Below are positions 1 through 47,578 of a DNA stretch of 47,578 nucleotides, piece after piece; position 1 is the first letter of the stretch, and the number at the start of each line of letters is the position of its first letter. The stretch spans positions 1 to 47,578 of the forward strand of contig JACUTU010000010.1 in NCBI GenBank assembly GCA_014859685.1. Reading direction: 5' to 3'. The notes under the pieces are model-generated. The model had not been told where the DNA came from and searched no databases. It saw only the letters and a list, made by a program, of their open reading frames with translations. This DNA comes from Sulfurospirillum sp. (lineage in GTDB: Bacteria > Campylobacterota > Campylobacteria > Campylobacterales > Sulfurospirillaceae). The translations under genes were made by a program, and so were the position numbers.

Positions 1-227
1 GAAAAACTCAATAAAAATAACGATATCTTTTATAAATTAAAGCAGAAAAAAAATAATTGATACATTTTGTAACAATGAAAAAAGATTTTTTCTCTTCATA
101 AAAGTGCATACAACTTAAGCAAAGCTCAAAAGTAGGCGCTTTTCCATATAAATTCAATTTCCTTTTTGCAATTTACAAAATATTAATCATACGCTTTAAG
201 TATTATGTAAAAAAATTATTGTAAATT
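1..227. other. AT-rich intergenic leader, no gene seen
   Basis: No convincing ORF, tRNA or terminator is visible here. The stretch is strongly AT-rich, with runs of A and T, and leads into the promoter and operator of the RHH gene. It may hold upstream promoter elements, but nothing specific can be named. Confidence 0.6.
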
Positions 228-266
228 TATACTATCTAAAAAGTACTACTTTTAGGAATACTAAAA
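228..266 (+). promoter_or_regulatory. -10 box and operator-like repeat upstream of the RHH gene
   Basis: A TATACT -10-like hexamer (228-233) is followed by CTAAAAAGTACTACTTTTAG (236-255) and then AATACTAAAA. AGTACTACT (242-250) is followed after TTT by a degenerate copy AGGAATACT (254-262, 7 of 9 matching), giving a 12-bp period. The same element, at the same distance from a -10 box, precedes putA. The position over the expected transcription start fits a repressor site. Binding by the RHH protein encoded next is inferred. Confidence 0.6.
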
Positions 267-276
267 AAGGATTAGC

Positions 277-501
277 GTGGCAAAGTACAAATTTGGGCAA
301 GATGTAATCAAAACAGTCATAGAAAAATCGCAAAATCCAAAAAGAGAGATATCCCAACTTACTATCAAAATCGATGTGAAACTCGATAATGCTCTTACCA
401 AACTTTCCAATGCACTTGGTGTGTCAAAAAATAGACTCATTGAAGATATTCTCTTTGAAAGCGGTGTTATTCAAGAAGTTGAGGAAAATTGGAATGAGTA
501 G
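277..501 (+). CDS. Stand-alone ribbon-helix-helix (CopG/Arc-type) transcriptional regulator
   Basis: This 74-residue protein has the RHH pattern: a beta-strand segment QLTIKIDV (about residues 27-34), a first helix through DNALTKLSNALG, a turn, and a second helix SKNRLIEDILFE. Such proteins dimerise and insert the paired strands into the DNA major groove. The start is GTG, with an AAAAAGG ribosome site 6 bp upstream. It overlaps the next gene by 8 bp, so the two are translationally coupled. Its promoter carries a repeat shared only with the putA promoter. PutA here lacks the N-terminal RHH domain of the E. coli protein, so this small protein may be the detached regulator of proline catabolism. 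The family call is secure; the target assignment is inference. Confidence 0.8.
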   Translation: MAKYKFGQDVIKTVIEKSQNPKREISQLTIKIDVKLDNALTKLSNALGVSKNRLIEDILFESGVIQEVEENWNE

Positions 502-1159
502 TTTTGTATCACAATCACAAGTAATAAGTGCCATCTTTGAAGGCATCGATAACGCTAAAGAAAATTTTCTTTTCTGGACAAATAATAGGCTTTTTCTCTC
601 ACATGGTCCACGAAAAATCATCACTTTACATGTAGCTATGCAGATAGGAAAACTCCAAAATCCTCCTGAGATTTTTATCGATGCAACTGTTTCTGATATC
701 TTGCGTTGCTCATTGCACGATAGAAAAGCTTACACCCAATTTATGCAAAAAAGCGCCCTTGCACAGGGAATATTTAGTATTACCCTAGATGAGCGATTTG
801 TGCATCAAAATGATAACGATTCAATTTCACGCGTGATTATATCTATCAAAAATGGTGTTAGAAGCCCAAGTGCAGAGTATGCAAACGAGATTGAACGCAT
901 CTGTAAAATGCTCGATCGCACTCCATGTAAAGATTCTACGCTTGATTATGGTGTATTTGCTTTTTATGCGGATCTTTCTTGCAATGCGCGAAAAAAATTG
1001 GAAAAAAGATTGCCAGAGCTTGCAAAAAGTTTTGATGCAATTGTGGAGCGATTTACCACTTTGCAAAGCCGTTTTGTCTGTAGTCCTATACAAAAAGTAA
1101 CAAATATGGGCGAATGGTGTAGTGGATGTTATATCATCGAGCCAAAGATAGCTCAATAG
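494..1159 (+). CDS. Conserved-looking protein of unknown function, coupled to the RHH gene
   Basis: This 221-residue soluble protein has no signal peptide or membrane segment, and I do not recognise its family. The ATG at 494 lies in the ATGAGTAG overlap with the RHH stop codon. An in-frame ATG at 389 would sit deep inside the RHH gene and is rejected. Visible features are a basic, aromatic N-terminal third (FLFWTNNRLFLSHGPRK, residues 25-41), several scattered cysteines, and a C-terminal C-x2-C (Cys209 and Cys212 in GEWCSGC). Position between the regulator and the liv genes suggests a role in sensing or regulating the same amino-acid system. It could also be a co-regulator of the RHH protein. 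Function is unassigned. Confidence 0.75.
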   Translation: MSSFVSQSQVISAIFEGIDNAKENFLFWTNNRLFLSHGPRKIITLHVAMQIGKLQNPPEIFIDATVSDILRCSLHDRKAYTQFMQKSALAQGIFSITLDERFVHQNDNDSISRVIISIKNGVRSPSAEYANEIERICKMLDRTPCKDSTLDYGVFAFYADLSCNARKKLEKRLPELAKSFDAIVERFTTLQSRFVCSPIQKVTNMGEWCSGCYIIEPKIAQ

Positions 1160-1182
1160 ATGGGAATAAGTTCACATCTATT
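1155..1182 (+). promoter_or_regulatory. Intergenic hairpin before livK
   Basis: AATAGATG (1155-1162) pairs perfectly with CATCTATT (1175-1182). Inside it, GAA pairs with TTC across a TAAG loop, with one G·A mismatch between the two helices. No T-run follows, and the livK ribosome site AAAGGAG begins 8 bp downstream. This is better explained as an RNA processing or stability element than as an intrinsic terminator. It would allow the binding protein to be made in excess over upstream products. Confidence 0.5.
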
Positions 1183-1202
1183 TAACTATCAAAGGAGAAA
1201 AA

Positions 1203-2330
1203 ATGAGAAATATGTTACCAAAAGTTGCAGCTTCGGTTGCTTTTTGTAGTGCGTTATTGGGTTCAGCATATGCTGCGGATGTAGTCAAGATTGGTGTGCA
1301 AGCTCCTATCACCGGTGAATATGCAAATGAGGGTCAGAGCATCGATAACGGCGTAAGACTTGTTATTGACCAGCTCAATTCAAAAGGCGGCGTTCTTGGC
1401 AAGAAGTTAGAAGTTGTTACATGTGATGATGAGGGTGCAGCGCAAAAAGCTGCTATTTGTGCGAGAAAACTTGTAAACGAAGGCGTTATGGCAGTAATTG
1501 GCTCTTATACTTCAGGTGCAACACAAGCAGCCCAAACAACATACTACCGAAACAAAGTATTGCAAACAAGCGATGGCACAAGTGATGCACTCACAAAAGA
1601 AAAATACTGGACATTTTTCAGAAACTCTTTTAGAAATGCAGATCAAGCAGAATTTACAGGAAAATATCTAGTAAATGAGAAAAAATACAAAAGAATCGTT
1701 GTGCTTTCTGATTATTCTGATTATTCTTTAGGTTTGGCAAATTCTGTTGTAAAAGCCATCAAAGATGCTGGTGGCATTGTGATTTATCAAGGCAAGGTCA
1801 AAGAAAAAAGCCAAAACTTCTCAGCAATTTTAACAAAAGTAAAATCTATGAATCCAGATGCTATCTATTTTAGTGGCTACTATACAGATGGCGGTTTATT
1901 GAGAGCGCAACAAGCACAACTTGGCATCAATGCCGATTTTATAGGCGGTGATTCAAACGACAATCCAGACTTTATGAAATTAGCTGGAGCGAGTGCAAGT
2001 GGAACTTTGATGATCAACTTCCCAACACCTGATTTTCTTCCATACGACACAGCAAAACAATTTTTGAAAGATTATAGTGCCAAGTATGGCGTGCCAGTCT
2101 CTTCAGTGTGGGCTATCATGAATGTGGATGGTTTGAGAGCTATCTTGTATGCAGCGGAGCAAACAAAAAGTTTTGATACAAAAACTATCAGCACTTATCT
2201 CCACACACTCAAAGACTTTCCAGGAATCACAGGTCCTGTATCTTTTAGAGATGACGGTGAACGCATCAATACAAAATTTAATGTTTATGAAGTACAAGCG
2301 GACAATAGTTACAAAATCATAAATAACTAA
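1203..2330 (+). CDS. livK: Branched-chain amino acid-type ABC transporter, periplasmic binding protein
   Basis: The 375-residue precursor has a Sec signal peptide, cleaved probably after SAYA at residue 24, then a type I periplasmic binding fold (LivJ/LivK family). The opening VKIGVQAPITGEYANEGQ and the following NGVRLVIDQLNSKGGVLG are typical of the family. It delivers an amino acid to the LivHMGF importer. Start choice is supported by AAAGGAG just upstream. The family binds Leu/Ile/Val but also other amino acids, including proline or aromatic substrates, so specificity cannot be read from sequence alone. Shared regulation with putA would favour proline, but that is speculative. The gene is followed directly by livH. 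Confidence 0.9.
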   Translation: MRNMLPKVAASVAFCSALLGSAYAADVVKIGVQAPITGEYANEGQSIDNGVRLVIDQLNSKGGVLGKKLEVVTCDDEGAAQKAAICARKLVNEGVMAVIGSYTSGATQAAQTTYYRNKVLQTSDGTSDALTKEKYWTFFRNSFRNADQAEFTGKYLVNEKKYKRIVVLSDYSDYSLGLANSVVKAIKDAGGIVIYQGKVKEKSQNFSAILTKVKSMNPDAIYFSGYYTDGGLLRAQQAQLGINADFIGGDSNDNPDFMKLAGASASGTLMINFPTPDFLPYDTAKQFLKDYSAKYGVPVSSVWAIMNVDGLRAILYAAEQTKSFDTKTISTYLHTLKDFPGITGPVSFRDDGERINTKFNVYEVQADNSYKIINN

Positions 2331-2349
2331 ATAAAGAGAAAGTATAACC

Positions 2350-3252
2350 ATGGATATATTCTTACAGCAACTTGTCAATGGCTTGACAATAGGAAGTCTC
2401 TATGCATTGGTAGCACTAGGGTACACGATGGTCTATGGGGTTATGAAGCTTATTAACTTCGCCCACGGCGACCTCGTCGCCCTTTCGGCATTTGTTGGAC
2501 TCACAGTTTATACGCAGATTTTTGGCGAGGGTGTTTCCTCGTTGATTGCAATCATCGTTGTGTTTGTATTTACAGCTGCTATCATCGCATTTGTTGGTGT
2601 TCTTCTTGAACGCCTTGCTTATAGGCCTTTACGAACGGCACCTCGTTTGAGCGCAGTTGTTTCAGCACTTGGAGCTGGACTTGTTATCCAAAATACAATT
2701 ATGCTTATGTGGGGGCCAAATATGAAGATATTTCCTTCAAATCTTTTTCCACAAACATTGTGGGATTTTGGTGGAGTTGTCATGACTTTTACACAAGTTA
2801 TGATTTTGGGACTCTCTTCTGTTTTGATGGTGGCACTCTTTTTATTCATCAATAAAACAAAAATGGGAACAGCGATCAGAGCTACTGCTATCGATCAAGA
2901 TGCTGCAAAACTGATGGGTATCAATGTCAATCGTATCATCATGGTCATCTTCATCATAGGTTCGGCTCTTGGTGCAGTTGCTGGTCTTTTTATCGGTATT
3001 TATTATCGTGGGATTACTTTTGATATGGGATGGTTGTATGGACTCAACGCCTTTGTAGCGGCGATTATGGGAGGTATCGGCAATATCCCAGGAGCAATGC
3101 TCGGGGGTTTAATGTTAGGACTTTTCAACGCAATGATCACAGGTTACATCTCGACACAATGGGCAGAAACATTTACATTTATCCTGCTAATCGTGATTTT
3201 AATCTTTAGACCAACGGGAATTCTTGGTGAAAAAGTAGCGGAGAAAGTATGA
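2350..3252 (+). CDS. livH: Branched-chain amino acid-type ABC transporter permease LivH
   Basis: This 300-residue inner-membrane protein is mostly hydrophobic helices. It opens with the typical LivH signature: QQLVNGLTIGSLYALVALGY, then TMVYGVMKLINFAHGD. The conserved GRA-type cytoplasmic loop appears as KTKMGTAIRATAIDQDAAKL, which contacts the ATPase subunits. It pairs with LivM to form the translocation pore. The ribosome site is weak (AAGAGAAAG). Its stop overlaps the livM start by 4 bp (ATGA), typical of coupled translation in this operon. Length matches the family. Confidence 0.93.
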   Translation: MDIFLQQLVNGLTIGSLYALVALGYTMVYGVMKLINFAHGDLVALSAFVGLTVYTQIFGEGVSSLIAIIVVFVFTAAIIAFVGVLLERLAYRPLRTAPRLSAVVSALGAGLVIQNTIMLMWGPNMKIFPSNLFPQTLWDFGGVVMTFTQVMILGLSSVLMVALFLFINKTKMGTAIRATAIDQDAAKLMGINVNRIIMVIFIIGSALGAVAGLFIGIYYRGITFDMGWLYGLNAFVAAIMGGIGNIPGAMLGGLMLGLFNAMITGYISTQWAETFTFILLIVILIFRPTGILGEKVAEKV

Positions 3253-4214
3253 TGAGCAATATAAATTTCAATAAAAACAGTGTGATGGCTATCGGTGTTT
3301 TGCTTGTTATGGGCATTTTTCCACTTTTTGTGGATTCTGCGTGGTTGGCAATCGGTACTACTTTTTTGGTATTTGCGGTGGTTGCATTTTCACAGGATAT
3401 TATTCTAGGTAGAGCCGGCGTTTTTCATATGGGACATGCGATGTTTTTTGGCTTAGGAGCCTATACAACAGCTGTACTCAATGTCCATTTTGGCTGGCCT
3501 ATCTTAGCAACTTGGGCGCCAGCTGTACTCGTACCATTGGTTGTAGCACTTTTATTAGCAGGCCCTATTATTCATTTGCGGGGCGATTATTTGCTTGTGG
3601 CTACTATAGGGTTCAATATCATTTTTATACAAGTGTTACAAAACAATATCTTTGGTATCACAGGCGGCCCAAACGGGATTTTTGGTATCGATGTAGTGCG
3701 TGTTTTTGGTGTCGAGTTATTTGAACAAACACACATGTATTATATGGCTTTTATATTGCTGGGAATCACACTTTTTATCATGAAAAATTTAGATCAAAGC
3801 AAGTTTGGTCGTGCGATGTTTTACATCAATAAAGATGATGTAGCAGCGCAAAGTATGGGCATCAGTATCCGCTATTATAAACTCTATGCTTTTGCTTTAG
3901 GCGCTGGTATCGCAGGAGCTGCTGGTAGTATGTTTGCGGTGCAATATTCAGCTGTAAGTCCTGAAGCATTTGATGTTATTTCTTCTATTATGTTTTTTAC
4001 CATCGTCTTAGTGGGCGGTTCTGCTTCGCTTCCAGGGGTGCTTTTGGGAACTTTTGTGATGTTTGTCTTGCCTGAAGTTTTCCGTGAATTTGAAACAGCT
4101 CGCTATTTAGTGTTTGGACTTGCGATGATTTTGACGATGATCTTGCGTCCACGAGGTATTTGGCCAGTAAAATTTGGCAATATTCCAGCCTTTTTGAAAA
4201 AGGATGTTAAATGA
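3249..4214 (+). CDS. livM: Branched-chain amino acid-type ABC transporter permease LivM
   Basis: This 321-residue multi-spanning permease has the LivM pattern GRAGVFHMGHAMFFGLGAYT near the N-terminus. The family loop GITGGPNGIFGI follows in the middle, and a terminal RPRGIW motif lies near residue 303. It forms the pore together with LivH. Translation could begin at either of two adjacent ATG codons (3249 or 3252); the first overlaps livH by 4 bp. The 3' end overlaps livG by 4 bp. Substrate is as for LivK. Confidence 0.93.
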   Translation: MMSNINFNKNSVMAIGVLLVMGIFPLFVDSAWLAIGTTFLVFAVVAFSQDIILGRAGVFHMGHAMFFGLGAYTTAVLNVHFGWPILATWAPAVLVPLVVALLLAGPIIHLRGDYLLVATIGFNIIFIQVLQNNIFGITGGPNGIFGIDVVRVFGVELFEQTHMYYMAFILLGITLFIMKNLDQSKFGRAMFYINKDDVAAQSMGISIRYYKLYAFALGAGIAGAAGSMFAVQYSAVSPEAFDVISSIMFFTIVLVGGSASLPGVLLGTFVMFVLPEVFREFETARYLVFGLAMILTMILRPRGIWPVKFGNIPAFLKKDVK

Positions 4215-4990
4215 GTGAATATCTTTTAGAAGTTAAAAATGTCTCAAAATTTTTCTATGGATTGAAAGCTATCGATGCTTTGTCTATGAAGGTTAAAAAA
4301 GGTCAAATTTATGGCATCATTGGACCAAATGGAGCTGGTAAAACTACTTTGTTTAACTGCATTACAGGTATTTATACACCAGAAGAAGGGCAGATACTTT
4401 GGATGGGCAAAGAGATAAAAGGTACAGCCCCTCACAAGATAGCAGAACTCGGTATCTTGCGAACATTTCAAACTATAAGACTTTTTTCTGAAATGAGCGT
4501 TGCTGAAAATATCATGTCAGGCCGTCACATCAAATCAAAACAAAAGTGGTACAACGGAATCATCCATACTCCAGCTTACTATAAAGACGAGCGAGAAAAT
4601 TGGGAAAAAGTGGGTGAATTGATGGAGTTTTTCAAACTTTCACAATACGCAACCACACCAGCTGGGGATCTTTCTTATGGTGTACAGCGAAAGATCGAGA
4701 TGGCAAGAGCGTTAGCGGCTGAGCCAGAACTTTTGATACTCGATGAACCAGCAGCTGGATTGAATGAAAACGAAACACTTGAACTTGCACACACTATTAA
4801 AGAGATTCAAAAAATGGGTGTAACCATTATGATGATAGAGCATGATATGGAGATGGTTATGAGTCTCACCGAGTATATCACTGTTATCAATTTTGGAGCA
4901 AAGATTAGCGAGGGAGTTCCTGCTTTTGTGCAAGATGATCCCATTGTTATTGAAGCGTATATCGGCATAGATGATGAGGATGAGTCATGA
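4211..4990 (+). CDS. livG: Branched-chain amino acid-type ABC transporter ATPase LivG
   Basis: This 259-residue ATPase carries Walker A GPNGAGKTT (residues 38-46) and a signature LSYGVQRKIEMARAL, where the usual LSGG is LSYG, as in many LivG proteins. Walker B is LLILDEPAAGLN and the switch histidine lies in IEHDMEMV. The C-terminal extension ending VIEAYIG is characteristic of LivG. It energises import through LivHM on the cytoplasmic face and heterodimerises with LivF, which overlaps it by 4 bp. Confidence 0.94.
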   Translation: MSEYLLEVKNVSKFFYGLKAIDALSMKVKKGQIYGIIGPNGAGKTTLFNCITGIYTPEEGQILWMGKEIKGTAPHKIAELGILRTFQTIRLFSEMSVAENIMSGRHIKSKQKWYNGIIHTPAYYKDERENWEKVGELMEFFKLSQYATTPAGDLSYGVQRKIEMARALAAEPELLILDEPAAGLNENETLELAHTIKEIQKMGVTIMMIEHDMEMVMSLTEYITVINFGAKISEGVPAFVQDDPIVIEAYIGIDDEDES

Positions 4991-5703
4991 GTAAAAAATT
5001 ATTGCAGGTGCAAGACTTACATGTAAGCTATGGAGCGATTGATGCCATCAAGGGTGTTGATTTGTATGTAAATGAGGGCGAAGTAGTTACGATACTTGGG
5101 GCAAATGGTGCTGGAAAAACGACTACTTTACGCACAATTAGTGGGCTTTTAAAATCAAAAGGCGGGAGTATCTTTTTTGATAATCAAGATATAACTAGCA
5201 CATCAGCACATGAAATAGTGGCTATGGGTATGAGTCATTCACCCGAGGGAAGAAGAGTTTTTGCAACGCTGAGTGTGGAAGAAAATCTTATGATGGGTGC
5301 TTATACACTGAAAAAATATGATAAAAAAACACTCGAATGGATCTATGAAATCTTACCACGATTGCAAGAAAGAAAGCAGCAATTAGCAGGAACACTCAGT
5401 GGTGGAGAGCAACAAATGCTAGCCATTGGCAGAGCTATCATGAGTAAGCCAAAATTGCTTATCTTAGACGAGCCAAGCTTAGGACTTGCACCTGTTTTAA
5501 TTAAAGTTATCTTTAAAGCAATCAAACAGATATCGCAAGCTGGAGTGACGGTGTTGCTGGTAGAACAAAATGCAAAAGCAGCATTGAAATTAGCCAATCG
5601 TGGCTATGTGCTGGAGCTTGGAAAAATAACGCATGAGGGAAGTAGTGAAGATTTGCTTAATTCAGAGGTTATCCAAGAAGCGTATCTAGGGAAGAAAAAA
5701 TAG
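4987..5703 (+). CDS. livF: Branched-chain amino acid-type ABC transporter ATPase LivF
   Basis: This 238-residue second ATPase of the importer has Walker A GANGAGKTT (38-46), Q-loop region SHSPEGRRVFATLSVEENL, signature LSGGEQQMLAIGRA, Walker B LLILDEPSLGLA and H-loop position LLVEQN (Gln in place of His, usual in LivF). It is the last gene of the operon: a strong terminator begins 13 bp after its stop. A copy of the palindrome TTACATGTAA near the 5' end is read as Leu-His-Val at residues 11-13. Confidence 0.94.
   Translation: MSKKLLQVQDLHVSYGAIDAIKGVDLYVNEGEVVTILGANGAGKTTTLRTISGLLKSKGGSIFFDNQDITSTSAHEIVAMGMSHSPEGRRVFATLSVEENLMMGAYTLKKYDKKTLEWIYEILPRLQERKQQLAGTLSGGEQQMLAIGRAIMSKPKLLILDEPSLGLAPVLIKVIFKAIKQISQAGVTVLLVEQNAKAALKLANRGYVLELGKITHEGSSEDLLNSEVIQEAYLGKKK
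5016..5027. repeat. Iterated palindrome CTTACATGTAAG in livF
   Basis: This perfect 12-bp palindrome, followed by C, is one of the closest matches in the window to the extended consensus GCTTACATGTAAGC. Confidence 0.6.
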
Positions 5704-5715
5704 TTTGTGAAAATT

Positions 5716-5745
5716 CGCCTTCTTTCGTAGAAGGCGGTTTTTTTT
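5716..5745 (+). terminator. Intrinsic terminator of the liv operon
   Basis: CGCCTTCT (5716-5723) and AGAAGGCG (5729-5736) form an 8-bp GC-rich stem closed by a TTCGT loop. A run of eight T (5738-5745) follows. It ends liv transcription just before the putA promoter, so putA needs its own start. Confidence 0.93.
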
Positions 5746-5755
5746 GCTCAAATTT

Positions 5756-5794
5756 TATAATACTAAAAAAGTACTACTTTTAGTACTACTAAAA
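5756..5794 (+). promoter_or_regulatory. putA promoter with operator-like direct repeat
   Basis: A consensus TATAAT -10 box (5756-5761) is followed at once by ACTAAAAAAGTACTACTTTTAG. Two exact copies of AGTACTACT (5770-5778 and 5782-5790) are separated by TTT, giving a 12-bp period, and are flanked by AAAA tracts. The distance from -10 to repeat equals that in front of the RHH gene at 228-266. The element would cover the transcription start, as expected for a repressor site. It ends 19 bp before the putA start codon. Confidence 0.65.
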
Positions 5795-5813
5795 TAAAAA
5801 AAGGAAGTGTGCT

Positions 5814-8800
5814 ATGGAACAAACTGATACAATCATGCAAAGAGCGATAGAACTTGCTAGCAAATGGCAAACAAGAGCAAGTGAACTTGTGAATGATTTT
5901 GATAAAAAATTTCACATAAAAATGAATAAAATGCTTTCCAATCCGATGGATAAAGTACTCCTTATCGAACTCATGGATCAGAGTTTTCGCTCCAAAGATC
6001 CAAAAAGAGTTGCAGACCAGATAGAATACCTTTTTACAAAATACGGCATGGCATCATTTTTTACAACAAGCGAGCGATTTTTGATCTTTTTGTTCCGCAA
6101 TGCCGGAGTCTATCTGCCAAATATTTCTATACCACTTTTTGTAAAAAGCATAAGAGAAGATGCAAAAACAGTTGTGCTTAAAGGTGAAGATGACACACTA
6201 AATGCCCATCTTATCAAAAGACACGAAGAGGGTACGAGGATCAATATCAATCTTATAGGCGAAGTTGTATTGGGAGAGGAGGAGGCTGAAGCGAGAATTC
6301 AAAAATACCTCAAAGCTTTGGAAAATCCAAATATAGATTATATATCCATCAAAATTTCCACCATTTTTTCACAAATCAATCCACTTTCCTATGAAAATAC
6401 AATACAAGAACTTGTGACAAGGCTCACTCGTGTGTATGCACACGCAGCAAAATACTCGTTTACAAATGCAAAAGGTGAAAAAGAAAATAAATTTATCAAT
6501 CTAGATATGGAAGAGTATAGAGATCTTTCTTTAACAGTCAATGCTTTTAAAGAAACGCTAAACAAGCCAGAATTTAAAAATTTTAAAGCCGGCATTGTGT
6601 TGCAAGCATATTTACCAGATTCTCACATGTGGCAAAAAGATCTTTGCGAGTGGGCAAAACAAAGAGTAAAAGCCGGTGGTGCGCCTATCAAAATGCGTTT
6701 AGTAAAAGGCGCAAATATGGAGATGGAAGAGACAGAAGCTGGATTGAAACTTTGGGAAATTTGTCCCTACACAAAAAAGATAGATACAGATAGCAATTAT
6801 AAAATTATGGCAGCGTACGCTCTAGATCCACAAAATGCTCCGTACATGCACATAGGCATGGCATCGCACAATCTCTTTGAACAAGCCTATGGATATGAAT
6901 TGGCACGGGAAAATGGTACGCTTGAATATCTCAGCATGGAGATGCTTGAGGGGATGAGTGAATCTGCAAGACTTGCAATCAAGGAGATCACAGGTGAGAT
7001 TATTCTCTATGCGCCAGTGGCTAAAAAAGAGCAGTTTACCAATGCAATAGCCTATCTTGTAAGACGACTCGATGAAAATACAGGAGTACAAAATTTTATC
7101 CGTTACTCTTTTGGTCTTAAAGTTGGATCTTCACAATGGGAAGAACAAAAACAAAGGTTTATAGATTCTTTTGCAAATATGAAAAATCTATTTATTGGTT
7201 CAAAAAGAGTACAAAATCGCTTAAGTGAAGATTGGAATAACTATAAGGGCGGCAGTTTTTATACGGGAGAATTTAGGGGTGAACCTGATACGGATTTTAT
7301 CCTCACACCAAATAAACAATGGGCAAAAGATATACGAGCAACTTGGATGAAAAAAGCAGGTGATGCCATAAATCTAGCACCACTTGTTATCGGTGGCGAA
7401 GAGATAAGCCAAAGAAAGAGCAAAGAGGTTATCGACAAATCACAACTCAAAGAGCAAGTAATCTGTGGTCAATATGCTATGGCAACAAGTGACGATCTTC
7501 AAAGAGCAGTGACGGTTGCAGCAGAAGATGTAGATGGTTGGCGATCACAAAGCCATGCAAAAAGGCACGAAATTTTATCAAAAGTTGCCAATGAGGTGAG
7601 AAAAAAAAGAGGCGATCTCATTGGTGTAGCCGCTGCTGAGGTTGGAAAAGTATTTGGCGAGAGCGATGTGGAAGTGAGTGAGGCTATAGACTTTTTGGAA
7701 TTTTACGGTCATAGTATTGGGTATTTTGAGAAATATACCAATTTGGCGTTTAAGGGCAAAGGCGTTGGTGTGATCACGCCTCCTTGGAACTTTCCTATCG
7801 CTATCCCGCTTGGTGGCATAGCAGCCGCACTTGCTGCTGGCAATACAGTTATCATTAAGCCAGCGAGTGCAGCTGCTTTGAGTGCTTATGAGCTATGTAA
7901 ATGTTTTTGGGATGCAGGCGTGAGCAGACATACATTGCAATATGTTCCATGTGCAGGTGAACTTGCGGGTGAACATCTCATTAAAAATCCAAAAGTTGAT
8001 TTTGTAATTTTAACAGGTGGTGAAAGTACGGCACATGCCATGTTGCAAGCGCGTTCAAATCTCTTTTTAGCAGCTGAAACAGGTGGCAAGGATGCTACGA
8101 TAGTCACCGCGATGGCAGATCGTGAACAAGCTATAAAAAATGTTATCCATTCCGCCTTTTCAAACAGTGGCCAAAAATGTTCAGCCACTTCACTACTTGT
8201 ACTTGAAGAGGAAGTGTATCACGATGAGGAGTTTAAAAGAGGCTTAGTGGATGCCGCAAAAAGCTTACATGTAGGCTCTGTTTGGGATTTTAAAAATCGC
8301 ATAGGAACACTAGCAAATCCAGTAGGTGGCAATCTAAAAAAAGCATTAGAGACTTTAGAATCTGGTGAGGAGTGGCTTTTAGCACCCCAATACGCAGATG
8401 AGAATGAATATATGCTCAAGCCAGCTATAAAATGGGGTGTGCAAGATGGAAACTTTTGCCATATGAATGAGCTTTTTGGACCAGTTCTTGCGGTGATGTG
8501 TGCAAAAAATCTTCATCACGCGATAGAACTTGTCAATAAAACAGGCTATGGGCTAACCTCAGGTATAGAATCGCTTGATGCTAGAGAAGTGGATATTTGG
8601 AAAGAATCACTCAAGGCTGGAAATCTTTACATCAATCGCGGAACAACGGGGGCAATAGTGCTTCGTCAGCCATTCGGTGGTATGGGTAAGTCCGCTATAG
8701 GTGCTGGTAGAAAAGTAGGAATCTATAATTACATCACACAATTTATGGATTTTGAGGAAGTAGCGTTGCCCAAAGTTGCAAAACTACGGGAACATCCGCT

Positions 8801-9407
8801 TGTCTCACTTGTGCAATCGTGGAAAGAAGGGGTTGGAAGAGGCTTACATGTAGGCTTTGAAGATGTATTTGGAAGGCTTGAGATATCCACGCTAAGTTAT
8901 CTCGAAAATTTTGAGCAAGAATTTGGTGTAGATCATGATTATTTTAAACTAAGAGGAGAGGACAATATTTTTCGCTACTTGCCATTAAATAAAGTAGCAC
9001 TCAGAGTTGTGGCGGAGGATACACTTTTTGATGTTCTTGCTCGAATATTTGCAGCAAAAGTCGCAGGAGTTAGCTTACATGTAAGCATTGAAGCGAGTTT
9101 GGAAAATAGTGTGGCCTCGTTCTTATTTGAAAACAAAGAGAGTATTTTAGATGCAGACGATACGCTTGTGCGAGAAAATGAAATAGATTTTGCAAACGCT
9201 ATTGAAAGCGTCGATCGGATACTCTTTTGTGATATTGCACATGTGAGTGAGTATATCTTTGAGGCTGCAAATAAAGCGTCGAAATTTATAGTTCGTGCCA
9301 AACCTATGATGGAAGGACGCCTTGAATTGCTGAATTATTTTCAAGAACAAAGCATCTCACATAGCTATCATCGGTATGGAAATATAGGCATAAGAGGATT
9401 GAAATAG
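5814..9407 (+). CDS. putA: Bifunctional proline dehydrogenase / L-glutamate gamma-semialdehyde dehydrogenase PutA
   Basis: This 1197-residue enzyme oxidises proline to P5C with FAD, passing electrons to quinone, then oxidises glutamate semialdehyde to glutamate with NAD+. The proline dehydrogenase barrel includes the RLVKGAN strand (about 298-304) and the substrate-binding arginine pair Arg417-Arg418 in YLVRRLDEN. The aldehyde dehydrogenase part shows TPPWNFP (Trp658), the general-base region AAETGGKDA (Glu755) and nucleophile Cys789 in SGQKCSA. A C-terminal extension of about 200 residues follows, as in Helicobacter and Campylobacter PutA. There is no N-terminal RHH DNA-binding domain. Start: AAGGAAG lies 6 bp before the ATG. 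It is monocistronic, between its own promoter and a terminator. Three iterated palindromes lie in its last third, each read Leu-His-Val. Confidence 0.95.
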   Translation: MEQTDTIMQRAIELASKWQTRASELVNDFDKKFHIKMNKMLSNPMDKVLLIELMDQSFRSKDPKRVADQIEYLFTKYGMASFFTTSERFLIFLFRNAGVYLPNISIPLFVKSIREDAKTVVLKGEDDTLNAHLIKRHEEGTRININLIGEVVLGEEEAEARIQKYLKALENPNIDYISIKISTIFSQINPLSYENTIQELVTRLTRVYAHAAKYSFTNAKGEKENKFINLDMEEYRDLSLTVNAFKETLNKPEFKNFKAGIVLQAYLPDSHMWQKDLCEWAKQRVKAGGAPIKMRLVKGANMEMEETEAGLKLWEICPYTKKIDTDSNYKIMAAYALDPQNAPYMHIGMASHNLFEQAYGYELARENGTLEYLSMEMLEGMSESARLAIKEITGEIILYAPVAKKEQFTNAIAYLVRRLDENTGVQNFIRYSFGLKVGSSQWEEQKQRFIDSFANMKNLFIGSKRVQNRLSEDWNNYKGGSFYTGEFRGEPDTDFILTPNKQWAKDIRATWMKKAGDAINLAPLVIGGEEISQRKSKEVIDKSQLKEQVICGQYAMATSDDLQRAVTVAAEDVDGWRSQSHAKRHEILSKVANEVRKKRGDLIGVAAAEVGKVFGESDVEVSEAIDFLEFYGHSIGYFEKYTNLAFKGKGVGVITPPWNFPIAIPLGGIAAALAAGNTVIIKPASAAALSAYELCKCFWDAGVSRHTLQYVPCAGELAGEHLIKNPKVDFVILTGGESTAHAMLQARSNLFLAAETGGKDATIVTAMADREQAIKNVIHSAFSNSGQKCSATSLLVLEEEVYHDEEFKRGLVDAAKSLHVGSVWDFKNRIGTLANPVGGNLKKALETLESGEEWLLAPQYADENEYMLKPAIKWGVQDGNFCHMNELFGPVLAVMCAKNLHHAIELVNKTGYGLTSGIESLDAREVDIWKESLKAGNLYINRGTTGAIVLRQPFGGMGKSAIGAGRKVGIYNYITQFMDFEEVALPKVAKLREHPLVSLVQSWKEGVGRGLHVGFEDVFGRLEISTLSYLENFEQEFGVDHDYFKLRGEDNIFRYLPLNKVALRVVAEDTLFDVLARIFAAKVAGVSLHVSIEASLENSVASFLFENKESILDADDTLVRENEIDFANAIESVDRILFCDIAHVSEYIFEAANKASKFIVRAKPMMEGRLELLNYFQEQSISHSYHRYGNIGIRGLK
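8265..9084. repeat. Cluster of three iterated palindromes inside putA
   Basis: TTACATGTAG occurs at 8265-8274 and 8844-8853, and TTACATGTAA at 9075-9084. All three sit in a GC-TTACATGTA-RGC context, and all three are read in the same frame (SLHVG, GLHVG, SLHVS). This is the densest cluster of the motif in the window. Confidence 0.6.
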
Positions 9408-9409
9408 TA

Positions 9410-9437
9410 AAAATAGGGGGGACTTAACCCCTATTTT
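9410..9437. terminator. Bidirectional terminator between putA and the minus-strand small gene
   Basis: AAAATAGGGG (9410-9419) and CCCCTATTTT (9428-9437) form a perfect 10-bp stem with loop GGACTTAA. Terminal A and T tracts allow use from either strand. It begins 3 bp after the putA stop and overlaps the stop codon of the convergent gene. Confidence 0.88.
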
Positions 9438-9667
9438 AATTTCGAAATGATATCTTGGTTGAGATTGAGTTTTTCTCTATTGGCTTTTATATTGTCTTCA
9501 TTTTGGGAAATTTTTTGTTTATTTTCCTCAATTTTTTTACGATTATTTAAAATTTCTTCACGGTTGAGTTCGATAAGTTTATTGAGCTCATCCACCTTTT
9601 TTTCATGCTTATTAATCAAGTAATAAATAACATAAATAAGCGCGGCAACGATAATCCATTGTAACAT
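9431..9667 (-). CDS. Small membrane-anchored coiled-coil protein, function unknown
   Basis: This 78-residue protein has one N-terminal transmembrane helix (LQWIIVAALIYVIYYLI, about 2-18). The rest is a charged, Asn- and Lys-rich heptad-like coiled coil to the C-terminus (pattern of L/I with NREEI, NRKKI, NQKIS, NREKL). A clear AGGAG site precedes the ATG. It lies 33 bp downstream of yaaA on the same strand and may be co-transcribed. It could be a scaffold or spacer protein of the envelope. Low-complexity coiled coils match many families, so no function is given. Confidence 0.75.
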   Translation of the reverse strand: MLQWIIVAALIYVIYYLINKHEKKVDELNKLIELNREEILNNRKKIEENKQKISQNEDNIKANREKLNLNQDIISKLK

Positions 9668-9700
9668 TATATGCTCCTAATTTTTTTGTGCATTATATCT

Positions 9701-10447
9701 TTATATAGCATCAATTTCAAAAACAAATTCCAAATTATGTTTGTGCGCAAGAATTTCTTTTACATGTAGACCCTTGAAGTCCATTTTTTGGAACGCTTCT
9801 AGGCTTTGTGGTTGGTATTTTGCAATTTTTCGAAGCAATAATCCACGATATGCTTTTGCATAATGGCTCAAAACTTTGCCATTTTTTAAAAATTTAATAC
9901 AGATATGTTCTTGTTTGAGCGTATAAAACTTTTCATAAAAACCAGCTCGTAAATCGATAATAAATTCGTCTTTTAAAAAAGCATCAAGGTCTTTTGAAAA
10001 ATTTTGCTTATAATAATGTTCAATTTTAAAATTACGGATTTTAGCACCCTGTTTGAGTTTGTAATAAGGGATTTGGTCTTTTGCTAAAATAGGGCCAAAA
10101 AGATTTGAAAAAATAATTACATTTCCAAGGAGAAAATCTTTTTCGTCATTACTGAGTGATGCAAAATCAAGATGCTCATACGCAACGCCACTATACCTTT
10201 GAATCGCTGCTATCGTGCAAGAGTTTAATAAGTCAATATTTTTTAAACGCAAGCATTCTTGTGCATCTTTTGTGCCAAAAATATCTTGCAATTCACTCAT
10301 ATTTGCATTATAGATATAGCTTGAGAATTTATTGATAACTTCCAATCGTTGAAGATACAATTCGCTAAATAAAAAAGTATCTTGATTGATTGATTTATTA
10401 ACACATTCATGCACCTTCGCTTCGCTTGGAGAAAATAAAACTTTCAT
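9701..10447 (-). CDS. yaaA: YaaA-family peroxide stress protein (UPF0246/DUF328)
   Basis: This protein of about 248 residues opens with MKVLFSPSEAK, the family's LISPAK-like start. It contains the typical central block NVIIFSNLFGPILAKDQIPYYKLKQGAK, equivalent to the SGLYGLLRPLDLI..YRLEMGTKL region of E. coli YaaA, and ends in a FVFEID-like strand. YaaA is reported to limit intracellular iron and protect DNA during hydrogen peroxide stress. Translation could begin at ATG 10447 or the adjacent ATG 10450; AAAGG upstream gives better spacing for 10447. Sequence divergence from the E. coli protein is high, but the overall family match is convincing. Confidence 0.82.
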   Translation of the reverse strand: MKVLFSPSEAKVHECVNKSINQDTFLFSELYLQRLEVINKFSSYIYNANMSELQDIFGTKDAQECLRLKNIDLLNSCTIAAIQRYSGVAYEHLDFASLSNDEKDFLLGNVIIFSNLFGPILAKDQIPYYKLKQGAKIRNFKIEHYYKQNFSKDLDAFLKDEFIIDLRAGFYEKFYTLKQEHICIKFLKNGKVLSHYAKAYRGLLLRKIAKYQPQSLEAFQKMDFKGLHVKEILAHKHNLEFVFEIDAI

Positions 10448-10518
10448 CATCAAACCTTTGGTAGCAAATCTAATTTGATGCTATTGTAACAAAATTTTGA
10501 TTAATTGTAAAAAAAGCA

Positions 10519-10547
10519 TTGACATTGAAAGGCTTTTGAGATATAAT
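10519..10547 (+). promoter_or_regulatory. Consensus sigma70 promoter of the tRNA-tuf transcription unit
   Basis: TTGACA (10519-10524) and TATAAT (10542-10547) are both perfect consensus hexamers separated by 17 bp. Transcription should start near 10554, about 15 bp before the first tRNA. It points into the tRNA, tuf and ribosomal gene block. Confidence 0.9.
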
Positions 10548-10568
10548 TTCACCTCACAATCTGTTGGT

Positions 10569-10644
10569 GCCGGTGTAGCTCAGTTGGTAGAGCAACTGCC
10601 TTGTAAGCAGTAGGTCGGCGGTTCGACTCCGTTCACCGGCTCCA
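10569..10644 (+). tRNA. tRNA-Thr (anticodon TGT)
   Basis: The acceptor stem GCCGGTG pairs with CACCGGC (10634-10640), and CCA is encoded (10642-10644). The anticodon loop TTGTAAG, closed by CTGCC/cagt, places TGT as anticodon. The T-arm GGTTCGACTCC is intact. First gene of the operon. Confidence 0.96.
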
Positions 10645-10700
10645 TTTTGTGAAACAATGTAACAGTGTTTGACCAGGAAATTTGGTAAATATAATGTTAA

Positions 10701-10786
<86 letters not shown>

Positions 10787-10800
10787 TTTACCAAAAAGTT

Positions 10801-10877
10801 GCGGGAGTAGCTCAGTTGGCTAGAGCATTAGCCTTCCAAGCTGGGGGTCGCGGGTTCGAGTCCCGTCTCCCGCTCCA
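10801..10877 (+). tRNA. tRNA-Gly (anticodon TCC)
   Basis: Acceptor GCGGGAG pairs with CTCCCGC (10867-10873), and CCA is encoded. The anticodon loop CTTCCAA gives TCC, and the T-loop GTTCGAGTC is standard. Confidence 0.96.
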
Positions 10878-11022
10878 GATTTTATGTAGCTGGGAGCTGT
10901 TGAATTTTTTCTGCTTTTAATGATAACTACAGAACAAGTTCAGTACTCTAGCCTCTCGTCTAATGAAATCAAATCGTTACTAAATGCTGATATGATTTCA
11001 GCTAGCATTGTCATATGTGCAT

Positions 11023-11097
<75 letters not shown>

Positions 11098-11166
11098 GAA
11101 CAAATGTGGTCTATCAAAGACTCTTAAACTTATAAATAAAATTTAAAAACTCATATGGAGGAAAAA

Positions 11167-12366
11167 ATGGCAAAAGAAAAGTTCTCTAGAACAAAGCCAC
11201 ATGTAAACATAGGAACTATTGGTCATGTCGATCATGGTAAAACTACACTCACAGCAGCAATTTCTGCAGTTCTTGCAACAAAAGGTCTCTGTGAATTTAA
11301 AGATTATGATGGTATTGATAACGCTCCTGAAGAGAGAGAACGAGGTATTACTATCGCAACTTCACACATCGAGTATGAAACAGAAAACCGCCACTATGCG
11401 CATGTTGACTGCCCGGGTCACGCGGACTATGTTAAAAATATGATCACAGGTGCTGCGCAAATGGATGGTGCTATTCTTGTTGTTTCTGCAGCAGATGGTC
11501 CTATGCCACAAACAAGAGAGCACATCTTGCTATCTCGACAAGTTGGTGTTCCATACATCGTAGTATTTATGAACAAAGCTGATATGGTTGATGATGAAGA
11601 GTTATTGGAACTCGTTGAAATGGAGATCAGAGAACTTCTTTCTGCTTATGATTTTCCAGGTGATGATACTCCAATTATATCTGGTTCAGCACTCAAAGCA
11701 CTTGAAGATGCTAAAGCTGGTACAATCGGCGCATGGGCTGAAAAAATTCTAGAATTGATGGCTGCTGTAGATAGCTATATTCCAGATCCAGTGAGAGAAA
11801 CTGATAAAGATTTCTTGATGCCAGTTGAAGATGTTTTCTCAATTTCAGGCCGTGGTACAGTTGTAACAGGTAGAATTGAAAGAGGAACTATCAAAATTGG
11901 TCAAGAAGTTGAAATCGTTGGTATTAGAAACACTCAAAAAACAATTGTTACAGGTGTTGAAATGTTCCGTAAAGAGATGGAGCAAGGTGAAGCTGGTGAC
12001 AACTGTGGTATTCTTTTGCGTGGAACTAAAAAAGACGATGTTGAAAGAGGTATGGTACTTTGTAAGCCAGGCTCAATCACACCACATACAAAATTTACTG
12101 CTGAAATCTATGTATTGAGCAAAGAAGAGGGTGGACGACATACACCATTTTTCAATAACTATAGACCACAATTCTATGTACGAACAACCGATGTAACAGG
12201 TTCAATTACATTGCCAGAAGGTACTGAAATGGTTATGCCAGGTGACAATGTTAAAATCAATGTTGAACTTATCGCACCTATCGCTATGGAAGTAGGAACT
12301 CGTTTTGCAATCCGTGAAGGCGGTAGAACAGTTGGCGCTGGTGTTGTTGCTTCAATCGAAAAATAA
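11167..12366 (+). CDS. tuf: Elongation factor Tu
   Basis: This 399-residue GTPase delivers aminoacyl-tRNA to the ribosome. P-loop GHVDHGKT (19-26), switch [10 protein letters not shown] and NKAD are all present, and the protein ends in the domain 3 segment [10 protein letters not shown]. The start is ATG 11167. An in-frame ATG at 11155 would put the GGAGG ribosome site inside the gene, so it is rejected. Transcribed behind four tRNAs from the consensus promoter at 10519. Full length, with no anomaly. Confidence 0.98.
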
Positions 12367-12382
12367 TTTAAACTGAATACAT

Positions 12383-12402
12383 GTAGGAGGTTTTCCTCCT
12401 AC
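12383..12402 (+). promoter_or_regulatory. Hairpin between tuf and rpmG
   Basis: GTAGGAGG (12383-12390) and CCTCCTAC (12395-12402) form a perfect 8-bp stem with a TTTT loop. No T-run follows, so partial termination or mRNA processing is more likely than full termination. The 5' flank contains TACATGTAGG, a partial copy of the iterated palindrome. Confidence 0.6.
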
Positions 12403-12421
12403 AAAACTATAAGGCGATCAA

Positions 12422-12580
12422 ATGACTATTAAAATAGGATTAAAATGTGTTGAGTGTGGTGACATAAACTATACAACAACAAAAAATTCTAAAACAAATA
12501 CAGAAAAGTTTGAAGCAAAAAAATATTGCCCAAGACTTAAAAAACACACAGTACACAAAGAAGTTAAACTAAAAAGTTAA
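12422..12580 (+). CDS. rpmG: 50S ribosomal protein L33
   Basis: This 52-residue protein, [20 protein letters not shown] to HKEVKLKS, closely follows epsilonproteobacterial L33. Cys9-x2-Cys12 is present, but the second zinc pair is reduced to Cys36 in YCPRLKKH, so it is probably a zinc-free form. L33 lies near the ribosomal E site. AAGG lies 7 bp before the ATG. It sits between tuf and tRNA-Trp, the conserved position next to secE. Its stop codon forms the base of a 13-bp hairpin. Confidence 0.93.
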
Positions 12581-12610
12581 TCAAATTCCATCGAATTGAT
12601 GGAATTTGAT
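12580..12610 (+). promoter_or_regulatory. Perfect 13-bp hairpin between rpmG and tRNA-Trp
   Basis: ATCAAATTCCATC (12580-12592) and GATGGAATTTGAT (12598-12610) pair completely around a GAATT loop, 5 bp before the tRNA. There is no T-tract. A role in tRNA 5' processing, or as a barrier separating rpmG mRNA from the tRNA, is plausible. Confidence 0.65.
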
Positions 12611-12615
12611 CATGT

Positions 12616-12692
<77 letters not shown>

Positions 12693-12709
12693 CTAATAAG
12701 GTGAAATAA

Positions 12710-12889
12710 ATGGAAAAATTGATAACTTATTATAATCATTCTAAAACAGAACTATCGAAAGTTATCTTTCCTATCAAAGAACAGATAAGAAATGCCTTTA
12801 TATCTGTTTTTGTTGTTGTTACAATCGTTTCGCTCTTTTTAGCACTGATTGATGTACTTATGTCTTTTTCACTTTCTTCATTAATTTAA
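12710..12889 (+). CDS. secE: Protein translocase subunit SecE
   Basis: This 59-residue single-helix form has an amphipathic N-terminus (EKLITYYNHSKTELSKVIFP) then one transmembrane segment (AFISVFVVVTIVSLFLALID, about 29-48). SecE clamps SecY in the protein export channel. It is the short form usual outside the enterobacteria. AAGGTG lies 6 bp before the ATG. The position between tRNA-Trp and nusG confirms the call. Confidence 0.93.
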   Translation: MEKLITYYNHSKTELSKVIFPIKEQIRNAFISVFVVVTIVSLFLALIDVLMSFSLSSLI

Positions 12890-12899
12890 GGAAAGCGTG

Positions 12900-13430
12900 A
12901 TGGCACATAAATGGTATGCAATTCAAACTTATGCTGGAAGTGAACAAGCGGTTAAAAAAGCAATATTACATATTGTTGAAGAAAACAAGATAGAAGAGAA
13001 ACTAAAAGAGATCATCGTTCCAACTGAAGATGTAATAGAAGTTAAAAATGGAAAGAAAAAAATAACTGAAAGAAGTCTGTATCCAGGATATGCTTTTGCA
13101 AATCTTGATTTAGATACTGCACTTTGGCATATGATCCAATCATTGCCTAAAGTCAGTCGTTTTATCGGGGAGGCTAAAAAGCCTAGTCCACTTAGCGAAA
13201 AAGATATTCAGTTGATTTTAGAAAAAGCAGAGAAAAAAGGAGCACCAAAGCCAAAAATATTTTTCGAATCAGGCGAGAGCGTTCGGATCACTGAAGGTCC
13301 ATTTGCTAACTTTACTGGACAAGTCGAAGAATATGATATGGAGCATGGCAAATTACGCCTTAATGTTTCTATTTTTGGAAGAAGTACACCTGTTGAGATA
13401 TTGTATTCTCAAGTTGAAAAAATAGTATAA
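12900..13430 (+). CDS. nusG: Transcription termination/antitermination protein NusG
   Basis: This 176-residue protein has an NGN domain starting [20 protein letters not shown], with PGYAFANLD in the RNA polymerase-binding face. A C-terminal KOW domain follows ([20 protein letters not shown]). NusG binds the clamp of RNA polymerase and links to Rho or to ribosomal S10. A GTG at 12897 is an alternative start, but AAGGAAA has better spacing to the ATG at 12900. Co-transcribed with secE (10-bp gap). Confidence 0.96.
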
Positions 13431-13440
13431 AGGAAATCAG

Positions 13441-13866
13441 ATGGCTAAAAAAGTAGTCGGTGAAATCAAATTGCAAATTGCAGCCGGTAAAGCAAATCCA
13501 TCACCTCCAGTTGGTCCAGCTTTGGGTCAAAGAGGTGTAAATATCATGGAATTCTGTAAAGCATTCAATGAAAAAACAAAAGATATGGCGGGCTTTAAAA
13601 TCCCTGTTGTTATAACTGTATATGCTGATAAAAGCTTCACTTTTATAACAAAACAACCACCAGCTACTGATTTGATCAAAAAAGCTGCTGGCATTACAAG
13701 TGGTTCAGATAATCCACTTAAGAAAAAAGTTGCACAACTTACTAAAGCACAAGTTATGGATATTGTTGAAAAAAAGATTGCTGATCTTAATACAAACGAC
13801 AAAGAACAAGCTGCTAAGATTATCGAAGGTAGTGCAAGAAGTATCGGCATCGATATCGTAAATTAA
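13441..13866 (+). CDS. rplK: 50S ribosomal protein L11
   Basis: This 141-residue protein begins [20 protein letters not shown] and includes the [22 protein letters not shown] proline-rich block, which contacts 23S rRNA and translation factors. It is part of the GTPase-associated centre. It lies 10 bp after nusG, with AAGGAAA before the ATG. Standard length. Confidence 0.97.
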
Positions 13867-13872
13867 TCTAGA

Positions 13873-13899
13873 CCCTTAACCGCTTAGGGCAAAAAGCGG
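13873..13899 (+). promoter_or_regulatory. Putative H-type pseudoknot upstream of rplA
   Basis: CCCT (13873-13876) can pair with AGGG (13886-13889), while CCGCTT (13880-13885) can pair with AAGCGG (13894-13899). The two helices interleave, forming a compact pseudoknot 14 nt before the GGAG ribosome site of rplA. L1 autoregulates its operon in many bacteria, so this is a candidate control element. Confidence 0.45.
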
Positions 13900-13927
13900 A
13901 AGCAAAACCATGCGGAGAATTAAAAAA

Positions 13928-14629
13928 ATGGCAAAAGTAACAAAGAGATTACAAGAACTCTCAAAAAAAATAGACAATACAAAAATTTATTCTTCAAAAG
14001 AAGCAATAAGCACACTTAAAACATTAGCTTCTGCAAAATTTGATGAAACAGTAGAAGTTGCATTGAAACTCAATGTAGATCCAAGACATGCAGATCAAAT
14101 GGTCCGTGGCTCAGTTGTGCTTCCGGCTGGAACTGGTAAGAGTGTAAGAGTTGCAGTTGTAGCAAAAGATTTAAAAGCAGATGAAGCAAAAGCAGCTGGT
14201 GCCGACATAGTTGGAGCAGAAGATCTTATTGAAGAGATTCAAGCTGGAAAAATTGACTTTGATGTACTTATCGCAACTCCAAATATGATGGGGCTAGTAG
14301 GTAAAGTAGGACGAATCTTGGGACCAAAAGGTATCATGCCAAATCCTAAAACTGGAACAGTTACAATGGATGTTGCAAAAGCAGTTGAAAATGCCAAAGG
14401 TGGACAAGTAAATTTCCGAGTAGATAAACAAGGAAATATTCACGCAGGTATCGGTAAAGTTAGCTTTCTGGAAGAAAATTTAACACAAAACTTTGAAGCA
14501 TTTATAAAAGCTATTAATAAACACAAACCATCTGCTTCAAAAGGTAAATATATTAAAAGTGCTGCATTGTCACTTACTATGAGTCCTTCAATCACAGTTG
14601 ATAATCAAGAACTAATAGACATGAGATAA
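13928..14629 (+). CDS. rplA: 50S ribosomal protein L1
   Basis: This 233-residue protein from the canonical start [16 protein letters not shown] contains the L1 signature region [21 protein letters not shown]1 forms the mobile stalk at the E site. An in-frame ATG at 13910 would add six residues (MRRIKK) and lie upstream of the GGAG site, so the internal ATG is preferred. A possible pseudoknot precedes it. Length matches E. coli L1 within a residue. Confidence 0.96.
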
Positions 14630-14682
14630 ATACAACCTTGCACATGTAAGATTGTTAAATAAAATTGCATATATCTTTGATT

Positions 14683-14727
14683 GGAGATAGTTGAGGCTTT
14701 GGCTTAATTTAGGAATATCCTAACTCC
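14683..14727 (+). ncRNA. Candidate ribosomal L10 leader (autoregulatory mRNA element)
   Basis: GGAG (14683-14686) pairs with CTCC (14724-14727), enclosing two hairpins: TTGAG/CTTAA (14691-14695 with 14703-14707) and TTAGG/CCTAA (14709-14713 with 14719-14723). The three-way arrangement and its position in the long rplA-rplJ gap match the L10 leader, where the L10-L7/L12 complex represses its own translation. Confidence 0.65.
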
Positions 14728-14758
14728 ACTTGAAATCACCACTCAGAAAGGAGAAAAA

Positions 14759-15241
14759 TTGACTAAAGAAGAAAAAGTTAAAATTGTTACTTCTTTGAGC
14801 GAAGAGTTTAAATCATCTCAAGCTATTGTCGTTTGTGACTTTAAAGGTTTAAATGTTAAATCACTCGAAGCTTTACGAGCAAGCGCAAACGAAGCAGGCG
14901 TAAAAGTACAAGTAATAAAAAATACATTAGCAAGTATAGCTTTAAATAATGCAGATTTAGCTGGTATGAGTCTTAAAGATACAAATATTTTTGTATGGGG
15001 CGATGACCAGATTTCAGTAACTAAAGTTGCTGCAAAGTTTGCAGAAAAAGCTGAACTTTTTGTGATCAAATCAGCCTTTTTAGAAGGACAGATCGCAGAT
15101 GCACAAACAGTAAATGCTCTTTCTAAAATGCCAAGCCGTGATGAGCTTATTGGTATGTTGCTTCAAGTATGGAATGCACCAATACAGAATTTCACAATCG
15201 GTCTTGATGCTCTAAGAGCTAAAAAAGAGGAGTCTGCATAG
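14759..15241 (+). CDS. rplJ: 50S ribosomal protein L10
   Basis: This 160-residue protein is the base of the ribosomal stalk, carrying L7/L12 dimers. It has the family blocks [20 protein letters not shown] and a C-terminal helix ending [16 protein letters not shown] for L7/L12 binding. The start codon is TTG at 14759, chosen because AAAGGAG (14747-14753) lies 5 bp upstream and no ATG is available. The 129-bp leader contains a three-way junction typical of L10 autoregulation. Confidence 0.95.
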
Positions 15242-15243
15242 TC

Positions 15244-15253
15244 TTACATGTAA
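15244..15253. repeat. Iterated palindrome TTACATGTAA in the rplJ-rplL gap
   Basis: This is an intergenic copy, 2 bp after the rplJ stop, in context TCTTACATGTAAGCG. It shows that the motif is not simply a product of Leu-His-Val coding. Confidence 0.6.
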
Positions 15254-15316
15254 GCGTTGTGCAGTATTGAGGTTTAATAACAATTAAGCTTATAAAAAAT
15301 TGATTAGGAAAATAAA

Positions 15317-15691
15317 ATGGCAATAACAAAAGAAGATGTATTAGAGTTTATTTCAAATCTTAGCGTTCTTGAGCTAAGCGCGCTTGTAAAAGAATTTGAA
15401 GAAAAATTTGGAGTATCAGCTGCTCCAGTTATGATAGCTGGTGCTGGTGCTGGTGCTGGTGCTGAAGCTGTTGAAGAGAAAACAGAATTTGATGTAATCC
15501 TTACAAGTGCTGGTGATAAGAAAATCAATGCCATTAAAGCTGTTAGAGAGATAACAGGTTTGGGCTTGAAAGAAGCTAAAGACGCTGTTGAGGGTTGTCC
15601 TACAACACTTAAAGAAGGTGTTTCAAAAGATGAAGCTGAGCAAATCGCTAAAAAGCTTGAAGAAGCTGGCGCTAAAGCAGAAATTAAATAA
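15317..15691 (+). CDS. rplL: 50S ribosomal protein L7/L12
   Basis: This 124-residue stalk protein recruits translation factors. The N-terminal dimerisation domain ([20 protein letters not shown]) is followed by an Ala-Gly hinge and a C-terminal factor-binding domain with [20 protein letters not shown]. The hinge contains a hexanucleotide tandem repeat encoding (Ala-Gly)4. Ribosome site TAGGAAAA before the ATG. It sits in the usual rplJL-rpoBC order. Confidence 0.97.
15437..15463 (+). repeat. Hexanucleotide tandem repeat (GCTGGT)4 in the rplL hinge
   Basis: Four perfect GCTGGT units plus GCT encode Ala-Gly repeats. Gain or loss of one unit keeps the frame and would change hinge length by two residues. 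Confidence 0.9.
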
Positions 15692-15702
15692 TAAAACAAT
15701 AA

Positions 15703-15722
15703 GGGGAGTCAATTTACTCCCC
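15703..15722 (+). promoter_or_regulatory. Hairpin in the rplL-rpoB gap
   Basis: GGGGAGT (15703-15709) pairs with ACTCCCC (15716-15722) around CAATTT, with no T-run after it. A second, bulged hairpin follows near 15748-15765 (CACA/TGTG). The rplL-rpoB junction is a known site of attenuation and RNase III cleavage in E. coli; this structure may serve the same purpose. Confidence 0.55.
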
Positions 15723-15781
15723 ATTGCAATAGACTAGTCGTGATCCGTACGCACAAGATGTGTACAACTCTTTCCTTATAA

Positions 15782-24464
<8,683 letters not shown>

Positions 24465-24470
24465 AAACAG

Positions 24471-24507
24471 AGGTTAAGTTAAGGTCTTTCCTTAACTTAA
24501 CCTTTTT
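24471..24507 (+). terminator. Intrinsic terminator after rpoC
   Basis: AGGTTAAGTTAAGG (24471-24484) and CCTTAACTTAACCT (24490-24503) form a perfect 14-bp stem with a TCTTT loop, ending in a T-run. It separates rpoBC from rpsL-rpsG-fusA. Confidence 0.92.
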
Positions 24508-24570
24508 GTAAGCTATTTTTAAATAAAATTGCAAACTATTTTGTAGAAATACATCAATAAAGGAAAAAAT

Positions 24571-24948
24571 GTGCCAACTATTAACCAATTGGTAAGAAAC
24601 GAGAGAAAAAAGGTGATTAAAAAATCAAAATCACCGGCACTTGAAAAGTGTCCTCAAAGAAGAGGCGTTTGTACAAGAGTTTATACTACAACTCCAAAAA
24701 AACCAAACTCAGCTTTGAGAAAAGTTGCCAAAGTCAAATTGACAAGCGGCTATGAAGTCATCAGTTATATTGGTGGTGAAGGTCACAACTTGCAAGAACA
24801 CTCTATTGTGCTTGTCCGTGGTGGTAGGGTAAAAGATTTACCAGGTGTGAAATATCATATCGTTCGTGGTGCGCTAGACACTGCTGGTGTTGCAAAAAGA
24901 ACGGTAGCAAGAAGTAAATACGGTGCTAAAAAGCCTAAAAAAGCATAA
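24571..24948 (+). CDS. rpsL: 30S ribosomal protein S12
   Basis: This 125-residue decoding-centre protein starts at GTG with AAAGGAAAA upstream. The epsilon-type N-terminus is [14 protein letters not shown]. Lys43 in [13 protein letters not shown] and the second loop [19 protein letters not shown] are the unmodified, streptomycin-sensitive type. An ATG at 24569 is out of frame. It is the first gene of the str operon after the rpoC terminator; its promoter must lie in the 60 bp between, though none stands out. Confidence 0.96.
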
Positions 24949-25024
24949 CAAATAACCACTACAGGCTATGCCCTTAATTTGGGGCGGTTTGAGTAAAATT
25001 TTACAATTTGAAGGAAAAAAGTAA

Positions 25025-25495
<471 letters not shown>

Positions 25496-25507
25496 GAAGG
25501 AACAATT

Positions 25508-27586
25508 ATGGCAAGAAGTAATCCGATCGGGATGGTTAGAAATATTGGTATCGCTGCACACATTGATGCAGGAAAAACAACCACCACTGAAAGAATTTTA
25601 TTTTACACGGGTATATCACACAAAATTGGTGAAGTACATGATGGCGCTGCTACAATGGACTGGATGGAGCAAGAAAAAGAAAGAGGTATTACTATCACAA
25701 GTGCTGCCACTACATGTAGCTGGAAAGATCACCAGATAAATATCATCGACACTCCAGGCCATGTTGACTTTACTATTGAAGTTGAGCGATCTATGCGTGT
25801 CCTTGATGGTGCTGTTGCTGTATTTTGTGCAGTTGGTGGTGTGCAACCACAATCTGAAACAGTATGGAGACAAGCAAATCGTTACCTCGTTCCAAGAATG
25901 GTTTTTGTAAACAAAATGGATCGTGTTGGAGCTGATTTTTATGAAGTTGAAAGACAAATCAAAAATCGTCTCAAATCAAATCCTGTGCCAATCCAAATTC
26001 CAATTGGTGCTGAAGAAAACTTTAAGGGTGTCGTAGATCTAGTGCTGATGAAAGCATTGGTTTGGGAAGATGAAGCTGTTATGGGTTCAACATATGAAAT
26101 AGAAGAAATTCCAGCTGATTTACTAGAAAAAGCAAAACAATATCGTGAGCATTTGATTGAATCTATCTCTGAAACAAGCGATGAATTGATGGAAAAATAC
26201 TTAGGTGGTGAAACATTAAGTGTAGAAGAGATTAAAGCCGGAATTAAAGCTGGTTGTCTCGCTATGACACTTGTTCCAATGACCTGTGGTACAGCATTTA
26301 AAAACAAAGGCGTGCAACCTTTGCTTGACGCTGTTATTGATTATATGCCTTCGCCTACTGAAGTACATGCAATTAAAGGCGAATACGAAGATGGACATGA
26401 ATGTATAGTAGAATCAAGTGATGAGGGTGAATTCGCAGCCCTTGCCTTCAAAATTATGTCAGATCCTTTTGTTGGTCAATTGACATTCGTTCGTGTATAT
26501 CGTGGAACGCTTGAGAGCGGTACTTATGCGTATAACACAACAAAAGATAAAAAAGAGAGAATTGGTAGATTGCTCAAAATGCATGCCAATAAACGCGAAG
26601 AGATTAAGATGCTTTATGCTGGTGAAATTGGTGCTGTTGTTGGGCTTAAAGACACACTTACAGGTGATACGCTTGCTGGTGAAAAAGATCCTGTTATTTT
26701 AGAGCGAATGGTATTTCCTGATCCAGTTATCAGTGTTGCAGTTGAACCTAAAACTAAAGCAGATCAAGAAAAAATGGGTATTGCATTGCAAAAACTTGCA
26801 CAAGAAGATCCAAGTTTTAGAGTTGAAACTGATGAAGAAAGTGGACAAACTATCATTTCAGGAATGGGTGAATTACACCTTGAAATTCTTGTAGATAGAA
26901 TGCTTAGAGAATTTAAAGTAAGTGCTGAAGTGGGACAACCACAAGTTGCTTATCGAGAAACTATCCGTAAAACAGTTGAGCAAGAATACAAATACGCCAA
27001 ACAATCTGGTGGTCGTGGTCAATATGGTCATGTTTATCTTAGACTTGAACCACTTGAGCCAGGTAGCGGATTTAAATTTGTTAATGAGATCAAGGGCGGT
27101 ACTGTTCCTAGAGAATTTATTCCTGCGGTTGAAAAAGGTTGTGCTGAAGCTATGGCTGGCGGTGTATTGGCTGGTTATCCTGTTGAAGATGTTCAAGTTG
27201 CACTTTATGATGGTAGTTATCATGATGTTGACTCCTCTGAAATGGCATTTAAACTCGCAGCTTCCATGGGTTTCAAAGAGGGCGCTAGAAAAGCTGGTGC
27301 GTGTATCCTTGAACCGATGATGAAAGTTGAAGTTGAAACTCCTGAGGATTTTATGGGCGATGTTATCGGCGATCTTAACCGAAGAAGAGGTCAAATTAGC
27401 TCAATGGATGACAGAAGTGGCAATAAAATTGTCAATGCATTTTGTCCACTCTCAGAGATGTTTGGATACTCAACAGATTTAAGAAGTCAAACGCAAGGTA
27501 GAGCTTCTTACTCTATGGAATTTGATCACTATGAAGAAGTTCCTAAAAATGTATCTGAAGAAATTATCAAAAAGAGAAATGGTTAG
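25508..27586 (+). CDS. fusA: Elongation factor G
   Basis: This 692-residue translocase GTPase has P-loop [19 protein letters not shown], switch [16 protein letters not shown], and domain IV loop ending [11 protein letters not shown]. It moves tRNAs and mRNA through the ribosome and aids recycling. It follows rpsG by 12 bp with AGAAGGAAC upstream. The gene ends 23 bp before an intrinsic terminator. Full length, with no truncation. Confidence 0.98.
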
Positions 27587-27609
27587 TATTTAACATTTTT
27601 CACTCTTTT

Positions 27610-27644
27610 AAGCCAAGTTTGTTTTTGCAAGCTTGGCTTTTTTT
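27610..27644 (+). terminator. Intrinsic terminator after fusA, abutting tRNA-Arg
   Basis: AAGCCAAG (27610-27617) pairs with CTTGGCTT (27632-27639), extended inward by TTG/CAA. A T-run follows to 27644. The next base, 27645, is the first base of the mature tRNA-Arg. Confidence 0.88.
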
Positions 27645-27721
27645 GTCCTCATAGCTCAGCCGGATAGAGCACTTGATTCCTAATCAAGAGGCCGTGCGTT
27701 CGAATCGCGCTGGGGACACCA
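27645..27721 (+). tRNA. tRNA-Arg (anticodon CCT)
   Basis: Acceptor GTCCTCA pairs with TGGGGAC (27711-27717, one T·G), and CCA is encoded. The loop TTCCTAA between CTTGA and TCAAG gives CCT. It directly follows the T-run of the fusA terminator, so its transcription must use read-through or a promoter inside fusA or the terminator. Confidence 0.95.
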
Positions 27722-27850
27722 CTTTTTAACTCAATTTTTACTCAAAACTTTTTGAATTTTAATAACTCCAATATGAAAAAAAAATGACAGCTTTATCAAA
27801 GAAATAACACAGTAAAATTCTTGCAAATTAGAACAAAGGCACTCTGTTTT

Positions 27851-29356
27851 ATGGCTACTATTAGCGTTGATGGAAAAGAGATACAGGTTCGTGAAAATGC
27901 ACTTTTGATTGAAGAACTTTTATCCAACGATATAAATATACCTCATTTTTGTTATCATCCAGCCCTTGGAAAAGATGGGAATTGTAGAATGTGTATGGTT
28001 GAAATTGAGGGTAAAAAACGCCCACAAATTGCATGTGATACACCTGTAAAAGATGGTATGATTATCCGCACCAAGGGTAAAAATATAGAAAATGTAAAAC
28101 GATCTATCTTAGAACTTGAGCTTATAAATCACCCAATTGATTGCCCTATTTGCGATCAAGCTGGCGAATGTGCTTTGCAAAACTACTACATGGATGTTGG
28201 CCTATACAGTAGCAAACTAAAAACTCCAAAAACTCGTGGCAAAAAACATGTTGATCTTGGCAGTAATGTTATGTTAGATCAAGAGCGATGCATTTTATGC
28301 ACTAGATGTATTCGTTTTACTAAAAATATTACAAAAACAGATGAATTAGGTGTTGTAAGTCGCTCAGATCACTCTGTTATCAGCACTTTTGCTGGGCATC
28401 CGCTTTCAAATCCATATGCTATGAATGTTGTGGATCTTTGTCCTGTCGGCGCACTTACGAGTAAAGATTTTCGATTTCACAAACGCGTTTGGTTTTTGAA
28501 ATCAGACAATGCTATTTGCAATCGCTGTGCCAAAGGATGTGCAATTTTTGTAGATCATCACAAGGCAAAATATGAACAAGATGATATTTTTCGTTACAGA
28601 CCTCGATTTAATGCATTAGTCAATGGCTATTTTATCTGTGATGCTGGCAGGTTGAGTTATAAGGATGAAAATGAAAACAGAAAATCACTGCCTAGTATTA
28701 GAGGCAATGATTGTGAATATGAATATGCGATGCTGAAGATTTTGCGACTTTTAAAACACAACCAAAGCAAGGCAGCTTTTATTATCAGTGCTTCATTGAG
28801 CCTTGAAGAGATTGTACTTATCAAAAAACTTGCAAACAAATATAACGCAACACTTGATGCGTATGACCACAATTATAATGAACAATTTGGAGATGATTTT
28901 TTACGAAAAAGTGACTTAGCAAGCAATAGAAACGGTCTAAAAGCCTTACATGTAAGCTGTGATGAGACTCTTATGAATGAGCATATAGCACAAGCAGATT
29001 TGCTTTTATTTGTTGGTTATAGTGATCTCTCCTCTTTTGATTGTACGCATAAAACAGTACTTGGTTTAAGCCAGAATATACCAAAGAAAAAAGATGATTT
29101 TGCTGTATTTCTCCCATTTAAAACTCATACGAGTAAAGCTGGAAGTTATATCAACGCTGATTGGTACCTACAATTTTCACAAGCAGAAATTGCGTATGCA
29201 AATGAAACAAAAAATCTTATAGAGCTTTGTTGCTTTTATAAAGAAATTGCGAGTATGGATGTAGAACAAATTTGGCAAAATGAATTACAAGCATATTTTC
29301 CACATGTAAACTTTCAGCAATTACGCAAAAATTCAATTAAAATTGAGAGTTTGTAA
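27851..29356 (+). CDS. nuoG: NADH-quinone oxidoreductase subunit G (short form)
   Basis: This 501-residue iron-sulfur subunit starts at ATG 27851 (MATISVDGKEIQV). An in-frame TTG at 27821 is less likely. Ligands for all four expected clusters are visible. The 2Fe-2S site uses Cys34, Cys45, Cys48 and Cys62. The first 4Fe-4S site uses His94, Cys98, Cys101 and Cys107; the next uses Cys147, Cys150, Cys153 and Cys197. An N7-type set is Cys223, Cys226, Cys230 and Cys263. The molybdopterin-like C-terminal part is only about 230 residues, far shorter than in E. coli or Thermus. It heads the plus-strand half of the split nuo locus, and its stop lies 2 bp before nuoH. Confidence 0.88.
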   Translation: MATISVDGKEIQVRENALLIEELLSNDINIPHFCYHPALGKDGNCRMCMVEIEGKKRPQIACDTPVKDGMIIRTKGKNIENVKRSILELELINHPIDCPICDQAGECALQNYYMDVGLYSSKLKTPKTRGKKHVDLGSNVMLDQERCILCTRCIRFTKNITKTDELGVVSRSDHSVISTFAGHPLSNPYAMNVVDLCPVGALTSKDFRFHKRVWFLKSDNAICNRCAKGCAIFVDHHKAKYEQDDIFRYRPRFNALVNGYFICDAGRLSYKDENENRKSLPSIRGNDCEYEYAMLKILRLLKHNQSKAAFIISASLSLEEIVLIKKLANKYNATLDAYDHNYNEQFGDDFLRKSDLASNRNGLKALHVSCDETLMNEHIAQADLLLFVGYSDLSSFDCTHKTVLGLSQNIPKKKDDFAVFLPFKTHTSKAGSYINADWYLQFSQAEIAYANETKNLIELCCFYKEIASMDVEQIWQNELQAYFPHVNFQQLRKNSIKIESL

Positions 29357-29358
29357 GC

Positions 29359-30636
29359 ATGCTTAGTGTGAGTGTTGTTAGCATAAATATCCTCATAGCT
29401 TTACTTTTTTCTTTAGGGGCGGCGCCAATTTTAGTTTGGATTGAAAGACGCGTAGCTGGATTTATTCAAGATAGACTCGGGCCAAATAGATGTAACATCA
29501 AGGGTATTCGTTTAGGTGGACTTATCCAATCTTTTGCAGATATGCTCAAACTTGTTTTTAAAGAAGACTATAAACCATCTTCGATCAAAGAGGGTTTTTT
29601 GTTTTCACTCTCTCCTGTTATCGTATTTGTATGCTCTTATCTTACTTTTTTAGTGATTCCATTTGCTGATGATCTGCATATTGGTTCAGAAACTTTTATG
29701 ATGCAAGCTTTGCCGTTAGAATTTGGCTTATTGTGGTTTTTAGCGTTTGCTGGTTTGAGCGTATATGGTATCATCATAGGCGGCTGGGCAAGTAATAACA
29801 AATACTCACTTCTAGGTGCAATTAGAGCAGCCGCACAGGTAATTAGTTATGAAGCTTCAATGGGTTTGTCGTTAGTTTCTGTGCTCATCATCTATGGCAC
29901 TATCAATCTTGGAAATATGGTTGATTATCAAGGACAATTACTTTTTGGATTTATACCGGCTTGGGGCATTGTGTTGCAACCTGTGGCGGCATTGCTTTTC
30001 GTTGTAACGGCATTTGCAGAAACAAATCGCACACCTTTTGATATCGCAGAGGGTGAAAGTGAAATTGTTGGCGGATTCCATACCGAATACAGTGCCATGC
30101 GTTTTGGGCTTTTCTTTGTAGGCGAATATGTTGCCATGAGTGCATCAAGTGCATTGATCGTAACGCTTTTTTTGGGCGGCTATCATATTCCTTGGCTCAA
30201 TACCGCTGCATTGCAAGCACATGTAAATGTTATATTTGTCGCAATTATGATTCTTTTACCATTTGGAAGTTACTATTTTGCTCGTTGGATCACAAAAAAC
30301 AATCGTTGGCCACAAGTTGGAGATATCCGCAACAAAGAAGCTGCGTGGCTCAAAAAAATACTGCTCATAGTTAATATTCTTGTTGTAACACTTTTAGGCT
30401 CTTTTTTACTTTTCGGACTTTCAGATGATGGCGTTAATATTTCAGTAGCAGCTTTACAGATAATCACTTTTGCGTTTAAATTACTTTTAGTGAACTTCTT
30501 TTTTGTATGGGTGCGATGGACACTTCCACGGTTTCGTTATGATCAATTACAAGATTTAGGTTGGAAAGTGCTACTACCCTTAGCACTTGCAAATATCTTC
30601 TTTACCGCATTATTTGTGGTGGGATTTGGGGTGTAA
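29359..30636 (+). CDS. nuoH: NADH-quinone oxidoreductase subunit H
   Basis: This 425-residue membrane protein forms much of the quinone chamber. Signatures are AAPILVWIERRVAGFIQDRLGP near the N-terminus and, in the quinone-site loop, AETNRTPFDIAEGESEIVGG then FHTEYSAMRF. It is longer than the roughly 330 residues of E. coli NuoH: two extra hydrophobic stretches separated by a short loop precede the C-terminus, which ends LANIFFTALFVVGFGV. Such longer NuoH forms occur in other phyla. Confidence 0.93.
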   Translation: MLSVSVVSINILIALLFSLGAAPILVWIERRVAGFIQDRLGPNRCNIKGIRLGGLIQSFADMLKLVFKEDYKPSSIKEGFLFSLSPVIVFVCSYLTFLVIPFADDLHIGSETFMMQALPLEFGLLWFLAFAGLSVYGIIIGGWASNNKYSLLGAIRAAAQVISYEASMGLSLVSVLIIYGTINLGNMVDYQGQLLFGFIPAWGIVLQPVAALLFVVTAFAETNRTPFDIAEGESEIVGGFHTEYSAMRFGLFFVGEYVAMSASSALIVTLFLGGYHIPWLNTAALQAHVNVIFVAIMILLPFGSYYFARWITKNNRWPQVGDIRNKEAAWLKKILLIVNILVVTLLGSFLLFGLSDDGVNISVAALQIITFAFKLLLVNFFFVWVRWTLPRFRYDQLQDLGWKVLLPLALANIFFTALFVVGFGV

Positions 30637-30637
30637 T

Positions 30638-31138
30638 ATGGGTGTAAAAATTGTCAAAAGAGAGGGAAAAACACTCAAAGAACGATCTTATATCTTTGCA
30701 TTATTTACGGGATTGCGGGTTACTTTGAGACATTTTTTGAAAAATCTCAAAGACACATCAAATATCAAAACCATCTCATATCCAGAAGAGCTGCCAAAAG
30801 ATATCACACCACGATATCGTGGGGTACATAGACTCACAAAGAGAGATGATGGAAGTGTGCGATGTGTTGCTTGTTTTATGTGTGCAACCGCATGTCCAGC
30901 TGATTGTATTTTTATCGTGGCACAAGAGAGAGAAGATGGAGTTGATGAGAAAATGCCAAAGAAATTTAGCATAGACTTGCTTGAGTGTATTTTTTGTGGT
31001 GCATGCGTCGAGGCATGTCCTTGCGATGCGATTAGAATGGATACGGGAATTTTTACATTTATTGCTCAAAAGAGAGAAGATTTTGTAATCCATAAAGATG
31101 CACTTTTGAAAAATAAAGCGATGAAGGGAAGCAAATGA
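30638..31138 (+). CDS. nuoI: NADH-quinone oxidoreductase subunit I
   Basis: This 166-residue ferredoxin-like subunit carries clusters N6a and N6b. Two CxxCxxCxxxCP motifs are seen: CVACFMCATACP and CIFCGACVEACP. The start is ATG 30638, one base after the nuoH stop; an in-frame ATG at 30587 lies inside nuoH and is rejected. It passes electrons from NuoG toward N2 in NuoB. Confidence 0.94.
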   Translation: MGVKIVKREGKTLKERSYIFALFTGLRVTLRHFLKNLKDTSNIKTISYPEELPKDITPRYRGVHRLTKRDDGSVRCVACFMCATACPADCIFIVAQEREDGVDEKMPKKFSIDLLECIFCGACVEACPCDAIRMDTGIFTFIAQKREDFVIHKDALLKNKAMKGSK

Positions 31139-31641
31139 TTGATATTATTTTTTTTACGCTTGCTATTTTTACGCTTGCAGGCGGCATCGGAACTATCTCT
31201 TTTTCGCAACCCATATATAGTGCTATGAGTCTTATCGTCTCAATCATTGCAATGGCAGGAATTTTTGCACTTTTAAGTGCACCTTTTTTGTTTTTGGTGC
31301 AAATCATCATCTATGCAGGTGCGATCATAACACTGTTGGTTTTTATCATTATGTTCCTGAATGTGAAAAACGAACATCTTCCAAAAGAGGAAAATAAAAA
31401 TATACACCTCACCTTGAGTGCTTTTTTGCTTATCCCGCTCGTGCTTGTAAGTTTAAAAGCTTTTAATACTTTGCCTTTAAAATCCATGGAAATCATGAGT
31501 GGCGATTTTGGGTCTATCAAGCTTTTTGGTATGACGCTTTTTCAAGGCTGGCTTGTGCCTTTTGAACTTATATCTATCTTGTTGCTTTGTGCTTTGATCG
31601 GTGCTGTTGTATATGCACGAAAGGAAGATAAAATTGGCTAA
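31135..31641 (+). CDS. nuoJ: NADH-quinone oxidoreductase subunit J
   Basis: This 168-residue membrane subunit has about five helices and the family block FLFLVQIIIYAGAIITLLVF, containing the pi-bulge helix region, then MFLNVK. It overlaps nuoI by 4 bp and nuoK by 8 bp. Membrane-arm subunit next to NuoH. Confidence 0.92.
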   Translation: MIDIIFFTLAIFTLAGGIGTISFSQPIYSAMSLIVSIIAMAGIFALLSAPFLFLVQIIIYAGAIITLLVFIIMFLNVKNEHLPKEENKNIHLTLSAFLLIPLVLVSLKAFNTLPLKSMEIMSGDFGSIKLFGMTLFQGWLVPFELISILLLCALIGAVVYARKEDKIG

Positions 31642-31951
31642 TTCAATTTTAGCGTATGTAACGCTTGCTATGATACTTTTTAGTACAGGACTTGTGGGTG
31701 TTATCGTGAGAAAAAATATATTTATAATCTACATGTCAATCGAGTTGCTACTCAATGCCATAATTCTGCTCTTTGTAGCTTTAGCAAGATATTATGAATC
31801 AATGGACGCTCAAGTTATAGCACTCTTTGTGATAGCAGTCGCAGCGGCTGAAGCGGCTGTATTTTTATCACTCATAGTTGTTCTATATAGACATAAAAAA
31901 TCACTCAATTGTGAATCTTTTACAATTCTTGCACAAAAAGATATCAAATGA
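31634..31951 (+). CDS. nuoK: NADH-quinone oxidoreductase subunit K
   Basis: This 105-residue, three-helix antiporter-like subunit carries two membrane glutamates: one in MSIELLLNA and one in AAAEAAVFLSL. The start is TTG 31634 with AAGGAAG 6-7 bp upstream. An ATG at 31601 lies far inside nuoJ without a ribosome site. With this start the length fits the family (about 100 residues). Confidence 0.9.
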   Translation: MANSILAYVTLAMILFSTGLVGVIVRKNIFIIYMSIELLLNAIILLFVALARYYESMDAQVIALFVIAVAAAEAAVFLSLIVVLYRHKKSLNCESFTILAQKDIK

Positions 31952-33834
31952 ATAGCCTCATAGTTTTTATTATACTTATTCCGCTTTTGAGTGCTTCAGT
32001 GCTGGGGCTTTCTTACATGTACTCTATAAAAATCCAAAAAGTTCCACGAGTTTTTTTTACCGCTATTGCTGTGAGTGCGCCTTTGGCTAGTTTATTGTTG
32101 GGTGTATTTTTCTTCTTCAAGATGCAAGGAGAAACAAAAGTTTTCTATTATCGAGCGTATAAATGGCTGAGTATTGATGGCCGTGATATTGATATGGCTT
32201 TTATGCTTGATGCACTTTCGCTTTTTATGGTACTTTTTATCACTTTTGTAGGCTGGCTTATCCATATATATGCAAGTGGATATATGCGAGATGATGATGG
32301 ATATGGAAAATTTTTCTTTTACTTCAACCTCTTTTTGGCTTCTATGCTCCTGCTTATACTTGCTGATGGTCCTTTGATTATGTTTATCGGTTGGGAAGGA
32401 GTTGGTTTATGCTCTTACCTGCTTATAAGTTTTTATTTTGAAGATGAGGGCAATCTCAAAGCCGGCAATAAAGCGTTTATCGCCAATAGAGTTGGGGATT
32501 TTGGTTTTATTGTTGGGATGAGTATTTTATTTTTTTATGCTGGAACTTACGGATTTGATTATGTGCATTTAGCACAAGAGATACCAAAAGTACCAACAGA
32601 TATTTTGAGTTATGCGGGTATCGCCTTGTTTGTTGGTGCAATGGGAAAATCTGCTCAAATTCCATTGTTTGTTTGGTTGCCAGATGCTATGGCTGGTCCA
32701 ACTCCCGTTTCCGCTTTGATTCATGCAGCAACCATGGTAACAGCTGGTGTGTATATGGTTGCACGATTTCATTTTCTTTATGATCTTGTGCCGCATGTTG
32801 GTTTGTATATCGCTTATGTTGGCGCAGTTTCTTCTTTGTTCGCAGCACTCATTGCTTGTTGGCAAAAAGATATCAAAAAGATACTTGCCTACTCCACAAT
32901 GTCGCAACTAGGCTATATGTTTATAGCTGTTGGACTTGGTGCATATAGTTCTGGCTTATTTCATGTATTTACACATGCTTTTTTTAAAGCACTACTTTTT
33001 ATGGGTGCTGGAGCGATTATCATCGCCTTGCATCATGAGCAAGATATTTTTAAAATGGGTGGAATGCGTCACAAAGCACCAATGCTCTTTTTTGTGATGC
33101 TCATAGCAACTTTAGCGATATGCGGAATTCCGCCATTTGCTGGATTTTTTAGCAAAGATGAGATTTTATTGCAAGCATTTGCAAAACAAGAATATCTTTT
33201 ATGGCTTTTTGGTGTACTCACCGCCGTTTTGACTGCATATTATATGTTTCGACTTTTTTTTATTGTTTTCTACGGCTCACATGTAAACACAGAGCGAGTA
33301 TTGCATCCGTTGCACAAAAGTATCACTTACCCACTTATTGTGCTTGCTGTTGGTTCGATTTTTGTAGGCTTTTTGGGATTGCCACAAGTTTTGGGCGGTG
33401 ACAATTTGATAGGGCAATGGCTGCATGATTTTGCACAGGTGAAACCTTTACATGTAGGTCATACTACAGAATTTATGTTGATGGGGCTTAATGTTTTGGC
33501 TGCATGTGTTGGTATCTTTATAGCGTATAAAAAATTCTTTACATGTGACCTAAGTATTGAGCATACAATGCGGGGTTGGGCTGCGGATAAATTTTATGTA
33601 GATGAGTTGTATGAGAAAATATTTATCCAACCTTATAAAATTTTAAGTCAATTTATCGGAAATGTTCTTGATTTGAAAATTATCGATGCTGTTGTTATGA
33701 ATTCGTCGTTGGGCTTTATCAAAGTGGGCAGATTCGTATCTCGTATGCAAAGCGCCAATACAAATTTTTATGCTTTGATGATGATTGGTGGCTTGAGTGT
33801 TTTATGCACATATTTTTTGATTGTTTTGGAGTAG
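31948..33834 (+). CDS. nuoL: NADH-quinone oxidoreductase subunit L
   Basis: This 628-residue proton-pumping subunit of the antiporter (Mrp) family has the helix V-type glutamate in MFIGWEGVGLCSYLLISFYF and the lysine region MGKSAQIPLFVWLPDAMAGP. The broken-helix segment PVSALIHAATMVTAG is also present. A C-terminal lateral helix extends over about the last 100 residues. It overlaps nuoK by 4 bp. A copy of the iterated palindrome at 33448 is read Leu-His-Val. Confidence 0.96.
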   Translation: MNSLIVFIILIPLLSASVLGLSYMYSIKIQKVPRVFFTAIAVSAPLASLLLGVFFFFKMQGETKVFYYRAYKWLSIDGRDIDMAFMLDALSLFMVLFITFVGWLIHIYASGYMRDDDGYGKFFFYFNLFLASMLLLILADGPLIMFIGWEGVGLCSYLLISFYFEDEGNLKAGNKAFIANRVGDFGFIVGMSILFFYAGTYGFDYVHLAQEIPKVPTDILSYAGIALFVGAMGKSAQIPLFVWLPDAMAGPTPVSALIHAATMVTAGVYMVARFHFLYDLVPHVGLYIAYVGAVSSLFAALIACWQKDIKKILAYSTMSQLGYMFIAVGLGAYSSGLFHVFTHAFFKALLFMGAGAIIIALHHEQDIFKMGGMRHKAPMLFFVMLIATLAICGIPPFAGFFSKDEILLQAFAKQEYLLWLFGVLTAVLTAYYMFRLFFIVFYGSHVNTERVLHPLHKSITYPLIVLAVGSIFVGFLGLPQVLGGDNLIGQWLHDFAQVKPLHVGHTTEFMLMGLNVLAACVGIFIAYKKFFTCDLSIEHTMRGWAADKFYVDELYEKIFIQPYKILSQFIGNVLDLKIIDAVVMNSSLGFIKVGRFVSRMQSANTNFYALMMIGGLSVLCTYFLIVLE

Positions 33835-33837
33835 TAG

Positions 33838-35316
33838 ATGGAATTTGGACTGTTATCGCTTATCATTTTTTTACCATTTTTTGTCGCCATGGGAGTGTTA
33901 TTTTTTCCCTTTAGTGCGCAGATGACACGAAATATTGCTTTTGCAACATCTGTTATTATCCTATTTTTAGCTTTTAAAATTTATTATGAATTTGAACTCA
34001 CAGGATATTTGCAATTGCGTGAGTACCATCTGTGGATGAAAAGTTATGGTATCAATTATAGCCTTGGCATCGATGGATTTTCGCTCATTATTATGATGCT
34101 TATAGCGACTTTAATTCCTTGTGCATATCTTATGCTTTGGGATGGTCGTACAAAAGGGTATTGGGTGAGTATGCTACTTATTCAAACAGGAATCAGTGGT
34201 ACACTTTTTTCGCAAGATCTTATCTTGTTTTACTTCTTTTGGGAAGCAATGCTTTTGCCTGTTTTTATGATCATCGGTATGTTTGGAACGGGCAATAGAG
34301 TACATTCTACGATAAAAATCACTATCTATACTATTTTGGGCTCTTTGTTTATGTTTGTCTGTATCTTATATCTTGGTGTGCAATTTTATCATGAGTATGG
34401 ATTATGGAGTTTTGAAATGAGCGACTTAATGGTCATATCTACCATTTCACGCACCGAATCTTTGTGGTTGTTTTTTGGTTTTATGTTGGCTTTTGCGATT
34501 AAGATACCGCTTTTTCCTTTTCATACATGGTTGCTTGAAACCTATTCAAACTCCCCCACTGGAGGTGTTTTTTTACTTTCATCTATCATGGCAAAACTTG
34601 GAGTGTATGCAATCGTTCGTTTTATGATGCCACTTTTTCCTAAATTATATGTAGAGTTTGCACCGTATATGATGTGGCTTGGAATTTTTGGATTGTTGTA
34701 TTTTGGCATTGCTGCGCTTATGCAAATCAATATAAAAAAAATGTTTGCCTACTCCTCTGCTTCTCACTTAGGTTTTATCGTAGCGGGGATTTTTTCACTC
34801 AATACTTACGGACTCACGGGAGCTGCATATCTCATTATTGCACATGCAATGGCAACGGGCGGGATTTTTTTGCTCATAGGTAAGATGGAATATAGTATCG
34901 GTATCAAAGCCATTCCAGCACTTGGTGGTATAGCCAAACAAGCACCTTTGTTTACAACTTTTTTTGCAATTATGTTACTGTGTATCATAGGATTGCCTGG
35001 TACAAATGGTTTTGTGAGCGAGTTTTTGATCATTTTAGGTACTTTTAAATTTCATCCAACCGCTGGCATAGTGTCTGCTTTCACGGTGCTTGTTGCGGCT
35101 ATTTTTATGTTTTGGATGTTTCAAAGAGTGATTTTGCAAAAAACAAGTAATGACATCTCTGACATGGTTGATTTAAATTTCAAAGAGGTTTTAGGAATGC
35201 TCCCGCTTGCTGTGATGATCATATCTATGGGGGTGTATCCTGATTTTTTCTTGTATAAAATTGAGCCTACTATCCAGCATTATCTCATAAATATCCTACA
35301 CATTGGAGTGAAGTAA
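33838..35316 (+). CDS. nuoM: NADH-quinone oxidoreductase subunit M
   Basis: This 492-residue antiporter-like proton pump subunit includes FFWEAMLLPVFMIIGMFGTG with the conserved membrane glutamate and FAIKIPLFPFHTWLLETYSN. SPTGGVFLLSSIMAKLGVYA is the discontinuous helix. It starts 3 bp after nuoL and shares one base with nuoN (TAATG). Confidence 0.96.
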   Translation: MEFGLLSLIIFLPFFVAMGVLFFPFSAQMTRNIAFATSVIILFLAFKIYYEFELTGYLQLREYHLWMKSYGINYSLGIDGFSLIIMMLIATLIPCAYLMLWDGRTKGYWVSMLLIQTGISGTLFSQDLILFYFFWEAMLLPVFMIIGMFGTGNRVHSTIKITIYTILGSLFMFVCILYLGVQFYHEYGLWSFEMSDLMVISTISRTESLWLFFGFMLAFAIKIPLFPFHTWLLETYSNSPTGGVFLLSSIMAKLGVYAIVRFMMPLFPKLYVEFAPYMMWLGIFGLLYFGIAALMQINIKKMFAYSSASHLGFIVAGIFSLNTYGLTGAAYLIIAHAMATGGIFLLIGKMEYSIGIKAIPALGGIAKQAPLFTTFFAIMLLCIIGLPGTNGFVSEFLIILGTFKFHPTAGIVSAFTVLVAAIFMFWMFQRVILQKTSNDISDMVDLNFKEVLGMLPLAVMIISMGVYPDFFLYKIEPTIQHYLINILHIGVK

Positions 35317-36812
35317 TGTATCCTGATTTTTTATATATAGCTCCCTTGGTTTTTGTAGGATTTGGCGGTATATTGCTTATGTTGCTTAGCCCTTTTAAGC
35401 AAATTACTATCCGTATGGCAGCCTTTATAGCACTTTTCTTTATGTTGTGTGCTACTGGTTTATATTTTTACAACATCTCCGAACTCTATTCTTACTACCC
35501 ATATGCACAAACTTTTGGCAGTATGATTGTTGCGGATAATTATTCGGCATACTTTAGTACTATTTTGCTAGCTGGTGCGATATTTACTATCTTGATAGGC
35601 GTGCATTATTTTGAAAAAAATAGAGGATTTACAACAGAATTTTTTTCCCTTTTTCTCTTTTCTCTTTTTGGTATGATGCTTTTAGTGCATGCAACCGAGC
35701 TTATCACTGTATTGATTGCGCTAGAAATTGCCTCTTTGTCGTTATATGTAATGATAGGGTTTCAAAAACATTTAGATAAACGCATGGAAGCTAGTTTTCG
35801 TTACCTCGTACTAGGTTCAATATCTGGTGCTTTTTTTCTCTTGGGTACTGCTTTTATTTATGCCAATACGCAAACTACGAAAATTTCTCAAATAGGCATT
35901 TTTATACAAAATAATCCTCAAAGCGATGTTATGCTTCTTATTATGGGCGTTTGTTTTATCTTCATTACTTTTTTGTTTAAAATCGCCGCTTTCCCTTTGC
36001 AAAATTGGGCTATTGATGTGTATGATGGTGCTCCTTATCCTGTGACTGCTTTTATGGCAGGAACTTTTAAGGCAGCAATTTTTGGATTTATCTTGCGTTT
36101 TGTTTTGGTAGATTTGGAACTTATAATTGATTTTTGGGATAATATACTCTATGTTGTAATTTTGCTAACACTCTTATACGGGAGTTTTTTGGCAATTATT
36201 CAGCAGTCACTCAAAAGAATGCTTGCCGCTTCTAGCATCGTGCATACTGGGTATTTATTGATAGCTTTCATCTCTATTGATATCACAGGTAAAAGTGCCG
36301 CATCTTCTATTATATTTTATTTGGTAGCGTATTTCCTCTCTTCTATGGGTGCTTTTGGGTTGCTCTCTTACATCTCCTCAGATGATAAAGTACGCATAAC
36401 TTACGAAGATTTTCGAGGTTTTGCACACATAAGACCTTATATGGCAGCCATGATGAGTGTTTTTATGCTCTCACTTGCTGGCATTCCTTCAACTATAGGA
36501 TTTATCGGAAAATTTTATATTTTTGTAGCAGCTATCGAATCTGGCTATACACTCTTGGCAGTTTTTGGAATTTTAGCTACTTTTGTTTCTATATATTATT
36601 ATTTTAGACTTATTGCTATTATGTATTTTTATCCAAGTGCAAAAATGCAAGATGTTCCAACGCTTCATGGAATGGCACCTTATTTTATAGGCATTATTTC
36701 GTTGATTATCATCTGGGGCGGAATAGGAAATACTCTTATAACCTATTTTCCTGGTGTAGATTTCTTGATGGATATGGCAAGACTCGCGTATGATTCTTTA
36801 CAAGTGAAGTGA
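35316..36812 (+). CDS. nuoN: NADH-quinone oxidoreductase subunit N
   Basis: This 498-residue antiporter-like subunit contains LITVLIALEIASLSLYVMIG with the membrane glutamate and FKIAAFPLQNWAIDVYDGAP. PVTAFMAGTFKAAIFGF is the broken-helix region. It is the last gene of the plus-strand nuo half-operon. Its stop lies 4 bp from the stop of the convergent nuoF, with no terminator visible between them. Confidence 0.95.
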   Translation: MYPDFLYIAPLVFVGFGGILLMLLSPFKQITIRMAAFIALFFMLCATGLYFYNISELYSYYPYAQTFGSMIVADNYSAYFSTILLAGAIFTILIGVHYFEKNRGFTTEFFSLFLFSLFGMMLLVHATELITVLIALEIASLSLYVMIGFQKHLDKRMEASFRYLVLGSISGAFFLLGTAFIYANTQTTKISQIGIFIQNNPQSDVMLLIMGVCFIFITFLFKIAAFPLQNWAIDVYDGAPYPVTAFMAGTFKAAIFGFILRFVLVDLELIIDFWDNILYVVILLTLLYGSFLAIIQQSLKRMLAASSIVHTGYLLIAFISIDITGKSAASSIIFYLVAYFLSSMGAFGLLSYISSDDKVRITYEDFRGFAHIRPYMAAMMSVFMLSLAGIPSTIGFIGKFYIFVAAIESGYTLLAVFGILATFVSIYYYFRLIAIMYFYPSAKMQDVPTLHGMAPYFIGIISLIIIWGGIGNTLITYFPGVDFLMDMARLAYDSLQVK

Positions 36813-36816
36813 GGAT

Positions 36817-38064
36817 TTACGCCTTGCAAAGTGCATCAAATTCGGCTTTAAATTTTTTGATATAACTATTTGCTATAAATGCTACTGATGGTGCAAAAAC
36901 GCAAATAGTTTTGCCATTGAGCATATCACAAGCACCAAGCATTGTTTTATAATCTTCTTGAGTTCCATCTCCTGTGAGTAATCTGCCTAGTATCTTGTCT
37001 ACCCAACCCGTTCCTTCGCGACATGGCGTGCATTGACCGCAAGACTCATGGTGGTAAAATTCAAAAAGATTTTTCATAGCAAGTGGCATAGAAACGCTTT
37101 CATCTAAGATAATCATACCACCCGTTCCTAAACTTGAACCGTGTTTTATGAGTGATTCATAATCAAGTGTAATATTTTCAATTTCATCTGCACGCAAAAT
37201 AGGACAAGACGATCCACCTGGAATAACAGCTTTGAGTTCTTTACCGCCAAGTACGCCCCCACCAATTTGCTCAATCACTGCTTTCATAGAAACCCCAAAA
37301 GGCAATTCATAAATACCAGGGTTATTGATGTGTCCACTGAGGCCAAAAAGCATTGTTCCAGGACTGTTATCAGTTCCGTAGGCGCGGTATGCTTCAAAGC
37401 CATTTTTAATGATATAAGGCACACTTGCAATTGTTTCAACATTGTTTACAACAGTTGGAGCGCCAAAAAACCATTCTGGTTCTTTGCCTTGTGGTTTTAG
37501 TCTAGGATGTCCCCTTTTGCCCTCAAGCGATTCTAAAAGTGCTGTTTTTTCACCACAAATATATGCACCAGCACCACGGTGTAAAGTGAGTTCTAACGAA
37601 AAACTACTCTTAGCGATATTTTTTCCAAGATATCCAGCCCCATACGCTTCATCGATTGCTTCTTGCATTCTTTTTGCCCAAAAAACATACTCACCACGAA
37701 TATAGATATAACTATGATTTGCCCCGATAGCATAGGCACTTGCGATGATACCTTCTATCACAAGATGGGGATCAAACTCTAAAATTTGCCTATCTTTAAA
37801 AGTTCCTGGTTCACTTTCATCGGCATTTACAACAAGATAAGTAGGCAATGGATGGTTTTTGGGAATGAGTTTCCATTTGTCTCCCGTATGTGCGCCACCA
37901 CCACCTTTTCCACGCAAGCCACTCTTGCTAACTTCTTCTACAACTTCGGCAGGTTCCATTGAAAAAAGTTTCTCCAAGCTTGTGTATCTGCCGTGTTTAA
38001 GGGCTACATGTAGCTTGTGAGAATCGGGTATATCAAAGTTTTTACTAACAATTTTTACGATCAT
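36817..38064 (-). CDS. nuoF: NADH-quinone oxidoreductase subunit F with atypical nucleotide pocket
   Basis: This 415-residue flavoprotein carries FMN and cluster N3 and should accept electrons from a reduced nucleotide. NADESEPGTFKDR (the E. coli Glu95 region) is intact, as is the N3 set CGQCTPC with a later Cys. Two pocket positions differ. The usual GRGGAGF is GKGGGGA, so the stacking Phe becomes Ala58. The usual GEETAL is GEKTAL, placing Lys173 at the E. coli Glu183 position. Start ATG 38064 is preceded by AAGGGGAT. An in-frame ATG at 38133 overlaps nuoE and would add 23 unlike residues. Last gene of the minus-strand half-operon. Confidence 0.92.
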   Translation of the reverse strand: MIVKIVSKNFDIPDSHKLHVALKHGRYTSLEKLFSMEPAEVVEEVSKSGLRGKGGGGAHTGDKWKLIPKNHPLPTYLVVNADESEPGTFKDRQILEFDPHLVIEGIIASAYAIGANHSYIYIRGEYVFWAKRMQEAIDEAYGAGYLGKNIAKSSFSLELTLHRGAGAYICGEKTALLESLEGKRGHPRLKPQGKEPEWFFGAPTVVNNVETIASVPYIIKNGFEAYRAYGTDNSPGTMLFGLSGHINNPGIYELPFGVSMKAVIEQIGGGVLGGKELKAVIPGGSSCPILRADEIENITLDYESLIKHGSSLGTGGMIILDESVSMPLAMKNLFEFYHHESCGQCTPCREGTGWVDKILGRLLTGDGTQEDYKTMLGACDMLNGKTICVFAPSVAFIANSYIKKFKAEFDALCKA

Positions 38065-38104
38065 CTTATCTATCCCCTTTTCGTAAGCGAAGATTTTATA
38101 TGTT

Positions 38105-38581
38105 TCATGCGAGACTATCCAAAATGGCATCAATTTTTTCTATGGTAAGATTTTCTTTGTAAGCTTCGTTGAGACTCATACAAGGTGCGCTCCCACATGA
38201 ACCTAAGCATTCTACCTCGGTGAGTGTAAATTTCATATCTTTGGTATTTTCTCCTGCTTTAATGCCAAGGCGATTTTCTATATGTTTTTTGATCTCTTGC
38301 GATCCTCTTAGCATACATGAGAGTGTTTTACAAATTTGAATATGGTATTTTCCAACAGGTTTGAGGTTAAACATCGTATAAAAAGATGCAACGCTGTAAA
38401 TATTCATAGGAGTTGTTTCAAGTTTTTTAGCTAGAAACACTATCGCATCTTCGCTTATAAAACCCTCTTGATACTGCACCATCCACAGTGATGGCAAGGT
38501 AAGTGAGGATTTTTGCGGATAGCGTTGTAATAACGCAGCAAATTTTTCTTCATTTTCAGGGGTAAATACAAATGCACTCAT
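38105..38581 (-). CDS. nuoE: NADH-quinone oxidoreductase subunit E
   Basis: This 158-residue thioredoxin-fold subunit carries the 2Fe-2S cluster N1a. The N-terminal helices include ISEDAIVFLAKKLETTPMNI and YSVASFYTMF. The ligand set is C-x4-C in CKTLSC and C-x3-C in CLGSC. It overlaps nuoCD by 4 bp and precedes nuoF by 40 bp. Its presence, with NuoF, separates this complex from the flavodoxin-type complex I of Helicobacter and Campylobacter, which lack both. Confidence 0.93.
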   Translation of the reverse strand: MSAFVFTPENEEKFAALLQRYPQKSSLTLPSLWMVQYQEGFISEDAIVFLAKKLETTPMNIYSVASFYTMFNLKPVGKYHIQICKTLSCMLRGSQEIKKHIENRLGIKAGENTKDMKFTLTEVECLGSCGSAPCMSLNEAYKENLTIEKIDAILDSLA

Positions 38582-40251
38582 CGATCTAATTCTCCAGCAA
38601 CTATATTGAGACTTCCAAGAGTTAAAACAGCGTCAGCAATCATACCGCCCTCAATGATATCAGCATATGCAGCCATCGCAGGAAAACAAGGCGGTCTTAC
38701 TTTGACTTTATAAGGCGTTCCACTTCCATCACTGATGATATAAAATCCAAGCTCACCATTTGCACCTTCAATGGCATTGTAGTATTCCATGGCGGGTACT
38801 TTTACGCCTTCGTAGATAAGTTTAAATTGATTCATAAGTCCCTCTATGTTTCCATATACATCTTTTTTATCCGGCAAAGATATGGCATTGTCGGCAACGA
38901 GTATAGGGCCTTGTGGAATCTGTTTCATGGCTTGATTTATGATGCGTATGCTTTGTCTAATCTCTTCAAAACGAACCATCATGCGATCATAAACATCACC
39001 AACACTGCCGATGGCAATATCAAAATCAAAACTCTCATAATTATAATATGGAGCAGTTTTTCTGATGTCATAAGCTATACCACTTGCTCGCAGATTTGGC
39101 CCACTGAGTCCAAGATTGAGGGCTTTTTCAGCTTTAATGACTCCAACATCTTGCGTGCGATCGTGAAAAATTCGATTGTGTTCTATGAGCGAGAGTGTAT
39201 CCGCAACTCCATTTTGAATCTGTTTTATGCACTCTTGTAAATCTTCGTTAAATCCATCATAAAGATCATGTGCCATGCCTCCAATTCGCATATAAGAGTT
39301 GGTGAGTCTTGCCCCTGTGAGTTTTGAGAGGAGATCATATACTGCTTCTCGAGGGTTAAAAAGATACCAATAATTTGTCAAAGCGCCCATATCCACAAGG
39401 TTAGCAGCAAGACATACAAGATGATCGATGATGCGAGAAAGTTCACCGATGAGTACTCGGATAAATTGCGCTCTTTGCGGTACGCTCACTCCAAGCATCC
39501 CCTCAACTGTATGGGCAAAAGCTATGTTGTTAAGGATAGCAGAGCAGTAATTGAGCCTATCTGTATAGGGAATAATTTGGTTGTAAGTATGATTTTCGCA
39601 CGATTTTTCAAAGCCTCTATGCAAGTAGCCTATCTCTGCTACTGCACTGATAATCGTTTCGCCCTCAAGTGCACAAAAAGTGCGAATAGTCCCGTGGCTT
39701 GCAGGGTGTGCTGGACCTAAGTTGAGAAACATCAGATCTTCATGTGAGGTAAAGCCTTTATTTTCAAGTTTTGGAATCATTTCATCCATAAGATCATCTG
39801 TTTTAGTACAAAATTGCCCTTGTGTTATGGGATAATCTTTTCTAAGCGGATGCCCGATAAATTCTTTATGGTTCAGCATTCTTTTGAGATTAGGATGGTT
39901 TGTAAAGCAGATGCCATACTGATCCCAAACCTCCCGCTCCGCCCAGTTTGCTATGGCAAAAAGTGAGCTTATACTCTGAATCTCTAGCTTTGCATCATGA
40001 AGATAAGTTTTAATCCGTACTGTTTGTAAGAAACTTGTATCTCTAAGAATATATACAAGTGCAAATCGTGAAGGACATTCGTGCTTACATGTAAGATAAT
40101 CTATGGCAGTTATATCTAAAAGAATTGAAAAATTATCCTCTATCTGTAAACATGTAATTGCCTCTATGATGTATTGTTGGGCTATGATATATTGGTTGTT
40201 TTCATCTTTACTAAAGCGGTTTGCAAAACTTGCTTCAAAATGTTTAGGCAT
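38578..40251 (-). CDS. nuoCD: NADH-quinone oxidoreductase fused subunits C and D
   Basis: This fused protein of about 557 residues starts at ATG 40251, which overlaps the nuoB stop by 8 bp and has AAAGG upstream. A longer in-frame start at 40302 would overlap nuoB by 59 bp. The NuoC part includes FAIANWAEREVWDQYGI and HPLRKDYP. The NuoD part begins near FLNLGPAHPASHGTIR, which carries a quinone-site histidine, and ends SLNIVAGELDR. A fusion of C and D is also found in E. coli but is not universal. The 5' half carries a TTACATGTAA palindrome read Thr-Cys-Lys. Confidence 0.94.
   Translation of the reverse strand: MPKHFEASFANRFSKDENNQYIIAQQYIIEAITCLQIEDNFSILLDITAIDYLTCKHECPSRFALVYILRDTSFLQTVRIKTYLHDAKLEIQSISSLFAIANWAEREVWDQYGICFTNHPNLKRMLNHKEFIGHPLRKDYPITQGQFCTKTDDLMDEMIPKLENKGFTSHEDLMFLNLGPAHPASHGTIRTFCALEGETIISAVAEIGYLHRGFEKSCENHTYNQIIPYTDRLNYCSAILNNIAFAHTVEGMLGVSVPQRAQFIRVLIGELSRIIDHLVCLAANLVDMGALTNYWYLFNPREAVYDLLSKLTGARLTNSYMRIGGMAHDLYDGFNEDLQECIKQIQNGVADTLSLIEHNRIFHDRTQDVGVIKAEKALNLGLSGPNLRASGIAYDIRKTAPYYNYESFDFDIAIGSVGDVYDRMMVRFEEIRQSIRIINQAMKQIPQGPILVADNAISLPDKKDVYGNIEGLMNQFKLIYEGVKVPAMEYYNAIEGANGELGFYIISDGSGTPYKVKVRPPCFPAMAAYADIIEGGMIADAVLTLGSLNIVAGELDR
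40085..40094. repeat. Iterated palindrome TTACATGTAA in nuoCD
   Basis: Context GCTTACATGTAAGA matches the extended consensus at 13 of 14 positions. It is read out of the Leu-His-Val frame, as Thr-Cys-Lys on the minus strand. Confidence 0.6.
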
Positions 40252-40762
40252 CGAGTCTGCCTTTGAAATTTTTTGTGGTACGATCTTTGATGATGCTTTC
40301 ATTTTTTTGGATCTCTTGAATTTTCATGAGTGCATCAAGGATTCCTTCGGGTCGCGGTGGGCAACCAGCAACATATACATCAACAGGAATAATCGCATCA
40401 ATGCCTTGCATGGTTGTATAATTGTCATAAAAACCGCCACTACATGCACAAGCACCCATACTGATCACCCATTTTGGCTCGCTCATTTGATCATATATAC
40501 GCTTAAGAATAGGCCCTTGTTTGTAGCTAATTGTGCCAGCAACAATCATAAGATCAGCCTGACGGGGAGAAAATCGGACAACTTCAGCACCAAATCGTGA
40601 GATATCATATTTGCTTGAAGCCACACTCATAAACTCTATAGCGCAACATGCTGTACCAAAGATATAAGGCCACATTGAAGATTCTCTTGCCCAAGATATG
40701 GCATTGTCAAGTTTCGTAGTTATAACACTATCGCCAAAAATCGCTTCCGCACCTACTGCCAT
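40244..40762 (-). CDS. nuoB: NADH-quinone oxidoreductase subunit B
   Basis: This 172-residue subunit holds cluster N2, the last before quinone. Ligands are the tandem Cys pair in GTACCAIEFM, Cys in GACACSGG and Cys in AGCPPRPE. It overlaps nuoA by 10 bp and nuoCD by 8 bp. Full length for the family. Confidence 0.95.
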   Translation of the reverse strand: MAVGAEAIFGDSVITTKLDNAISWARESSMWPYIFGTACCAIEFMSVASSKYDISRFGAEVVRFSPRQADLMIVAGTISYKQGPILKRIYDQMSEPKWVISMGACACSGGFYDNYTTMQGIDAIIPVDVYVAGCPPRPEGILDALMKIQEIQKNESIIKDRTTKNFKGRLDA

Positions 40763-41115
40763 TTTAAAGCCTTTATTTTATAAATATAAATAAGTCCACT
40801 TGCAAGTAAAAACATAAATGTAAACATTTCAAAAATGCCAAACCAGCCAAGTTCTCTCACATTCACAGCCCAAGGAAAAAGAAAAATAATCTCTACATCA
40901 AAGAGAACAAAAATGATAGCTACAAGATAAAATTTAACATTAAATTTACCTTGACCATCGCCAAATGATTTGCTCACACCACTTTCGTAAGCCAAATTTT
41001 TGGCACGATTTCCTTTCGTGTTTGGCCCGAGATTTTTCGTGAGTAAAAAAATAGTTGGAAGCAAGATAGCAAGTATAAAAGTGATTGATGCTGCAAGTAC
41101 AAATTCGAGTGACAC
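40753..41115 (-). CDS. nuoA: NADH-quinone oxidoreductase subunit A
   Basis: This three-helix membrane subunit of about 120 residues includes the family loop YESGVSKSFGDGQGKFNVKF, then LVAIIFVLFDVEIIFLFPWA with the conserved acidic pair. The start chosen is GTG 41115 (VSLEFVLAASITFI), with GAGAGGAT upstream. A longer in-frame ORF to 41310 would overlap the promoter and start of the divergent csd6 gene and adds 65 residues unlike NuoA. It is the first gene of the minus-strand nuo half-operon. A weak -10 candidate (TACTAT on minus, 41149-41154) precedes it. Confidence 0.88.
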   Translation of the reverse strand: MSLEFVLAASITFILAILLPTIFLLTKNLGPNTKGNRAKNLAYESGVSKSFGDGQGKFNVKFYLVAIIFVLFDVEIIFLFPWAVNVRELGWFGIFEMFTFMFLLASGLIYIYKIKALKWQ

Positions 41116-41220
41116 CCTAGGATCCTCTCTTCGTTTTAGATGTTGGATATAGTAGCGAAGATTGCTTGAAACAAAAGTAAAAAAAAACAACTTCAAATAA
41201 ACCTCTAAGAGTTTTTTAAA

Positions 41221-41226
41221 TATAAT
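41221..41226 (+). promoter_or_regulatory. -10 box of the csd6 promoter
   Basis: TATAAT in an AT-rich stretch (TTTTTTAAATATAATGC) gives an expected start near 41233, about 25 nt before the csd6 ATG. It overlaps the in-frame ATG at 41225, which argues against that start codon. Confidence 0.6.
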
Positions 41227-41257
41227 GCAAAAATTATTTTTAGCCAAAGAGGGATGG

Positions 41258-42217
41258 ATGTTTAAAATTTTATTGATTCTTATCTTCAGTACGCAAATAT
41301 TTGCAAACAAGATTGTGGATCTTTATGTGCAGGAGGGAATTGACGCGGTTGAGGCCTATATCAACAAGCAGTTAATTTCTAAAGATTATTGGCGTGATTT
41401 GCTGCAAGCGCAAGATGTTCGCTATGGATATTATGAAGATATTAAGAACTTGTTGATAGCTAACAAACACAAAAAAACGCTAGAAGTCTATGGACGCACA
41501 GAAACAGGTTTTAATTTGGTTAAAAGTTATAATGCAATTATGGGAAAAGACGGAGATAAAAAAGTAGAAGGTGACCTTAAAACTCCTATCGGTGTGTATA
41601 CTATTACAAAACGCTTTAAGCCAAATGATCTTTTTTATGGCCCATTAGCGTATGCACTTTCTTATCCAAATACAATGGATAAAGTTTATCAAAAAAATGG
41701 CTATGGCATCTGGATTCATGGCTCACCGCTTGATGGAAGTCAGCGAGACCCCATGAGTAAAGGCTGCATCGTTTTGGATAATGAAAAGATACAACTTCTC
41801 GATACACAATTACATGCACAAAATACTATAATAATCGTTGGAGAAGATAGCATACCACAAGTAAATATCGACGATTTGAGTGTTATTTTGGCAAATCTTT
41901 ACCATTGGAAAAAAGTGTGGAGTGATAATAGTTTAGAGAGTTATCTCTCATTTTACGATGATTCATTCCGCAGATTTGATGGCAAGGGTATTGACGCATT
42001 TAAAAAATTAAAACGCTATGTTTTTGAAAATGATAGCAAAAAAGAGATCAAAATATCCAATATTAACATCGCACCATACCCAAATACAAAAGGGCAAAAA
42101 ATCTTTAAAATCGCATTTTATGAAGAGTATAAGAGTAAAAAACATAGTTTCAATGGAAACAAAGAACTTTATGTTAAGCTCAATGGCGAAAAATTTTCCA
42201 TTTTAGTAGAAAAATAA
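41258..42217 (+). CDS. csd6: Peptidoglycan L,D-carboxypeptidase, cell-shape protein (Csd6/Pgp2 type)
   Basis: This 319-residue exported protein has signal peptide MFKILLILIFSTQIFA, then a YkuD (L,D-transpeptidase fold) domain. The catalytic motif HGSPLDGSQRDPMSKGC contains His154 and Cys170. The C-terminal NTF2-like part includes DDSFRRFDGKGIDAFKKLKR. In Helicobacter and Campylobacter this enzyme trims tetrapeptides to tripeptides and is needed for helical shape, so a curved or helical cell is suggested. Start ATG 41258 with AGAGGG upstream; the ATG at 41225 overlaps the -10 box. Followed by a small unknown gene and alr, also linked to peptidoglycan. Confidence 0.9.
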   Translation: MFKILLILIFSTQIFANKIVDLYVQEGIDAVEAYINKQLISKDYWRDLLQAQDVRYGYYEDIKNLLIANKHKKTLEVYGRTETGFNLVKSYNAIMGKDGDKKVEGDLKTPIGVYTITKRFKPNDLFYGPLAYALSYPNTMDKVYQKNGYGIWIHGSPLDGSQRDPMSKGCIVLDNEKIQLLDTQLHAQNTIIIVGEDSIPQVNIDDLSVILANLYHWKKVWSDNSLESYLSFYDDSFRRFDGKGIDAFKKLKRYVFENDSKKEIKISNINIAPYPNTKGQKIFKIAFYEEYKSKKHSFNGNKELYVKLNGEKFSILVEK

Positions 42218-42232
42218 AAATAGGAGCGTACC

Positions 42233-42469
42233 TTGTTAGATAAAAAACAAGTAGAAAAAGAACTCGATAAACTAATTGATATCAGAAGTGATTTTCTTAA
42301 CTTTTTTGATGCAAATATCCCAAAAAAAAGCAATGAAATTGAGTTTGATTTCACGCAAGCACCGCAACTAGATGCACAAAAAGTATATGAGCATTTTTTT
42401 AAACTTGATTATCAAGCGAGAAAACTGCGTGGATATCTTGTTTCACAACTAGGATTAAGTGCAAATTAA
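42233..42469 (+). CDS. Small protein of unknown function between csd6 and alr
   Basis: This 78-residue, highly charged, probably helical protein has no membrane segment (KKQVEKELDKLIDIRSDFL at the N-terminus, YQARKLRGYLVSQLGL at the C-terminus). The start is TTG 42233 with TAGGAG 6 bp upstream. The stop shares one base with the alr start (TAATG), implying coupled expression. I do not recognise a family. Context suggests an accessory role in envelope synthesis. Confidence 0.75.
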   Translation: MLDKKQVEKELDKLIDIRSDFLNFFDANIPKKSNEIEFDFTQAPQLDAQKVYEHFFKLDYQARKLRGYLVSQLGLSAN

Positions 42470-43497
42470 TGGCTTTTATTCAAATCTCAAGGGCAAATTA
42501 CATCCACAATCTCACGCTTTTAAGTCAAAAAGCTGGAGGCAAAGAACGGCTTATGGTTGTTTTAAAAGACAACGCCTACGGTCATGGTTTGCGTATCATG
42601 GCAAAAATAGCTGCTTCATTTGAGATAAAAAAAGCTTGTGTTAAAAATATTGCAGAAGCATTAGAAATTTGTGAATTGTTTGAAGAAGTACTTGTTTTAG
42701 TAACACATCCGCCAAAGCAGAGTGTAGCAAAAAATATCTCTATCGGTATTAATTCGCTTGAAGGCTTGCAAAATATATTGCCACATACCGCCGTGCATCT
42801 CAAAATCGACACAGGTATGCACAGAAATGGGCTTTTTGAGGAGGAATTTGATACGGCTTTGGAGATTATTTGTAAAAATTCTTTGCGACTTAGGGGTGTT
42901 TTTACTCATTTTAGAAGTGTTGATGAGGTTGGAAGTGAGTATTTTTGGCAAACACAAGAGTATCTGCGATTAGCACAATGTATGCGAGAGAAAATCCTTG
43001 CTTGTAACATACCTATGCCACCTTTTCATTCATGTAACTCTGGCGCGCTTTTACGCAAAGTAGGCGAGCTTGAAGATGATTATGCAAGATGTGGCATCGC
43101 GAGTTATGGATACACCCATATGCATCCTAGTTTTGGCGTATATGATCTTAAGCCCGTTTTGTCCTTGTGGGGAGAGAAACTTAGTTCAAGGATGCTTCAA
43201 AAAGGGGATAAGATAGGTTATGGTGGCGTATATGAGGTACAAAAACCATGCGTGATTGGTGCATATGATGTGGGTTATGGAGATGGTTTTTTACGAAGTG
43301 ATGGCTTAAAGATACTTACATGTAAAGAGGGCGAACTCATTGTAGGCAGATCTTCTATGGATAGTATTTTTGTTATCAGCGATAAAGAAAAGATTTGTAT
43401 TTTCGATAATGCACATGCGATAGCCTCACAATTTAATACAATCACATACGAGATAACAACTAAACTCTCTCCGCTTATTCCGCGAGAAATTATCTAA
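42469..43497 (+). CDS. alr: Alanine racemase
   Basis: This 342-residue PLP enzyme makes D-alanine for peptidoglycan. The PLP lysine is Lys33 in VLKDNAYGHG, and the catalytic tyrosine of the opposite face is Tyr251 in KIGYGGVYE. Other family blocks are LKIDTGMHRNGL and GVFTHFRSVDE. The C-terminal beta domain has YDVGYGDGFLRSDG. It overlaps the preceding small gene by one base. A TTACATGTAA palindrome at 43316 is read Thr-Cys-Lys. Slightly shorter than E. coli Alr but complete. Confidence 0.92.
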   Translation: MAFIQISRANYIHNLTLLSQKAGGKERLMVVLKDNAYGHGLRIMAKIAASFEIKKACVKNIAEALEICELFEEVLVLVTHPPKQSVAKNISIGINSLEGLQNILPHTAVHLKIDTGMHRNGLFEEEFDTALEIICKNSLRLRGVFTHFRSVDEVGSEYFWQTQEYLRLAQCMREKILACNIPMPPFHSCNSGALLRKVGELEDDYARCGIASYGYTHMHPSFGVYDLKPVLSLWGEKLSSRMLQKGDKIGYGGVYEVQKPCVIGAYDVGYGDGFLRSDGLKILTCKEGELIVGRSSMDSIFVISDKEKICIFDNAHAIASQFNTITYEITTKLSPLIPREII

Positions 43498-43535
43498 CTT
43501 ATGTTACGCAGCTTCGGGCGCATAATATCAGTTAT

Positions 43536-44735
43536 CTAAACAACAATTTTAACTTCAATATTATTACCGCCCTTAGCGATTGCTTCTTGCAAGGCGTTTT
43601 CTGCTCGTTGGCGGAAGTTTGCCATTGTGTCATTTTGTGCAAGTGAAGTGATGCCGAAGCTACAAGTTATTTTTGCGACTTGTGGAAAATGTTGTTGTGC
43701 CAAAATTTTAGTGAGTTTATGCGCTAAGTTTTTTGCTGCTCGAAAATCTATGTCACTTGAGACAATCGCAAATTTTTCACCTATCCATGTTCCAAAAAGA
43801 TCAGTTGATCTTATGTTTTTCTTGATAAGATTGATAAAATTTTTTTTAAGATTTATGATGACTTTTTCATCGAAAATATTGGAGAGATTTTCAAGGTGAT
43901 CGATTTGGAAAATGATGAGTGAAAGATTTGTATGGTACCTTTTTGATCGTCCAAATTCATACTCGATTTTTGTTTGTAAGGCTGTGTTGTTTGGAATATT
44001 TAGGGAATCATTTTTTTGTGTGAGTTGTTCTAAAAATTTTATATTAGCTTCTTTTTTTTGTATGAGAAAAATGGCAAATGCCAGATGCGTGCTGATGCTT
44101 TTTGCTAAAAATGAATAATCATTCTCTAATTTGCCAAGTAAGCATATAACGCCAGATGCTTTTGGGTTTTGTTCACAAACAAGTGCATGTGCAAAAACTT
44201 TCTTTTTACCTTTTTTGGTTTGAATCACAGCTTGCATCTGCTCTCTTTTTTCCATATAGGATGTGACAAAAACATACTCTATATCAGTATCTTTTAAAAA
44301 CTCTTTTTGGGGATTGTATCGTCCTAAGATACCAAAATCACTTAATTCTTTTGCATCATTGATCAGCGTAATGCTATTTTTTTCATAGATTCCAACAAGG
44401 CATGCTTCTATGGAAAATTCTTGAGCTAAAAATAGTTGCAAATCCTCCAACTGTTTTTTAAAAGGCATAACAGAGAGAAAAATGAGTGCAATGCGTTCAT
44501 TGGCTCTAAAAATTTTTTCTTGAACAGAAATGGTGTTTGCAATCTTTTTTTTGTCTGTTGCGAAGAATGTTACGATAAATAACAAAACAATCATCGCGAT
44601 TTTTGAGGGGATATTTGCGTTTGGATAGCTTTGCATGAGTGCTTGTAAAAAGGAGATATGAAGCATGCTAGCAACACTAAAAGCATCAATAAGTACATAA
44701 GTCACAAACGCAAGCAGTGCTATAATGAAACGCAT
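43536..44735 (-). CDS. Membrane GGDEF-domain protein with degenerate active site
   Basis: This 399-residue protein has two N-terminal transmembrane helices (about 3-24 and 43-60) and a GAF-like middle region (about 95-230). A GGDEF-fold domain follows from DSLNIPNNTALQ (243-254). The first metal aspartate is kept (Asp279 in IIFQIDHLEN), but the signature is I-G-E-K-F (318-322) instead of GG(D/E)EF. It has lost the first glycine and a catalytic acidic residue. It is therefore probably not an active diguanylate cyclase; it may bind GTP or act as a sensor or effector. Last gene of the ribA operon, overlapping its upstream neighbour by 16 bp. Confidence 0.8.
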   Translation of the reverse strand: MRFIIALLAFVTYVLIDAFSVASMLHISFLQALMQSYPNANIPSKIAMIVLLFIVTFFATDKKKIANTISVQEKIFRANERIALIFLSVMPFKKQLEDLQLFLAQEFSIEACLVGIYEKNSITLINDAKELSDFGILGRYNPQKEFLKDTDIEYVFVTSYMEKREQMQAVIQTKKGKKKVFAHALVCEQNPKASGVICLLGKLENDYSFLAKSISTHLAFAIFLIQKKEANIKFLEQLTQKNDSLNIPNNTALQTKIEYEFGRSKRYHTNLSLIIFQIDHLENLSNIFDEKVIINLKKNFINLIKKNIRSTDLFGTWIGEKFAIVSSDIDFRAAKNLAHKLTKILAQQHFPQVAKITCSFGITSLAQNDTMANFRQRAENALQEAIAKGGNNIEVKIVV

Positions 44736-45124
44736 TGTAACTCCTCTTGGGTAGATATGTTTTCTAAAAAAATCACCCCATCAATGCCATCAAGAGCAAA
44801 TTTTTCAAGAGTATCATCATCTTTGATGTTTACAAATATTTTCATATCAAATAGGTACTCATTTGCAATTTTTTGTGCATCATTGCATAAAAATTGATCT
44901 ACAATCACAAAAGATGCACCATGGATATTTGCAAAAATCACCTCTTTGAGTGTGCTAACTATCAAGCCAAACTTGACATTGTTTTGTTTGCAAAAATCAA
45001 TAAGTTCCTTGCTTGTAAATGTAAAAATAACATAACTATTTGGTGGTGTTTGCCTTATTTGCGTGATTGTTGCAACTTTGATACAAGTAAATGATGAGAC
45101 TTCTTTGTGTCCAATGATTTGCAT
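44720..45124 (-). CDS. Protein of unknown function upstream of the GGDEF-like gene
   Basis: This 134-residue soluble protein alternates beta and alpha segments: SYVIFTFTSKELIDFCKQNN, KFGLIVSTLKEVIFANIHGA and SFVIVDQFLCNDAQKIANEY. This suggests a small Rossmann-like or receiver-like alpha/beta fold, but no phosphoacceptor pattern is clear. ATG with TAAGG 6 bp upstream. It starts 3 bp after the neighbouring small membrane protein gene and overlaps the GGDEF-like gene by 16 bp, so the two are translationally coupled and may act together. Family not recognised. Confidence 0.72.
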   Translation of the reverse strand: MQIIGHKEVSSFTCIKVATITQIRQTPPNSYVIFTFTSKELIDFCKQNNVKFGLIVSTLKEVIFANIHGASFVIVDQFLCNDAQKIANEYLFDMKIFVNIKDDDTLEKFALDGIDGVIFLENISTQEELQCVSL

Positions 45125-45127
45125 TTT

Positions 45128-45349
45128 TTACCTTAGTTTTGCACATTCTTTTGAACAAAAAAACTGACCATCTTTGATGATAGCTTCGCGGCTACTCACA
45201 AAAGTACCACATTCGTTGCACTCAAGCATCTCATCGCTATTTCGTTTTTGCTCTTTTTTTTGTGAAGATCTAGGCTCGCTTGTTTTTCTGAAAAAAATAA
45301 AATATAATCCAAAGAGAATTGCTGCGAGTATTAAAATCTTAAAGACCAT
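45128..45349 (-). CDS. Small membrane-anchored zinc-ribbon-like protein (PP0621-like)
   Basis: This 73-residue protein has one N-terminal transmembrane helix (FKILILAAILFGLYFIFF), a basic Ser/Lys linker and a C-terminal C-x2-C...C-x3-C module (CNECGTFVSSREAI, CSKEC). The architecture matches the PP0621-type small proteins. Of two candidate ATGs (45355 and 45349), the second has proper spacing to AAAGG. The 5' end overlaps the rsmG 3' end by 11 bp. Function unknown. Confidence 0.75.
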   Translation of the reverse strand: MVFKILILAAILFGLYFIFFRKTSEPRSSQKKEQKRNSDEMLECNECGTFVSSREAIIKDGQFFCSKECAKLR

Positions 45350-45890
45350 ATACATCCTTTATCAAGAGATAATTTCGATGACCTCTTGAGTAAATCTCAT
45401 AATTTTGCAAATTATCTACTTCTTTTATAACATTTTCACCCTTATAAAGTAAAAATTTTGTTTGTGGTGTGATGAAATGTCTGCAAATTTTTACCAATTC
45501 TTGACTTTTGGTTACAGCTCGAGAAGTGATGAGATCACATGTAAAGCCACTATGCTCCTCAACCCTTTGCGAAGCTATCGTGATATTTTCTACATGTAAG
45601 AGTGTTTTGGCAAGATGTAAAAAAGCACTTTTCTTTTTGATAGGCTCAAAGAGTGTAAAGTGTGTATCGTGCATCACAAGAGCAAGTAAAAATCCAGGAA
45701 ACCCAGCACCACTGCCTACATCAATGGCATTTTTGATCTGCTTTTGTTCTAAAAATTGCAGAGGATAGATACTATCTTCTATGTTTTCTTGTACTTTTGC
45801 AGCATTTTTAGCACCTGTTATGTTGTGTGTTTTGTTGTATCGCAAAAGTAGATCAGTAAAAATCGCACACTGTTGTTCAAAGTTTTTCAT
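45339..45890 (-). CDS. rsmG: 16S rRNA (guanine527-N7)-methyltransferase RsmG
   Basis: This 183-residue SAM-dependent methyltransferase modifies G527 in the 530 loop of 16S rRNA. Motif I is AIDVGSGAGFPGFLLAL; LFEPIKKKSAFL is the acidic beta2 loop, and DLITSRAV is also family-typical. Shorter than E. coli RsmG (207), as in other epsilonproteobacteria. It begins directly after the ribA stop. Loss of this enzyme gives low-level streptomycin resistance in many bacteria. Confidence 0.92.
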   Translation of the reverse strand: MKNFEQQCAIFTDLLLRYNKTHNITGAKNAAKVQENIEDSIYPLQFLEQKQIKNAIDVGSGAGFPGFLLALVMHDTHFTLFEPIKKKSAFLHLAKTLLHVENITIASQRVEEHSGFTCDLITSRAVTKSQELVKICRHFITPQTKFLLYKGENVIKEVDNLQNYEIYSRGHRNYLLIKDVYGL

Positions 45891-46454
45891 CTATAACAAA
45901 TGCCCCATCTGTTCTTTTTTAGTGCGTAGATACTTTTGATTATGTTCATTTGAAGCTATCACGATTGGTTCTCGCGAGAGTATCTCTATCGAGTCTAAAG
46001 ATTCTATTTTTTTTGGATTGTTTGTGAGGAGATGAATTTTTTGTATGCCAAAATGTGCAAGGATAAATTCAACTACTTCATAACTTCGTTCATCAGCAGC
46101 AAAACCGAGTTGGTGATTTGCCTCTATCGTGTCATAGCCAATATCTTGTAAAGCATATGCGTTTGTTTTGTTGAGTAGACCGATATTTCTGCCCTCTTGC
46201 CTAAGATATATGACCATACCGCCTTGTTCTCCAACCGCTTTTAAGGCGTATTCAAGTTGGTCGCGACAGTCGCACTTGAGACTTCCAATCGCATCGCCCG
46301 TGAGACATTCGCTATGAATGCGCACAAGTGGATCTTCTTTGAGCGGTGTTTTAAAGATAACTAAATGCTCTTTAATTCCCTCTGCAAATGTTTGGATTTG
46401 AAAATTTCCAAAACGCGTTGGGAGGTTTGCTACATTCGAGATTTTGACTCGCAT
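45891..46454 (-). CDS. ribA: GTP cyclohydrolase II
   Basis: This enzyme of about 187 residues carries out the first step of riboflavin synthesis. The zinc ligands are in HSECLTGDAIGSLKCDC (three cysteines). VIYLRQEGRNIGLLNKTNAY is the catalytic region, and LLTNNPKKIESL binds GTP. Start ATG 46454 (MRVKISNVANLPTRFG) matches the family N-terminus; a TTG at 46469 would add five residues. It is a stand-alone RibA, not fused to RibB. First gene of the minus-strand operon, divergent from hemB. Confidence 0.93.
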   Translation of the reverse strand: MRVKISNVANLPTRFGNFQIQTFAEGIKEHLVIFKTPLKEDPLVRIHSECLTGDAIGSLKCDCRDQLEYALKAVGEQGGMVIYLRQEGRNIGLLNKTNAYALQDIGYDTIEANHQLGFAADERSYEVVEFILAHFGIQKIHLLTNNPKKIESLDSIEILSREPIVIASNEHNQKYLRTKKEQMGHLL

Positions 46455-46509
46455 CTTTTGAATATCCAATCTTTATGGTAAAATTACCGAATTTTTTAAA
46501 GTGAAAAAA

Positions 46510-46515
46510 TATTAT
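46510..46515 (+). promoter_or_regulatory. -10-like box of the hemB promoter
   Basis: TATTAT lies in an AT-rich stretch 20 bp before the hemB ATG, and ATTATACAC overlaps it as an alternative. No -35 is obvious. The ribA promoter on the other strand must share this 80-bp divergent region. Confidence 0.4.
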
Positions 46516-46534
46516 ACACTTATAAGGCTAAAGT

Positions 46535-47506
46535 ATGTTTAAAAGGTTTAGAAGATTACGGATGAATAGCAATTTAAGAGATCTTGTGCGAGAAACAAGC
46601 ATCACAAAAGATGATTTTATCTACCCTTTGTTTGTGAAAAGTGGTGAAGGAATAAAAAAAGAAGTTGGCTCACTACCAGGCGTTTTTCAAATGAGCGTGG
46701 ACACTATCTTGCAAGAGTGTGCGCAGCTTGAAGCATTGGGTTTGCATTCAATCATACTTTTTGGTATTCCAAGCGTTAAAGACAGCATCGGCAGTGATGC
46801 ACTATGTGAGCATGGTATCATAGCAACGGCGATTAAAGCCATCAAAAAAGAGTTTCCAAAGATGTTCGTTGTGAGCGATCTATGTTTTTGTGAATTTACA
46901 GATCATGGACATTGTGGGATACTTGATATGCAACACGAGAGCGTCAATAACGATGCAACCTTAGAGATTCTAGCCAAACAAGCACTCATCCATGCAAAAA
47001 GTGGTGTGGATATGATCGCACCAAGCGGAATGATGGATGGCATGATAGCATTTTTGCGAGAAGCACTCGATGCACATGGTTATGAAAATCTGCCAATTAT
47101 GAGTTATTCTACAAAATTTGCAAGTGCGTATTATGGGCCATTTCGTGATGTTGCTGAATCTGCGCCAAGTTTCGGTGATCGCAGAACTTATCAAATGGAT
47201 CCAGCCAATAGGCGAGAAGCGATAGCGGAATCTATAGAAGATGAGTTGCAAGGTGCTGATATTCTTATGGTCAAACCAGCGCTTGCTTATCTTGATATCG
47301 TTCGTGACATAAAAGAACGCATAACAACCCCGTTAGCGGTTTATAATGTAAGCGGTGAATATGCGATGCTCAAAGCTGCACAAAATGCGGGTGTGATCGA
47401 TTATGAGCGTGTTATGATGGAGACTATGATTGCTTTCAAGAGAGCTGGAGCAGATATCATCATCTCTTATCATGCAAAAGAAGTAGCACGGATACTCAAT
47501 ACCTGA
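46535..47506 (+). CDS. hemB: Delta-aminolevulinic acid dehydratase (porphobilinogen synthase)
   Basis: This 323-residue enzyme condenses two 5-aminolevulinate molecules to porphobilinogen for haem synthesis. Schiff-base lysines are Lys194 ([12 protein letters not shown]) and Lys247 ([11 protein letters not shown]). The metal site [14 protein letters not shown] has three cysteines (117, 119, 127), so it is the zinc-dependent class. AAGG lies 9 bp before the ATG. It is followed by 72 bp to the window end with no recognisable gene. Confidence 0.96.
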
Positions 47507-47578
47507 TGTCCCTACAGCCCCCTTAGCAAATTTCTACGCAAGGCGTTAGCTTTAGTGCGAGGAATTTTAGAAACATCA

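Follow-up and report, generated by a model that had tools for sequence, protein, structure and literature searches.

A rebuilt adenosine side in the nucleotide site of a Campylobacterota complex I NuoF, and the donors it may accept

What reduces the flavin of a complex I whose NuoF subunit carries a lysine where the canonical enzymes carry a glutamate? The question is raised by the nuoF gene of a Sulfurospirillum sp. genome of 2.1 Mb, found in a contiguous stretch of 47,578 nucleotides (the window) together with the genes for the other subunits. The first-pass annotation, made from the sequence of the window, had placed this lysine at the NADPH-excluding position of the site and had proposed that the complex may prefer NADPH, or a protein donor such as ferredoxin or flavodoxin.

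The nuoF gene and its complex

The genes form two convergent operons, nuoA-B-CD-E-F on the minus strand and nuoG-H-I-J-K-L-M-N on the plus strand:

27821..29356, plus strand: nuoG, short (511 aa), with N1b, N4, N5 and N7-type cysteine sets, the N7 assignment being made by eye (Pfam Fer2_4, NADH-G_4Fe-4S_3, Fer4_Nqo3)
29359..36812, plus strand: nuoH, I, J, K, L, M and N, convergent with nuoABCDEF (open reading frames; reference set matching the corresponding genes of other genomes)
36817..38064, minus strand: nuoF, 'GEK' type, the 51-kDa FMN/N3 subunit of complex I, 415 aa from ATG (TIGR01959, PRK13596)
38105..38581, minus strand: nuoE, the N1a subunit, with Cys84, 89, 125 and 129 in a Cx4C...Cx3C pattern (PF01257, E=3.2e-53; comparison with E. 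coli)
38578..40302, minus strand: nuoCD fusion (TIGR01962, TIGR01961)
40244..40762, minus strand: nuoB (NF005012)
40753..41154, minus strand: nuoA

The nuoN and nuoF ends abut in the window, unlike those of S. diekertiae, where a phosphonate-type binding protein and PAS/LapD-N and GGDEF proteins are encoded between them (L127:8015-10865(-)). A citrate synthase gene lies inside the nuo operon of G044, a genome of family f9, between nuoF and nuoG (L134:13434-14720(+)).

That the gene product is a complex I NuoF is indicated by several lines of evidence. It matches TIGR01959 over nearly the whole length (E=3.6e-161; 536 bits, under the curated cut-off of 558.65) and PRK13596 above that model's cut-off (464 bits), and its top PDB match is a complex I NuoF (E=1.6e-121). 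An AlphaFold model built from the homologue alignment (pLDDT 89, with the pocket loops less confident at ~68-74) has the NuoF fold, with a TM-score of 0.95 to the mycobacterial complex I NuoF 8e9h_F. The FMN/NADESEP residues are present, the FMN residues and N3 cysteine ligands are kept in all 84 homologues described below, and nuoF shares its locus with nuoE, nuoG and the rest of the complex I gene set. The partner subunits are likewise intact at their cofactor sites, with the N1a cysteines retained in NuoE and the Fe-S motifs in NuoG.

The adenosine half of the nucleotide site

Structures of canonical complex I show that Phe70 and Phe205/Tyr205 stack on the adenine and that Glu185 and Lys75/76 bind the adenosine ribose (PMC11677225, PMC7171172), while the nicotinamide is held by the Glu95-Ser96-Glu97 triad and FMN (PMC11677225; also PMC7171172). 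The corresponding parts of the window's nuoF, all on the minus strand and placed by alignment, are as follows:

37891..37911, minus strand: GKGGGGA (residues 52-58), replacing GRGGAGF, with Arg65 to Lys, Ala68 to Gly and Phe70 to Ala (Thermus numbering)
37789..37830, minus strand: VNADESEPGTFKDR (residues 79-92), the FMN/nicotinamide-side motif, kept (Thermus Asn92, Asp94, Glu95 and Glu97; these four residues in 84 of 84)
37546..37548, minus strand: AAA codon of Lys173, equivalent of E. coli Glu183 and Thermus Glu185
37471..37497, minus strand: loop K190-PQGKEPE-W198, with Lys202 kept, Phe205 lost (Gly193), an invariant Glu195, and an aromatic at 198 replacing Gly210
37021..37041, minus strand: CGQCTPC, the first three N3 ligands (cysteines 342, 345 and 348), in 84 of 84
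36901-36903, minus strand: Cys388, the fourth N3 ligand

The GEKTAL motif that contains Lys173 can be laid against GEETAL with no gap, and the lysine then falls opposite the second glutamate, numbered Glu183 in NuoF of E. coli K-12 and Glu185 in Nqo1 of Thermus. Ala58 aligns with Thermus Phe70, so that both the lysine and the lost stacking phenylalanine described in the first-pass annotation are borne out. A shift of the alignment that might hide another acidic residue at this spot is excluded, since the stretch from GKGGGGA to the new loop is ungapped against E. coli, Thermus, Aquifex and Paracoccus. There is also a third change, which the annotation had not described. The other adenine-stacking residue, Phe205 in Thermus and Tyr205 in Aquifex, is Gly193 here, within a loop KPQGKEPEW (190-198) that stands in place of the canonical KPPFPA.SG. 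Replacement of Phe78 by Leu was considered as a further lost contact and dropped, because E. coli also has Leu at this position. Over the 12 pocket positions inspected, the net charge rises only slightly, to 3-4 from 2-3.

These substitutions are not peculiar to one genome. NuoF homologues with 53-84% identity occur across Campylobacterales, in about 100 of 399 sampled genomes, the closest named ones being from two Sulfurospirillum metagenome assemblies (84 and 83% identity), followed by Sulfurospirillum arcachonense and others, which places the genome of the window in Sulfurospirillaceae. We read the pocket in 84 of these proteins (67 distinct), from at least nine families of Campylobacterota. 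All 84 have Lys at 173 (Thermus 185), Lys53, Gly56, Ala or Gly at 58 (Thermus 70), and Glu195 (Thermus 207). Position 193 (Thermus 205) is aromatic in none, being Gly, Gln or other residues, the position equivalent to Thermus 206 is Lys in 76, and position 198 (Thermus 210) is aromatic in every one (Trp in 78, Phe in four, Tyr in two). In contrast, Glu185, Phe70 and Phe/Tyr205 are kept in 10 of the 10 canonical NuoF sequences compared. Thus neither the Glu at the adenosine-ribose position nor the two stacking aromatics expected of an NADH-specific complex I are found in any member of the clade, and the acidic, NADPH-excluding residue, whose removal is expected of an NADPH:quinone complex I, is gone.

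The other half of the site presents a different picture. Asn80, Asp82 and Glu83 (Thermus Asn92, Asp94 and Glu95) are invariant in the 84 sequences, as are Lys63 (Thermus Lys75), Glu85 (Glu97), Tyr168 (Tyr180), Lys190 (Lys202), Asn207-Asn208 and the four N3 cysteines, in agreement with the earlier statement that the FMN-site residues and N3 cysteines remain. The pocket loops contain no indels, except for one inserted residue in three sequences. Judged by these residues, the rebuilding is confined to the adenosine half of the nucleotide site, the nicotinamide/flavin half being as in the canonical enzyme.

In the tree the GEK sequences group together on a long stem, monophyletic with respect to canonical NuoF (support 0.82). 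Comparison of the window's NuoF with four close relatives gives dN/dS values of 0.058-0.082, a fifth pair being saturated. Sequencing error and gene decay are ruled out by the 67 distinct relatives and by a dN/dS of ~0.06. Since the ligands of FMN, N3 and N1a are kept as well, together with the residues on the nicotinamide side, the conservation pattern identifies the pocket change as a maintained, specific functional remodelling across a Campylobacterota clade and not as decay. Outside Campylobacterota the sample consisted of plasmid-borne proteins and PDB entries; Lys occupies the Glu site in none of those read, and every plasmid-borne match stays below 60% identity. We found no report of an altered pocket in the open-licence literature, which is no proof of novelty. 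Two genomes of the Sulfurospirillum family (G010 and G035, genus g2) are without the GEK complex and have only an epsilon-type complex, and G015 (g5) has a complex of a GltD-fusion type in its place.

Two complexes I and the candidate donors

The genome of the window encodes a second complex I in a single operon (G000:C20, L125), comprising nuoA, B, C and D, genes for a 75-aa PF16514 protein and a 259-aa orphan, and nuoG to nuoN, with a long NuoG of 827 aa. By its gene content this second complex is of the Campylobacter/Helicobacter type. In C. jejuni, nuoE and nuoF are absent and replaced, and flavodoxin is the donor (PMC4178425). The window complex does not share this arrangement, as it has NuoE and NuoF where that type has genes of the Cj1575c/Cj1574c kind. 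The first-pass annotation had linked the altered pocket with the donor change known in Helicobacter and Campylobacter; that link points to the wrong complex, the one without nuoE and nuoF, which is present separately. Nor is there support for the window complex as an intermediate on the way to the Campylobacter one, because the two are distinct and coexist. S. diekertiae has the same pair of operons, at ~0.15 and 0.44 Mb, and the same pocket.

The window NuoF belongs to what has been called the 'standard' complex I of Sulfurospirillum. For S. multivorans, Goris et al. (2015) describe this complex as interacting with NAD+ and assign ferredoxin/flavodoxin to the epsilon-type complex SMUL_0195-0208 (PMC4585668). 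A later account gives the ferredoxin/flavodoxin donor to the nuoABCDEF/nuoGHIJKLMN complex (PMC11238625), but appears to mix up the two, since the source that it cites, PMC4585668, assigns NAD to the standard one. As far as its residues allow a judgement, the pocket lends no support to the published NAD assignment.

The NuoF slot of the second, epsilon-type complex is itself variable. The 259-aa orphan found there (L125:6692-7471(+)) matches no Pfam family and has a weak match to the C-terminal region (504-564) of PRK08493, a model for epsilon NuoG, so that it may derive from NuoG and not from NuoF. Many Campylobacterota carry in this slot a ~670-aa fusion in which the C-terminal N3 domain of NuoF (PF10589) is joined to an oxidoreductase of the GltD-like 4Fe-4S/FAD/NAD(P)H kind (PF14691 + PF07992), present in 189 of 399 Campylobacterales genomes (for example L154:1442-3448(-), L155:3578-5563(+), L152:519-2588(-), L153:854-2860(-) and L157:2896-4617(-)). 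From its domains it looks as if a GltD-type module for NAD(P)H had been exchanged wholesale for the NADH module. The N-terminal domain of the fusion in L152-L155 has CGRC(T/A)PG...KCEIG as its N3 motif, with Gly for the last cysteine of CxxCxxC, implying that N3 would need another ligand or differ.

The GEK complex is the sole complex I in several complete genomes, four of family f9 (G044, G062, G090, G179) and four of f11 (G079, G092, G128, G360). With E. coli Ndh as query, no convincing NDH-2 was found in G000, G006, G019, G026, G044, G359, G079, G128 or G360, and NqrF of Na+-Nqr was found in none of the 23 genomes tested. In G044, G079, G128 and G360 the GEK complex is therefore the only known candidate found for respiratory oxidation of a nicotinamide nucleotide; some such oxidation is expected there, which argues for a nucleotide donor. 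POR-type 2-oxoacid oxidoreductases are encoded in 23 of 23 genomes, so that reduced ferredoxin or flavodoxin should be available as well.

What, then, is the donor? FMN converts two-electron to one-electron transfer and is needed for hydride donors. As FMN and all its ligands are kept, and the complex with a one-electron donor has discarded NuoE and NuoF, we infer that a two-electron donor still reaches the flavin. We envisage a working complex I of ordinary fold whose nucleotide site has been rebuilt on the adenosine side only; hydride from a nicotinamide nucleotide would still pass to FMN, with the adenosine end recognised differently. The most likely substrate would be NADPH, its 2'-phosphate bound by Lys173 and the basic residues 192 and 194, and stacking on the adenine might be taken over by the conserved aromatic at 198. 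Variants of E. coli at Glu183, described in 2011 by Morina and colleagues, reportedly use NADPH with up to 200-fold better efficiency, and we know of an NADPH specificity switch of complex I only from such engineered E. coli variants. NADPH is the best-fitting nucleotide because the residue whose removal reportedly opens the E. coli enzyme to it is Lys here, with 192 and 194 basic as well; the universal exchanges at 185 and 70, the loss of any aromatic at 205 and the unchanged fold are all consistent with it. We tentatively prefer a hydride donor whose adenosine is recognised in an altered way, with NADPH as the first candidate, at somewhat below an even chance. The fuller proposal is that in Sulfurospirillum and many related Campylobacterota the 'standard' complex is misannotated as NADH-specific and by nature oxidises NADPH with menaquinone while pumping protons, or, run in reverse, reduces NADP+ at the expense of the pmf; it is possible at a slightly lower level of confidence.

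Several features sit uneasily with NADPH. Both adenine-stacking aromatics are lost, though NADPH would be expected to use them too, the invariant Glu195 and an acidic residue at 197 are unfavourable to a phosphate, and the gain in pocket charge is small. Moreover, a member of the family solved with NADH, the bifurcating aldehyde oxidoreductase 9mqx, has Ser at 185 and His at 205, so that loss of Glu185 alone is no proof of NADPH use and the sequence does not settle the donor. We considered whether 9mqx might be an NADP enzyme, and so supply an NADP-type signature, but the entry title reads 'with NADH'. The same structure, lacking both Glu185 and an aromatic at 205, speaks for an ordinary NADH:quinone oxidoreductase with a lineage-specific, equivalent pocket, in which Trp198 would lie on the adenine and Lys173 on the ribose or pyrophosphate and specificity would be for NADH or broad. 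Such an enzyme would agree with the invariant nicotinamide-side and FMN residues, with the NAD-linked annotation of the standard complex (PMC4585668) and with the absence of any other candidate respiratory NADH dehydrogenase found in the four genomes named above. It accords less well with the loss of the aromatic at 70, which 9mqx keeps, with the turning of Glu to Lys in every sequence and not its mere neutralisation, and with the retention of all three residues by canonical NuoF; we regard it as rather unlikely. Against any nucleotide donor, C. jejuni does without a respiratory NADH dehydrogenase, which is hence dispensable in the phylum.

An unlikely solution is that reduced ferredoxin or flavodoxin docks at a widened, basic mouth of the old NADH channel and feeds FMN or N3, the nucleotide site being closed. 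The loss of both stacking aromatics, the basic residues 173, 190, 192 and 194 at former pocket positions and the universal POR-type enzymes would suit such a donor, as would the flavodoxin-fed complex I of the phylum (PMC4178425) and the assignment in PMC11238625, were it not that the latter appears to merge the two complexes of its source. However, the pocket loops have kept their lengths, there is no variation at Glu97, Lys202, Tyr180 or Lys75, FMN is not required by a one-electron donor, and this genome already has a separate protein-donor complex. Finally, the rebuilt adenosine site might mean that the input site is unused for nucleotide oxidation and that NuoF is a structural and FMN/N3 scaffold, with electrons entering elsewhere, for example at NuoG or NuoE. 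Drift around FMN would be expected of a merely structural subunit, whereas the FMN ligands, the nicotinamide-side residues and the N1a/N3 ligands are invariant, and we consider this very improbable.

Our order of preference is thus an NADPH-first hydride donor, then NADH held through new contacts, then a protein donor, then a non-catalytic input site. The donor change foreseen in the first-pass annotation survives in part. The site is indeed altered at the NADPH-excluding and stacking positions, and fixed so across a deep clade, which makes a change of donor a possibility to be taken seriously; its protein-donor limb is weakened by the retention of FMN, N3, N1a and pocket loop lengths, and its NADPH limb is plausible from the residues, tempered by 9mqx and by the loss of both stacking aromatics. 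The phenomenon is also broader than that annotation proposed, being a variant found throughout a clade, and one that concerns the complex I regarded in the literature as the usual NADH-linked enzyme. Across much of Campylobacterota, a complex I assumed to run on NADH may thus use NADPH or another donor. Energy balances for Sulfurospirillum follow from the NAD and ferredoxin/flavodoxin assignments of proteomic and physiological work (PMC4585668), and electron-flow maps of these bacteria would change with NADPH, or any donor other than NADH. Were it NADPH, the complex would be a natural case of the specificity switch.

Comparison with known systems

The HydB/NfnB-like proteins of Campylobacterales (L087, L089-L094; ~40% identical to the query) mostly have GEATAL, with one GETTA, together with His at 205 and Tyr at 70. 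With Ala or Thr for Glu185, they are a second candidate for altered nucleotide specificity on the strength of these motifs.

How does the GEK complex compare with systems already characterised? With the canonical NuoF/Nqo1 of E. coli, Thermus, Aquifex and Paracoccus it shares the fold (TM-scores of 0.92-0.95), the FMN and nicotinamide-side residues, the N3 cysteines, the NuoE (N1a) and NuoG partners and a full nuo complement that includes the nuoCD fusion known from E. coli. It differs in Glu185 to Lys, Phe70 to Ala/Gly, Phe205 to Gly, Gln or another residue, Arg65 to Lys, Ala68 to Gly, Gly210 to Trp and Ala207 to Glu. The flavodoxin-fed complex I of Campylobacter and Helicobacter belongs to the same phylum, and occurs in this genome as a separate operon, but has the PF16514 protein and the 259-aa orphan instead of NuoE and NuoF, separate nuoC and nuoD, and the long NuoG. 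The engineered E. coli NuoF variants are said to be substituted at the same residue, Glu183; here, in contrast, the change is natural and is accompanied by the loss of the stacking residues and by a new loop with basic residues, Glu and Trp.

The bifurcating subunits of HydB/NfnB/StnB type, including that of the aldehyde oxidoreductase 9mqx, have the same 51-kDa fold, and some of them lose both Glu185 and Phe205. They differ in having extra Fe-S domains, Asp for Glu97 and Gly at 210, and the 415-aa NuoF has neither the N-terminal thioredoxin-like nor the C-terminal ferredoxin extension of the HydB-like group (~540 aa). The aromatic at 70 is kept in all the sequences of this type that were compared, as Phe70 in 9mqx, whereas in the GEK clade it has given way to Ala or Gly throughout.
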